64,000 nucleotides of DNA, from the NCBI GenBank assembly GCA_000467715.1, contig AJFK01000295.1:38742-102741 (forward strand). Direction: 5' to 3'. Positions 1 to 64,000 of this stretch are shown piece by piece; within the stretch, counting starts at the first letter, position 1, and the number at the start of each line of letters is the position of its first letter. Both the position numbers and the translations under genes were made by a program. Source of the DNA: Hysterium pulicare CBS 123377. Its lineage: Eukaryota > Ascomycota > Dothideomycetes > Hysteriales > Hysteriaceae. The notes under the pieces are model-generated. The model ran no database searches. It had not been told where the DNA came from and worked only from the letters and a program-made list of their open reading frames with translations.

Positions 1-440
1 TCCTCAGAGCCGGTATCGGGTATAAATAGGATGGAAGGACAGGACGATTGAGATCTTCAGATTGTGACCGTGCTAGAAGATCAAATGGATGACGAGGCTT
101 CTAGAGACAGCTATTGATCTTGATGAGGGACAGCTTTTGCGAAAATGCTGAGGTAACGAGAATTTTCCAGTAAAGTCGCGTTTGTAGCATGTGACAGTAC
201 CCGAAATTGCGCGAAGTGAAGATGGTGAAGGACGCTGAGACAGCGAGACCTGTTCACCGATAAGCCACGACAAATTAAAGCTTGGCACCTAGACTCGTGA
301 ACTGTAAGTATAATCGTGCTACGCTTTCAAACTTTGTACCAAGCCAACTCTTTCGACTTTGTCAACTACTTGTCCATAACCAGCAATCGGTTCCGCTTTG
401 AGATATCACGCCAAGGAGCAAGAAGATTGTGCGAAACAAC
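1..440. other. Left edge, no gene recognised
   Basis: I see no convincing coding sequence here. The only longer minus-strand frame (73-288) has no recognisable domain and no homologue in the window. The stretch probably holds the promoter and 5' leader of the RING gene that starts at 441. A TATA-like run (tataaatagg) lies near position 21, too far upstream to assign. Confidence 0.5.
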
Positions 441-1702
441 ATGTTCAGAATTCCGAGGATAGAATCCGCGCCTGCTTCGACAGCTGGTAAGTCTCTGTCA
501 TGCTCCAATACACACCTGCCGTATCAAACATCCTTCGGGAAACCAACGGAAGAGTCTTATCTGCCAAGAATATTTACGTGACTGAGGGAACTACGTACTA
601 ACATATCACAGCATACAGCGAAATTCAAGCGCGCGTACGACGCTTAAGAGAAGTCAGAGAAGAAGTCTATCGCCAACGTCAGAACCCGTCTTCCAGCGGA
701 CCACCCTACACGTCCAGTCTTCTCCAAGTTGAAACGATTCTCCGCGCCTGGGGAAGCCACGAAGTCAGAGCAGTAAATCATCAGCAACTGGATACGCCTC
801 AAGCGATTGTCTCTGCTGCAGTCGAAACGCGAACTTGGCTTATGGAGAGAATCCAAGAGATCGAGGATATGCCACATCAAGCACTTATGCGACTGCTGAG
901 AAATGGTGTCGAGAACCCTGATCGGAGCGAGTGGGATGATGGGCAGTTTCTGCTGATGGCACTATCGGACAACACCGCGTCGGTTGAGGTAAGTCTTGAC
1001 TTTGGTTTTGCGGTTGCTTTTGAGAGGAACATGGCCCAGCGAAATGTTGAGCATAGCAACTGGAATGAGGGTGAATTGGCCCAAGCGGTATCTGTCCGGC
1101 ACCTAAGAGATCGGGGGTCGTGGCAGAGGTCTATCGCGAGGAAAGTGAAGGTGCATGGTTTCACGGTTCCAGTTGCTCCGGATGTTCTAAAGAAAGAGGA
1201 GGAGATGTGCCCTATCTGTCGAGAAGACTATCTTTCCCATGAGCGCCCGGTGGCAGACATTATGTTGGACTATCCTGTGAGGATCGTATACTGCGGTCAT
1301 ACCATTGGAAGATACTGTCTGAGTGAGTGGGTCAATTCGGGACTGGAAAACAGCGGGACCTGCCCCATGTGTCGCGAGGGCATTTACCCGCGGAAAGGGC
1401 CCAAATTGTCGCATGAGATGAAACAGTTTTTGTTAAATGACGGTAAGTTCACCGAGATATGGCAGAGCACAGGATTCGGCGGAGACATGATCATCCAAGA
1501 GTTAAAGCGGTTGTTGGCGGATTGCATTATTCTTCAGATCTTGGCGGAATGGGTTGCCACATCGTGGAAGGATCAAAGCATCCAGAACGAGATACATCGA
1601 CGCAGTGAGGAGGCCAAGGAAGAGGTTGGTAGATTCGGGGTACCCCAAGATATTTGGGATCGTTTTCTGGAGAGTTGGCAAAGCTATCGCGAGTCTAGAT
1701 GA
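441..1702 (+). CDS. RING-finger protein, two exons (family member 1)
   Basis: The gene joins 441-486 to 612-1702. The intron (487-611) starts GTAAGT, has a CTAAC branch site and ends CACAG, and the phase-1 junction keeps one frame through to the stop at 1702. Without it the N-terminus would be missed. The product is about 378 residues. A RING finger lies in the second half: CPIC, a long loop, CGH, C near the WV motif, then CPMC. It is probably an E3 ubiquitin ligase. The upstream helical part aligns loosely with the RING proteins at 8.2, 46.8, 48.6 and 50.3 kb. A perfect GTAAGT at 989 followed by AG at 1039 would remove exactly 51 bp in frame. I kept this segment because it aligns better with the paralogues when retained. 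Family membership is an inference from my reading, not a search. Confidence 0.75.
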
Positions 1703-2191
1703 TAGAGTCAGTCTCAAGTGAACAACGAAGGCGGCGAGGTGGACTCGAACGAGACGATTGCCATTCAATCGTTCTACCGGTACGTTCGGCATTGACTAGA
1801 CTACGCACTCGGCTGCTGATACTGACTTTCTAGGCCTTTAATCCGCCTGACGAAAAGGTTGAAGGTGAGAGAATTTGTGCTGAATAGTTTGAAAGTATGG
1901 AAGGATCGCTGCAGAGGTAGGCAAATCAGGGTGGTAATGCGTGTACATTTTGAAGTCGCTCCTACCTTGGGCATCAGCGAGGCCTCCCCAACGCCTGCCA
2001 CCCGAACTCACCTGTCTTTAACCGTCTCACAAAAAAGAAACACTCCAGTGATGGTTTTACTATTCCTATCGCTTGATGTGGTATATACTCACCAAAACAC
2101 CTTTACCGCCATTGTCAACATCCTCACCGATTCAGAGCCTCTATTAATTGGCTACTAAGTCTTGCTTTATTCCCCTAGTACAACCAGCAAA
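1703..2191. other. Intergenic stretch with splice-like relics
   Basis: This stretch holds a plausible intron (GTACGT near 1779, TTTCTAG near 1834) but no frame with a recognisable product. It may be the decayed 5' part of the RING-like fragment that follows. Nothing else is supported. Confidence 0.35.
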
Positions 2192-2374
2192 ATGATGAGC
2201 CTGACTGGAACTCTTATGGCCGAGCTCGAGTTTGAAGTCGAAAGACTTGTCGAAGAACTAGAGAACAATCGTGATACCTTAAAAGGACTGGCTGATGCTG
2301 GAACGAGGTTATACTCAAACAGAAGCGACCCTCATTTGGTGCGACTATATGACATCATCCGAGAGGTCGTGTAG
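2192..2374 (+). pseudogene. Truncated RING-family fragment
   Basis: This 60-residue frame starts at ATG 2192 (a second ATG is at 2195). It resembles the N-terminal region of the RING protein at 48610-49821: an acidic 'LMAEL...' helix, then a Ser/Pro-containing linker ending 'LVRLYDIIREVV', against 'LRLFRLVRLVANA' in the paralogue. The frame stops where the paralogue continues, and no RING cysteines follow downstream. I read it as a 5' remnant of a duplicated family member. The alternative is a chance helical ORF. The similarity is short, so confidence is low. Confidence 0.3.
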
Positions 2375-2827
2375 TTGGACTCCCAATGATCCACGGGAGA
2401 ATCAAGACGTAGCGACCACGACGAAATCAGTGTTGATCGGATTCAGGTAGTGAATGATGTTGTGCGGCTAAAGGTGAGACGTTGGAGGCGATGGTTTCTG
2501 CAGGGGGTCGCCGGAGAAACCCAAACGCCGGTTTGTTGACATCCGAGCGAACACAACAAATCGTCACCACCAACCTGCCCAGTCACTCTCCACTGCACCA
2601 CCATTGACGGTTGTATTCTTTTGTTTCGATAGGGACTCTGCTCTTCTTGCACCGAAGGCATACTCCCTTCACTCTCGCTCATCGCCTCCACTTTTCTGCA
2701 CGTCGCCGACCGGCTTGGCTCTTCCATTCGTTTTCGCATAGCAACCGATGTCTTTCCGTCTGCAAAAGCCCGCTGGATGACTGGTTTCGACAAACATCCA
2801 AATCCCAACTACAACTAAACAGCCATA
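2375..2827. promoter_or_regulatory. Upstream region of CYK3
   Basis: No gene is seen in these 453 bp. They are rich in CACC and CTTC pyrimidine runs just before the CYK3 start at 2828, as is common in ascomycete core promoters and 5' leaders. No specific operator can be named. Confidence 0.4.
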
Positions 2828-5800
2828 ATGGTAGCTGTTGCCCAGTCATTGCCACCTCGATTTCCTTGCTGGTGCAAGGCCGTTTATTCCTGGGGTGGAG
2901 AGGTATGTTAAACCCAGCGCGAGACGGGCACTGGATGCTGAGCTCTTTGATTTAGACAAAACGCGATCTCGGCTTTATCGAGGGCGATCTAATAGAATGT
3001 CTCAATGCAGGCGATGGGTCATGGTGGATGGGACGGTTGAAGAGGGACAGGCGCATGGTCGGGCTGTTCCCCTCGAATTTCGTCCAAGTCCTGGATGAGA
3101 GCTTTCAACCTGGAAGCCGAAATCCGAGTCCACTGATAAAGCCAAATGGAGGGGGAAGCATATCAAGAGCAAACAGTCCAAATCCAACTAAACAGCCTCC
3201 GCAGAAGGCGAAGAGCATGTTCCGAAAACCCTTCACCGCATACGCTGCTGCAAGCTCGCCCAATCCCGCCGCCGCAGCTCGAGAGAGACAACAGAAGACT
3301 GGTGGATTGTCGCCGAATCCGAACGGCAGTCTTTCAAAGCATAGACCGTATTCGTCCATGAAGCGGTCCTCGACAGAGAGTCGAGAAACGCCATCTCCAA
3401 ATACATCTTTAAATAATCTATCACAGCTTCGGGCAGTATCTCCAGCACCTCGACCGAAGTCTATGCTTCAAACCTATTCCCGCGCAGCTTCGCCAGCTCC
3501 ACCAATGCAAGCCCAAACACACTCCCGAGCAGTCTCACCGGCGCCGTCGTTCCAATACCAAGCCTACTCGCGAGGCCCTTCGCCATTGCCATTCCGCGAT
3601 CGTGACTCCCCACCTCCGCCTCCACCTCCTCCACACAGGGTCGCATACAATCCAAGCAGAGCTCCTTCGCCAGCACCCTTCCGTGAACCCGAATACAGTA
3701 ATGGATATCATACTCCTGCTCCGCGCTCTCCAGCACCGGAATCGCCCGTGAGAGGTGGATTTACACCTTCACCGCTGACGAATGCGATGAACGATGTGAT
3801 GTCTTCTTTGCAGGATATGGGCTTGTCGGGAAGCGGGAACTCTACAGATGAACCGACTACTCCTCCGAACGTTTGGTCTCCCGAGGCATTTGATCAAGTG
3901 TATCAAGCATCAGCGAAGAAACTCAGACCGCAGACCTCCCTTGGAATTGGAAGTCAAGTTGCCTATCAAGATGACGACGAGGAATTCGCAGGTTCACATC
4001 AGCACCCTTCTCAATACGACGAGGGTCCACCGCAAGTTCATAACTATGTTCAGCGAATGGAGAGCCGCCTACGAAAGATGCAACAGCAAAGCAGTCCGCG
4101 GCCACCTGATGAATTGTTTATACCTCCAGATTCGATGGGTCCGCCTCCAGCTGTTCCCCCCAAAAGCCCTCTGTATCAAGGACGACCAGCTTCCTCGATG
4201 GGTGATGTGCAACCTGATGTTAGTAGAAAAGGCTCCAATCCACGGACATTGAAACATCGGAAATCTGCATACGAAATAGGGCGTGGAATGCTGAATCGGA
4301 CTTTTACAACCAAGACAACATCTACCACAACGACTCATAGCAGTAGCACAACGCATCACAGCCTGATGTCCGGACATTCGGCAACCAACATGAGTGCAAC
4401 AAGTGCAGGCAGCTACTATCGCAAGAAACTTGGTGGAAAGAGTCGACCTTTCAGTGTTATGGACACTCGAGACACAGCCGGAAAAGGTTATGGTTTTGAT
4501 GATGGACGACCTGAAACACCTTTCACAGGCATTTCATACCACTCCAGTCATGACTCTCATCAACCTAGACCTGCTACAAGCGCGCAAGGTGATTGGTCTG
4601 CGAATGTTCCGGATGGAAGAGATCCATTAGGAGGGTTGATGGCGCCAAAGCCTAAGAAGAGCGGTTTCTTTCGGAAGGTCATCGAGTCTGCTAAAACGTC
4701 GGCTGCTACAGCCCGGAGTACTATTGCTTCTGGTCAATCCAGCAGGCCTGTTTCAAGACAAAGCAGAACGCTTCCGAATGGTGTCACGTCGATATCTGGT
4801 GGGGTTCCTTCAGACTCAAGCGCAGCTAGAGATATGGGTCTAGGTGGTGCGGTAGACTGGGTTCAAGTACGACGAGACGTGAACCGATCGAATTCTCTGA
4901 GCAAGAACGAGAGAGTTGAAAGGGCCGAGCGCTGTCAAATGATGGACATCCCAGTCATCAATCCTATCGATGCGCTCTATGAATCCGCCGAAGGTGATGA
5001 AGGTCTTGACGGACTGCCCATAGCGGAGCCGACAGACTTCACCGCCAGCAATCTCACACTTGTCGACAAGAGCGCACGTTTTATCAACAATATTCCCCTA
5101 GGCACCACTGCAGCAAGCTTAGCTCAGGGTTATGTGTGCAGACCTTACAGGAGCGATGTGCAGCGTCTTCGAGCTATATTCACTTGGGTCAGTGAGCGGG
5201 TATCCTGGGAAGAGGACTTCGAGGGTGAGGTCGATACTCGCCATGTTATCCAGACGAAACGCGGGTGTTCTTCTGAAATCGCGATGCTGGTGGCGGAAAT
5301 GTGTGCCTCAGTAGGACTCCATGCTGAAGTAGTCAAAGGATATTTGAAGACTCCAGGCGAGGCTCTAGACCTAGACATGGTCGCTCGTCCTAACCACTAC
5401 TGGAACGCAGTCATTGTGGATGGCGAATGGCGAATCATGGACTGCTCCTTGGCCGGCCCGACAAACCCGAAACGAAATCAGTACTCCAGCGTGGGCTCGC
5501 AAGTTGCGGAATCCTGGTATTTCCTAGCTCGGCCCATGGAGATATGCTTTACGCATGTTCCACTTCTGCCAGAACAGCAGCATATCTGTCCCCCACTCCC
5601 ACATGATATCCTCATGGCTCTTCCCTGTGCATGTCCACCATATTTTAAGAACGGTATGCACGTGGTTGACTTTGACACCAGTTTGCTGAATCTCGAAAAT
5701 CTCGAACTAGCCCATGTCTACATCAATGTTCCAGAAGATGTAGAATGTGTGGCGGAAATTGAAGCTCGCGCCTTTGCCCAGGATGTTGATGGAGATTACT

Positions 5801-6599
5801 TTGAAAGCGGAGACGTCATTCGAAAACCAGCACTTGCTCAAGCTGAATGGATAGGGGGCCAGAAACGATACACAGTGAAAGCACTATTGCCAGGAGACGA
5901 AGGACATGGGGTGTTGAAGGTCTATGCGGGAAAACGTGGATTGATGGTAAGTTCATATGCATCTTAGCTTTCTCTCCTAATCAATGATATCGGTACTAAT
6001 GAATGATCCAGCACTCCATTAAATCCAACCCTCACCCTCTTGCCTTTGGCCTCCCCCTAACGCACACTGGCACTAATCCCCCCTACTCCTTTTTGACCCT
6101 CCATCCAACTCCACACGCTCAACGTCATGACCTCTACGTCGCGCAACCTCAATGCTCCCGCTTGGTCCTCAACAACACCTTCGTATTCGCCATCCGTCAA
6201 CACCCGTCCTCCCTAAACCGTTCTCCAGATCTCTCCTCCAACCCCTCCACGACCGGCCGCGCATCTCCGAACCCGTTCGCCCGCCCAGCCTCCGCCATGA
6301 GCATGAACAGTATCTCTATCTCTGGTTCCGCTTACTCAAACCCGAGTTCGACGTCGAACACAAGCTCGAATTCGAGTAGTAACCCAATGAAACCTGCCAA
6401 ACTCGCCGTTCAGACGCCCTCGGGGAAGATTATTAGACTGCTGCGGAAGAGCGAGCATATGGGTGGAACGTCTGAGAACGCGGACGGGAGTGTTTGGGAA
6501 ACTGTTATCAAGATTGGGGAGCGAGGCATCTGGAGGGGCCTTGTGCTTGCAGATAGGAGTGCTAGATGGTGTGTCTTTGGGGAGTGGGAATGTGTTTAA
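2828..6599 (+). CDS. CYK3: Cytokinesis protein 3 (SH3 and transglutaminase-like)
   Basis: Three exons are supported: 2828-2902, 2956-5946 and 6012-6599, with introns of 53 and 65 bp, both phase 0. The product is about 1217 residues. Exon 1 plus the start of exon 2 rebuild an SH3 domain (residues about 16-72), ending in the 'GLFPSNFV' signature. A long Ser/Pro/Arg-rich disordered region follows, with many 'SRAxSPAP' repeats. A transglutaminase-like domain lies at about 730-870 and an Ig-like C-terminal part follows. Cyk3 acts at the bud neck or septum in actomyosin ring closure and primary septum formation. The transglutaminase site reads GCSSEIA (Cys796), so the position aligned with the catalytic Cys of GxCxxxA enzymes appears to be Ser. 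That agrees with Cyk3 proteins being regarded as non-catalytic. The His (NHYW) and Asp (IMDCS) positions remain. Confidence 0.9.
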
Positions 6600-8234
6600 A
6601 GGCTCAAGAGATGGGATACATTCGAGGATTGAATATACAAAAGCTGTTGCTTCCTTCGATTCATGGCGAGGGTCCCTTGCTATTACGACTTGTAATGCTG
6701 TACGGTCTAGTTTTCATCTTGGCATTTTCTGGTGTTGGATCGGTTTCTGGGTGTAATACTTTCAACGGGTATATTTGGCTATGAGACACTTGCCTAAAGG
6801 GTGCTGGAGCGCGCTTTCTTGGATAGATGCTCAATATAAGAGAACATTTGGTACATTTTATCGTGAAAGTCTGAACTGGAAAATTGGTGAAGTGACGTTG
6901 ATGAAACCGGGAAGCATTTCAATTATCGCATCTCTTATGAGAATAGTTGGATTGTCAACGTTATGGCAGAATTGTCTCAATAGTCTAGTTCGAGACTATC
7001 TTCTTTCGTTTGGGGACTTGTGCCAGTTTGACGTGGTTAGGTATCTTTGAATATGAACATGAGGACATACGAGCCCTCAAAGCCGCAAATTTTGGTCCAC
7101 TCAGACATGGATGTTCTTGGTTGTAATACCTCCATTTTGCCATGACCCGCTGGGTATCAAGTACAGTCAACGACCTGTATTCTCCATGTCGAGCTGTTGC
7201 CTTTTTGAAGTCTTGGCTCTGATAGGAATGAACTCTCTTGTTCAGAAGCTCATCCATATTTGTAGTGGGTGTGTATGCATCTTCTCCATGGTTTACCTTC
7301 TGGTCGTGGACCTGCCACTTCTTAATCGGATAGTCCTGGCTAGAGCCCTCATATTGTGGTTCTTGGGTTATATTCCACGGATTTATGAGCTCTGATCGAC
7401 ATGGTTAAGAATACTTGTATTCCCCAATCACCCTAGTATTATAAAGTAGGATGGAGAAGGTCCTCGTCCGTAATCGTCAGCCTCCTTAATACTTGCGAAG
7501 GTCATTCCGCGTACATTTATCTGTAGTCAGCCTTTTGGTCATCGGAGTCACGGCTGTTAATTGTCGTGATATCGTTCCTAGTGAATTATCTAGCTATTAA
7601 TCACTTTTAGCTATTGATACTGGATCACAATCTCGCTTGGAAATGTTTTCTACACTTAGCCTCGCTTTCCGACCGCGGCGCGAAAGGGTGGGGGTATTTC
7701 TTATCATGATCTAAGTATATATCAAAATTCTAGATATTTAGGACGATTGATATCAATACGAGAAATAATTAGGGCGGAAGCCTTATTTGCGGAAAACATA
7801 CTGTGAAATCTTGAAAAGGTTCAACCTCTCTATACTATTATCGCATGCAAGTTGCATATCTGCTTCTGATGTATCACTTCTGTGTTCACCCGGTGAGGAA
7901 TATGAAGAGATTACGGAAGTTTGAGAAGAAGATCGTTTCCCACAATCAACTACTTATACATCAGTCGCCATTTGCATTGTCCTCTTACAATTCGGACATC
8001 AAGTTTCGGATCTGAACACCTGAAAATTGAACTACCCATCTCCGATAATTGGGAGAATTCCAAACGTGCGGGGGTCATAGGGAGTGGTTAAATGGAAATG
8101 GTAAATCGAAGTACGGCGTTACATACACAACGGCAATAACGGAGAAGAACGGGATTTTCATGTACGAAGTTACTATTTCAACCTATCAATGCAAATTCAA
8201 GTTCGACTAGCCCGGCAAACTCAGCCCACTGTCG
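6600..8234. other. 1.6-kb intergenic region, A+T-rich
   Basis: There are several short open frames on the plus strand (for example 6775-7050 and 7111-7395), but none has a domain, codon bias like the neighbours or splice structure. The region becomes A+T-rich from about 7400. It separates two convergent genes (CYK3 plus, RING minus), so it should contain both 3' ends. No repeat or RNA gene is recognised. Confidence 0.5.
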
Positions 8235-9446
8235 TCACTGCTGGTTGTCAGCGGACGGCTCAGCAATAGAGACATCAACATCATATGATTTCCACCATTC
8301 GTGTAAGCTCATATGATCGTCGTACAGCGCGTCTAACAAGCCTAGTTGTTGTTGGAACCGGGGTCGGTACTCGTTGATGAGATGCTGGATACCCTCTGGC
8401 GTCGTATCATACAGGACTCTTAAGAGCATAAGAATACTGTAGTAGCTACCCAGTACCATGCGGGTATGATCAGCATGATTGTCAATCCTGAAATTGAGTT
8501 CAGCAAGATTTGCTGAGGTGCTAGCGTCCGCAACTGGGACGCGACGCCGCTGCTCAAACAGCACATGTCTACAGTAAGGACATGTGTTGTTATTATTCTC
8601 GGTGGTGTTGATATATGAGGCCATGCAGGGAAACCCTACCAAATGTTGGCATGATAGGCGCACCGGGCGATGCTCATTTTCATCGTACTCCTCCCGACAT
8701 ATGCAGCAAATATCTCCCTGGGGAACCTCTGATACTTGCACGATCGAGGCGATATCTTCAACTTTAGTATCGGGACCGGCATTTTGGAGTGGAACATCTG
8801 AGAAGAAAGACTCCTGCGCCCGCCGAAGCGAGCATGCCTCCCGCATGAGATCGGAGCGTGCCACCTCCAACATAAGGACTGACCAGGCCATCCCGTCCAG
8901 AAAATGATGCTTGTCCATTTCTGCAATGATAGCGTTGCGGTCTCCAATGATCGCGGGATTCAAGAGACACTTGATGGCGCGCCTACGCATGTTAAGAATT
9001 CTAGCCTGAGCTTCTTCCATCATAGATTGAAAATTAATATCCATGAAGTCAAGATACTCCTCGCTAGCGTAATCTGCCACCTCCTGAGCATCTGACATGG
9101 CTTGAACCAGTTCTTTCTCATCATCTGAGACTTCATCTGCGCCGCATGTCTCAAGTTTCGCTAGGACGGCTTCGGGTGTGGTGCCTTGCGCTCGAAGTCG
9201 AGCTCCGACTTGGAATAAGTTTTCCAAAACGGGTGTCTGATCATCTTCAGGCGAAATTGCAATCGGTGTGCGAGCCAGTGGCGCTGGCTCACCGGTCATA
9301 GGTGGCGTGTGAGATGATGGCAGTGGCTCTCTTGCTGAGGGTGGTAAAGGAGATATGGCAGAATTTTCGCTAACCGTCTCCACTTGATTTCCTCCGGCCT
9401 GTTCTGACTGACGGTCTTCCATTCGGTCGTTCATTTTGGTTCGCAT
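8235..9446 (-). CDS. RING-finger protein, single exon (family member 2)
   Basis: This uninterrupted frame encodes 403 residues and starts at an ATG whose complement is at 9444-9446. The N-terminal 70 residues are Ser/Pro/Glu-rich and probably disordered. A helical middle part follows. A RING finger lies at about 245-295: CCIC, CQH, C, then CPYC. The RING ends in an Arg-rich tail without the Cys/His extension found in the three tandem paralogues near 46.8-51.6 kb. A C-terminal helical region closes the protein. It is probably an E3 ubiquitin ligase; substrates are unknown. It is the only one of the five complete RING genes on the minus strand. Confidence 0.75.
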   Translation of the reverse strand: MRTKMNDRMEDRQSEQAGGNQVETVSENSAISPLPPSAREPLPSSHTPPMTGEPAPLARTPIAISPEDDQTPVLENLFQVGARLRAQGTTPEAVLAKLETCGADEVSDDEKELVQAMSDAQEVADYASEEYLDFMDINFQSMMEEAQARILNMRRRAIKCLLNPAIIGDRNAIIAEMDKHHFLDGMAWSVLMLEVARSDLMREACSLRRAQESFFSDVPLQNAGPDTKVEDIASIVQVSEVPQGDICCICREEYDENEHRPVRLSCQHLVGFPCMASYINTTENNNNTCPYCRHVLFEQRRRVPVADASTSANLAELNFRIDNHADHTRMVLGSYYSILMLLRVLYDTTPEGIQHLINEYRPRFQQQLGLLDALYDDHMSLHEWWKSYDVDVSIAEPSADNQQ

Positions 9447-10136
9447 ATAAATTGGTTATGTCGTGGATGGGCGTAAATTAGAGTTGAGGTAATGTTCAAA
9501 TATATCTTTTTTTTGTATATGAGTCAAATCGAAAGTTTGGGTCAGAAGGTAGGAACACTGGTCAACGGTGTCGAGCATGGTTGCTCTTATAAAACCGCCA
9601 AGAGTGATTTTTGAAGTCACATCCATGGTTCCCATCGCAGATGCGTACATTTTGAATGCTGATGCGTGATTTCGAAATTGTGAGCGATCGAGTGTGGTCA
9701 TCCTAGAGTCATTGAGATTGTGATGGAACGATGATTGGATATACTAAAAATTTGCGAACGGTTTATACGAAAGAGGCGCTGCTACAAGGTGCAGAAGCAT
9801 GCTTGGGAGAATCATTGGAAAGTAAGATTGAATAATGACCGAAAAGAAATCATCGCCTTATATCGCATCAAAGAATGGTGGTCTGAAAACCGTGCTGAAC
9901 ACGTGTCTCATTGCGAACAAACGTGTTTAAAGCAACGACAAAGAACTTGGAGTTTGAGTAACAATGTTAAAAACATGCAAGGAGTTGAGAGGTCAAACGA
10001 AATGCCTCTGGGAAGGACGTCTGTGAGTTTACTCACGTGATCATCCAACCAACATCACACCGCCCATCGAAGCACTCACCTTCACCACGACTGTCTACCT
10101 CCGATTCCATGCTTCGACTCTCTCTCAAGTTTCACA
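9447..10136. other. Divergent intergenic region with a doubtful small ORF
   Basis: This region lies between the minus-strand RING gene and the plus-strand gene at 10137. A minus-strand frame of 81 residues (9456-9701, real ATG) has no recognisable domain and ends 10 bp before the RING start. It may be a leader ORF or chance. A plus-strand frame at 9735-10040 also lacks support. The pyrimidine-rich block at about 10060-10110 is probably the 5' leader of the next gene. Confidence 0.4.
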
Positions 10137-10800
10137 ATGGTCCTCCAAGACCGTGGCACCAAAGCCACCTTCAACCTATCCACCCTCCTCGCAATTGCCC
10201 AATACCTCCGAGCAGATTCAGACAAGACCACCGTCGGCGATTCTCTCTTCTTCGATTTCGTCGAGCTGCACCACGAATCATGCATCAGCGGACGTCTTCG
10301 CGACTTCCGCGTAACTTACGATCCGGAGACTGTCAAGTTTATTGAGAAGCAGTATATCTGGGCATGTGAGAAACATGGTGTGAATGAGGTTGGACCGCTT
10401 TATGATTACTGCGAGGAAGAGGGTGAAGGTGAGAAGAATGAGATGGGAAGATGAAAGGGGGCCCAATGCTGATGAAGAAGTAGAAGATCGCGCGAGACGC
10501 TCTCCGACTCCGGCGCCAGACGCGAAGAGCGACAAACCTCCCACTTTTACTATCAAACTCACTGTTGCTGAAGAAGGCATTTCGGGGCATGCGATTTTGC
10601 CTGATGGATCCGAGATGGCTCTTCCTATGAGAAACAAGTTCGGCGAAAATTTGACCGAGCAGATGGAAAGTATGCAGGCATATCTGAAGTGGCTGAGGTT
10701 GGCCGATGCGGATGTGGGAGACCGGAGCTATCAGGACTGGCATAAAGAAGAGGTGCTAAAAAAGCTGAGAGAAATGAGCGTGGCCGAGGGTGAGACATGA
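10137..10800 (+). CDS. Unknown small protein, two exons
   Basis: Two overlapping open frames (10137-10454 and up to 10800) become one protein if a 49-bp intron (10429-10477; donor GTGAGA, acceptor GATGAAG) is removed. The junction is phase 1, and the acceptor three bases later also keeps frame. The product is about 204 residues. The N-terminal 95 residues look globular, with motifs such as 'DSLFFDFVELHHES'. An acidic linker with 'RRSPTPAPD' follows, then a second small domain containing 'HAILPDGSEMALPM'. I do not recognise the family. A sequencing frameshift is the alternative explanation for the frame change. Confidence 0.5.
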
Positions 10801-11257
10801 ATTGAAGGAGTTGCGATCGGAAAGTGGATGAGACTGGAGTTTGAGGAAATCGGGCCCATGGAAGATGAGGCTTTTTTGGGCACATATGAATTGAACCAAG
10901 GGAATGAGAAGTGCCGCCTTGGGAGGCGCATTACGGCTCCTGCGGGTATGCAAATCGGTGCCATTATGATAACTCTGCCCGAGCTCACTTCTGCACTTCA
11001 CGTAAAATTGAGAATAATTACAAAATAACTACCTTGCTTGATAGTCCCTGTAGATGCTATTTCCGTTCGACGTCTATGGCCACTCCCCTTTGGCGACGAC
11101 TTTGATGCCTTCAGAACGCGACTTGGCAAAGACGATTTAGGAATTAGAAGCCCCGTGATATATTTCTGTTAGCACAAAGAGGCGTTGATGACTGGTGAAT
11201 TGTTATTCATCACGGCATTGAACGCGCGCTCTCCTCTTCTTCCTCGCTGCTGGTCAG
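10801..11257. other. Intergenic region between convergent genes
   Basis: These 457 bp separate the 3' ends of the unknown gene (plus) and the NMT1/THI5-like gene (minus). Short open frames exist on both strands but none has coding signals. No terminator or repeat can be named. Confidence 0.4.
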
Positions 11258-12415
11258 TTATACCCACTTCACAGCCTCACTTCTTTCCACGCCAATCATC
11301 GCGGTAGTATCTACGCTATCCTTCTCCAACACCCCAGCCTTCGTCAATACATTTACAGTCTTGTCCACGACCCCTTGATCAACGCCCCTTACGTCTTGCG
11401 CAAATCTCACGGTTTTAATCCACTCCCTAGCATCTGCTTCCGAATAATCCAGCTTGGTGTAGATGTATTCAATTGCCTCTTCTTGGTCGTGCTCGAAATG
11501 TCTTATACCATCATTGACCTTCCGCAACACATCTTCCAGCTCTTCTTTCATCTTCGGTTTGGTAGCTTGCGGTCCCGAAGACCAGTTCGATGGGTTCAGT
11601 AATGCGTTCGCGGCGACGATCTTCCATGAACTCCAGGGCGTGTAGATTTCGCCTATTCTCTTAATCTCGCCATTGTCGTAGTATCTTTTCGATGTGAAAT
11701 GTTCCCACATGAAAAAGTCAGCTGTACCATCGTTCACCGAGAGGCGGAGATTGGCGAAGGTATTGAGGGGTTCGACGGGGAATGGAGGTTCAGTCGAGGC
11801 AGGATCTAGCCATCCTTGTTGATCAGCGAGAACATATGACATTATGTATGAGCCGCTTTTCGACAGTTAGCCCGAGTCTCAGACTGCCCTTATACCAAAG
11901 GATGGGGCGGGAAGCTGCAGGGACGAGCCAACACGCACCTTCCAATCCTACTAACTCCCACATTCTTGCCCTTGAGATCTTTGACCCCCTCCAGCTCTCG
12001 CTTGCTCCCCGTACTTATCGCCCAACATAATGGTGTCTCAACGTACGTTCCTACTATCCTGAATCCTGCATCTTTCTGTGCCGATTGTGCTTTCCCAAGC
12101 GCCGCTATCCATCCTTCTGTTAGACCGACGCCAATATCAATCTCGCCAGCTTGCAGAGCAGAAACCATGTGTCCTGTACCGGAGGGGTATGGAAGAAGGA
12201 CACTGGTGAGACCGTAGTGTTTCTGGGCGAAGTGGAGGGGGGTTGAGAAGTGTTCTTATAATTGTTAGTTGATAGTTTGATCAGGTCTACAGCGTAAGAA
12301 TCCTACCAGGCACAAAACCTATCCGAAGTGGTGAGGCCATGTTGCTTGTCGTGGACAAGCTACGGCGGCATTGTAAAGAGCGGAGGATATGTGAGGGGCG
12401 TAGTGTGCGTATCAT
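11258..12415 (-). CDS. NMT1/THI5-like (Ca3427-type) substrate-binding protein
   Basis: Three exons in minus order are 12415-12307, 12254-11939 and 11855-11258; introns are 52 and 83 bp, and phases 1 and 2 are consistent. The product is about 340 residues. The core begins 'LRIGFVPG' and contains 'ALQAGEIDIGVGLTEGW', 'DLKGKNVGVSRIGSGS' and 'YVLADQQGW'. This is the type 2 periplasmic-binding fold of the NMT1/THI5-like family, closest in layout to Candida Ca3427, where a solute is held between two lobes. I chose ATG 12415 because residues 1-25 (MIRTLRPS...RRSLSTT) are Arg/Ser-rich and acid-free, like a mitochondrial presequence. Starting at the Met about 25 residues later would give a cytosolic form. 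A longer in-frame start at 12478 also exists. The ligand is unknown. It lies head to head with an FMO gene. Confidence 0.8.
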
Positions 12416-12851
12416 TGCGAGCTCAAGACTGAGCTTGTCGAGGAGGAGAACACGGGTGGTGCGCACAAGGGAAACCAATTGAGAACCAATTGAGACTCAT
12501 CCCAGCTGAGGACTAGTCGCAAGGAAAAAAAGTACTGAGGAAGAGAACCAGAGTGCGAATGTTTGGAGTTAGTGGCAGTCGTAGGAATCACGATGGATGA
12601 TGTCCGACACGCCGGGCAGGCGGGGCGGAGCGGAGAGACGCCAAGACCCAGAGTGGATTATTGCGCCATCTCGACAACTCCAGAGCCATCGATCTCCATC
12701 ACCTTTCCTTCTCATTCATGATACTATAGACTTCTTCTTTTCCAGTTTCTCGTTTTTCATCTTTAACATTTTGCCATGATCTACTGTCTCTAGTTGTTGG
12801 ATTTTCAATAATAAGTACTCGATAGAATTAGACTCAACATATCACGTAATA
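12416..12851. promoter_or_regulatory. Divergent promoter, binding protein / FMO
   Basis: A 436-bp spacer separates the starts of the minus-strand NMT1/THI5-like gene and the plus-strand FMO gene. It is rich in C/T runs towards the FMO start (about 12690-12760). No other gene is seen. A shared promoter is possible, but no factor site can be named. Confidence 0.45.
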
Positions 12852-14474
12852 ATGGCTTCATTGAGAGCTAAAAGTATAGCAATTGTAGGCGCCGGTCCCT
12901 CTGGACTGGTTGCAGCAAGGTGTTTCTCACTAGTTCGACTTATTGGTTGTGGGTCTGACTTATTCTATGCAGGTATTTCCTCGCGGAGAAGGCTTTTGAT
13001 AGCATCGTTATCTTTGAGCAACGTAGCACGATGGGCGGAATATGGAACTACACTCCAGATGACCGCGATGAAGAAATCTTTTCCATACCCCAGACTAATC
13101 CGACCGGCAAGATCGGCGACCCGGTATGGCGACCAGCATATCAAAACTCGGACGAAGAAAAAAGTGTAAACGGCTCAAACAATGCCAAGACGTTGGCTTC
13201 ATTCTTATCACCAATTTACGAAAAGCTCGAGACGAACATCCCGCGCGGACTGATGGGTTTCTCAGATCTGAATTGGCCTCAAGATTCGCAACTGTTTCCG
13301 AAGCATGAGACGGTATTAGAGTACATTGAGAGGTATGGAGAAGATGTGAAGCAATTAATTAGATTTGAGACGCAAGTCGTTGATATCCAGACTAAGGATG
13401 AAGAGGGAGAAAATGACAGATGGAAGATCAAATCTCGTGATCTGAGATCTGGTACCGAGAAAGATGAACAGTTTGGTGCTGTGGTGGTTGCTAACGGGCA
13501 TTTCATTGTGCCATATGTGCCAGATATCGAAAATGTTCGAGAATGGAATGAGAAGTACCCAGGGACCATCACTCATTCCAAATATTTTCGAAAGATAGAG
13601 GATTTCAAAGATCAGGTAAGTTTATTGACAGCACTATCCATCTTTCCTTCACGATTCGGCCTTGTTAAAGCCGCACCAGAAAGTCATAGTGGTTGGGAAC
13701 TCGGCATCTGGACTTGACATAAGTTCCCAAGTGGCGAGCGTCTGTAAGCTTCCGCTTGTGTGGTCTACAAGGTCTGCATCACAATTCGGTCCTGGTTCCG
13801 ATACCCGAAAGCGTGAATACCCTCCTATTTCGAAGTTTGTTCCAGATCAACGGACGGTGGTATTCGAAGATGGCAGGGTAGAGTCTGATATAGACGCTAT
13901 AATCTTTGCGACCGGTTATTTCTACTCACTACCGTTTCTTAAGAGCATAAAGCCTCCGCTCATTGACGACGGCAGCCACGTCCAACACACCTATCAACAT
14001 ATTTTCTTTGCGCCGCGTCCAACACTATCTTTTCTAGTGCTAAACCAGCGTGTAATTCCTTTTCCCATGGCAGAAGCCCAGAGTGCCGTCCTCGCCCGCG
14101 TTTATTCCGGCCGCTTGTCCCTACCTTCGTATGATGAGATGCAGAAATGGGAAGAAAAGGCCATCTCAGAGCGGGGAGACGGTCGTAATTTTCATCTTCT
14201 TCCTTTCCCGAGGGATGCTGGTTATCTCAATGAGATGTCGAATTGGGCATTGACGGCACCTCCTAGAGTCGGTCTAGAGAATGACGGCAAAGGAATGATA
14301 CCGCCGATCTGGAAAGAGTTGGAGTATTGGACGCGGGAGAACTTTCCCAGTATCCGAAGGGCGTTTGGAGCGAAGGGAGATGAGAGACACAATATCCGAA
14401 GTATCAAGGAACTTGGCTTCGACTTTGATGGATACTTGAAAGAAAAGGCCATGAATGAAGGGAAGTTGATCTGA
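12852..14474 (+). CDS. Flavin-containing monooxygenase
   Basis: Three exons, 12852-12919, 12973-13615 and 13680-14474, give about 501 residues; introns are 53 and 64 bp. The first intron sits inside the FAD-binding strand: splicing restores 'GAGPSGLVAAR-YFLAE'. The FAD Rossmann motif GAGPSG is at 13-18. The FMO fingerprint appears as 'YPGTITHSKYF', with Tyr for the first Phe. The NADPH motif GNSASG is at 243-248, and 'IIFATGY' lies in the C-terminal half. These enzymes use NADPH and O2 to oxygenate soft nucleophiles (N or S) or act as Baeyer-Villiger catalysts. The substrate is unknown. No membrane segment is seen. Confidence 0.88.
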
Positions 14475-14503
14475 AGTGTGCTGGTTCTATAAATAAGAAA
14501 TGC

Positions 14504-15157
14504 TCATTCCTCTGAGAGCTCATCAGGTGTTGATTGCCCGTTATTCAGCTCAACGATTCTCTGCTGTAGAAATGCCATTCTCTGCGCCAGTTGCCTGTTT
14601 CGGGCTGCCAGCCTATCCACCTCATCTTTTCGTTCTTGTAAGTCTCTTGCCAGTCTCCGCTGCTCGTCTCGCATTTCGCCGATGCGCTGGCGCAAGCCTC
14701 TCGCCTCGTCAGCCATCGGTCTCATCCTCTCTACTTCCTCGTTGGCGACTCTGACTTCTTCCCGCAGGGACCTAATAACAAGTTCAAGTTCTTGAATTCG
14801 GTCTGCCTTCTCTCTCGCTTCGGCGTCCAGATGTGTGACTTCTTGTCGTTGAGCATCAATGGTACCCTTCTGTCGATCGATCAACTGGTCTCTTTGTGCA
14901 ATGGCCTGGTCTTTGTCATTGAGACCTCTCGTGAGGAGCGAAACTTGATTGTCCCGATCATCTTTGTATTTCTTTGCTCGCTCCACGGGATCTCCGACTA
15001 TTCGATTTCGAATCGTATTTACTATTGAGAGGAAGCAAAGACCAAGTAGGATTCCTAAGCTCATCCATAGAAGGTCTTGCCGTCCCTCGGGTGTTATTGA
15101 GTTTCGAGCTGAAAGTGACCGTGTGGGGAGTGTAGGCATCTCTATATCTATATCCAT
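14504..15157 (-). CDS. Membrane-anchored coiled-coil protein
   Basis: This single exon encodes 217 residues. A short N-terminal tail precedes one hydrophobic segment at about 29-48 ('LLWMSLGILLGLCFLSIV'). A continuous Glu/Arg/Gln-rich coiled coil runs from about 60 to 205. The topology suggests an N-terminal anchor with the coiled coil on one membrane face, as in tethers or scaffolds. The 'ERMRPMADEARGLRQRIGEMR' stretch loosely recalls the 'RLRPLxGELRDS' module of the coiled-coil proteins at 27.9 and 30.2 kb, which may make it a distant relative. Its 3' end is only 29 bp from the end of the convergent FMO gene. Function is unknown. Confidence 0.7.
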   Translation of the reverse strand: MDIDIEMPTLPTRSLSARNSITPEGRQDLLWMSLGILLGLCFLSIVNTIRNRIVGDPVERAKKYKDDRDNQVSLLTRGLNDKDQAIAQRDQLIDRQKGTIDAQRQEVTHLDAEAREKADRIQELELVIRSLREEVRVANEEVERMRPMADEARGLRQRIGEMRDEQRRLARDLQERKDEVDRLAARNRQLAQRMAFLQQRIVELNNGQSTPDELSEE

Positions 15158-15765
15158 AGTCCATTATTAGTCCAACCCTATCACTCTATGTTTCATCTTT
15201 CCGGTTCGCATCGACTTACTATCTCGAGCATGGAACTCCACTCGATTTCGGAATTAAAAGGTCGCATCTGGTCCAAGCAACAACGTGCGATGCACCAAAT
15301 AAAAACTTTCAAAATGCAAACCACGACGCTGATTCTACGCAGTTTTTCATACCGAAGCTGGATCTAAGGCAGCTTTGGAAGAGAGAAAGAAAAAAACGTT
15401 CAGCCTAGTTACTAGGTGAACACGATTTAACAAGGGTGGTTGGCGCCCATTGCAAGGCATCATCACGCGTCACGCCCTCTTCGCAAGCACACAGCCTCAT
15501 GCAGGTTGACAGGCTATGTTCCATGATTTGACCACGTTCGTCGGTCGTGCAGACGCCACCAGGCTGAGTTAATGCGCCTGAGGCCGAAACAAGGTTGCCA
15601 AGGCAAGGCTGAAATATTGGGAACACCCTAAAAGTCTTCAGCCTCTGCAGGTGGATATTGAGTTGCAAAAGGTGCTGTTATTCTTTACTCCATATCATAT
15701 TAGCAACATTCTAATCATGGCCGGTTTGTAGCATGACCTCCCAATAAACTTTCGCCATCCTCACA
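15158..15765. other. Intergenic region upstream of LysM gene
   Basis: No supported gene is seen. A minus-strand Cys-rich frame (15405-15668) lacks an ATG. A cryptic upstream exon for the LysM gene could lie here, because that protein lacks a visible signal peptide and an acceptor-like 'TTCTGCGCAG' occurs just inside its start. I could not find a matching first exon. Confidence 0.4.
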
Positions 15766-16965
15766 ATGGAGTTACTTCTGCGCAGGACAAGCCCACCGGG
15801 ACCGACCGCTAGCGGCATAGCTGCTAATTGCAACAATTTTGTCCAGATTCAGCAGGATAATACTTGCAATGGAGTTGCTTATGAATACAACATCTCGCTC
15901 CAACAGTTCTACCAATGGAACCCAGAACTCCAGGACAGCTGTGATTCTTTATTGCCAGGGTACTATTACTGCGTCGGAGTAACTACTACCACAACAGCCG
16001 GGACGAGCATTACGATACAAGTAACAAAAACATCTTCGGCAGTCAAATCTTCGATAGTCCGACCATCAACGGTGACACCATCCACAGTAACAATATCTAC
16101 CGTACCTTTCAGCACGCCAACAAATACTTCAGATCCACTCTCCTCCCACCTGCTCTGGCAGATTCACCAAGAGAATGGCGAGTGCCAATCCCTGACCGCG
16201 ATATCGCTCTGGTTCACCTCCTTTTGGGTCTTTGCCATACTATGGTCTCTTGCCCTCGGATCATCCGATTTCCAAAAGTACATGCGCAAGAAATTCAACT
16301 CCCCGCTACAAAACTCACCCGAGACCCGTCTTATGGTCAATGTTTTCGGAAGTACCTCGCTCAACATTTGCTTGACGGTGGTCACTGCTATACTTTTGCG
16401 ACGATCGAATTCTTCGAACGTACCACCGCCTACTCTATGGCGAGTAGTCATGGCATGGGTCATCCGACCACTTCCAGCAACCGCCGTGTCATTCATTGCA
16501 CTCATATCACCTTCCATATACCTTCGGAATGCAGCTATTCATCATATTAGCGAGGCAGTATACGGTCTCTTATCCATTGGCCCCTACGCAATACTCGCTC
16601 AACAGCTCCACACCAAATCACACCTAGCCTCGTCTCTTCCTGACGCTACATCGCGCAAAGGTCTTAGATTACTCCGAGCAGGCGCCTTTCTTGGAATGGC
16701 TCTTTACTTTCTGTGTCTTCTTGGTGGCATCATGATTGCGCTGAAAGGATACCCAGACAATTCCAAGAAGAGATTTCGGTATGCAGCCGCTGTGGTGGCT
16801 GTGTTCAATGCCTGTAGAGTTTTCATTGGATTTCTGATATGGAATGGCGCTGTTATGTTAGACCCACAGAGTTTCTGCGTGGATGGAAAGACGGTGGGGA
16901 ATGTTACTGCAATTTGGGCTATGTTGCCGCTTGTGGACCACCTGTGGAGGGCTGTGCTGAGTTGA
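15766..16965 (+). CDS. LysM domain fused to polytopic membrane domain
   Basis: One open frame of 399 residues. Residues about 25-70 form a fungal LysM module with paired cysteines (Cys34, Cys59, Cys69) and the typical 'FYQWNPEL...LLPGYYYCVGV' end. A Thr/Ser-rich linker (about 73-125) follows, then about seven hydrophobic segments between residues 140 and 398. LysM modules bind chitin or related N-acetylglucosamine polymers. Secreted fungal LysM effectors normally have no such membrane part. The short N-terminus before the LysM (MELLLRRTS...) is not a good signal peptide, so a 5' exon may be missing. It could also be two adjacent genes fused by a missed intron or stop, but I see no stop or strong splice signals in the linker. 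Confidence 0.65.
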   Translation: MELLLRRTSPPGPTASGIAANCNNFVQIQQDNTCNGVAYEYNISLQQFYQWNPELQDSCDSLLPGYYYCVGVTTTTTAGTSITIQVTKTSSAVKSSIVRPSTVTPSTVTISTVPFSTPTNTSDPLSSHLLWQIHQENGECQSLTAISLWFTSFWVFAILWSLALGSSDFQKYMRKKFNSPLQNSPETRLMVNVFGSTSLNICLTVVTAILLRRSNSSNVPPPTLWRVVMAWVIRPLPATAVSFIALISPSIYLRNAAIHHISEAVYGLLSIGPYAILAQQLHTKSHLASSLPDATSRKGLRLLRAGAFLGMALYFLCLLGGIMIALKGYPDNSKKRFRYAAAVVAVFNACRVFIGFLIWNGAVMLDPQSFCVDGKTVGNVTAIWAMLPLVDHLWRAVLS

Positions 16966-17332
16966 TGTAGAAGGGTGCATGCTATTGGTTAGGCTTTCGC
17001 TGAGGCAGGTGGACAGGTTCGGCTAGCGTGAGATGGCTTAGACGTCAGTTGTTCAGCCTTCCTCATTTTCTCCATCCTTTCCCCACCTCCTCAACTCCAT
17101 TCATACCGCCAATCATTCAGTTACTGTCATCGTCTATACACCCTTTAATCAAGTTTCTCAATGAAATCAGTCCTCTTAGTACTTCGGCTCGAGCTCATCC
17201 CGATATTAATTGAACGAGCTTCCCAACGCCCTCAGCCTTGCGGCCGTCAGGATACCTGGAAAATTCTAGGCATTTCAAATCCCAATTATCTTCTTCAATT
17301 GATCTTAGGGAGAGAGTTTTCTCGAAACAACA
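16966..17332. promoter_or_regulatory. Upstream region of HET gene
   Basis: These 367 bp hold no supported gene. Pyrimidine-rich tracts (CCTTCCTCATTTTCTCC-like, near 17055-17090) probably belong to the core promoter or leader of the HET gene at 17333. Confidence 0.4.
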
Positions 17333-19051
17333 ATGGAGAATCGTCGGCGCTTCCAGTATCGCAAACTGAAGCACCCTCTGGAGACTCGGATGCTTCGCAT
17401 ACTACCAGGGAATGAAGCCGATGAACTTAGCTGCGTTCTAAAGCATGTTCGAATAGGAAGGCGATTTCTCCGCAGAAGAACAGTGTATAAAGCAATATCG
17501 TACACATGGGGAGATCCAGAAGACAAAACAACGATTAGGTGTGAAGACATCAACTCATCGAAAGGATACGTCAAGATCCCAACCAATCTGTGCAATGCAC
17601 TCGCTCAATTCCGGAAAACTGATTTCAAGAACCAATTGATCTGGGCAGATGCTATTTGTATCAATCAAGAGGATCTCGAGGAGAGAGCCGCACAAGTGCA
17701 GATCATGAGACAAATATTTGCCAACGCCTCCTCGGTTACTATCTGGCTCAGCAAACAAAACGAAGAATTACGAGAAGCTTGCAGGATTATAGATACTCTT
17801 ATTCACTATTACAAGTCTGAAGAGTTCGACAGAACTGACGCATATCGCACACGACCAAAACTCAAGCCGTCTGAGTGGATCCTTTGCGCAGAATTTTACA
17901 AAGCGACATGGTTCTCTCGTGCGTGGGTGGTTCAGGAAGCCGTTGTCGCTTCGAAGCTTGAATTTTGCATGGGAACATGGGCTAAGGCTTGGGCTGATGT
18001 AGTGCTCGTAGCTGAATGTACAAGACGATTCGAAAATTCTGCGAGACAAATTTCTCACTATCTCAAAGTTCTCAACTTGCTCACGCTCATTGCAGTGGAG
18101 AACCATGGGTTCATAAATCGCCACAGTCCCCATTCGTTGGTGTATTTGGTATCCTGGTGTCGGCACCTAGAGGCAACTGATCCACGAGACCGGATATTCG
18201 CGCTCTTAGGTCTGAGCAGCGAACGAGATTCTGCATTAATGAAGTCAAATTATTCGAAGAGTGTGGAGGAGGTCTATCGAGATTTTGCAAAATATGAACT
18301 GCTCAAGCGGAAAGACCTTGAGATTCTCTCCTCTGCAACGGAATCTTCCATGTTTGATCTACCTTCTTGGGTTCCGGATTGGACCTGCCTACTACCAGAG
18401 GGCATTCCGCTAGCCTGTCGGGGTGTTTTTGCAAATGTCTTGATTGTTGCGGGATATAGCGGTGAACCAGGTCTCTATCTCTCGAACGAGGAAAACACAT
18501 TGTACGTCAAAGGCCTAATTTTTACAAAACCGATCGCCCTGGGAGAAGTCGTCCTGAGTGGAGACGATAGTGATATATACGCTGAAAAACTACGAAAGAA
18601 CTATGAAGTAGCATGCCAAGGTCCAGATCCCTATCCAAATGGCGAACCGCGCATAAATGCATTTGTCAGAGCCCTGACATACGACTGTATGTCCTGGAGC
18701 GAGGAACTCGACCAAACGCATATCACAATGGAAGATACTTTGGCCTATCTTGCTGCTTGGCATATTGGACCTTTACCACAATCGTCAGATTACGGCCCGA
18801 AACAATATTATATAGCGACTCTAATATGGCCTGATCGTCGCTTTTGTCTGACCGAAAACGGATACGTTGGCTGGGTATCACAAGCGACGAAACTCACCGA
18901 CCGTATCGCAATGTTCAAGGGAGGCAAAGTCATGTATGTCCTTCGACCAGTGGGTGATGGGAATTATAAACTTATTGGCGAATGCTATTTGTACGCCGCG
19001 AACGGATCATGTGTTGAGGGGAAAGAGTTGGAATATATACCCCTTGTTTGA
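17333..19051 (+). CDS. HET-domain protein (heterokaryon incompatibility type)
   Basis: This intronless frame encodes 572 residues. The HET domain covers about 50-210: 'YKAISYTWGDP' opens it, 'LIWADAICINQ' is the central signature and 'ASSVTIWLS' follows. 'TWFSRAWVVQEAV' and 'ATDPRDRIFALLGL' complete the usual HET family order. HET proteins trigger programmed cell death when hyphae of incompatible genotype fuse, and many more are stand-alone genes of unknown partner. The C-terminal 300 residues show no NACHT, ankyrin or WD repeats, so this is the simple HET-only class. It is full length with no break. No partner such as a HeLo-domain or NLR gene is seen next to it. Confidence 0.92.
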   Translation: MENRRRFQYRKLKHPLETRMLRILPGNEADELSCVLKHVRIGRRFLRRRTVYKAISYTWGDPEDKTTIRCEDINSSKGYVKIPTNLCNALAQFRKTDFKNQLIWADAICINQEDLEERAAQVQIMRQIFANASSVTIWLSKQNEELREACRIIDTLIHYYKSEEFDRTDAYRTRPKLKPSEWILCAEFYKATWFSRAWVVQEAVVASKLEFCMGTWAKAWADVVLVAECTRRFENSARQISHYLKVLNLLTLIAVENHGFINRHSPHSLVYLVSWCRHLEATDPRDRIFALLGLSSERDSALMKSNYSKSVEEVYRDFAKYELLKRKDLEILSSATESSMFDLPSWVPDWTCLLPEGIPLACRGVFANVLIVAGYSGEPGLYLSNEENTLYVKGLIFTKPIALGEVVLSGDDSDIYAEKLRKNYEVACQGPDPYPNGEPRINAFVRALTYDCMSWSEELDQTHITMEDTLAYLAAWHIGPLPQSSDYGPKQYYIATLIWPDRRFCLTENGYVGWVSQATKLTDRIAMFKGGKVMYVLRPVGDGNYKLIGECYLYAANGSCVEGKELEYIPLV

Positions 19052-19779
19052 GCGTTTTCCTTTCTCAAATGTCCAATTTCGCGTTCCAGTTTTCTCCTAT
19101 TTCATTTTTGTGTTCCTTGACTTCCATAGATCTTAGTTTTTCGATAATAAGTACTTGACCTACTTCGTATGAGGACTCGATGTTTCGATGAATTCACTGT
19201 ATTCAACTTACAATCACGTGGAGAAACATGCGACGCTCCTCTCCAGCACCTCAGCCCACACATTAACGCTATCTTCAAGGGAGTTCTCGGCATATTTCGG
19301 ATGGAATACCTATTTTCTTTCATTATTAAAAAGACACCGTCTTCTGTATGTGTACCGCGACTTTCGTTGTAAAATCTCAATCTTTTTAATGCACCTCCAC
19401 TAATACACCATCTCGCTTGCTACATAAGACAAACTTCTTTCCTCAATGACTATATATACTACTTTCTTGAATCTCCAAAATCTTTTGGATGGCTAGATCC
19501 AGCCTTTTCTCCTGTAAGATTCGTACCCGATCTCCTGGTCTTCTCTAGCATTCACTTGTTTAAGCACTAATACCTTATTCAAAATACATGAAGTATCGCA
19601 AAGTGTGATGTTTTTAAGTAATGTCTCAGAATCTAGCCCTCGACCAACCTACCCCGTTAATCCCCGCCCCTCACGCCGCCCATTCTTACACATTCGGCCT
19701 ACTATTCGTCACACACGCGGACATAGCGTACTGCATCATCTACCCAATACATGCAAAGAACCGTAAAATCTAAGTAGTG
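19052..19779. other. Intergenic region
   Basis: These 728 bp lie between convergent genes. Several short frames are present but none shows coding character. The sequence is A+T-rich around 19300-19620. No repeat or RNA gene is recognised. Confidence 0.45.
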
Positions 19780-21907
19780 CTAAGGCCCGTTAATATTCCC
19801 CATTTCATGGTCTTCTTGAAGCGATGTTTTCTTCCTCTTCGACTCCCGGTTATTCCACGAAAAGTAGAAGGCAAAGCACAAGGTTGTCGAAGGAAGGGTA
19901 AGCACAATCCAAACCCAAAACTTCTTGATGCCCTCGAACCATGGATCCTGAGCGAAGAACGGCATAGCTAGGATGGCCTACGTTTCGATTAGTATCCGGC
20001 TCGACCTCGTGATGAGTCTCAGAATCCAGGTAACTTACTGCAAACGATGTTCCAGGCAGGAAGAAAGCGGTGAGTAATGCGATCTGTGGGCGCGGATTAG
20101 GATGAATCTTACGGGGTAGTTCAAGGATTTGTGGTTTACCGTTTTCATCGCCACGCTATCTTTCATCATCTCTTCAGTCAATTTCTGTGACTGATTCGCT
20201 AGTTGACGTGACAATGCACTCTCTTTTTGCGTCTCTTCAAGTATCTTGGTCATTTTCTCGGTCAATTGGCGGTTCTGATCTGCCAGCCGTCGAGACTGCT
20301 CAGCTTCAGAGTTGGTTGCTTGGAGTATGTTCGTCATTTTCTCCGTGAGTTCGCGACTCTGGATGGCAAGCTGGCGGGATTGCTCGGCTTCTGTGTTGGT
20401 TGCTTGAAGAATGTTCGTCATCTTCTCCGTAAGTTCGCGGCTTTGGGCAGCTAGCTGGCGGGACTGTTCAGCTTCAAAGTTTGTTGCTTCCAATATTTGT
20501 GTCATTTTCTCCGTAAGTCCGAGGCTTTGAACAGCCAGTTGGCCAGACTGTTCGGCTTCCTTGTTGACGATCTGATGAATGATGAGTTAGAGTAGAGTAT
20601 ATTATGATATGTATAGAGGGTCAAGAGTTACCAGAGCCAACAGGTTGTTAAGTTTTGATTGTATTTCATCCCGGAAAGTTAAAATCGTTGTGAGCTGTGA
20701 TTTTATTTGACTTAAATCTCGTATATATAACGGGAGTGAGTCGTGTGAACGAACTCGTTGAGCTACAAGCCATTTGTCACAATTTTGGTTGTATGAAATG
20801 ATATCGTCAACAATATCTGAGAGTAGGCCGAGCTCTGAGCCATAGCGATCGAGGTGAGCGGTCATGTAATGAAGTGTTAGATTCGTCTCCGAGTTTTGTC
20901 GAAAAGATTCGGAATCAGTTGAGTCTTGCAGAAAAAACATCCTTTCCTTAAACGACAAATCGATTGTCAGTAATTCTACATAGAAGGTTTAAAGCTAGTT
21001 TACTTACAAATGTAATTAGCTGATCATTGAAGCTGTTGAGCGAATTATTCCACCAACGGAGGGCACACTTGAGGAAGATGGCCTGCAGATGGATCGGGTC
21101 CCGGGAAATCTTACGTTGACCACAGTTTCGAAAGGCCTCTTTCAATTTGAGAATGGGCTCTTCAACAATCTTTTTCCATCGACCATCCTGAAAGTTGAAG
21201 ATAAGAGCTGAACTCGGCGGACCATACACGAAATACACTGCTATCTTAGATCCTCGAATGTCGACTTTCGAAAAGGGTAGATGGAGAAAAGTCAGGTGGT
21301 TGGTTTGACTCTTGCCTCCAAGTCTGGCTGCATGACCCCTTTTCATGTCGGAACAATTTACTTGAACGCGTATGGGTAGAAACGCCCAGAAATCGAGCTT
21401 TGATGTAGATCGTAATTCTTCGATTGGGAAGTCGCGCGGAGAAGGTTGATGAATGTTTGCTAAGGAACTTAGAAAGACAGGCGATAGCTGAATATGCGAG
21501 CTGAGCAGTCTAAATGCTTGTGTCGAAAGTTGAAATTTACTCGCATCGTCCGGCCATGGAGTGCCTGGTTTGACTAGATACCGATTGACGAAGCTAAAGG
21601 GTGTAAGCACCCATGAGAATTCGTACGGAAACAGCCAGATTCTTACAAGAAGACGTTAGGACGTTCATCAAGGAAATCGAACGCTGACCCATCCAGATAC
21701 GACTCTAGCAGGCCGTCATCGAGAGTCATGTCAGAGACAGCTACTTCCACGATCAATCATGTATCTTTATGCACCGGCACATCACATACCTCCACCAGCG
21801 TTAGCATGGGCAATCATTCTTACTGAGGTATTTGCTGCCAGCATGGAATTTTCAAAGCCCAGCACGTCCTGACCAGATGCAGTTGCAGAATTTCTAGGCA
21901 GAACCAT
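19780..21907 (-). CDS. CorA-like membrane protein with 28-residue repeats, seven exons
   Basis: Minus-order exons are 21907-21790, 21743-21647, 21593-21008, 20946-20632, 20571-20140, 20083-20039 and 19977-19780, about 596 residues. All junction phases agree. Removing the 56-bp intron at 20139-20084 restores the fungal CorA-like signature 'DSVAMKTIALLTAFFLPGTS', and the next 61-bp intron completes the first membrane helix. A second helix is 'FWVWIVLTLPSTTLCFAFYF', followed by a basic tail. A large soluble N-terminal domain precedes them. Between the two lies a repeat block (about 377-516) of four near-perfect 28-residue units beginning 'EAEQSRQLA' plus a degenerate fifth. Canonical CorA proteins are pentameric Mg2+ channels with a GMN motif. 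No GMN is seen here, so transport is uncertain and a membrane-tethered sensor is possible. Confidence 0.82.
20140..20560 (-). repeat. 84-bp coding tandem repeat in CorA-like gene
   Basis: Four consecutive 84-bp units encode 28-residue coiled-coil repeats (core 'EAEQSRQLA.QSRELTEKM'), followed by a fifth degenerate copy. The two central units differ at very few residues, which suggests recent expansion by unequal crossing-over or slippage. Copy number may vary between strains. Confidence 0.8.
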
Positions 21908-22221
21908 TAGAATGGAATATAACAGTGGAGATACGGTCGCCTACGGGTACTGATGAAAGCCATCACTGGACGTCATGATTCAAAGATTACTCTCAGTTTT
22001 ATCTCTATGAGAAGTTTTGCCATTTTATGTATGACCGGCTCAGCCTGATCGAAGCGGCTGACCGGTCGCACGTGATACTGCATGATCACGTGTCTGCGTA
22101 CATGCTTATCGGAGCTCAGCCTCGTAATTGAAGTCTCAATCTCACTCATCGCACTCGCCAATGACGCATAGTTACACCTAACAATTAATACCTATTGTGC
22201 GTGCGAATATGCTTCCTATAG
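21908..22221. promoter_or_regulatory. Divergent promoter, CorA-like / Ser-Thr-rich gene
   Basis: A 314-bp spacer separates two head-to-head starts. It contains two CACGTG-like cores around 22068-22092 ('CGCACGTGATACTGCATG', 'ATCACGTGTC'), which are E-box/bHLH-type sites. No other gene is seen. Confidence 0.4.
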
Positions 22222-22914
22222 ATGCCTCTTCCTACGCCTACCTCATCGTCTTTCCCAACCTCCTTCCCCCTTACATGGAAGGTTGAACCAAGCGATACGA
22301 GGACAGAGACTCCAGTCTCAGGGTCTGCGCTTCCTGAATCCCTATATCGCTTCCCTATCGTACATGATCCATCGGAAAAAATCGTCGAAACCAGCGAAGT
22401 TAAGACCACAACGGCGGCATACATGTCCGAGTTCCCTCCCTCGTGGGTAATTACAAGGACTCAGGCCGAACAGTCTACGGCTAGCGCCAAACTATCCGAT
22501 AGAACTCCTACGACCACACCTCCTCTCGACTATGGATACACAAACTCCACGTTTGACTCGCAGTCGACGATCCGTCCTACCTTGACCAAATCATCCCAAC
22601 CCTACGGCGGCACGGCGTTGAAAGAGAGGCTCCTCATGCAGATAATACACTCTGAGAGTAATGGGGCATCGATTACACAAGGATCATGGTCAACAAGGGA
22701 TAGCGATGATAGTGGCGGGGCTGAGGACTCATATATGCACCAAAAGAAGCAGGATAATGGCACCACCACTACCAGAGTAGTGCCGCATGATGGTGATGAT
22801 GTAGGCTCTGAGTCTGAATCTGGTTTGGGGGAGGCACCGTATCGGCCTCTAGATAATACAGATACCTATTCCGTTTTCACTACTTCATCGGCGGTCACAA
22901 ATCAAAAGCCGTGA
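22222..22914 (+). CDS. Ser/Thr/Pro-rich hypothetical protein
   Basis: A 230-residue open frame begins at an ATG. Its composition is low complexity (Ser, Thr, Pro, Asp) with no hydrophobic segment, signal peptide or known motif. A run of Gly/Asp/Ser near residues 155-205 suggests full disorder. The frame is intact and divergent from the CorA-like gene, so it may share its promoter. I do not recognise it. It could be a chance frame, since low-complexity DNA keeps frames open. Confidence 0.45.
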   Translation: MPLPTPTSSSFPTSFPLTWKVEPSDTRTETPVSGSALPESLYRFPIVHDPSEKIVETSEVKTTTAAYMSEFPPSWVITRTQAEQSTASAKLSDRTPTTTPPLDYGYTNSTFDSQSTIRPTLTKSSQPYGGTALKERLLMQIIHSESNGASITQGSWSTRDSDDSGGAEDSYMHQKKQDNGTTTTRVVPHDGDDVGSESESGLGEAPYRPLDNTDTYSVFTTSSAVTNQKP

Positions 22915-23141
22915 TATAGCGAGGTTGGTATGTTAAAAGGCTAATAATTCTTCCCGAAATTTCAATTTGATGGAGCTATAGCATGCAGCCACTTAAACAA
23001 TGAAATCTTAGAATAGAAACGTAATGATTGTTGACTCATGGGGGATTTAAACGATAGCAAAAAAGACCTGATGCGTACAAGAATCCGCTCTGTCTACCTA
23101 ATCCATCGATAGAATAAGTTCACGGCCGTCTCCTACTCAAC

Positions 23142-25529
23142 TCACATTTGAGAAATCAGATCCGCTGCTAGCCCTTCTTTCACGGCCAGGGGAGTCAACA
23201 TCACTTTTCTCATCGCTGGACTAGCCTTCATGGCATTGAAGCAACCAATCGCGGAAGCATAGACGCCTCCATATCTGGAGAGGTGGTGTAGGAACACTGC
23301 AATAGCTGGCCCCGCATAATTCTCGATATCATCAAACTCGCCGGCATTTCGGAATGAGGTCAGGGTTGTTTCATCAATGCAATCATGATTTCCTAGCTCG
23401 CCAATGGAGATACTCGTAGCCAAATTTCCTGACGCCGTTGCGTGAGAATCTTCGGTCTCATCATGAGTTGAAAGATTGTTCAACAGAGACTCGATGCCCG
23501 GAGAATCTTCACTGCTGCACTTTTCGAAATAGCCCTCCATGATATGGAAAAGCAACCTCTGGAATAGAAGCTTTTGGATCTTTTCCTTGGAGGCCCCTTG
23601 TTGTCGCAATAGTCGACAAAGAACCAAGAACCCGGGAACTGGATATCTGAGAATGAAAATGTCGGTATTGCCAGCGTCTCCAGGATCTGCGAAGTTGTGT
23701 CTGCGAAGTAGGGCGCCTAATGGCATTGATCCCTCTTGACTCTTCGCAGTGGCAAATGATGGACTCAACGTTAGCGGAACTTCTGTGATCTTGAGCAGAC
23801 CATGAACAGCCCACTCGGCACAACTTGCAAATAGGTTCTTGTCACTTGAGTTCGCGTCTCTGTGCGTGTTCTTGACAAGCATGCGGTCTAGAACAGCGGT
23901 GAAAACCGTCAACAGATTCGCAATATCAAAACGGCCTTTGAAAGCAGTTTCGAGTACCTCAAGCCACTTCGCCTGATTGTCGCAGATAGCGACCAGACAA
24001 AGAGCACCAATAATCGTTTCCCCATAAGGAGAGGTGCCATTGTGGACGAAGTAAAACGCACAGGAGTCACAACAGACGAATGGAGATACCATATCTAGCT
24101 CTGCAAAGCTGCCCATAGCTAGGGGGAAGACTAATTTGGAGTAAGAACCCATGCGAGGGAAATCGGGTGTTGTGATGTCTGGTGGCGACTTGAGTAGTAT
24201 CGTTAAGACAGTCGTTCTTTGACACAGCATGCAGCAGCCGGTATGATCCTCTCCAGTCTTGCTTTTCTTGAACCCTGGCAAAAAGGTTTGGTCTTGCTTG
24301 GTCATATTGTTATAGTGTTTCTCTTCTTCCATGTAAGTATGATCTGGTTCTGCCATTCGTATTCCGACTTCGCGTGTTTTCCAGGCGTTGGCACTTTTGG
24401 TTTTGAACATCACGCCGCCATTGCGCATACCCAGATTCCGACCATGCAAATCCCTCCAAGCTACCTTTCGTTCTTCCTTTCGTGCATTACCAGATTGCCA
24501 GTTTTTGTCGTGAGCTGAAGCGAGAACTTTTCGAAGCCTAAGGATCTCCGTTTGATGGGCATTATCATTTATGGCGTCTAGTACTTGAACAAAAGCATCC
24601 TGGGCGTGTCCACCGACATCTGTCGGCTGAATCTGAAGCTCTGGCAAGGCTTTCTCCTGATCTTTTAGCCATTTCTCCAAATCTTTCCCAGTACCCCTTG
24701 TCATTGATGCTATAACAATACTTTTAAGATCGTCTTCGTTTTTACTGATCCTCTCAACCATTGAAGGATCTATGTTTCCAGCTAAGAGGCTCGGTATAGC
24801 GACGGCTGTGCCATCTTGAAGCGCAATTTCGTCGCTCTTGAGTTTTGAGACAGACAGGAGCTGGACTCTTGATAGATCCTCGTAAGAGATTTGAGGCAGT
24901 TCGGCCCACGAAGTAAATTTGTTCAGTACTGGCGAAGAAAACATGCCGTTTACCATTGGAAGAATGTTCTTAAATCTGCCTTTGGCAAGCATCACCCTCA
25001 CTTTTCCCGTGGAAAGGTCGTGGAATAGAAATAGGCTGTCTGGTGCCACTGCATATGCTGCAACTCCGACCGAGATATTGCACTGTGCTGGAGTGCCGTG
25101 GCTTGAATAATCGAATACAATGATAACGCAGGCTTTGTTGTGGACACCGACCTCGGCCGTCTTAAGCGCAAATTTTTCGACTATGTTGTCGTATATCTGA
25201 CCATCGGTAAGGAGAAACCAAACTCCTGTATCTTGAAGAGTCTTGAGGCAAGCTTCGGAACTGTAGAGAACAGATGGATCGGTTCCTCCACTGCCCTGAA
25301 GGCTATTCATAGCGGCAGCATCATTCGGTAGATTGATCGGATCGAGTGCTTGATCGCACCAAGGTAGAAGTCGAATCGGGTGTTTGTTGGCAGGAGAGCG
25401 GAGGCGACAGATCTCTTCCACAACTCCAATCTCAGTTTGCAAGGTTTTGCCATAGGTACTGCCGGACTTGTCAATTGCTATGCTGATCGGGACAGACCCG
25501 ATGCTCTGGAGACTTGGTGTTTGTGCCAT
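23142..25529 (-). CDS. vWA-domain protein with Cys-rich centre
   Basis: A single exon of 795 residues. The N-terminal von Willebrand factor A domain (about 10-200) has an intact metal-ion-dependent adhesion site: DxSxS at Asp20-Ser22-Ser24, Thr83 in 'SGGTDPS' and Asp109 in 'LLTDGQI'. There is no signal peptide, so it is an intracellular vWA protein, a class often found in ubiquitin, repair or transport complexes. Around residues 431 and 483 are 'CCMLCQ' and 'CCDSC', which could form a zinc site. The C-terminal 300 residues are helical with no recognised domain. No neighbour suggests a role. Confidence 0.78.
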   Translation of the reverse strand: MAQTPSLQSIGSVPISIAIDKSGSTYGKTLQTEIGVVEEICRLRSPANKHPIRLLPWCDQALDPINLPNDAAAMNSLQGSGGTDPSVLYSSEACLKTLQDTGVWFLLTDGQIYDNIVEKFALKTAEVGVHNKACVIIVFDYSSHGTPAQCNISVGVAAYAVAPDSLFLFHDLSTGKVRVMLAKGRFKNILPMVNGMFSSPVLNKFTSWAELPQISYEDLSRVQLLSVSKLKSDEIALQDGTAVAIPSLLAGNIDPSMVERISKNEDDLKSIVIASMTRGTGKDLEKWLKDQEKALPELQIQPTDVGGHAQDAFVQVLDAINDNAHQTEILRLRKVLASAHDKNWQSGNARKEERKVAWRDLHGRNLGMRNGGVMFKTKSANAWKTREVGIRMAEPDHTYMEEEKHYNNMTKQDQTFLPGFKKSKTGEDHTGCCMLCQRTTVLTILLKSPPDITTPDFPRMGSYSKLVFPLAMGSFAELDMVSPFVCCDSCAFYFVHNGTSPYGETIIGALCLVAICDNQAKWLEVLETAFKGRFDIANLLTVFTAVLDRMLVKNTHRDANSSDKNLFASCAEWAVHGLLKITEVPLTLSPSFATAKSQEGSMPLGALLRRHNFADPGDAGNTDIFILRYPVPGFLVLCRLLRQQGASKEKIQKLLFQRLLFHIMEGYFEKCSSEDSPGIESLLNNLSTHDETEDSHATASGNLATSISIGELGNHDCIDETTLTSFRNAGEFDDIENYAGPAIAVFLHHLSRYGGVYASAIGCFNAMKASPAMRKVMLTPLAVKEGLAADLISQM

Positions 25530-26479
25530 TTTGTAGGATACTGGATTTTGAGGGATGGGAAATTCTGCTCAAGGTGTCAAAATTTCGCAGCGAGTGGGGC
25601 CTGCAGCAATAAAGAACTGCAAAGAAAGTACGCTTTGGAGAAGGCATAAAGATGAGGGTGTGTATCAGTCCTGGGGCTATGGCTGCATATGTGACCGGTG
25701 AGAGATGTCAGCTTGACGCACAACGGCCACCAATGGTAAGAATCAGTGAAAGCCGATATGCAGATCGGGCACCTGTCCAAGCCTTCTCACTCCATCGAAA
25801 GATTGCCCGAATGCATTTGGTATTATAAAGTCCCACAGAAAATGTGATAGTAATAGTGAAAAGAGAATTGCAGCGTCAATAGCTAGGACCTGGTTTCGTA
25901 GTCAGATCTAGAATCCTCGTGGTCTCTATCGGTTACCTTCGCTGTCTTATTGCCGATTTACCGGACAAGGCTGAGAGCTCGAGGTTTGGCAGCCCTTCCA
26001 AGAAATGATGTTCCACAACGCCTTCATGCTTATCAAGAAAGTATTACCGAGCTGCTCGCGTGCCCGAGCCAGGCTACGAAAACAGCCAATTATCGTGTAC
26101 TACATGATTATTTAGTAAGCCTACGTTTCACAAGGTAGACTTCACAAGGTAGACTTCACAGGTAGACTTCACAAGGTAGATTTCACAAGGTAGACTAAGA
26201 GTCAACCTGCAAAATAAAGTTGCATGGGGAGGGAAAGGACTCAAACATCTCGGTTAGTACGTTACACCAAAATGAGAGAAGCTCACTAAACCATCTAGGA
26301 ATGCGACACTGACATTAGTGGCTCAAGACTCTAACACCAACATCAAGAATCAAGCCTTAATGATTATTTCACATTTCCATTCATTGTATTTACATTTATT
26401 TTCCAACATACAAGCGTGTGAGTGAGACCGCCGCACCCAACTCCCCAACACCAACACCTCCTTTCTCTTTCTCAACCAT
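25530..26479. other. Intergenic region with minisatellite
   Basis: No gene is supported across 950 bp between two minus-strand genes. A 62-residue plus-strand frame at 25950-26138 lacks an ATG-supported or recognisable product. The only clear structure is the 14-bp tandem repeat at 26127-26195. Confidence 0.45.
26127..26195. repeat. 14-bp minisatellite, five copies
   Basis: Five head-to-tail copies of ttcacaaggtagac occur. The third copy lacks one A (13 bp) and the fourth ends in T instead of C. The array is non-coding and lies about 285 bp beyond the 3' end of the esterase gene. Confidence 0.9.
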
Positions 26480-27266
26480 CTAAGCAGTGATCTTGGTCTT
26501 GATGAAAGCAAGAGCTTGCGAACCATAAAGGTTGACATACTGCTGGTGATGATTGGCATCATTACCATTGCAGCAGTACGGGTCTTGGGAGTCGCAGTAG
26601 GATTTGATCTTATCGGCCTGCGCGCAGGTGAAGCCTGATGGACGGGGGGCAAACTATGATTTCCCCATCATTAGCTGGAGTATGGAAGATTTGAGGGGAG
26701 TGTTGAACTTACGCCTGAGGCCTTGCAGGTTCCGACGTTGTATGGTAGGCCGTTGATGTTGTGTGGATCACCCATGAAGATGGCGGCCTTGACGGCGGCC
26801 ATGGCTGCGCCGGTGAGGGGACCTCCTGCAGTACCGCACATGGCGTTGTCAAAGATTTGACCACCCTGTTCCGAATCAGCATCTCTATCCAGTAAATTCT
26901 GAAGGTTTGGCTACTCACCTGGGAGTATCCGACCAAGACAATCTGAGTATCAGGGCATTTCTGGTTGAAAGCAGTAACGGCCTTGATCGTAGCTGATGTT
27001 CCCTGCGTCGCAGAGTTGTCGTAGCTCACACCACCGCAGTTGCTCTGTCCACCACAAGCCGGGTACGAGATAGCCTCGGACGTGGTTCCTGGGTAGGCTG
27101 AAACCACCATGTCGACGAGGCCTTTGGAGGTACCGTAGCCAGCAGGGGCGGTGGTCTCGCGAGCGCCGAAGACGTGCACCTTAGGGCAGCTGCTCTGGCG
27201 TTCCTGGATGGGGCCAGCGGCCGCCAAGCCGGCGAGGAGAGGGAGAGCTGCTGCTTTCATCAACAT
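26480..27266 (-). CDS. CE5 esterase (acetyl xylan esterase / cutinase family)
   Basis: Three exons in minus order, 27266-26919, 26865-26713 and 26653-26480, give 224 residues; introns are 53 and 59 bp, both phase 0. A signal peptide is clear (MLMKAAALPLLAGLAAAG). The first intron splits the nucleophile motif: splicing gives GYSQ-G with Ser115. The rest of the triad is Asp191 in 'SQDPYCC' and a His at 202-203 in 'ANHHQQY'. Paired cysteines fit CE5 disulfides. The 'SCPKVHVFGARETTAPAG' opening and the 'CGGQSNCGGVSYDNS' segment resemble acetyl xylan esterases more than cutinases. It would remove acetyl groups from xylan outside the cell during plant-wall breakdown. Confidence 0.9.
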
Positions 27267-27869
27267 TGTGCCGGGTGGTTCTCAAATGTTTCAGAGTTGC
27301 GGAGATCTTGCTGGAGGATTGGACTGTTGTTGCGAGATGCGGATCCCATGAAAAGGGAGAACAAGGCCGCCTTTTCAATCCGGGTGGAAGCAAAGTATGA
27401 CACACATCAGGCTGAAGAGCGGCAATCCTAACATTAAGCGGAAATATATTCCATGGGGCAAAAGCTTCATGTTTGCAATATATCGGCCTCCCATCCGCCA
27501 ATGTTAATATACGAGGAATCTGGAGGCGGGTGGCGTCTGGGGATGCTCCTTGGCGATTGGTTGTTTCGAAGGTCAGATGCAGGTGGTTTGTGGGGTACAC
27601 CGGGGAATAGGGTCGGGCTTTTAATATGCGGCGGCCTCTCATCAAATATAAAAGGTTAATTATAAGGTTAAAATAGTTAAAATAGGCCGGATGCCGGGTT
27701 ACGACAACATACCAGAAACCATCGTCGCATCAAGCGAGCCAATTGTCATCTTCCACATACGCCCCACTACTTCTATCCGGGACATGAACGTTTGCCCATG
27801 AAGTAGAGTTTGGTAAAGCTCAACCACGCGTCAGCGATGATTGTATTTAAAGTGTTCTTCCACGAGACG
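27267..27869. other. Intergenic region with dispersed repeat copy
   Basis: No gene is seen in these 603 bp. The region contains the likely promoter of the minus-strand esterase (starting at 27267) and an isolated repeat copy at 27802-27857 that recurs near 43.6 kb. Confidence 0.45.
27802..27857. repeat. Dispersed non-coding repeat, copy 1
   Basis: The core 'agagtttggtaaagctcaac' and the following 'cacgcgt' are identical to 43645-43671, and similarity continues through 'agcg.tgatt..' and 'ttaaag'. The same core appears a third time, diverged, at about 43797. No terminal inverted repeats or coding capacity are visible, so it may be a fragment of a non-autonomous element. Confidence 0.7.
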
Positions 27870-29705
27870 TCAGCTGCTCGGTTCGAACAACTTCCGAATA
27901 ATTTCTAGCTTCTCTGATTTTTCTCGGAGTTCTTTGATTTTCTCGTTGGACTCAACCAGCTGTTGCTGAACATAATCGAACCTTGTCGTTAGGATTTCCT
28001 TCTGTTGTGTGCATTCCAGCAAGTTGTTCCCCAATTCGCGCCATCTCTGCTGTTCTTGTCGAACGGAAGCTCGCAGTTCTCCCACCATAGGACGCAAGTG
28101 ATCAACTTCAGCTCGGAACTGCTCAAGTCCCTGGATTTCTTCCTGTAGAGTTCGATGGAGTTTGAAGAGATCGGCGTTGTAACCAACCTGCGTTTCCAGG
28201 ATCTGAGTTGTGTTGCGTAGCTGTTGTTGCTTTTCATTGAGCTCGTCCCTTAGCCGTCCCTCTACGGTCCTCACTCGGGCTAGCTCATTTTCTCGGGCCT
28301 GGCAAGTCAGCGCGTCTCTGGCTAGCCGTTCGGTCAAATTTTCGTTCTTTCCGCAGGACTCAATCAGCTGTTGCTGAACGTAATCGAACCTCTTAATCAA
28401 GGTAGAATTTCGTTCCTTGGTTTGTCGCAACTGATTTTCGGTCTCAAGCTGGTTCCGCTGTGCATGGCGCAAAGAATCTCGCAGCTCTCCAACTAGGGGC
28501 CGGAGGCGATTTGCCTCATTTTCTACTTGCTGAAGTCCCGAGATCTCTTCAGCTTGTCTGCGTTGCGATTCAATCAGAAAGGCGTTGTGATTAGCTTGCC
28601 GCATACGGTCTCGATCTAACGTGTGCAATTCTTGTCTCGATGCATCAAGCTCATTCTTCAAGGTAACAACCAAGGTTCGAATCTGAACTAGCTCCCTATC
28701 TTGAGCGTCCCTGCTGTCCTGTAGTTTAACAATGCAAAGACGTAATGCTTGTCTCTCCTCCCGGAGCGCAGCTTCAGCATTGTATACCGCACTCAAATAG
28801 CGTACAGATTCCTGCTTCAATAATTGCAGTCCTCGGTCTTTGTCCGAGCTTGCTTTTGCGACCATTTGCAGCTCGTTTTGCAACCTTCGGGATTCATCAA
28901 AATGACTTCGCTTCTGGCTCGCGAGCGTCTGTTCCTGTTCTAATACTGTTTGTTTCGTGATTTCCATTTCTTTTCTAGCATCCTGTACCATTTTATACTG
29001 GTCTGTTACCACTCTCAAGAATTCACCTTTCTCCTTGACTCGAGACTCTGCCCAATCCTGTATCTGGTGTTGGAGAGCTTCATTTCGGGCCCTTTCCTCT
29101 TGGTACCTGGTCTCTAAGGTCCTGATATGCTTTGCATTGGCTTCGTCTCGCTGGTCATGAGCATTCTCTTTTTGGGCAAGACTAATGCACAGAGCATCCT
29201 TTTCGTTCTCGATGTTGAATAATCGTGCACGAAGTTGCTCAAGCTCCTGTTGCAAGTTTACATTCTGCTGGTCGCCAGACTGGTAATTCGGGCCGGTTGA
29301 CTGCTGCTTGCGTAATACAACAGTTGGTTGAAAATTCGAGTGCGCAGTTCCTGCATCCGAGGGTATGAATGTTGGCCTCACATAAGGCTCCGCAAATGCA
29401 GCCTTGTCTTTCACGGTGGAATTGGTAGCATTTGCGGCAGCAGTGGTTCTCAGTGCAGCAGTAATAGCAGTCAAATTGGCCTTGCTTTTCTTGCTTTTGA
29501 TCTTTCTTGCCTGCGCAGTAGTTGTGCTTGTCGGATCAGTAGCAATAAGAGCAGCAGCCGCTGCCTGAGTAGCCTCGTTGATGACCGGCAATGGTTGAAA
29601 AAATTGATAGCCTGACTCTGGGCGAGACTCGGATGCTGGCAAGTCTTCGGGACCGCTTGATAGAGCCCTCGACGAACGGGGCCGGTAGATTTTTTGAAGC
29701 TTCAT
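27870..29705 (-). CDS. Long coiled-coil protein with duplicated module
   Basis: One exon. The frame opens at a TTG, and the first ATG is at 29705, giving 611 residues. Residues 1-140 are basic and Ala/Thr-rich. From about 145 to the end it is a nearly continuous coiled coil rich in Gln, Glu and Arg. A module of about 66 residues occurs twice (about 400-466 and 534-599). It starts 'LRPLVGELRDS' / 'LRPMVGELRAS' and ends 'RFDYVQQQL(I/V)ES'. The same module appears once in the neighbouring gene at 30165-31040, so the two are paralogues. No membrane segment is seen. Likely roles are scaffold or cytoskeletal, but function is unknown. Confidence 0.72.
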   Translation of the reverse strand: MKLQKIYRPRSSRALSSGPEDLPASESRPESGYQFFQPLPVINEATQAAAAALIATDPTSTTTAQARKIKSKKSKANLTAITAALRTTAAANATNSTVKDKAAFAEPYVRPTFIPSDAGTAHSNFQPTVVLRKQQSTGPNYQSGDQQNVNLQQELEQLRARLFNIENEKDALCISLAQKENAHDQRDEANAKHIRTLETRYQEERARNEALQHQIQDWAESRVKEKGEFLRVVTDQYKMVQDARKEMEITKQTVLEQEQTLASQKRSHFDESRRLQNELQMVAKASSDKDRGLQLLKQESVRYLSAVYNAEAALREERQALRLCIVKLQDSRDAQDRELVQIRTLVVTLKNELDASRQELHTLDRDRMRQANHNAFLIESQRRQAEEISGLQQVENEANRLRPLVGELRDSLRHAQRNQLETENQLRQTKERNSTLIKRFDYVQQQLIESCGKNENLTERLARDALTCQARENELARVRTVEGRLRDELNEKQQQLRNTTQILETQVGYNADLFKLHRTLQEEIQGLEQFRAEVDHLRPMVGELRASVRQEQQRWRELGNNLLECTQQKEILTTRFDYVQQQLVESNEKIKELREKSEKLEIIRKLFEPSS

Positions 29706-30164
29706 CCTAGTGGTTGGTCGAGGACATTGCTGAAAACATTGGGGACCGTTTTTAACGGCCAATCGGAATGAAGCGGCTATTGGAAAAACAGCGAGAGATA
29801 TCGTAGATATGTTGGCGTTGTATCAGCATCGCTCAGTAAGTAAAGAGGGCAGGAAATGTAAACAAAACGCATCAAAGGCTCGGACGCGAGGCTGAGTGAG
29901 CAGCTTTGCGTCCACTTAGGCAGCAGCGAGGCATTCATGCTTTGCGCGAATATCTAATTCGAAAATTGTTGATCGAAGACGTGTCACTGCATGAATAGCA
30001 ACTGAATCCGGGTCCAATTGTGAGTGTGGGTTTCCCCGCTCAAGCAAGTTTGTGGTGTTGTCTAAGCCTCCATCTATGCAGCCACAACCACATGCAGCCA
30101 TCTCATTCCCCAGTAGTCTCGTGGGGTAGACCTCACATATGCAGCAGTTGGCTCTCTAAATTTC
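29706..30164. other. Intergenic region between coiled-coil genes
   Basis: These 459 bp hold no supported gene. They should contain the promoter of the 611-residue coiled-coil gene and the 3' end of the next one upstream. Confidence 0.4.
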
Positions 30165-31040
30165 TCATAAATTGGGCATCTGTGATTGTGACATGATGGT
30201 GGAGAATGCATCTGTTTCTATTCTACGCAGCAAGGCGTTTTCGAACTTGCGTGCGATTTCCAATTCCCGGGTAGTAAAAACGAGCTTCCTCTCCAGCTGC
30301 ACGTTGTCCTGTCTGACCTTGTCATATTCCTTACTCAGCGTGTTGAAGGCTCGCTGTAGGTCACTTTTCTCGTTTTCGAGGGTAGTACATGGAGTAGATT
30401 TTGAAGAACTTGTTTCCACTTTTCGGCGTTCCGATCTGGCGATTCGAGACATGAAGCCCACGGTGCTGGCTTGAGAATGGCTGATAAGCTCGTTCCTATC
30501 ACTCATTTCTTTATTCATCGCGTGTACCATCGCTCGGTATTCTAGCAGAAGTTGTTCTATGTAAGAAAACCGTTTGATCGTTCGGGTCATGTCCATTTCA
30601 AGTCTTGTAACCTTCTTTTGGACAACTGTATGCGACCGTTCCTTCTCTCGCAAGGAGTCTCGTAGCTCTCCGCACAGTGGTCGAAGTCGATTCGCTTCCT
30701 CTTCAAACGAGGCGAGTCGCTGGACTTCACATTCGAACGTACGCAGTACTCCTAGTTGTGACCGAAGAGACATGACTTCAGCTTCGATTGGAGTGAGTCG
30801 CAAGACCTCAGCCTCCATCATTGTGCAGTAGCTTTGTAGGTTATCCTTGGCTCGTATTTCCCTGTCCAAAATATCCACCCTCCTTTGTAGAGCATCGACG
30901 CATTGCGACAGCTTGTCGGATAATTGGTTCTCTGGAGTGTATAGTATCGAATATGAGGGAGGATCCTCAACATTCGTGTCTGGTTCTCGATTTCGAGTCT
31001 CAAGCTCGAGGACCCTATTTTCTAAAGATCCGATTTCCAT
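30165..31040 (-). CDS. Coiled-coil protein, paralogue of neighbour
   Basis: An open frame of 291 residues from ATG 31040. It is coiled coil almost throughout and contains one copy of the shared module at about 116-180 ('RLRPLCGELRDSLRE' ... 'IKRFSYIEQLLLEY'). The frame stays open upstream of the ATG for about 90 bp, so a 5' exon may exist. A candidate is the 98-residue frame at 31070-31366 with a hydrophobic N-terminus ('SFIWIILCNLVPCL'), which would make a membrane-anchored coiled coil like the one at 14.5 kb. I found no phase-compatible splice pair, so I do not join them. Confidence 0.6.
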   Translation of the reverse strand: MEIGSLENRVLELETRNREPDTNVEDPPSYSILYTPENQLSDKLSQCVDALQRRVDILDREIRAKDNLQSYCTMMEAEVLRLTPIEAEVMSLRSQLGVLRTFECEVQRLASFEEEANRLRPLCGELRDSLREKERSHTVVQKKVTRLEMDMTRTIKRFSYIEQLLLEYRAMVHAMNKEMSDRNELISHSQASTVGFMSRIARSERRKVETSSSKSTPCTTLENEKSDLQRAFNTLSKEYDKVRQDNVQLERKLVFTTRELEIARKFENALLRRIETDAFSTIMSQSQMPNL

Positions 31041-32032
31041 CTCAGCGAAATAGACTTCAAAGGCTGTAGCTATCTCAGAAATGACCCCGTAGCCGTTCTT
31101 TTTGTTGGTTTGGAAGCTTGTAATGCCGCATGCGGTTGTGTTTCAGCGGCAGAATTCTCAGAGTTTTCGTTTCTCTGTCTGCTCAGGGATCGCGTGACAT
31201 CAGCATGCACCTGTGGAATCTCCGCTTGACTTTGCCCCGGAGTTGAGGCTGTGCTACGAGCATCTCTTCGCCAAATGGCATAAATTTTGGAATGTGAGAG
31301 CATCGGCATTCTGGATAAGCAAGGAACGAGATTGCACAAAATGATCCAGATGAAGGAGCTTGTCATGATAAAAAGGCCAAGAAAAATGACCTCCGAAAAT
31401 CAAGTGGCAGAAATGTAGTGGGTCATTGTACCTCCAGCTAAGGCAATTACCTGGGGATTCAAATTCCTTCTGAAAACACATGAAACAAGTTGATGCCTAC
31501 GAGCAATAAACGTTTCAAGACCCGGGTGAAAATAATTCGAGCTCTAGTATGAAAACCTCAACAAGGTTGAGAATGTGGTGTTCGGAACGAGCCTACATGA
31601 CGGACTCGGTCGGGGAGAATGTATCAACCTAGTGGCCAACCGAAGGGCGAGCAGGATGATGGCGGGCTGAGTTGCCAGTAGGAGGCGAGGAGAAGCCAGC
31701 ATGACTGGCATGAGAGTTGCATACGTTCTTCCTAGCTCCATAGAGTACTAAGAGGCCATACAGGATGTGAAGCGAATGAAGACTGCATCTGGACTGCTGA
31801 AGGCTGAGTGCGATGTCTGACGTGGAAGTTCAGAGTTCGGCTATGTTCTAGTCTAACCTCATTGAGTAAGGTGAAGGGCGAGTACATTCTCGTGAATAGC
31901 CAGTTTCATGTCTTCTTGCAGATCTTTGTAAAAGTTTTTCAGTTGAACAGTTTAGCACTAAGTACAGATTCAATTATGCATGACAATCATGATTCATCAA
32001 ATAGCCCAGATCGAAAGCAGACCATCCTGGCG
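31041..32032. other. Intergenic region, possible 5' exon
   Basis: About 1 kb without a firm gene. The minus-strand frame at 31070-31366 (98 residues, true ATG, one hydrophobic stretch) may be the first exon of the coiled-coil gene at 30165-31040. Nothing else is supported between 31367 and 32032. Confidence 0.35.
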
Positions 32033-32748
32033 TCAGTTTCCACCTCTCAATCTATAAACAAGGCGAAGTTCAGAGCCCTGTTATGTGTCAGTGGAGTAAT
32101 GATATGAAGTGTTAGTAGTGCTATCGGTTACCTCCATGATCCCGTAGTCCATGATCATATGCTCAGATTTGTCGTTCAGCTCCTTGCCACCAAAAAGCAA
32201 CCGGATCTCCGACGCTTCCTTCTTTTTCTCGTTTGCGAAATAATTGACGAAATCTTTGACAGTCATCTGAAGAGGTATATCGTGTACAGTCAAGCTCCTG
32301 CCATCCAAATCTTTGATGAATACTGTCTTCAATTTGTGTCCTTTGTACTTCTCTCGGAGTCTGGATGGATCATCTACAGCTGGCTGACGGGTGGCACTGC
32401 TGTTAGATGGCACTACAGGCAAGTTCGGGATATTTGTAGTTGTGCCCGAAGTAAGAATTCGAGTAATAATAGTATCTTCTTTGATCCCGCAGTCGCCCAG
32501 CGCGGAGGCTACGATCTAATCAGGCAGGCTAATAAAGAAATTGATTCATGTTCAAACTTACTGTCATCGAGCAGATTTCCGAAAGCCATCAGCCTGATAT
32601 CATCAGGCTCACTGCGAATTCTAGCGGCCACCATGCGTTTGAATGTTTTTACAGTCGTGAAACGCGACATACCACCTACACTGATGACTTCTGAGCCATC
32701 AACGGCCTCCACTCTCAGCTCTCCGTAGGCGTCGCTGCTCGTAGACAT
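32033..32748 (-). CDS. Tandem ubiquitin-like modifier ending in LRGG-N
   Basis: Three exons in minus order, 32748-32562, 32508-32132 and 32077-32033, give 202 residues; introns are 53 and 54 bp, phases 1 and 0. Splicing completes two ubiquitin-like domains. Domain 1 (about 8-75) runs from 'ELRVEAVDGSEV' to 'FGNLLDDTSALGDCGIKEDT'. Domain 2 (about 115-202) includes 'FIKDLDGRSLTV', 'IRLLFGGKELND' and 'DYGIMEGSELRLVYRLRGGN'. The last intron (GTAACC donor, ACTAAC branch site, AACAG acceptor) must be removed to expose Arg-Leu-Arg-Gly-Gly followed by one Asn and the stop. Ubiquitin precursors also carry a short extension that is cleaved. Positions matching ubiquitin Lys6 and Lys48 are Lys; the Lys63 position is not. 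Domain 1 has no Gly-Gly, so the protein would act as a two-domain modifier like ISG15 or FAT10 in layout. It is much diverged from ubiquitin. Confidence 0.82.
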
Positions 32749-33237
32749 CGCTCAGAGTAGCGTCTGAATATATGGAATGAGATGTAGTTCAATAGATGAT
32801 GACAATTGATTAAGTTTGGAGGAGGCTGAAGGTACAAAGAATGGTGGGGGAGAGCCGGAGTCTTGCGAGGCTATGATTCCGACCTCTTCTCACGCGTCCC
32901 TCCAGTAAACACTGCATCATGCAGGCTGCAACAAGTTGCGGGACAAATGGTGGAAGCTTCGGTATGATTGGCGATCAGATGAGGAGGCGCGTCGATGGGG
33001 CGACCTTATTTATGCAAGGTTTGGGGCTGGCGCAAGGCTGAGCTGAGCCAACATCATCACTCTCAGTTATCGATGCAGGTGCCTGGATCATACAAAACCG
33101 AGACGAACCGTCATCATTGGCCGTCCCCAGCAAAATCCCATAAGATCTAAATTTTTCGCCTTCCGAGGCAGACCGTGCTTTGCAGACTGTTCTTCCGCAT
33201 TAGATTTTGTAACTCGAGTGCTCCTCAAACTCGCACC
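32749..33237. promoter_or_regulatory. Divergent promoter, ubiquitin-like / RBR genes
   Basis: A 489-bp spacer lies between the starts of the tandem ubiquitin-like gene (minus) and the RBR ligase gene (plus). It has no other open frame of note. A shared promoter is possible, but no regulator site can be named with confidence. Confidence 0.5.
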
Positions 33238-34476
33238 ATGGATACGGAAAAGGATTTCGAGGACTGGAAGCTCTGCTTCAATGTGAACCTCTCCTTCCAG
33301 GTTCTCACTCCGCCAACCACATGGCGATGCCTTGGGTGTGGTTTAGTAAACTCAACTTTGAAGCCGGCTTACCGATCTCATTTTGTAATCACTGCAGTCA
33401 AGTGTCCCGCTGGGCACAACGAGTCTCTACGGATTGAAGACATCGGTATATGCGCCGAATGTGAACAGGATCTGATTCTGCTTATAAGTAAGAGGAAACA
33501 GGAATGTTTACAGGACGGGTGTCGTCGGATATTGGTGGTAAAAGAGGATGCTGTCAAGAAACGGGTGAAGAATTCAACCTACAACCAATATTTGTCTTTG
33601 TTGAATGCCCATCGGATCTTCGAATGCCCAGTGTGTATGGTCGAATACCCCCTCTCTGAAGCTCCTGTCCGACCGCCGACGACGAAGTGCAACCACGATC
33701 CGGAAGTATGCTCTGATTGTTTAACAAGCATGCTAGTTGCACAGATAAACGGGGGTCGCTGGGAGTCTATCCGATGCCCAACTACCAGTTGTGAGGAAGA
33801 TCTGGAAGGAAGAGATGTCCAAGCTTTCGTTCCACTAGAAGTATTCCGAACCTACAACGAATTTGTAACGAATCGTGCTCTTTCCCAGGATCCAAACTTC
33901 CGATGGTGCTGCGGCCGGATTAATTGGGGACAAATAGCATGTACATGGGGCCAGCTGCATTCAGAGGATGGTTCCATGGAATGGCGATGCATCAAGTGCG
34001 AGCAGTTGAACTGCTTCAGTTGTAAAGGTCCTGGGCACCCCGATGAGACGTGCGACAGCTACCGAGCTCGCCAGCGAGATAGTGGTGCGAATGAGCACCG
34101 CATGCGGCAAATCTCCAAGAAGTGTCCAAAGAGGGGGTGTGGTATAAGGATCCAGAAAAATGGAGGTTGCATCAACATGAAATGTAAGCCAGGAGTTGAA
34201 GACTGAGCCTCCTACTCGAAGACTTTCACAGACTAACCGGGCTTCTCATTAGGTCCATGTGGTATCAGTTTCTGTTGGCAATGCAAGGTCATCTATGGTA
34301 CGGATACAACGCCGTGTAGCTGTGGTCCGCATGCTATGCATGACAATTGTAGAAGACATCTGAAGAGTTGCCGATACCAAAGTTCAAGGAGTCAGATCAA
34401 GAAACCGGCTGCGACAAATCCGCTGTACTGTAGTGACTGGGATGAGGACCCTGAGTACATAGGAGGTGAGGATTAG
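33238..34476 (+). CDS. RBR-type E3 ubiquitin ligase (RING1-IBR-RING2)
   Basis: Two exons, 33238-34183 and 34253-34476 (69-bp intron), give 389 residues. I chose ATG 33238 because it sits in CACCATGG; an upstream in-frame Met at 33175 is possible. RING1 begins at Cys130 ('CPVCMVEYP') and ends near 181. The IBR follows at about 200-275 ('WRCIKCEQLNCFSCKGPGH'). RING2 starts 'CPKRGCGIRI' near 297, and the intron splits Cys316. The catalytic Cys is Cys311 in 'GGCINMKC', with 'CGISFCWQCK' after it. RBR ligases take ubiquitin or a related modifier from an E2 onto this Cys as a thioester before transfer. The N-terminus has an extra Cys/His set (Cys31, Cys34, Cys56, His60, Cys72, Cys75) that may bind zinc. 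It is divergent from the tandem ubiquitin-like gene. Confidence 0.9.
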
Positions 34477-34892
34477 TGATAACATCTAGTCCCGAAGATG
34501 ACAAGACAGGCTGTGTTTTATGGAACAACACGGGAGGAATGTGGAAAGTTGAAGCGCGAAGGTTGAGTGAAAGGCACTACCTAATGTAAGCGGAGGTTGC
34601 AGAGTCACGTGGATGCCCGCATCTTAGCCTTGGAACTCTATGCATAATGAAACCTATTCGCACTGAAAGCATAGTCGATTTTAGAGACCTTAGATAATAG
34701 AATGAGGTCGTAATGTTGATAAACACGTGATGAGTTTCCGACATGAGTCAGTCTTCCTGAGAGTTGTTTTCACCCCGCCAAAGCTCAAACGACTCATCGT
34801 TAGGTAAGCCACAAATACCTCCCCTTCTCCCAGTTATTTCTCTAACTCAGTCAAACCCTTCATTTAGCTTCAATTAGCTTCCTGAATGCAAT
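34477..34892. promoter_or_regulatory. Upstream region of glutamyl-tRNA synthetase gene
   Basis: These 416 bp separate the RBR gene from the synthetase gene on the same strand. No gene is seen. C/T-rich sequence at 34820-34870 is typical of a highly expressed core promoter. Confidence 0.4.
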
Positions 34893-36859
34893 ATGGACGC
34901 CCAAATCAAAGAATGGCAGGACCGCGCCGAGTCCATGACTGCCCTCAACCTCAAAGCGATCGAAGGCGCATTGGCCGAACTTGATGCACACCTCACGCTA
35001 CGATCCCATATCGTTGGATACAGCCTAACCGATGCCGATACAACGGTATGGAGAACATTGAGAGAGAATCGGGTGGCACATGCATACATCAAGCAGGGCC
35101 TAATGGCCAATTTGTCGCGGTGGTTCAAATACATCGAGGAAGCGTACCCAGCGTCTGCAGTGTTGCCTACACGACCCGCAAAGGGAGCAAAGACGGGAGA
35201 CGAGAAACCCGAGAAAGAAGAAGGTGGGAACTATGATATTGGGCTTCAAGATGTCCATGGTGGAGTGGTCACTCGTTTTCCACCGGAGCCCTCGTGAGTC
35301 CTTCCATCCTCAAAGGTTTACAGCAAAATCCTAATATTACGACTAGGGGGTACCTGCACATCGGACATGCAAAAGCCGCACTTCTCAACGATTACTTCGC
35401 CCACGAGAAATACAAAGGGACATTGCTTCTGCGATTTGATGATACAAACCCTCTGAAGGAGAAGCAGGAGTTCCAAGACTCCATTGTCGAGGATCTGGCG
35501 CTTATGGGTATTAAAGCGGATAAGGTGTCACACACGAGTGACTACTTCCAAGAGTTGTATGAGTCCTGTGTTCAGATGCTCAGGGATGGCAATGCCTATG
35601 CCGACGATACATTGCAGGAGAAGATGAGGGATGAACGGATGAACGGAATTGCGAGCGAGCGTCGGGACTCCAGCGTTGATGAAAACCTAGCACGGTTCGA
35701 GGAGATGAAGAAGGGGACGGAGGAAGGAATACGGTGGTGCATTCGGGCAAAGATCTCCGTCGACGACCCGAACAAGGCTATGAGGGACCCCGTGATCTAC
35801 CGTTGCAGCCCAGAGAAGCATCATCGCACGGGCGATAAATGGAAAATATACCCGACATACGATTTCTGCTGCCCCATTATCGACGCACTCGAAGGTGTGA
35901 CTCATGCACTTCGCACAACCGAATACAAGGACCGAGATGCTCAATACCAATGGATGCTCAAAGCTCTTAAGCTTCGACATGTCTACAACTGGGATTTTGC
36001 GCGCATGAACTTCATCAAGACGCTGCTGTCAAAACGCAAGCTCACTCGCATCGTAGATACAGGTGTGGTGTGGGGCTGGGATGATCCTCGAATGCCAACC
36101 GTACGGGGTATTCGTCGCCGAGGCATGACGATTCCCGCTCTACGAGAGTTCATTCTAAAGCAAGGGCCCTCGAAGAACATCGTCAATCTCGACTGGACCA
36201 CATTCTGGGCCACCAATAAGAAGTACATCGATCCCGTCGCAGCTCGTTACACAGCCGTGGCTGTCGATGCCAAAGTACCCGTCAAGGTTATTGGTGCTCG
36301 AGAGGGTGTTCACACCGAAGACAAGGAGAAACATGCGAAGTACAAAGATCTTGGAACGAAGAAGGTCGTCTACAGCTCCTCGATTGCTATGGAGCAAGCT
36401 GATGCGGCGTCATTCGCCCAGGATGAAGAGATCACGCTCATGAACTGGGGTAACGCCATCGTGCGCAAAATCAGTCACTCCATCAACCCTCTCTCTTCTC
36501 CCGCTGGATTCAAAACTGTGACCGGTCTCGAATTAGAGCTACATCTCCAAGGCGACGTTAAGAAGACATCAAAGAAAGTCACCTGGCTTTCGACCGACCA
36601 AAACCTCATTCCTGTGGATCTTATCGACTTCGATTACCTCATCACCAAAGATAAGCTCGAAGGCGATGACAAGTTGGAAGATTTCTTGACGCCGAAGACT
36701 GAGTTCCGCACTCATGCGCTCGCAGATTGCAACGTTGCTGGGCTGAAAGTGGATGATATCATCCAATTCGACCGCAAGGGCTATTTCAGGGTTGACAAGG
36801 CTTTCGCCCACGGCGAACCTGTCGTGTGCTTCCAGATTCCAACTGGAAGAAGCAAGTAG
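34893..36859 (+). CDS. GUS1: Cytosolic glutamyl-tRNA synthetase
   Basis: Two exons, 34893-35293 and 35347-36859 (53-bp intron, phase 2), give 637 residues. The intron sits exactly in the class I signature: splicing yields 'FPPEPSGYLHIGHAKAA', with HIGH at 138-141. The KMSKS loop appears as 'LSKRKL' near 361. An N-terminal GST-like domain (about 1-90), used for binding the Arc1-type cofactor in yeast, precedes the catalytic core. The anticodon-binding beta-barrels fill the C-terminal third. Length and motif order match eukaryotic cytosolic GluRS rather than the shorter mitochondrial enzyme. It charges tRNA-Glu with glutamate using ATP. Confidence 0.95.
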
Positions 36860-37351
36860 ATCGCGGGAAAGGTGCGCACATCCCATTCCTATTCAACAAA
36901 CTTTGGTTCTGGGTCTGGTGCATTGAAAACGCGAAAATAGATTTCCGGTAGAATAACGAATGTAAAATTAGACGTTACAGTGCTAAGCTGCCCCAGCGGA
37001 GACATTCAAATGGCGATAAACCCAAGATAGGACCAAGCACTTACTTTGAGGTTCCAGCGGTCTAGTAAGCCGCTTTGATGTTTGCGAAAAGACGCAAATG
37101 GCTTTTCCATTCTTGAACCGCTCTTGCATGTCTCCGTTGTGCTTGAACATGGTTCGAGAGTGCTGGAAATCCTAGACCATGGTTGAGGGTTTGAAATGCT
37201 CCACAGTGATCACACTCGGTACCACAATCAGATAGCCCTGTATCTCCTGGCGTCGAATTTATAAGTCGTTTTCTCCGACCCTCGCAACCCCACGCGCCCT
37301 GTTGTTCTTATTATAGCCCAGTATTGTACTAGATCCATCAAAACATCCTCT
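36860..37351. other. Intergenic region
   Basis: These 492 bp hold no supported gene. They contain the 3' end of the synthetase gene and the promoter of the F-box gene. Confidence 0.4.
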
Positions 37352-38613
37352 TTGACATTCTTCTCCAGTCTACTGTCAATTCTCAGCACGCTTCCGACCA
37401 TCGCATACCAAGGACTCAGTATGCTCGATACCTCCGATCTGTCCCTTGCCTGGACCGTCCAAATGTCCAGCGACCCGACCCCAGAACCGTTCGAGTCCTT
37501 GGAGCTACCTTCCAGAGCTCCAGTAGCAGACCTCTTCGATTTTGCTCGGCTTCCTTACTGTCTCCAACTAGAAATAATGGGCCACCTAGACGCCTCATCC
37601 CTCCTAAATCTTCTCCTGACCTCCAAGCCAGCCAAAGAGCTCTTCAGCCTCTATCCCACCACAATCTTGAACAAGATGTTCTATTCCTGGCCATTTCAAA
37701 TCCGGAACTTGATCCTCTCTCTTCTCTTCGCCCGTGTAAATCGCCCTCTAGTCAACGACTTCACCAAATTCACAGATTTTCTTGCAAATTATCTAGATTG
37801 CGACATCTTCCCAACGATCACAATCGATACCAGCAATTCAATGTTACTATTTTATCGCCTCACCATCATCCTCAAAGAGTTAGATGACCACGTAAGCCGG
37901 TTCGCGGACTTCTCTTTCAGTTAGCGTACCTAGCTGCAGACCAACAAGAACCTGCTCCAGAGATCCCTCTTTCGGAGCCTGGGCAGATGAGGATCGAAAG
38001 AGCTTTCCTCCGCGCAATGCTGTATGCTCCCCTCTATTCCCGCGTCCGCTACACTAGCCAATCGCAAAGCCCCGAGCATGGTCCCTGCCGCCCCTTCTTC
38101 TCATACCTTAGCGCTTTCGAACTAAAGGAACTATACTGCGCATGGCAGTTTATAGCTCCAAAATCATTCATTCTCCCACCTAGGCAAGGGAAAGGACCTC
38201 ATTACCCAGAATACGCTAGTAAGAAAAACCTGAGAAACGAATTACGCTCATCCCATTTCAAAGACGTCCTTCGCAGTTTTGTGGATAGTTAGTATCTCAA
38301 TCGGAGGTACGCCCATACTTTCTATCGCTTAATTCCAGAGTTTGATAAGTCGACTTTCACATGCGCCGCTGGACCGTCGAAATACTGGCGTGATGGCCGA
38401 AGGACGAATCAAGAGAGTTGGGCGGCAGGTTTGGAACGTAGGATTGCACTAGTTGGTTTAATAAGCACTGGTATTAGGTTTCGAAATCGAAATGTTACTG
38501 ATATGGCTTTGCCTATGTGGGATTTTGAACGGGTGAGGAGGTGGGGGCTTGAGGGCATGGATGGAGATTTGAGTTGGTTGCGGAGGATGGGGCAAAGGAC
38601 TTTAAGGGATTAG
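37352..38613 (+). CDS. F-box protein, probably three exons
   Basis: The best model joins 37352-37891, 37921-38287 and 38339-38613, about 393 residues. The second intron (51 bp, GTTAGT to TTCCAG) is ordinary and joins phase 1 to phase 2. The first gap (37892-37919 plus one base) is only 29 bp, GTAAGC to TTTCAG, and is the only frame-consistent option I found. It could be a very short intron or an assembly indel. An F-box lies at about 64-100 ('ARLPYCLQLEIMGHLDASSLLNLL'). F-box proteins recruit substrates to SCF ubiquitin ligases through Skp1. No WD40 or leucine-rich repeats follow, so the substrate part is unknown. Confidence 0.6.
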
Positions 38614-38926
38614 AGAAATGGAGAAAAGTAGAGTACTAAAAAACCTTGAATCGTACTGTGTCTGCGTTTTCTGTATTGATTTGGAGGGGACGAGAGGGGC
38701 ATTTTCGATTTTCCTTTTTAGGTATAGTGCGTGGCGTCAAGCCAAGATGATGTGGAAGCCTATCTATAAATTCTCAGCCTTGTGTCTTTCAGCTGAGCCT
38801 CTACAACATTCTCTTCATAGCACGATTCTAGCATCTTTACTGTTCCATAACCAGCTGTTGTATTTCTCGTTGAATAAAATTCTATCTGTCGTCGCAGCTC
38901 AACGTCGTTATCAAGTTCCCCCAAGC

Positions 38927-40582
38927 ATGCGCACTTTTCAGCCTAACTGCGCCCTGCCTCCCGAGCACATCAGCTATGTCAAGTCTCCAAATGTTCGAAG
39001 CACTCTGGACATCATATGGAGCTGCTTGACTCTTCTCCTGCTCTGTACTTGGTCCATACAGCATCTCAATGTACCAGTGCAAGTCAAGCCACGCAACAAG
39101 CGGGAATCGTTTAGACGAATGTTATATCTCGCCGGACGGAAAGCAATGTGGATGGTCATAACTCTATTCGCACCTGAGTTTATACTTGGAAAGGCGGCTT
39201 CAGACCTTGTGTCTGCGCTTTCTTGCGCCAAAGAAATGAAGGAGTTCGCAGAAGAAGATGGCGTTGATTGGACATTGACGCATTCATTTTTTGCCAATAT
39301 GGGTGGTTTCGCTATTCGCTTTGAATACCCCAACTATCCGGACGAGCCCAGGAGAAGTACTCATTCAAGAGACGACATCGGCCCCGATGACCCGCAGTTA
39401 AGAGACGACGGTACAGAACCAAGCAGTCGCTTTGAAATGACCCAAGATCCGCATAACAGAATTTCTCCTATTCGACCAACTTCACCTGAGAGGTATTCTG
39501 ATGCCGCATATGAGCAACCAACTTCCGGTAGTAAAAAAACTGTTCTTCAAGCTCATGGTGATCGCAAGACCGAGTTGGAGAACATAGATGCCTTCGGGGA
39601 AGCAAACGAGAATAGTTCATTAGGTACTGTCAATTGGCAAAGACACCCACTACACGTCCGTTTAGTGCAGAAGGCTATTGCAAGAAACAACTCGACCCTG
39701 AGTAATGGGCTTGTCTTGAACAGCGATGATATATGTAACTGCTATGCCCTTCAAGGAGACATCTGGATTCTAGACGGACGGCAGCTTCGACAAGCAAGGA
39801 AACTTGGCATCCTGAATAAGCTTCCCTCCATAACCAAGGATGAAATTGCGGATAAGAACAAAGGAGATACTTTGGTGAAGTTCATCGCTCTCGTCCAAGT
39901 CATCTGGCTTATAGTCCAACTGATTATTCGCAAACTCCACTCAAAACTCCCCGCTCAACTGGAGATCATGACTCTGGCCTACTGCGCTACCTCATTCGTC
40001 ACCTATTTCTTGCTCCTTCCGAAACCTCAAGATGCTCAAACAACGATCTACACAACTGCAGTCCGTTCAAAACCACCAACAGTTGACGACCTTGTCACGC
40101 TCACTAACAGTGGCCCATGGTGGTTTATTATTGAGAGAAAGTCCTATTGTATCCCCAACGATGCCACACATTTAGCCACATACCCGGATCTACCATTATA
40201 TTCTGCCAGTACTTGGGCATTACTGCTAGGAATGGCTCTTGGCGCTACATTATTTGGATGCTTGCATCTCCTAGCTTGGGACTTCACTTTTCCACACGAT
40301 GGCGAAAGAATTGCATGGATAATATCATCGTGTCTCACCATCGGCCTTCCAGTTTTTTCCGTGACCATGATGTTTCTTAGCCTTAGTATTAAAGACTACG
40401 TCTCAAAATCCTTTTTCTCGAAGCTTGATGCGATATCGGATCCGATCATTCTCTATTGCGTAATACCCATTTACATCTCCGCGCGTCTTTTCATGCTCGT
40501 AGAGGCAATTCGAACGCTAGCCTTTTTGAGCCCGGAGGTTTTTGTCGCAACATGGACCTCGAATGTTCCGCATGTTGGTTAA
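38927..40582 (+). CDS. Fungal polytopic membrane protein, uncharacterised family
   Basis: I start at ATG 38927 (551 residues). The frame is open from 38618, but the extra segment begins 5 bp after the F-box stop and looks like leader. The opening 'SPNVRSTLDIIWSCLTLLLLCTWSIQHLNV' and later 'WTLTHSFFANMGGFA' are typical of a large fungus-specific family of unknown function. A first membrane segment is near 28-48. A long soluble, partly disordered loop (about 130-310) holds basic and Asp-rich stretches. Five further membrane segments lie between about 315 and 540. The role is unknown. The family is common in Pezizomycotina. Confidence 0.72.
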   Translation: MRTFQPNCALPPEHISYVKSPNVRSTLDIIWSCLTLLLLCTWSIQHLNVPVQVKPRNKRESFRRMLYLAGRKAMWMVITLFAPEFILGKAASDLVSALSCAKEMKEFAEEDGVDWTLTHSFFANMGGFAIRFEYPNYPDEPRRSTHSRDDIGPDDPQLRDDGTEPSSRFEMTQDPHNRISPIRPTSPERYSDAAYEQPTSGSKKTVLQAHGDRKTELENIDAFGEANENSSLGTVNWQRHPLHVRLVQKAIARNNSTLSNGLVLNSDDICNCYALQGDIWILDGRQLRQARKLGILNKLPSITKDEIADKNKGDTLVKFIALVQVIWLIVQLIIRKLHSKLPAQLEIMTLAYCATSFVTYFLLLPKPQDAQTTIYTTAVRSKPPTVDDLVTLTNSGPWWFIIERKSYCIPNDATHLATYPDLPLYSASTWALLLGMALGATLFGCLHLLAWDFTFPHDGERIAWIISSCLTIGLPVFSVTMMFLSLSIKDYVSKSFFSKLDAISDPIILYCVIPIYISARLFMLVEAIRTLAFLSPEVFVATWTSNVPHVG

Positions 40583-40637
40583 AGTAGATCAAGTGGCACA
40601 GCAATGTGGAATCTAGCTGGTGAATCTGACCATTACA

Positions 40638-41470
40638 TTACTGCGTTGCGGCTGATATAGAAGAATGTCGAAATGGAATGGGAAGGGGGGTGGAGGTCAT
40701 GTGGACAGTGGGAGAAAGACATTCATGAAGACTTGTAACTTTTAAGGAGTTCTTATGTCTTATAGTCATAACGGCATGTTGCGTAATAAGTACGTGAGTC
40801 TTCTTCAACCAGCCAAAGACACTGTGACCACATGGCCCTCTTCTTGAACAGCTATCAAAAAGCCCAACTGTCTTACTTCTCCCTTCCTTCAAACCCGCCA
40901 CTTCAACCGGCGTAGACATTTCACCAGAAGATATACTGCAACTTCCGACCCCAGTCTCCGGATTGATCGAACTTTGAACCACCCCCAATTGCACCGGCAA
41001 CAACTCCGCATCGCCTTCCTCCGGCGGGGAATGATTGGCAGCGCTGATAAGTGTACTACGAGATCCAGCCATAGAGATTCCAGGATAGAGTTTGCGAAAG
41101 CTGAGGTAGCGATTGGCAGTGGAATGAGTAAAAGACTCACAGCAAGTACCATCCCTCCAAAACGTCCTTTTGTGAGCTTATAGTATTATTATAATAGGTT
41201 AGATTCCCTCCGCTGTCAAAGCCGTAGACAATGTCCACCAGATAATTATGGAAGACACCAGAATAAGTACATCGCAGTCATAATGATCACAAGTGGCAAA
41301 GTGTATGTGTACAGCAGTTGCAGGATAAATATGCTTCGCTGTCGGCCTCCAGGAATTGTCGTTCTAGGCTTTGTCTTGATTTTCCTTATCTTGCTCCATT
41401 CCCAGGCTCTGCTCATTGCAAGGTATGGCCTACTTCTCTGAAAAAGAAGAGGCCATGTTGACCAATCCAA
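40638..41470 (-). pseudogene. Decayed or multi-exon membrane-protein gene
   Basis: Three minus-strand frames in series look like parts of one gene: a basic start then a membrane helix ('LPLVIIMTAMYLFW', 41246-41470); two more helices in shifted frames ('LILVSSIIIWW' and 'GMVLAVSLLLIPLPI'); then a soluble tail (40638-41090) beginning 'FRKLYPGISMAGSRS' with 'LQLGVV'-like and Cys-containing motifs common in fungal membrane proteins of unknown function. Splice sites join some frames (GTGAGT near 41115 to CTCAG), but not all, and stops remain. I call it a probable pseudogene. An intact gene with introns I failed to place is the alternative. Confidence 0.35.
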
Positions 41471-42443
41471 GGCGGGGCTGAAGTACCTCCCGTCCGCTCC
41501 TTCAGCTCATGCGAGATGGAATGCTCAGCTAGCCACAACGCCGCTCATCACTTTGGCACCATACTTGCGGGAACGGCTTGCTATGCAGTCGCAGCACGGG
41601 TCTGCGAGACATTCCTGCTGAGAGTGAGGGGAAGTTCCCGTTCACCACAACATGTTTCATCACTGCATCCCGCGGCCGCTGAGCGATCAGCCGTCCTATG
41701 ACATTGGCCCTTGAGCCTACTAAAGTGTAGCCACTTTGTCGTTTTCCAGCTGAATATCTCTTTTCTCCTCAGTGCTTCATATTCTCACGCATGTTGCTTC
41801 AATATCCCGCTGAAATGGATTCAGCTGAGGAGACGGGAATCTCTGCCGAAACTTTGATTAAAGACCTAACGGACATAAACACAAAACTTATATGGATATA
41901 ATAACGTGCCATCATTCAATGCGCAGTGACAGATTATTGTACTCATTCGAGAAGATGTCTACGCTGTACTCGCTAAAAGCAAGTCAGAGACGGGAAAGGA
42001 CAGCTCGCAAATCGCGCCATGTTAGGCTAAGATGAATCATGAGAGTAGTTTTCAACGCATGCTTTGCGGACTGAAGCGCTCCAGGCCAGCTACGGAGAGG
42101 GGCTTCAGCTTGAAGACGCTGCACATTGGGCCAGACTCCAGCCATTGCAAGTATGTCACCACATCGAGGGACGGCTGAGAAGAGTGAATCTTCTCCACTC
42201 AAGCCATTGACAAACTGACAGAAGCAGCAGTTAGCGAAGTAAACTAGCTTTCTTTCGATACGGGCGCCACAACTTTCACTTTCAATGTTGCTTAAGGCCT
42301 GGATGCCGCTGTGAAAAAGTCAAGTTTTCAAGCATAAATAGCACCTCGATTCTTGATCTCTACCTACTCATCCGACACTTTTCCAAAGCTCTCAGCGAGT
42401 ACTTCCATACCTTTTCAATTTCAGCTAGAATTGTCAAACAAGA
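41471..42443. other. Intergenic region upstream of peptidase gene
   Basis: About 970 bp without a supported gene. A 61-residue plus-strand frame (41516-41701) and a 72-residue minus-strand frame (41984-42202) have no features. The last 90 bp before 42444 is probably the 5' leader. Confidence 0.4.
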
Positions 42444-43511
42444 ATGGCAGCAGAAGGCTATCGGTTGGGGAATATTCCCGATGCATTTACGCCAAAGGAC
42501 TATCCCCTCTTCTCGGTAGACGATGTCCGCAGCCTATCATCTCCTGAGACGGCTCAACAGCATACCACTACAGAGCCTTTTGTCCTTACGGATATTCCAC
42601 CGGTCTATGACCGACGAAAAATAGGCAGCTGTACTGCGAATGCAGTAGCTGCGGCGCTGCGCTATGCGTATAAAAGCAATACAGGCAAGAGGTACGAAGA
42701 TTTTGAGCCATCTAGGCTCTTCCTCTACTACAATAGCCGTATTAGCTCCGATCCGGCGAATCTTGGGAAGAACGAATTCCCTATCGATGTCCAAGCTCAG
42801 ACCAAAACCGACACCGGGTCTTCTAACCGTACGGCAATCCACAGTCTTCTCATGCAAGGCATCTGCAAAGAAGAGCTTTGGCCATATGGAGACCCATCCT
42901 CAGACCGAAACACTGATTTATTTAACAATGTCGACAAGAAACCCAACCCATGTGAGCCACTGGACTTGGCGACGGTAACGTGGCAAGCCAAGGGCTCCAG
43001 TCACCCCAAGGACGCCAAAGACTTGCTGGGTGAGCCAGACATGATCCCTCGAGCTATCAGCTACTATCGCATTTTTGATCCGACGGTCAAACCAGCGCTC
43101 GATCCAGCGACTAATTTGCCAGTAGCAGACTGGGGTATTATCAACAATCACCCACCAGTAGCTCTGCTCGAGAAATGCATCCGCAACGGCTTTCCTTTCA
43201 TCTTCGGCTGCCAGTTGTTCAAGGGCGCTGGTCTGAACAGTGGTGAAATTGACAAAAACGGCGTATTCAACAAACCACCAACCAAAGCTTTCGAGACAGA
43301 AGGAAGACACGCCATGATAGCAGTGGGCTTTGACTCGGCCAGAGAACTGTTCCTAATCCAAAACTCTTGGGGCAAGCAATGGCCTAAGGGTTGCCAAGAC
43401 GAGAAAATGAAGGGGCGTTTTTGGATGCCGTACGAATGGTTTACTGCACTTGTTGATGGATTCCCCATTACGTACGATTTCTGGGTTATCAAGTGCTCGG
43501 ACACCAAGTGA
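42444..43511 (+). CDS. Papain-type cysteine peptidase (C1 family)
   Basis: An intronless frame of 355 residues. The nucleophile is Cys63 in 'IGSCTANAVAAAL', the general base His is near 289 in 'GRHAMIAVGFD', and the Asn near 308 lies in 'IQNSWG'. The oxyanion-hole Gln, normally six residues before the Cys ('QGxxGSC'), is replaced by Arg57 ('YDRRKIGSC'), so activity may be altered. There is no signal peptide and no clear propeptide. The 'GSCTANA' form is typical of bacterial and phage-associated C1 peptidases rather than vacuolar cathepsins. With the lack of introns this hints at horizontal origin, which only a phylogeny could test. Confidence 0.82.
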   Translation: MAAEGYRLGNIPDAFTPKDYPLFSVDDVRSLSSPETAQQHTTTEPFVLTDIPPVYDRRKIGSCTANAVAAALRYAYKSNTGKRYEDFEPSRLFLYYNSRISSDPANLGKNEFPIDVQAQTKTDTGSSNRTAIHSLLMQGICKEELWPYGDPSSDRNTDLFNNVDKKPNPCEPLDLATVTWQAKGSSHPKDAKDLLGEPDMIPRAISYYRIFDPTVKPALDPATNLPVADWGIINNHPPVALLEKCIRNGFPFIFGCQLFKGAGLNSGEIDKNGVFNKPPTKAFETEGRHAMIAVGFDSARELFLIQNSWGKQWPKGCQDEKMKGRFWMPYEWFTALVDGFPITYDFWVIKCSDTK

Positions 43512-44168
43512 GCCGTTACTGTATCCACTTTCGCATGGCCCTGCCATACGGTATGGTATTCCAATTTGAGTTCAGCTTCAGTTGTAAGTTAGTCTAATTC
43601 TGGCCGAGCTCTTGCAGCCAGGCCCATCTATCTGTCTTTGAAGCAGAGTTTGGTAAAGCTCAACCACGCGTAAGCGGTGATTAAGTTAAAGCTCTCATTT
43701 ATGGTTGATCTCATTGAATGATATAACGGTCTATCTTTGATTTCGCGTTAAGTTCTTATTGGTTTTAGTTCTTTGTTTCGGTACCTGTCTTTAAAGAAGA
43801 GCTTGGTATAGCTCAACCACACTTGAGCACTGAATATATTTAAAGCTCTCGTTTGTAGTTAATTTTATTAAATGATATAATAGTCCTTCTTTGATTTTGC
43901 GTTAAGTTGCCATTAGTTTTAGTTCTTTAGTTTGAGCCTGGACATAGTCGACTGTTACGATAATCAGTTAAATAATGGAACTTATTCCTTGATTGATTAT
44001 TTAATTTTGAGCTCAACCCATAGATTACTTGGCGCCTTGATGTTAGCAACTCTGCCTGGACCATACCCCCCGCGACACTAAAGAGACTAACAACTAGGGG
44101 GATTTCAGGATAGAATTTGCGAAAGTTGAAAGCGGGTAACTACTACCTCAACGACAGGCCTACAACCT
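43512..44168. other. Intergenic region with repeats and an exon relic
   Basis: No intact gene lies here. The region holds two tandem copies of a 153-bp non-coding repeat (43632-43937) and a short minus-strand stretch near 44100-44135 encoding 'FRKFYPEIPLVV', which closely matches the exon start of the decayed membrane gene at 40.6-41.5 kb. Confidence 0.55.
43632..43937. repeat. 153-bp tandem repeat pair
   Basis: Copy A (43632-43784) and copy B (43785-43937) begin 'ctgtctttgaag' / 'ctgtctttaaag' and align throughout, with shared blocks such as 'gctcaaccac', 'atgatataa' and 'gttttagttcttt'. Several differences are G-to-A or C-to-T changes in copy B, consistent with RIP-like mutation, although I did not count dinucleotides. 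The first part also occurs at 27802-27857, so the element is dispersed. Confidence 0.8.
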
Positions 44169-45787
44169 TCACACAGAATCATTCGCCGGGATCAACGCTA
44201 CAAGAGTGCCATTCTTGCTCTGAAACGTAAGCCTCATCTCTTCTATCCATTCAAACTCAGAATCGCGGTTCTCCAATTTTTCGAACTTCCGCAGCATCAT
44301 GACAGTAACGTAGGCGCTTTCGCTGTATACCAACCTTTGCCCAGGACAACTACGCGGTCCACCACCAAATGGCATATACTCCCATGTCGGTCGTATAGTT
44401 TCCCATCTTTCTGGCCGGAAGTCGTCGGCATCCTGCCCCCAATATCCTTTGTCTCTATGCATTGCGTGATAGTGGACCTCTACGATGTCCCCTTTCTGCA
44501 CATGTAAAGGAGATTGGGAGTCTTCTCCCCCGCCGGATGACAAGATCGTTGACTCAAGACATTGGCGTTGGTTTATGACTGCAATAGGAGTGACACGATG
44601 AGCTTGTCGATGAAATCAGCCAAATAGATTTCCAAAGGAGAAGGTAGGCCTACTTTCTTGAAAGACCCACTTGAGGTACTTGTACGAGTTAAGTAACTCA
44701 TATGTAAGAGGCTCATTCCTTGTAGGTAGGATCTCCGCTCTCAATTTTTCCCACATTGCTGGCTTTCGTGCGAGGTGAAAGAAGGCATTGCCCAAGGTAG
44801 TCGCCGCGCCATCATGTCCAGGACTAAAGACACTCAAGATGTGGGATCGAAGCGTGAGTTTATCTTGCGTATCCCTCGCCATTTCATCCACTAATCGCAC
44901 CTGCATATCCTCTTCTTTTGCGAGGGTTTGGTCTTGTATTCGAGCGATAGCTTTATCAACATGGACGTCAACGAAATCGGTAACCTGCTGACAAGCTTCC
45001 CACCATTTTGTGTCTCTGTGAAGGAACCGGAAACGCCCTAACATTGCCTTAATGCCAACCCCTCGTTGGGCGTAGCTGAATGCGCCCATGAAGTTCTGAG
45101 AAGAAGCCGAAGATTCAAGAGCTCCCATTGGCTCTCCGAAGATGAATTCACTTGTTGTATCAAGTATCTGCGAAAACAACTTAGCGACTTCACGTACACA
45201 TACTCGTATCTCGAATAACCCACCAATCGCTTGAAGAGGGGTGCAAGATCCACTGTAGATCCATCTTGAGGTAGCAAATCCATGAAAAGTTTGACATGGC
45301 GACGGAGGCGATCGAAGTTGGCTATGTGGACGATGTCAAAAGAGGAACGTATCAGAGCCCTACCGTGCTTCCAATGCGGTCCGTCTACGACAATAATCCC
45401 ATTCCCAAAAAGATTCTTCGATACTTCATAACGGAGGGGCTGCAAACCGAACTTCTCAAACTGAGTCGAGTGGAAACATTTGGAAACCTCGGGATCGATA
45501 GTCTTGATGATTGTTGTGCCAAACGAATTCGTTTTAATCGTCTTGCCGTATACCAGGAACTGGCGTTTGTTCGTCTCCAAAAAGTTGCCGGCTTGGAAAG
45601 CTTTCATGTATTTGAGGAAGAGATCAATCCCTAGAATTGGGTCTTTGTGAGGATACTTAGGAGGATGTTTACATCCACTGGCTTGAACTGCTGATCGGTA
45701 TGCGACCCACGCATTGATCCTGAAGGTGAGCAGCCCGACGAGCACACTCACCAATACGACGCTCAACGACGTTAAAAGAGTGCCCAT
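44169..45787 (-). CDS. Cytochrome P450 monooxygenase
   Basis: Three exons in minus order, 45787-45224, 45167-44654 and 44602-44169, give 503 residues; introns are 56 and 51 bp. I chose ATG 45787 because it places the membrane anchor ('LLTSLSVVLVSVLVGLLTF') at the N-terminus. An upstream in-frame Met at 45913 would add 42 residues. Removing the second intron restores the K-helix ExxR as 'QETHRVTPIA'. The haem motif is 'FGGGPRSCPGQ' with the ligand Cys. The I-helix reads 'SPGHDGAATTLG', so the usual acid-Thr pair of AGxDTT is altered. The order and length resemble the CYP52/CYP539-like alkane or fatty-acid hydroxylase group. The substrate is unknown. Confidence 0.9.
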
Positions 45788-46765
45788 TATGTAGTTTTTT
45801 CTGCAGTAATGTTCATCTGAAAGATCCGCAGACTTTTGTGCTGGGATAAAGTCGCCGTTCGCCCTGAAGGGCGGGTTTTGGTCCTTTGTAGTCGACATAT
45901 TGCGGCACAGCACAGAGGAGTATCATAGTGTCCAACTGGATGGGTCGCTTGGATAATGTGCGGTATATTGAGTCACATGCAAGTATTTGGAGCGGAACCA
46001 GGAAGTTGGGAACCCCCCTGTCAGCCATCTAGATTGAATCATGGTATCGTAGTTTTCAAAACAGGGAGAATACTTTCTCGAATTCACCCGCTACGCCGCA
46101 ATATTTGTGAACTCGACCTTGACGTGCGGGGAGATATCACTGTCAGGGTGGCATTACTAATGAAGATGTTGGACTTTCCAAATAAGCTCTGTTAAATTGG
46201 ACATTTATATTCTGGGGTCGAGAGCCCAAAAGAAGACCTTTAGTACCTACTTCTCCTATTTTCAAGCAGATATATACCGAACATCTTTCAGCCTTCAAGC
46301 TAGTTCCTCAGAATCCTTGTTAGTAGTACGGATACAGGAGCAAAGCTCATCGTAGTCCGCGAGACAGCTCATGCCAAATCCGACGAGCTAAGATTCATTC
46401 GGTAGCTTCATCATTACAAACTTCAAAGATATAGCACGCGAACCTACACTCGCATTAGTTGAAATAATCAAAGAATTTTATAAGTTATATAGGTTTGTTA
46501 TTTGAAATTCGGCAGGAGGTTTTTACGGTGCTGGATTTTAGGCATATCGAATTAGAACGTAGACACGAAGTGAATGGCGAACCTGTGGTGAATAGACGCG
46601 CACTTTTTCTTTCTGCATGCTCACGAACCAAAGGACCCAATTTATTCCAAATCACGTGAACGAAAGACAGTTCTACACAACCATAACACTAATCCAACTA
46701 AACTTGTGTCTTCCGGCAATTTACGATCAAGGAGAAAACAAACCAGGCTACTCCCAGTCGACGAT
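45788..46765. promoter_or_regulatory. Divergent spacer, P450 / RING gene
   Basis: Almost 1 kb separates the P450 start (minus) from the RING start (plus). No gene is supported. A 79-residue plus-strand frame at 45956-46195 and a frame at 46617-46946 that overlaps the next gene have no features. A+T-rich sequence lies at 46440-46510. Confidence 0.4.
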
Positions 46766-47908
46766 ATGGACACGTCCAATCCGGTCACCAATGCTGAGGT
46801 CAAAGTGCAACCGCATGCCGAACACAAGCTTTCCGGAATCCTTCTATACGTGCATCTCCAACAAACGGTTGCCAAATTGGAAGAAACAATGGCTACAGCA
46901 AATGTACTACACGCCGACCTCCGCCTACGCGCGTTCCTTTTCGTAGTGCATCGAACCTGCGACGACATCAAAGCTGGGGACAAACAGATCATCAGATACG
47001 CTGTTCATGGCCTCTTCGCCAGAGTTCTACGGTGCTATCATTTCAAGGGACACAAATCCTTCGCGTCATACTTGGAGATGGTCCAAAATCAAGAGTTTCG
47101 GCAGATGATAGCGATGGATATCTTTCTACTAGCCTTTACGGAAGTTTTTGGGAATCCAATTGAGAGGATCGAAGTTGTTCTTGATGCAGTACGTGCATGG
47201 GAAACAGCACTCACCCCAGAAGCCGTTTTCGATGACGCCCAACCAATCGATGACCGTTACTTCTGCGTAATATGGTTTCAAACGCACAAATTTAGTAAAA
47301 GTACACCTACAGACGGATACGAGGAGGAGAAGCAATGCCCCATATGCCACGAAGCTTTCGAAGAAACCCAGAATCCAGATGAAGAGGATCACCATCAATC
47401 CCAAATCGTCTGTGGACATCTATTCTGCCATGGCTGTATCGCGAAGTGGGTGAACATGGGGCATGGCGGCAATATTGGGTGTCCGATGTGTCGGAGATGC
47501 GTCTTTTGCAGTGTATCCGACTGTAGTATCCACATTCAAGGGAGTTACCAGGATTTACAGCACCGGCCACAAGGGCCACCGGCACCCTTTCCGCTTCTCT
47601 CACTGTTGCGCCGTATTGCGCCGGAATTTGATGATGAATACAAAGGCCTTAGTGGCCCTCAGTTCGTCGAGTTGAGGGAACAAACAATAAGCTTACGTGT
47701 GCTCATTGGAATCTTTGAGGAACCTAATGCCCCTCGTCCAGCCGGCCTTATGCAGGATATTCTTGACGGGTTTGAGGCAGCCGTTCGCCAGTTGATGCTT
47801 CAAGCCTTAGGACAAGATGTTGAGCATAGTGTACTCACTGAAATTGCTCAAACTTTTCAAATGAATCGTTACGTAGCCGTACCTCAAGATTTTGCGGCAC
47901 GCCGATAG
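46766..47908 (+). CDS. RING-finger protein with Cys/His extension (family member 3)
   Basis: An intronless frame. The first ATG is at 46766, giving 380 residues; the frame is open upstream from a GTG. The N-terminal helical region carries 'DIFLLAFTEVFGNPIERIEVVLDAVRAWE', a block shared with members 4 and 5. The RING is at about 190-240 (CPIC, CGH, CHGC, then CPMC). A second set of ligands follows immediately: CxxCxFCxxxDCxxH. A C-terminal helical domain closes it ('LLSLLRRIAPEF', 'FVELREQTISLRVLIGI'). It is probably an E3 ligase of unknown substrate. It is the first of three same-strand genes spaced by about 0.7 and 0.4 kb. Confidence 0.78.
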   Translation: MDTSNPVTNAEVKVQPHAEHKLSGILLYVHLQQTVAKLEETMATANVLHADLRLRAFLFVVHRTCDDIKAGDKQIIRYAVHGLFARVLRCYHFKGHKSFASYLEMVQNQEFRQMIAMDIFLLAFTEVFGNPIERIEVVLDAVRAWETALTPEAVFDDAQPIDDRYFCVIWFQTHKFSKSTPTDGYEEEKQCPICHEAFEETQNPDEEDHHQSQIVCGHLFCHGCIAKWVNMGHGGNIGCPMCRRCVFCSVSDCSIHIQGSYQDLQHRPQGPPAPFPLLSLLRRIAPEFDDEYKGLSGPQFVELREQTISLRVLIGIFEEPNAPRPAGLMQDILDGFEAAVRQLMLQALGQDVEHSVLTEIAQTFQMNRYVAVPQDFAARR

Positions 47909-48609
47909 CACGCTAATGGTTGGCGGGGGTGGGCTTTATACCGAATGGTTTGATTTGATGGAAGTTGAAAAAGATGTATATTGCTCTTTCATGACAGGAT
48001 AAGTGCTTAATTTAAGAGATCTGATATTCTCCTCCACTTGCTGGAGCCGCAAAAGAATGGGAGCATACCTAATGCCATGCACGGGTGATGTAAAAATGGT
48101 GGCCGTAAGTCGAATAGCTACAGGGACTCTGATAGCTAGCAAACCACTGGATAACGAACTGCACGATAAGTGTCTCTATTTATCGTACTCCCGACTTCTT
48201 ATACCTACCTGACCGTTACCTTTTCCTGTCCTTCAATTCGAATGCTTATTCATATGATACGATGCAAGTCAGCTTCAAGCTGGCAAATTGCTTTCTACAT
48301 TTCACCGAGTCTGAATCACCTTCGTTAGCTGATAGGAGAGGCTTTGGTAGGCGCAAACCTATGATCCGAAACAACGAATTGCGACACCTGTGCGATGCAT
48401 GTGAGTTAAGTGAATCGCGTCACTTTCACTTAAATTTCTCACTGACTCGCTTTCAGTAACTCGCTTCATCCCACTATCTTTAGAAACCAAGGATTTCCCT
48501 ATTTCTCTTTGGGTACCCTCCTTCAACATCACTTACGGCGGTCAACTTGGCCTCCAGAACAACACCTTGCTCGCCCGTCGTCCCTCACGATCACAATCCC
48601 GTAGAGCAT
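47909..48609. other. Intergenic region between RING genes
   Basis: About 700 bp without a supported gene. It contains short frames only. The pyrimidine-rich 48480-48600 part is probably the leader of the next RING gene, whose frame is open back to a TTG at 48547. Confidence 0.4.
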
Positions 48610-49821
48610 ATGCAGAGCCCGACGTCAGCATCAATGGCTGACACCGCGTCCTCGTCCATTCTTCAGCAAGCCCAACAAACGATGTCAACAGAGAGCGTCC
48701 GACACCTAGTCGCCGAACTGCGAAATGCGATGGCTGCCAAAGCCCCTTCTCCGCCGTATTCTGACAATCCAGCGCGTTTACGCTTGTTTCGACTTGTACG
48801 ACTAGTCGCCAATGCCTGCCATGAGATCGATATCGGTAACGAGAGAGTCATTCACTGCGTAGCCGAAACGGCCTTCCGAAATATACTGCTGTGTTACCTC
48901 AGTCAATCGCACGAGACGCTACTTGAACTGATTGAAGGCACCTTGAAGAAGAATCCGCTTCGGAGGACAGAAATGGATATTATCATGCTTGGTTTCACTG
49001 AGTCTAACGGCACCACAGTTGGAACGATCGAGGTTGGCCTCAACACATTGCAAATATGGCTGTCAAATCTTATCCCTGACAATATCCTCCACGACCCGGA
49101 GGTGGACGAACGATCTGCTCGTCAGAAGTTCTATACCATCAACACAGAACTTTGCATGATGCAGTCCGAAGAGGAGCCAGAGGGAGTGAGCAAAGATGCG
49201 GAATGCGCAATGTGCAGGAGATATTACCCACACGAAGACTCCCTTTACAATAGGGACCACAAACCAGTCAAAACCATATGCGGACATATTTTCGGCGCCG
49301 ATTGCCTTCACAATTCCATTCGATCAATCCAGCGCGATAGATATGCCTGTCCTCTTTGCGAGAACTGCTTGGTCTGCAATACGGCTGATTGCAAGACCCA
49401 TACTCACTACGACTGGAGGCTAGGAGACGGCTATGCGCCTGTCCCTTTGATCGATATCTTACGTCGTCTGGTGGGCCCTATGGAGGAAGACCCCTTCAAC
49501 GGAATTCCTCCATCCAAGTATCTTTCACTCAGGGAGAGAACTCGCCATCTCCGAGAGATCCTTCCTATTGTCGAAAGTCCTGGTTTAAGTCCACACATAA
49601 AGGATAATGGCGTTCGCACGGATCTGAAAGACAGTACCTTGATGCTGATCCGTTTTCTCATCGCTCAAGAATTAGGATTCAGTTATGATGCTGCCATGCT
49701 GCAGACGCTTGAGCAGAAGGTGAGCCAGCTATCGAAGGAGTGGATTGGTAAATGGATTGAGAATGAAAGTGGTGAAGATAATGAGGAGGGGTTTGGGGAC
49801 GAGGCCGATGAAGGACGCTAA
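48610..49821 (+). CDS. RING-finger protein with Cys/His extension (family member 4)
   Basis: An intronless frame of 403 residues from ATG 48610. N-terminal Ser/Pro-rich residues precede the family helix block ('DIIMLGFTESNGTTVGTIEVGLNTLQIWL'). The RING (about 198-250) has CAMC in place of CPIC, then CGH and CPLC. The extension reads 'CENCLVCNTADCKTHTH'. A helical C-terminus ('LIDILRRLVGPM', 'YLSLRERTRHLREIL') matches members 3 and 5, and an acidic tail ends the protein. It is probably an E3 ligase. One RING His position is followed by 'IFGADC' in place of the usual FCxxC, which may weaken the second zinc site. Confidence 0.75.
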   Translation: MQSPTSASMADTASSSILQQAQQTMSTESVRHLVAELRNAMAAKAPSPPYSDNPARLRLFRLVRLVANACHEIDIGNERVIHCVAETAFRNILLCYLSQSHETLLELIEGTLKKNPLRRTEMDIIMLGFTESNGTTVGTIEVGLNTLQIWLSNLIPDNILHDPEVDERSARQKFYTINTELCMMQSEEEPEGVSKDAECAMCRRYYPHEDSLYNRDHKPVKTICGHIFGADCLHNSIRSIQRDRYACPLCENCLVCNTADCKTHTHYDWRLGDGYAPVPLIDILRRLVGPMEEDPFNGIPPSKYLSLRERTRHLREILPIVESPGLSPHIKDNGVRTDLKDSTLMLIRFLIAQELGFSYDAAMLQTLEQKVSQLSKEWIGKWIENESGEDNEEGFGDEADEGR

Positions 49822-50263
49822 ATGAGTCTGCGGCTACTATCGTCTTTACCACCTGCCTAAAAATCCGGCTTGGACTTTGTACAAGGCCTTAAAGCTTGTT
49901 GCCTTCCTTGACGGTATTCAAAAGTAGAATGTGAATTAGGATGTTCCAAGGGTTGGGCGCTTTAGAAGTCTACAATGTACCCAATAATGATGTCCACCAT
50001 AAATGTTCATTTCTCGCAGGCATATCTAAACGAAGTGAATAAAGAAGAAACGTAGATGAATTAGCGTAAAGATCTGTTCATCACAATGTGATTCTTGAGA
50101 ATGCAACTTAACCGGAGATCAGTGAATCACACGAGCTTCGGACTCACTTGGCAAGGTATTTTTGTTTTATTTTTAAAGCACGTTAGGCCCGGACAACACT
50201 CAACCGTGACGAACCTCAATCTACTACCCTGCACATCCTGCCAACCACTACTTCTCCAGCTTC
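49822..50263. other. Intergenic region between RING genes
   Basis: No gene is seen in these 442 bp. They hold the 3' end of member 4 and the promoter of member 5, with a CCACTACTTCTCC-like pyrimidine stretch before the start codon. Confidence 0.4.
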
Positions 50264-51592
50264 ATGTCTGCACAGAGTACCTTACCATCCGACATGATGG
50301 ATTACGAGCCTATGAATATCGACATTCCGTGCACAAGTCCAGCTGTGAATGACAGAAATGACAGCGACGTCGAAATGACTTCAGATACCGAGCAGAGAGT
50401 TCAGAATGGTCATGACTACATAGTAGCGGGAGGAGCTTTTGTCTGCCCCTATGTATGCGAGGGCTTAAACTCAATAATCGCTTACATGAAATCAGCGCTT
50501 CCGTTGGACGAGTTTTCCAACTTCAATGGCGCTTCGCCAGTAGATGTGCGTCTAGAGAGTCTCTTAGGACTGTTTTGGGGTATCTGCGAGGACGTCGAGG
50601 CGGGAAAAGAACTAGTCACTCACCATGCAAACCGCGGCCACCTTAGGGACGTATTGGACCTGTATTGCACGGAAATTGATCAACGGCATAGGGGGCTTAC
50701 TGACGTACGCCGAGAGATCGAGTATGCGTTGACGGAAAATCCTAGGCGCTGGCTCCCGATACACGCTTTTTTGAAGGCTACCACCGAGGCTGACGGATCT
50801 ACGATTGACCGAATTGAAAAGGGCCTTGATGCAGTCCGGGAATGGGAAGTGTACTTAACAGATTTAGCTTCCGCAGATCGCGCCGGCGCCGGCGCCAGAG
50901 AAGATTCAAACCAGGAACAAGGAGAGGACGAAACAGAACATCATGAATTCCAAATCGATGTCAAACAAGCGCCGCGAAGATCAGATACTTACCCCGAAGG
51001 TATAACAAAGGGAGATACTTGCCCGATCTGTCAAGAAGAATACTCCGAACCCGAAAAATGGAAAGATCAATGGGAGGAAGATGAGCATGTACCTGTTACA
51101 ACGGCTTGCAAACACCACTTTGGTCGGTGTTGTATCCAAGAATGGACCGAGACCCTTGCGCCCAATAGGTTTTCGTGCCCAATGTGCCGGAAATGCTTGG
51201 TTTGCAGCGAGAGTGACTGCAAGGACCATACACCTCACCAACCAACGTCAGTATTGGAAGCCTCGCCGATAGCGCTACCCGAGATAATCAGTCGTGTTGC
51301 CGAGGCAGTGGGGCCCTTGAATTGTGACAGGCTCAGTGCTGTCGAGATGTCACAACTTGAGGAAGATTCACGTGCGCTTCGAAGAGTCTTGGGCGTGCTC
51401 GAGAGCGTTAGTTTTGCAATGTATCTGGATTTCGATCGTGCGGAGCAATTTTTGGGGGTACAGGACTCCATTATGGAATGCTTTCGCCTCATGATTCGCC
51501 GTGTGCAAGGGCATGATTATGATCAACGGAAGTACTTCATTGTGAGAGAAATGGTGGACATGCTTGCGAACAATTTGTTTGAGTATGATTAG
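50264..51592 (+). CDS. RING-finger protein with Cys/His extension (family member 5)
   Basis: An intronless frame of 442 residues from ATG 50264. The helix block 'IHAFLKATTEADGSTIDRIEKGLDAVREWE' matches members 3 and 4. An acidic linker with an alternating Ala-Gly run ('AGAGA', from a GCCGGC repeat) leads into the RING (about 252-305): CPIC, a long loop with 'EDEHVPV', CKHHF, CCIQEW and CPMC. The extension reads 'CRKCLVCSESDCKDHTPH'. The C-terminal helical part ('LPEIISRVAEAVG', 'ALRRVLGVLE') is shared. It is probably an E3 ligase. This is the best preserved of the three tandem copies. Confidence 0.78.
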   Translation: MSAQSTLPSDMMDYEPMNIDIPCTSPAVNDRNDSDVEMTSDTEQRVQNGHDYIVAGGAFVCPYVCEGLNSIIAYMKSALPLDEFSNFNGASPVDVRLESLLGLFWGICEDVEAGKELVTHHANRGHLRDVLDLYCTEIDQRHRGLTDVRREIEYALTENPRRWLPIHAFLKATTEADGSTIDRIEKGLDAVREWEVYLTDLASADRAGAGAREDSNQEQGEDETEHHEFQIDVKQAPRRSDTYPEGITKGDTCPICQEEYSEPEKWKDQWEEDEHVPVTTACKHHFGRCCIQEWTETLAPNRFSCPMCRKCLVCSESDCKDHTPHQPTSVLEASPIALPEIISRVAEAVGPLNCDRLSAVEMSQLEEDSRALRRVLGVLESVSFAMYLDFDRAEQFLGVQDSIMECFRLMIRRVQGHDYDQRKYFIVREMVDMLANNLFEYD

Positions 51593-53206
51593 GTGCGTAA
51601 AGTTGCTTTATCCGATTATGTAATATCAAGTGTGAATTACAATGGGGTTGGCGGCGTAGTTCTATCGCTCTTTATCAGCTTCGACGAGATCAAACTACGT
51701 TGTTAACATGATTTAATAAAATATTAGCAAAAGCTTATGCTCAAATCCAGTATATAAGTGACGTCAAAAATCTATAGAGGGACAGAGGCTTCAACTAGTT
51801 CAACGCCAATGGCAATATTTGGCGCATCAATTTCTGGCATTATCGTACCTGCACAGTAAATGATCAGTTCTCCCACTAATTTCACCAAAGACTAAAGGTC
51901 TGGATACTTACTATTTCACCAAAACACCCTCCACTTCATTCCATCCACAGCATCAGGTTGTGCATTCTTCTTCCCATGATCGAAGCCATGGCAACTTTAA
52001 ATGCCCATTTGGCAGTGATGTACACACTAGGCCATGGAGTGCCGGGCCATCTTGTCTTGGCCGCCGACTTATCAACGGGGGACCAGATCCAGTTTCGGGG
52101 GCTCAGGATCCCACATATAGATTTTGCGACCTAGCAGATTTAATTCGCTAATGGTGTGAGTTAATTCGAATGCGTTCTGATCGGAGGTAGCTGGTGCAAT
52201 ATTGAAAAGCCATGGTGAAGAGCTGTTTGAAGGTGTATCCGAGGTGGTTGCGAAGAGGCCCGTTGAATCTGATTGCAAGAAGGCATGGTTCATCGACGGA
52301 AGCGAGTCTCTAGCATAGAGATTAGTTAAATGACCTTAAGTTTTATAGAAGACTTGAATCACGAGATAACACGGAGAGTATACAAGGATGCAGGGAAGTC
52401 AGTCACGCGGCTGGCAAGGGACTTTACCATCACTAGTAGGACAAACAACCAAATCAACGGAGCAAATGTCATGTTCGATGCAATAGTATGAGGATCAAGA
52501 TAGAGACGTCGATAAAGAAGGAAAAGCGATAGTAGAAGAAGGCGGTTCATGATACCTTGAAAGGACAGGTGTCCATTGAAATATGAGTTCTAATTTACCC
52601 ACTGGCTGCTAGGCTGAGGCCGACATTTTGTCCCCTGCCATCAATGATCATGGTGGAGTAGCATCGATGTAGAAACTTTCCGCGAACAAGTGTCACACGT
52701 AGAACATCTTAGTCTGCTATAATGTTAACGCGTAAAGTGTTGGAGAAGTTACCTGCCGGAATGGAGCCAATTGAGGATCTATACACCCCTATACTGACCC
52801 GTTCGCAAAGTAGAATTATATTGAGAAGACTCAGCCTATCTGGAGCTCAGCAGGTCACGATGATGAAGCAGATTCGATGAATATCACAAACAAAAGCCAT
52901 TACAAGATGGTTTCAGACTTTATCTTGTGATATGAACGATGAAAGGAAGTTTAAGGGCGAGGTTCCTTTTGACGCTTACATGCTAACCCTGAGCGGACTA
53001 GCGTGAATGGAGCTATGTCCTCATGCGAAACCCCTCAGATCTCCGCCCTTATCATGACGATTTGGCCTATCTCCACCCCCATTCCGCGACATAGCGCTCT
53101 CCACTGGGTATTATGGCATATAAGCTGATCGCAGCGCTGTCTGACCTCCAAGACTTGGGACTCTACCTGAAGATACGCATCTATAACCCCAACATATCAT
53201 AGCTTC
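51593..53206. other. Intergenic region with a probable gene relic
   Basis: A 1.6-kb stretch without an intact gene. The central 51960-52550 part carries a minus-strand relic (separate entry). A terminal-exon-like minus-strand segment at about 51776-51850 ('PEIDAPNIAIGVELVEA') may belong to it. From 52560 to 53206 nothing is recognised except the TauD promoter. Confidence 0.4.
51960..52550 (-). pseudogene. Broken secreted or membrane protein gene
   Basis: Minus-strand pieces occur in order. A hydrophobic start (52550, 'MNRLLLLSLFLLY', then 'APLIWLFVLLVMV') is followed by a soluble piece (52072-52293, 'MNHAFLQSDSTGLF' to 'KIYMWDPEPPKL') and a short end ('GFDHGKKNAQPDAVDGMKW', ending 'RVFW' and a stop near 51918). 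Stops interrupt the frames, and I found no phase-compatible intron set. It looks like a decayed gene or a multi-exon gene I could not resolve. The family is not recognised. Confidence 0.25.
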
Positions 53207-54231
53207 ATGGCGCCCATCCGAGCGACTACCCTTATTTTCACACCTCTACACCCCACCTTTGGCGCTGAATGCCGTGGTGTTGACTTCGCTCAGCCTATAC
53301 CCCCTGCTATTCTCTCTCAAATCCTTGCCGGCATGGCCAAATATGGTGTTCTAGTCTTCCGTCGCGCCCAACTGGACGACGCTCGCCACGTAGCTTTTGC
53401 CCGCGAATTCGGCGAGCTTGACGATTCCTCGCCGTATATCAAAGCCGGTCGAAAGCACCGCTTAGCACCGTATACTGAGCTATTTGATGTCAGCAATCTC
53501 GACGATGACGGAAACGTTGTATCTACAGATAGCCTGCGATTCCAGCTCGGTCTCGGTAACGGGTTGTTCCACGTCGATTCAGCTTTCAATCCTCGGCGAG
53601 CTGGATACTCGATCCTCCGCGCTCACGAATTGCCGCCGAAAGGAACAGGCGGCGCAACGGCGTTCGCGGATACACGCACAGCATATGATGACCTAGATGC
53701 GGAGACAAAGGAGAAAATCAAGGACTATGTTGTGTGCCACTCGTTATGGCACAGCCGGCGGCTGGCAGCTCCGGACTGTGACTTTTTGAAGGGCATGAAT
53801 CCTGATGATCATTTCATGGGACGGCATGAGCTAGTTCAGCTGCATGAGGCGAGTGGAAGGATGAATCTATACATTGCACATCATGCACACCATATTGAAG
53901 GTTTGGACAAAGAGGAGAGCGAAAGAGTAATCAAGAAGTTGTTGAGGCATGCAACTCAGAAGAAGTATACTTTCGAGGTGAATTGGGAAAATAACGGGGA
54001 CATCATCATGTGGGTAAGTGAGCGTCGTATCACATTCCTATGCGGTTCTACCGTACTCATGGCTTGATAGACTAATATGTATAGGATAATACATGCGTAA
54101 TGCATAAGGTATGTAGAGGATCATTTGAAGGTAAGTATGTTCGCGACATGCGAAGAGCCACTGTTCACGATTCTTCCTCAACGGCATGGGGCCTAAACGA
54201 GCAAACGGACTTCCGAGCTGGAATGCCGTAA
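53207..54231 (+). CDS. TauD/TfdA-family Fe(II)/2-oxoglutarate dioxygenase
   Basis: Two exons, 53207-54013 and 54085-54231 (71-bp intron, phase 0), give 317 residues. The iron ligands are His122 and Asp124 in 'LFHVDSAF' and His276 in 'DNTCVMHKV', the last supplied only by exon 2. The 2-oxoglutarate-binding Arg lies in 'RDMRRATVHD' (about 292). 'GGATAFADTRTAYDDL' is another family hallmark. The closest group is the 2,4-D/alpha-ketoglutarate dioxygenases, which hydroxylate small carboxylic or sulfonic acids using O2 and 2-oxoglutarate. A native substrate cannot be named. The protein is complete with no targeting signal. Confidence 0.92.
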
Positions 54232-55046
54232 CTATTATTCTAAACATATAAACGCGTTCGCTCAGTCATTGTAATCACTCCCAACAACATCCATTGGAAC
54301 TTTCATCGTGTGATTTAAGCATTCCGGCTTACATTTGGACCCGCGCTTAACCAGCAGCACCTGGACCCGCGCATGATCAACGATAGAGACTAGCTCTCAA
54401 ATACTACTACGGGAACCTCTTTTAAGTGCGTAATCATCTAGAAAAAGTTTTCTTGGGACGAGTGACTCGGCACGTAACATTTCCCTTCTCCACTGGGAAC
54501 CGATCGATTGGCTAGCATTTCATCCATTTCTATCTCTCTCTTATTTCCATGGAATGAACTATCAAGGGGAAATGGCCGTCAGGGAAAGAAAAAGCTGTTC
54601 CTGACTTTGTCTGCAAGGTTTTGATTTCGATAAAGTATTGCCTCTTATGACCAGATTTTGTTCATTCCAATATCACATTCCTCCAAAGATCATCCCCGCA
54701 GATGCCTTGAGGGAACGTGCCCATAATCCTATGTGCAGACCTTAGCATATCTCATGCATTGGCCCCTGACCCGGGCCGACCTTTGCCGTTCCGAGTGTCC
54801 TGGCTTCGAGGCTCGTTGACCTGGCCGATTCTATAAAGAGAACGTGGGCTGGTTGTGTTGATTATTTACACCTGAAGAATTCAACATAGACTTATAATAA
54901 TCACCAACGCGTCTACGTGTCTCACTCCAGTGTTTGCCGCTTTCCTTTCGACGCTCTTTCTTCAAACCTTAGCTTAGGATTTTCAATACATCACTCTTTA
55001 CAGTTAAACACATTCATTTTGTATACTCTGATACAGACCTTCCACG
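54232..55046. promoter_or_regulatory. Upstream region of secreted repeat gene
   Basis: About 815 bp without a supported gene. A TATA-like 'tataaagag' lies near 54832, and C/T-rich leader sequence runs from 54910 to 55040. No other structure is recognised. Confidence 0.45.
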
Positions 55047-57266
55047 ATGAGGGCCCTCTTTATGGGCGCAATCCTTGTGCAGACCTTCGGCGCCACAGAC
55101 GCACAAGAAATCGACGCTCGTGGTCGCATACCTCTTCCTCTTCCAAGTAGTACCTCTTCTTCGATGTCACAACCATTCATCAGCTCTCCCGCCCTGCCTC
55201 CTTTTAGAAGTACCTCTTCTTCAGCGTCACAACCATTCATCAGCTCTCCCGCCCTGCCTCCTTTTAGAAGTACCTCTTCTTCAGCGTCACAACCATTCAT
55301 AAGCTCTCCCGTTCTACCTCCTCTAGGACCTACTTCTTTGTCAGGAAGCCCAATAGCTATCACCACATCGGTCAGACCTATTAAAGAGCCGCCAATAGCT
55401 CCTATGCCGATTGGGCATCCTGGACATGGCAATGGACCTCCTCATGGATCTCCGGATCGACCCGACGATGCTTGTGGGGATCCATGCGATGATTGCTGGG
55501 ATTATGATGACCATGATGGACTGTGGGGAGACGATGATCCTAAAGGACCATGGGGAGACAATCAGCATCCACCTAAGAAGCGCCAACTACTGCCACCGGC
55601 TATACCAGGGCCAAACGGTGGACCGCCCAAGGGTCATGACCCCCCATCGAAGTGCCCAATAGGTTGTGAATCTGACGACTCATGGGGCCCTGGCGATGAT
55701 GACGACCAGCCACGGGAGAAGCGACAACTTGGGCCTGTTCTTCCTGGTGGTCCTGGAGGTTTTGGTCCTTCCAAGTGCCCTCCCGGTTGCAAACCAAAGC
55801 CTCCCATGTGTCCCATGGGATGTGAGCCTGATATACCATGGGGCAAAGATGACAACGGAAAGGATGACACCGATGGACCATGGGAGAGAGAAGCAATCAG
55901 CCCAGGTGGTGCTCCAAACCCCTCTAGTGGCCCTGGCGTCTTCAATCCTCCTCCAAAGTGCCCTCCCGGTTGCAAACCAAAGCCTCCTATGTGTCCGGAT
56001 TGGTGTGAGCCTCTGACGCCCTGGGATAGGCCTGACGAACCGTGGGGTAAGAGTGACGACCACGGATCCCCTACACTGGAGAAACGTCAAGCTCTAGGAC
56101 CGAGACCTAGCGCAGGTCTCGAAGGTCATGATGGTCCCGATGGTAGCGCTCCTCCAAAATGTCCTCCTGGATGTAAGCCGAAACCACTACAATGCCCCGC
56201 ATGGTGTGAACCTGAGAAGCCATTGTGCGATAACGACAAGAATGATGGCGAGCCTTGGAACAGGGACAATGATGGCCTGGACAAACGACAAGGTCCTCGC
56301 CCCCCTCTCCCGTCCTCAGGCGCTAGCGAAGGCGAAATCTTGAGGGAAGGACTGCAGTATCACCCACCCATGTGTCCGCCAGGCTGCAAACCAAAACAAC
56401 CACCATCGAAATGTCCTGCGTGGTGCGAGCCCGAGAAACCGTGGGATAAATCTGAACAGCCAGGGGATAAAGATAATGACTCCGGCCAGCCAGGGGAGAA
56501 ACGTCAAATTCCTGACCCAAGACCCGGTCACGGGCCCGGCCCTGGTAGCCCTGGCCCCAACAATCCAGAAGGTCCTGACGGGTCAGATAATCCAGGACCC
56601 CATCCACCAACGTGTCCAAAAGGGTGTAAACCCAAACCACCGTGTCCGAAATGGTGCCCCAAGAAGCCTCACCCAAAACCAAATACTCCCGTCGGCGAAC
56701 CCACGAGCAGTTCACTTCCAATCATAACCATAGAACCATGCACAGAAGGATGTACCAGCGCCTCGACTCCGCCTTCGCTAACAACCCTCTTAACTTCTCC
56801 AACCTCTAGTGTACCCGCCCCGATCTTAAGCTCACCCAGCATTAAACCCTCCATTCACTTTCCTCAACCCAACGGCCCTCACGGTGGCCCTCCTAATGGC
56901 CCTCCCAATCGCCCTCCTAATACGCCTCCCCATGGTCCACCCAACGGCCCTCCAAACGGCCCTCCCCATGGCCCGCCCAACAGCGGCCCACCCCTAAATG
57001 GCGGACTAACCTGTCCACGCACGTGCAACCCCTTCGATCCATCCAAAAACAAATGCGACATCACCACTAGTTGTGCGACTGATGGTCGGGGGAAGTATAT
57101 GTGTGCTTGTAGAGCGGGATATAGGTTTCCCGGGGATCCGCGAGTTGGGTCAGTGCAAGTGAGAGTTCCCGGGCAGCCGTATGTGTATGGAAGTCCAGAT
57201 AGTGGGAAGTGTGATGTTCTATGTAGAGATGGGAGGTGTGAGGAGGTGCCTGTTAGGGCGTGTTAG
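55047..57266 (+). CDS. Secreted Kex2-processed repeat protein, Pro/Cys-rich
   Basis: An intronless frame of 739 residues with a signal peptide (MRALFMGAILVQTFGATDA). A 20-residue Ser/Pro repeat occurs three times (about 32-92). Five dibasic Lys-Arg sites follow, near residues 177, 224, 345, 412 and 484. Every one is followed by Gln (for example KKRQLLPP, EKRQLGPV, DKRQGPRP). Between them are Pro/Gly/Asp-rich segments, most with a Cys block of the form 'CPPGCKPKPP.C...CEP'. A Gly/Pro/Asn run follows at about 610-650. The end is an EGF-like Cys cluster ('CDITTSCATDGRGKYMCACRAGY'). The layout matches Kex2-processed repeat proteins of fungi, which release related peptides after Golgi cleavage. 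Gln at each new N-terminus could cyclise to pyroglutamate. Function is unknown. Confidence 0.85.
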   Translation: MRALFMGAILVQTFGATDAQEIDARGRIPLPLPSSTSSSMSQPFISSPALPPFRSTSSSASQPFISSPALPPFRSTSSSASQPFISSPVLPPLGPTSLSGSPIAITTSVRPIKEPPIAPMPIGHPGHGNGPPHGSPDRPDDACGDPCDDCWDYDDHDGLWGDDDPKGPWGDNQHPPKKRQLLPPAIPGPNGGPPKGHDPPSKCPIGCESDDSWGPGDDDDQPREKRQLGPVLPGGPGGFGPSKCPPGCKPKPPMCPMGCEPDIPWGKDDNGKDDTDGPWEREAISPGGAPNPSSGPGVFNPPPKCPPGCKPKPPMCPDWCEPLTPWDRPDEPWGKSDDHGSPTLEKRQALGPRPSAGLEGHDGPDGSAPPKCPPGCKPKPLQCPAWCEPEKPLCDNDKNDGEPWNRDNDGLDKRQGPRPPLPSSGASEGEILREGLQYHPPMCPPGCKPKQPPSKCPAWCEPEKPWDKSEQPGDKDNDSGQPGEKRQIPDPRPGHGPGPGSPGPNNPEGPDGSDNPGPHPPTCPKGCKPKPPCPKWCPKKPHPKPNTPVGEPTSSSLPIITIEPCTEGCTSASTPPSLTTLLTSPTSSVPAPILSSPSIKPSIHFPQPNGPHGGPPNGPPNRPPNTPPHGPPNGPPNGPPHGPPNSGPPLNGGLTCPRTCNPFDPSKNKCDITTSCATDGRGKYMCACRAGYRFPGDPRVGSVQVRVPGQPYVYGSPDSGKCDVLCRDGRCEEVPVRAC
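55141..55320 (+). repeat. 60-bp coding tandem repeat, three copies
   Basis: Three consecutive 60-bp units each encode a 20-residue Ser/Pro/Gln segment. Units 2 and 3 (55201-55260 and 55261-55320) are nearly identical at DNA level, which indicates recent duplication. Confidence 0.92.
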
Positions 57267-57580
57267 CGGGGTTGTGGGCGAGGAAGGCTTTCTTATGCGA
57301 GCCTAGTTTTGGTGGCTTGCGAAAGGAAGGGGTCTTAACTATTATGTATTTCGCACTTATGCATTAAAGGCCAATAAGTCTTGAAGGCAGACATGCTTGT
57401 GTCTTCAAGAACCATTTAGAATATGATGCCATTGTGAAGGTCGAACATAGTAAAGTTCCTTGCTCCTAACCACGTGAGATATCGAATTCCTCACTTTCAA
57501 GTGTAATATTAGTCGGGCGTGCAATTAAGCGGTCTGATTGTTTTTACATCTCGTTCGTAGTATCGCATACTGAGCAAAAC
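57267..57580. other. Spacer between convergent genes
   Basis: These 314 bp separate the 3' ends of the repeat-protein gene and CFD1. No gene or repeat is seen. Confidence 0.4.
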
Positions 57581-58558
57581 TTAGGTTCGGATTTCTGATA
57601 TGTCCCTCTCCAGTCGTCCGACTATGGTATCGAATATAGGATATAGTGAACAGCTCCTATACTTGTCCACAAGCAGTACCGGGGAATTTCCGTTAGCCTG
57701 GCCATCCCCATTCGCGATACTCTCAGCGCCGACATCTTTGCCTTCAATCACCGTCCCTTTCGGATATACTGGCCTCGTACCCTCTTCTATTAACATGACA
57801 AAAGCGGGATCAATCGGCACGCTGCCCAAGAATGGCACCTCGAATTCTCGGGCCATGATTTCTCCTCCACCTTTGCTGAATACGTTTGTACACTCGCTGC
57901 AATTCGGACAGACGAACCCAGCCATATTCTCCACAACACCCAATACCCGTATCCCGACCTTCTTGCAGAAATTCAACTCTTTCTTCACGTCCGATATGCT
58001 AATTGCTTGTGGAGTGGTCACCACGACCGCGCCGGCGAGCTGAGACGGTGTACAGGTTTTGAGCAAGTTCTCGAGCAGCGATATATGCTCATCAGAAGTT
58101 CCCGGTGGCGTATCGATGAGAAGGTAATCTAGATCCGCGGGCCAGAGGACATCCGAGAGGAATTGGCGCACCATGGCAGTCTTTTTCGGACCGCGCCAGA
58201 TGACGGCATCGGAGCGGGAGGAGAGGATGAAGCCTAGAGACATGCATGATAGAGGACCTATCGTTGATTTTAACTCATTTGTATCGGTCCGACTCGTCTG
58301 CGTGCCAGAAACTTTCGGGAGGCTTTGCGCATCGTGTACTGGTACTGGTATCCATCCACCAGGCGCCTGTCTCACTTTCGATTCCTCTATTCCGAAGAAC
58401 CGCGGTATTGACGGTCCCGTAAGATCAATATCTAGGACACCAACTGAATGGCCGTGAAGGGAGAGAGTTAGGGCCAGTTGGGTGGTGATGCTCGATTTGC
58501 CCACCCCACCTTTGCCCGATAGGACGAGAACAATGTTCTTGATGTTGTCAAGTGGCAT
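57581..58558 (-). CDS. CFD1: Cytosolic Fe-S cluster assembly ATPase Cfd1 (NUBP2-like)
   Basis: A single exon. The first ATG is at 58558, giving 325 residues; upstream codons begin at a TTG. The deviant Walker A 'GKGGVGKSS' is at 15-23, followed by '[14 protein letters not shown]' and '[13 protein letters not shown]', the Mrp/NBP35 family hallmarks. The cluster-binding CPxC motif appears as 'CPNCSEC' near 217-224. There is no N-terminal four-Cys ferredoxin-like segment, which separates Cfd1 from Nbp35. With Nbp35 it forms the scaffold that builds 4Fe-4S clusters for cytosolic and nuclear proteins. An insertion before the end ('[12 protein letters not shown]') is a fungal feature. Confidence 0.93.
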
Positions 58559-59398
58559 TGTCAATATATATTTCAGCCGGGAGAGAGATCGCAAGGGTGT
58601 ATGAAGGAGAGAACAAGGTTTTGCGGGCGGTTTGGAACTACCATCACGGCTTGTGGGTGGATTTTTGGAGATGGATTTGAAATCGTGAAGTGGCGGAAAA
58701 GGCCCGAGTCACGGAGAAAAGATGTGCAGACGCCGACGTCCAACTCTTGGAGCTCCCGAGGTCTCAAGGCTCTCGTGAACAACAACATTCACTCCATCTG
58801 CGGATGACTGGGCAAGCAAACTCGCAGCTCGCGTAGGAGTATTTTCATTCCATCTTCATCTCAGCAAACATTCCACCTCTCTATGAGGACGGAATGAATA
58901 ATGCTGACAAGTAGGAACCGATCCCGATGCCGTCTGCTTCACTGCCCCAGAGCGGTCGGTATTCCATCCCTTGCCGTTGCTGGTTTTCGACTTGAGTACA
59001 TCCGACCCTCGGGATAACCTAGCCGATCACGCGTCGATGCAGTACATGGACTTTATCTCGTGCATGAGCTTTGACTGTGAAATGGGCAAATTTTCAACCA
59101 TTGCGTGCTCTAAGGCTTCATGGACCACAAAATGATGGCTAACATGTCTGCACATTACTTTCGCATGTCTGTATTCCGTCTGTGAGATATATCGCCCCGA
59201 GAACATGGTAACTTGAAGGCCAATTAAATACTTTTCACGGCTCTCGTAAACACAGACAGATCCACATTAATTAATCCCTACCTAAGCAACATTCCGTCGC
59301 GTCATACCGCGTTCTAAATGATCTTACTATATCTGAGATGTCTAACATGATGCCCTCGAAAGCATTCAGTCTTTACAGTATTGTCTTAATCAAAAATC
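58559..59398. other. Intergenic region, divergent
   Basis: About 840 bp between the CFD1 start (minus) and the PAN/repeat gene start (plus). No gene is supported. The half next to the plus-strand gene is A+T-rich (about 59200-59398). Confidence 0.4.
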
Positions 59399-62300
59399 AT
59401 GGTGACCTCTGCTAGGTTTACAGCGTCAATCTATTTGTTTGGATCAGTGATCGCACATCTTGGTAGGCCATATTGCACTCTCATTTTCTTGATATATCAC
59501 ACGTCTCTTAACGCGTCGCGGCACGACTTCAAAACGCGTCTTCACCGATCAGTGTTCCCCTTGTCTATTTCAAGAAGAATATCTTCAAAATCTCCATTAA
59601 GCCCTCGAAGTCACACAATGATTAACCGCGTACAGAAGTTCCCTTTCAACCGCCTCTATCTGACTGGGCTCCTAAAGTCAGATGGTTCCCGAGAGCGGCA
59701 CCAAATTCACCAGTCACAGACAGCTCGATTCTCCCAAGCGTGGTGCAGACTGCTCCAGCTACTGCTACACCATCAAACGACGCCGTTACTTTGCCTATTC
59801 AACCACTTCCACCTCTTGGACCTACCACTGCATTTAGCTATACACCTCCACTCGCGTCTCCGTCCGATGAACCTCTACAAATCGTGCCGGGTTTTGGTCA
59901 CCCCCCTCCACTCCCTCCTCCTTTGGTACAGCCTCCATCCGCTCCAGTCTCCGTATCACCGCATCCTAGTCCGTTCTCCGGTGCTTCTTGTTGCGGATAT
60001 ACGAACGGTACCACCTTTGCTGTCGGCTCCACAGTATATCAGTTGCACTGCGGTCAAAACAATATTGGTGACATTATCTCGTCTAGTGCTGGATATGGTC
60101 TCCAGGATTGCATTAACCTATGTGATATTACACCTTCGTGCCAGACCGCGGCAGTATCTAGACACATCTGTTTCCTCGGCAGCCCTATGGGCTATTCTCA
60201 TTTTGACGCCTACTTGTGCGCTGCGCAGAGGAGTCCAGCACTCCCAAGTCCAGTGCCTTCTACCCCTCCAGAGTCTCTTTTAGAAATCACTCCAATACCA
60301 ATGCCCGCAGATCTTTTGACTTCAGCACCGTTACGCATACTAGAACCTTTAGTTCCACTGCTATCATTTCCGTCAATTCAACCCCTTCTGGTTCCGCTAA
60401 CTATATCGTCCGGAACAGTGACTGGGCTGTCTTCATCAACACTACCTTCCATAGGACTTTTGTCCATTGCGAATTTATCAAGCATATTGGCAGTCCCCAG
60501 TGCACCACCTGTTCAGCTTCCGAACATAAACCCATTTGGCATTCTGCCGACTGCTCTCGGTATCAGTCTACCACCGATCAATGTGCCTTCTGCCGCCATA
60601 CCACCCTTGAGCGAGCCATCATTCAGTCTACCTCCCATAAGCGGACCTCCCATCGCTTTACCTCCTGTGAGTGAGCCGTCAATCATTCTTCCCACGGTCG
60701 ACCCATCGCTCAATTTGCCTCCTGTCCGAGTACCCTCAAGCGGCCCGCTCGCCAGCGCATCGTTACTCAGCCTATCTGTGCCTTCTGCCACCATACCATC
60801 TCTCGGTCTACCTTCAGCTATCAGCGTATCTTCCATCAGCGGACCCTCAAATCCTCCGCCCCTTGTCAATCTGCCACCTCTTGGTCTGCCGCTTTTGGGT
60901 CTGCCTTCTATCGGCGTACCAACTCTCAGTCTGTCTCCTGTCAGTGGACCATCCTTCACTCCGCCTCCGAACGATCCGCCGTCTCTCAGTCCACCGCTTT
61001 TGGGACAGAGTCCCATTAGCGGACCCTCACTCAGTGTACCCTCAATCAGCTTGCCGTCCGTCAGCGGACCTTCGATTACTCCACCTTCTATCAATTTGCC
61101 GCCTCTCGGTCTGCCGCTTTTGGGTAGTCTCCCTGCTGTTAACGGGATAATCATGTCCTCAATCTTAGCGCCTCTTTTGGCTCAATCGTCAATTGGATCA
61201 CCGTTGTCTGGCTCGCCGTCAATCGTCATACCTTCCGTCGGCGAACCTTCAATTACTCCCCCTTCTATCAATTTGCCACCTCTTGGTCTGCCGCTTTTAG
61301 GTAGTCTACCTGCTATTAATGGAGCACCCTTAGTAATCGTATCTTCAATCTTGGCGCCTATTTTGGCTCAACCGCCAATTGGATCACTGTTGTCTGGCTC
61401 GCCGTCAATCGTCTTGCCTTCAGTCTCCTCGACTCAAGTACTCAGCGGAACTCCAAGCGCCTCATCCACTTCCGGTTCTACCTTCACTTGTCCCATTGAT
61501 CTCCCGACATCACCCCTCTCTTGTCCTGCATCAGATGGAACGTGCTATGTTGATCCGACAACGGGATCCTTGTACGCAATTTCGTGCTACTCAGACTTTT
61601 ATGGTGGTGATATCAGTTTTTCCTGGGAAACAACCCTCGAAGGATGTCTCGCCAAGTGCTCTCTTACCCATGGTTGCCTCGGCGTCTCGTATAACATCCC
61701 AGCTGATTCAGGTTTGACTGCACCTTGCTATATGGAGTCTAGCATCTCCAATGTGCGACTGAATGCAGGTGTTGTCGGAGCTCGACTCCTCGTGCCACAA
61801 GGACCAGCTATTACAATGACCAGCCCAGCTGCGAGCATTCTTTCGGCACCTTTGTCTATAAGTGGCTCACCTTCAATATTACCCAGTATACCCGTCGTCT
61901 CTACCCGCGTCCCTATCATTCCTCTTGGACCCGTATCAATCCCGGGCATATCTCTCCCACTACCAACACCACCTACACAATCTACTCAACCCAGCGTGTC
62001 TAATCCTCTTGGGGGAGGCATCGGTATAGGCCTCCCGAGTATAGGCCTTCCTTTCGGCTCTCTGCCGCCCGCACTGCTATCTCTCTTAGCTCCGCTATCT
62101 ACTTCATTAACTAACAATATCCCACCGATCAGCTTGGCTATACCCTCACTACCTGTCTCTCTTGGGGCAGGCCTGGGCGTCGGCGTCGGCGTTAGTATAG
62201 GTCTTCCGGGCATCGGTCTCCCTCCCGACGTGCTATCGCTCTTGGCCCATCAATCTACTCCATTCAGCCATGTTCGGCCCACTGATAGCATGTTACCACC

Positions 62301-64000
62301 AATTTTGAGTGGGATTTCACTCAGGCCGATCCCAACTAATACGATGCCGCCCATTCTAACTATTTTGCCAGCGACTTCGCGTCGGGTTCAACATATTCCC
62401 ACCGTGTACAGTCAAGCTGGAGTTTTTAATTTGCCGGCGTTTAGTCTGCCAACACCTCCACACTATGCCACAAGGCTGCCACCGGATACGAGAACTTCAT
62501 CCACTTCGGCTACCTCGACTACTCCGGTGCTGTCTTCTAACGCTGGCATTCTTGCTCCCGTCATAACCCCTATCGCCGGCTTGCTCCCATCAATCGGCCT
62601 ACCGGCCCTATCACTCCAACTCAGCGTTTCTGAATCTCTGGGCGCAGGCATTAACTTGGGCCTCCCCTTGGGTTCTAACCCATCTAGCACAATCTCAGTC
62701 CCCTCGGGCATCGGCGTTCCCACACCCTCCGTCAGCCGAATATCAGCCCTTCCAACATTACTTTCAGCGTCCCCTCTATCTCTCCTCAGCCCATCCACCT
62801 CAGCAAGCGTCAATGTTCCATCACTCGGGGTTCCATATAGCGCCATTTCCGTTCCATTCATGAGCGTACCTTTAATTCTGCCGACCACCTTCTTAGTGTC
62901 CTTATCTAGTCCCAGTTTATCCACTCTACCGAACGTTGGGAATTTATTCAGCTCTACTTCCTCTAATGTAATCTCCGCCCCCTCCGTCGTCCTTCCTTCC
63001 GCACCCTCCCTTAGCATACCTTTATCTCTACCGACCTTCATATCCATCCCAAGTCTATTCACTCCATCAAGTGGGGCAATTCTATCAATCAGCGTTCCCT
63101 CCATCACTATTCCATCCGCACCGTCCCTCAGCATATCTTTATCCGTACCGACCTTGTCGCTAGTGTCCCTCCCTGGTCCATCCGCCCAGCCAAGTGTCGC
63201 TATTCCATCTTTCAGTATTTTATCCCCGCCGACGCTATCTCCAGTTCCCTTCATATCGTTTCCTAGCCTATCCGCTCTGTCAAGCATTGGCGTTCCTATT
63301 GGCTCTATACTGTCTAGCGCACTGTCAGCTCCCTCGAGCATCGTAGCCTCTACATCCTCCCTCAGCCTACCTTCAGTACTGCCGATGTTCTCTCTGCCGA
63401 CCTCTATATCTCTCCCCAGTCCATCTACCCTACCACTTGTTATCATCCCCCCAATCAGTTCTCCATCGCTAAATGCTCAATCTGTGCTCAGCGACGTAGG
63501 ATCTTTGGCCAGTATTCTATTCGGTTCTACTCCATCCATCAGCATTCCGTCCGTACCAATCCCTAGCGTACTTTCAACTCTCCCGGCGCTCTCCTTCACC
63601 TCTTTTATATCGCTTCCTAATCCATCGACCCTCTCAAGTGTCGGCATCCCAATCGGTTCTACTCTCTCCAATGACGTCTCAATTCCTACCAGCGCAATCT
63701 CCGTACCTTCTTTAAGCTTACTTTCGGTGCTACCGACATTCTCCCCGGGGACGTTCACATCTCTTCCCAGTCCGTCCGCACTTTCCGTCAGCGTACCTTC
63801 ACCTCTCCCGACTTTATTCCCTATATCGCTCCCTAATTTATCCTCTCTATCGAGCGCTGCTATTCCATTAATCAGCATCATACCGTCAAGCAGCAGCGTC
63901 CCGTCCATAAGTTTATCGTCAGTCAGCATCCCGTCTATTAGCGTCCCCTCGCTCAGCCTTGTCCCACCCCTCAGCGTCCCGTCAATCAGCGTCCCGTCAA
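59399..64000 (+). CDS. Giant secreted PAN-domain, Leu/Pro/Ser-repeat protein (partial, runs off window)
   Basis: Exon 1 (59399-59462) encodes a signal peptide (MVTSARFTASIYLFGSVIAHL). A 173-bp intron joins phase 1 to exon 2 at 59636, which stays open to base 64000 without a stop, so at least 1476 residues are encoded and the end is outside the window. Two Cys-rich modules resembling PAN/apple domains lie at about 140-225 ('CCGYTNGTTFAVGS...CINLCDITPSC') and 640-745 ('CYVDPTTGSL...CLAKCSLTHGC'). These bind sugars or proteins. The remainder is Pro/Ser/Leu/Ile repeats such as 'LPSISGPSL' and 'VPSISLPSV', likely extended and possibly O-glycosylated. It is probably a cell-wall or surface adhesin-like protein. 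The intron is longer than others here, so another acceptor cannot be excluded. Confidence 0.78.
61058..61425 (+). repeat. 177-bp coding tandem duplication
   Basis: Two consecutive units with a period of 177 bp (59 residues) encode 'ITPPSINLPPLGLPLLGS' followed by 'LPA.NG' and 'SSILAP.LAQ..IGS'. The DNA is strongly conserved between copies, mostly differing at third positions. It lies inside the PAN/repeat gene. Confidence 0.85.

Follow-up and report, generated by a model that had tools for sequence, protein, structure and literature searches.

A gene of Hysterium pulicare CBS 123377 is predicted to encode a 202-residue protein with two ubiquitin-like (UBL) domains and a C-terminal Gly-Gly followed by a single Asn, and we consider it probable that this protein is a lineage-restricted, conjugatable tandem ubiquitin-like modifier. 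The gene lies in contig AJFK01000295.1, within a stretch of 64,000 nucleotides that was analysed as a whole and is called the window here; all positions without a contig name refer to it (Table 1). An RBR-type E3 gene stands head-to-head with the modifier gene.

Table 1. Coordinates of the modifier gene, its predicted domains and the adjoining E3-type gene in the window.
Feature	Position	Strand	Evidence
Gene of the two-UBL modifier (3 exons with the stop codon; product 202 aa)	32033..32748	-	Splicing and translation; homologues over 100% of query
Modifier exon 1, 187 nt	32562..32748	-	Splicing and translation
Modifier intron 1, 53 nt, GTAAGT...CTGAT...GTAG	32509..32561	-	Homologues ungapped across junction
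Modifier exon 2, 377 nt	32132..32508	-	Splicing and translation
Modifier intron 2, 54 nt, GTAACC...ACAG; CTAAC and CTGAC motifs	32078..32131	-	P0005 model enters intron at equivalent site
Coding part of modifier exon 3, GSELRLVYRLRGG and a single further Asn	32036..32077	-	Splicing and translation; tail conserved
UBL1, residues 9-81, split by intron 1, without Gly-Gly end	32453..32724	-	Pfam ubiquitin 33.3 bits, residues 1-104 alone
UBL2, residues 123-201, split by intron 2	32039..32329	-	Pfam ubiquitin 39.5 bits, residues 105-202 alone; residue map
Region between the two start codons, 489 bp, head-to-head	32749..33237	.	Coordinates of both genes
Gene of the RBR-type E3 (product 389 aa), one intron between exons 33238-34183 and 34253-34476	33238..34476	+	Pfam IBR 47.7 bits; M. 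resinicola homologue
Cys311 codon, aligned with a RING2 cysteine of parkin	34168..34170	+	Sequence alignment

The modifier gene is read from the minus strand, which the earlier note on this DNA had not given, and its predicted model runs from an ATG at 32748-32746 to a TGA at 32035-32033, with exon 3 measuring 45 nt when the stop codon is included (32077-32033). The spliced product ends in VYRLRGGN. Both introns are short and of the GT-AG type, with one CTRAY branch-type motif in intron 1 and two in intron 2; in intron 1, use of the next-closest acceptor, a TTAG that lies 7 nt upstream, would put the product out of frame. Both splice junctions of this three-exon model are supported by homology, because the alignment of the four full-length homologues shows zero gaps at either of them, and because a cut homologue model, P0005, stops aligning at the intron-2 donor (after ...DYGIMN), where its residues V-S are compatible with a GTAAGT. 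The two introns drawn by the earlier note stand as they were placed.

Both domains resemble ubiquitin in sequence. The whole protein scores 69.1 bits against the Pfam ubiquitin family (PF00240), with two matches, as a member of the ubiquitin superfamily does, and each half alone passes the curated cut-off of 25.4 bits. Identity to ubiquitin amounts to 25 of 76 positions for UBL2 and 16 of 71 for UBL1. When the domains of the window protein were shuffled, none of 500 shuffles reached the real score against ubiquitin (z=5.1 for UBL1, z=13.5 for UBL2), and the same count of 0/500 was obtained for every domain of the four homologues except UBL1 of P0004 (1/500). Judging from the scores of the halves and from these shuffle tests, the likeness of both domains to ubiquitin is well beyond chance at the sequence level, and the two-domain layout claimed earlier is supported; it is kept in all four full-length homologues. 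The likeness between UBL1 and UBL2 is weak in some homologues, with shuffles as good as the real alignment in 41/500 cases for P0002 and 2/500 for P0001, and an origin by simple duplication is therefore not demonstrated. AlphaFold2 models of P0002, the Lophium homologue, were of low confidence (mean pLDDT 40.7 for the sequence alone, 48.6 with 6 sequences), so that no predicted structure is counted as evidence. Since UBL1 has no Gly-Gly, the tandem should stay joined, and UBL1 should not be cut off in the way ubiquitin units are.

Four homologues align with the query over its full length (100%), with 60-64% identity: P0001 from Mytilinidion resinicola (63%), P0002 from Lophium mytilinum, and two from environmental contigs, P0003 and P0004. 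The two named species both belong to the Mytilinidiales (Dothideomycetes); all named homologues are therefore fungal and none is a vertebrate gene, as ISG15 is. At E up to 1, six of 179 candidates matched, namely these four and two cut models (P0005, P0006). When 6637 candidates were searched with a profile at E up to 0.01, the same six came back and, in addition, only P0011 of Cyathus striatus. The word-based search for candidates has limited reach, and the family may be wider than six relatives. P0006 leaves the alignment earlier than P0005, after ...EMNT, a break that is probably another intron, and its lineage may have an intron elsewhere; the full-length counts include neither cut model, since P0005 enters an intron where intron 2 lies and P0006 breaks off earlier. 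The two-domain layout with Gly-Gly and 1-3 further residues occurs in 4/4 full-length homologues. Relatives without Gly-Gly, which the earlier note had named as a finding that would speak against its reading, are two of six, and these are the two cut models. The genome of H. pulicare holds no paralogue among its nine matches to the modifier, two of which are the gene itself and seven other ubiquitin-like loci (E 2.5e-4 or weaker). A viral origin was discarded after a scan of viral contigs, in which 55 pattern matches yielded 0 relatives by tblastn.

Three other ubiquitin-like loci were noted. One (L026, C171:91700-93300) encodes a diverged ubiquitin unit that ends in LPLRGG and passes directly into a Cys/His-rich part, a fusion of the ubiquitin-AN1 type by look. 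Two more (L027, C4:147000-149000, and L029, C561:68000-69800) encode related proteins in which an internal ubiquitin-like domain, with sequence on both sides, ends in LRLCGG or LRMSGG.

Of the stretches measured, the C-terminal tail is the best conserved in the family. Among the five full-length sequences, the window protein included, mean pairwise identity is 91% over residues 189-201, up to the Gly-Gly, the highest of five stretches measured; it is 82% just before UBL2, 78% in UBL2, 75% in UBL1 and 36% in the linker (82-109). All five end in VYRLxGG followed by 1-3 residues (GGN in the window, GGL in P0001, P0002 and P0003, GGGCL in P0004), and the mark of type I, or conjugatable, UBLs, a conserved C-terminal Gly-Gly that is free or precedes a short extension, is present in 5/5; the precursor-type tail described earlier holds for the whole full-length set. 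In ubiquitin numbering, UBL2 keeps K6, L8, R42, K48, V70, R72, L73, G75 and G76 in 5/5 sequences, and has Leu at the position of I44 in all of them, so that a hydrophobic patch L8-L44-V70 is kept. A review describes Arg72 as pivotal for the choice of UBA1 and adds Arg42 and Arg74 to the contacts (excerpt of PMC12355090). Position 74 is R in the window and in P0003, K in P0001 and P0002, and P in P0004. We count this Pro as the strongest evidence against conjugation, which is itself deduced from the sequences; the GGGCL end of P0004 and the Lys at position 74 of P0001 and P0002 also weigh against it.

Given the ubiquitin homology of the protein, one could ask whether it is a decaying or mispredicted polyubiquitin fragment, and yeast polyubiquitin does carry a single residue past its last Gly-Gly. 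This we regard as scarcely credible, since UBL2 is one third identical to ubiquitin and yet the whole protein is 60-64% identical to its four full-length homologues, while a four-match ubiquitin run, polyubiquitin by look, sits elsewhere in the genome (C557). Polyubiquitin of the UBI4 type shares the tandem ubiquitin folds and the extra residue after the last Gly-Gly, but its units are near-identical and joined at Gly-Gly sites that can be cleaved; those of the modifier are strongly diverged and separated by a linker, and the first has no Gly-Gly. A polyubiquitin remnant was accordingly rejected on the divergence from ubiquitin and the conservation in two named genera, which agrees with the earlier view that this is not a polyubiquitin gene.

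The lysines of UBL2 bear on another alternative, in which the protein is a decoy that loads E1 and E2, or an antagonist of ubiquitin, charged by UBA1 and mainly damping ubiquitination instead of marking substrates. Four of the seven ubiquitin lysines (K27, K29, K33 and K63) are replaced in 5/5 sequences although R72 and R42 are kept, as such a role would have it; K6 and K48, however, are retained in 5/5 and K11 in 4/5, and nothing directly indicates inhibition. We hold this role to be improbable.

The conjugatable modifier would have to be activated, and the E1-like enzymes of the genome were surveyed by a six-frame search, which gave 12 ThiF matches at 7 loci. All fit known enzymes, named from their Pfam domains or best PDB match: UBA1 (C7), UBA4 with a rhodanese domain (C28), ATG7 (C588), UBA3 (C183), UBA2 (C267), AOS1 (C240) and, as the seventh, tRNA threonylcarbamoyladenosine dehydratase (C161). 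Among these 7 loci there is no dedicated E1 for the modifier (a diverged one may be missed by a six-frame search), no E1 of the UBA7 type and no UBA6, the locus on C7 being the one UBA1-type E1, without a second. ULA1, the other half of the NEDD8 E1, is missing from the matches, and the search was therefore not exhaustive. The lack of a spare E1 among the ThiF loci, taken with the retention of R72, points to UBA1 as the activator. No E2 gene was found beside the modifier gene, as 0/32 genome E2 matches lie on its contig, C232.

The adjoining gene on the opposite strand encodes a candidate RBR ligase. Its IBR domain clears the Pfam cut-off of 24.3 bits, and its C-terminal part aligns with RING2 of parkin (E 5.5e-6); no other PDB sequence matched with an E of 1e-5 or less. 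In this alignment Cys311 falls on the cysteine of the GGC motif of parkin, which is catalytic in that enzyme; the position is Cys in 5/5 sequences, the window included, within GGC in 4/5 and DTC in P0010. The first RING2 cysteine pair is spaced C-x4-C, as against C-x2-C in parkin, and the IBR_1 match is under the cut-off. RING1 and RING2 both stay below their Pfam cut-offs; no RING profile matched the protein with an E of 0.01 or less, and the RING1 Cys/His pattern is discerned by eye only.

The M. resinicola homologue of this RBR protein (66% identity) is about as near as that of the modifier (63%), and the longest contig given for each is 546,695 bases; from this equal length we take the two genes to be linked there, a linkage that may be ordinary synteny. 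Of the 4 RBR homologues with an E of 1e-10 or less, none comes from Lophium, so that just two genomes show the pairing. H. pulicare is not short of RBR genes, with 27 exon-wise IBR matches including the neighbour itself, and the position of this one can thus be coincidence.

Other features of the window were noted alongside. Five RING-type genes lie at 602-1702 (+), 8235-9455 (-), 46592-47908 (+), 48484-49821 (+) and 50210-51592 (+), three of them in tandem, among which the one at 48484-49821 is below the curated cut-off. In the genome, zf-RING_2 gives 104 matches with an E of 0.001 or less, and contigs C31, C290, C426 and C440 each hold several; together with the window genes, these matches suggest a RING expansion in Hysterium pulicare. 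Two neighbouring long open frames on the minus strand (27870-29822 and 30165-31142) have a coiled-coil look and a common motif, EANRLRPLxGELRDSLR; Pfam gave nothing for either with an E of 0.01 or less.

The E3-type neighbour also lends itself to an explanation without conjugation, according to which the two-UBL protein is an adaptor. Its domains would bind the proteasome or p97, or would serve the RBR protein as a UBL subunit encoded apart, in the way that the built-in UBL serves parkin, with the Gly-Gly playing a structural part only. Many UBL proteins act non-covalently, the RBR gene adjoins, and the L8-L44-V70 patch of UBL2 is intact. On the other hand, structure alone hardly explains why Gly-Gly and Arg72 are present in 5/5 sequences next to an end that varies past the Gly-Gly, and a precursor-type end is a mark of conjugated UBLs. 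We judge an adaptor role unlikely, if worth keeping in mind.

For the conjugatable modifier, the following course is proposed. A ubiquitin C-terminal hydrolase or a USP would remove the residue or residues after the Gly-Gly; UBA1 would activate the exposed Gly-Gly, reading UBL2 as it reads ubiquitin; and an E2 would pass the charged modifier on. The neighbouring RBR protein would be the likeliest, albeit unproven, ligase, with its RING2 cysteine forming the thioester. As in the tandem tags ISG15 and FAT10, UBL1 would stay attached, and conjugates would thereby offer a surface of their own to be read.

Known tandem systems offer partial parallels. In ISG15, which is induced by interferon and has a dedicated E1 (UBA7), the Gly-Gly is on the C-terminal UBL and the protein ends in LRLRGG, compared with YRLRGG in the window and YRL[K/R/P]GG in the homologues. 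Like the modifier, ISG15 consists of two UBL domains, and its precursor is cut to the mature form (excerpt of PMC11354881); it is said to occur in vertebrates only (excerpt of PMC9722776). The modifier, in contrast, is fungal, has 1-3 extra residues and an RBR gene beside it, and shows no UBA7-type E1 among the ThiF loci of its genome; its kinship with ISG15 is known here only as common membership of the ubiquitin family. FAT10 of mammals is likewise a tandem UBL modifier diverged from ubiquitin, but it is made in mature form with the end CYCIGG (excerpts of PMC12355090 and PMC11354881) and pairs with UBA6 (excerpt of PMC12355090), whereas the modifier has R72 and a C-terminal extension in 5/5 sequences and no UBA6 in its genome survey. 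BilA, of the bacterial Bil operons, shares with it two UBL domains and an end of the processing type, with a C-terminal processing step described (excerpt of PMC11354881); the BilA operon has its own E1, E2 and JAB protease, while only an E3-type gene is recognised beside the modifier.

A further fungal protein, P0011 of Cyathus striatus (257 aa), is matched by Pfam ubiquitin in two stretches and continues for some residues past an LRLRGG. It matches only UBL2 of the modifier, has a different N-terminal part, and its units are nearer to ubiquitin (164.5 bits for the whole protein versus 69.1), for which it is taken as a separate family on the sequence comparison. With its diverged ubiquitin units and LRLRGGSLQSLNI at the end, it is a possible separate fungal case.

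No fungal tandem-UBL modifier is named among the matches listed from the open-access literature, as far as their excerpts go and with preprints and most subscription papers outside this scope; within those bounds, the earlier statement that no fungal equivalent has been described can be maintained. The protein should work like a tandem modifier, yet it belongs neither to ISG15 nor to FAT10. That the fungal pathway as a whole arose independently of these two, with a tandem-UBL tag and its own RBR ligase expressed head-to-head from one control region and served by the general ubiquitin E1, is a more tentative proposal, possible but rather doubtful at present. The modifier has the look of a fungal equivalent of the two-unit protein tags of vertebrates, and in the excerpts consulted such tags are otherwise described from vertebrates (ISG15, FAT10) and bacteria (BilA). 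A strain of Lophium mytilinum is listed (CBS 269.34), and it would provide a native host for the prediction on the tail. A separate fungal tag, flanked by an E3-type gene and with none of the ThiF loci left over as a dedicated E1, would allow an independent check on what makes a pair of joined ubiquitin folds useful as a tag.
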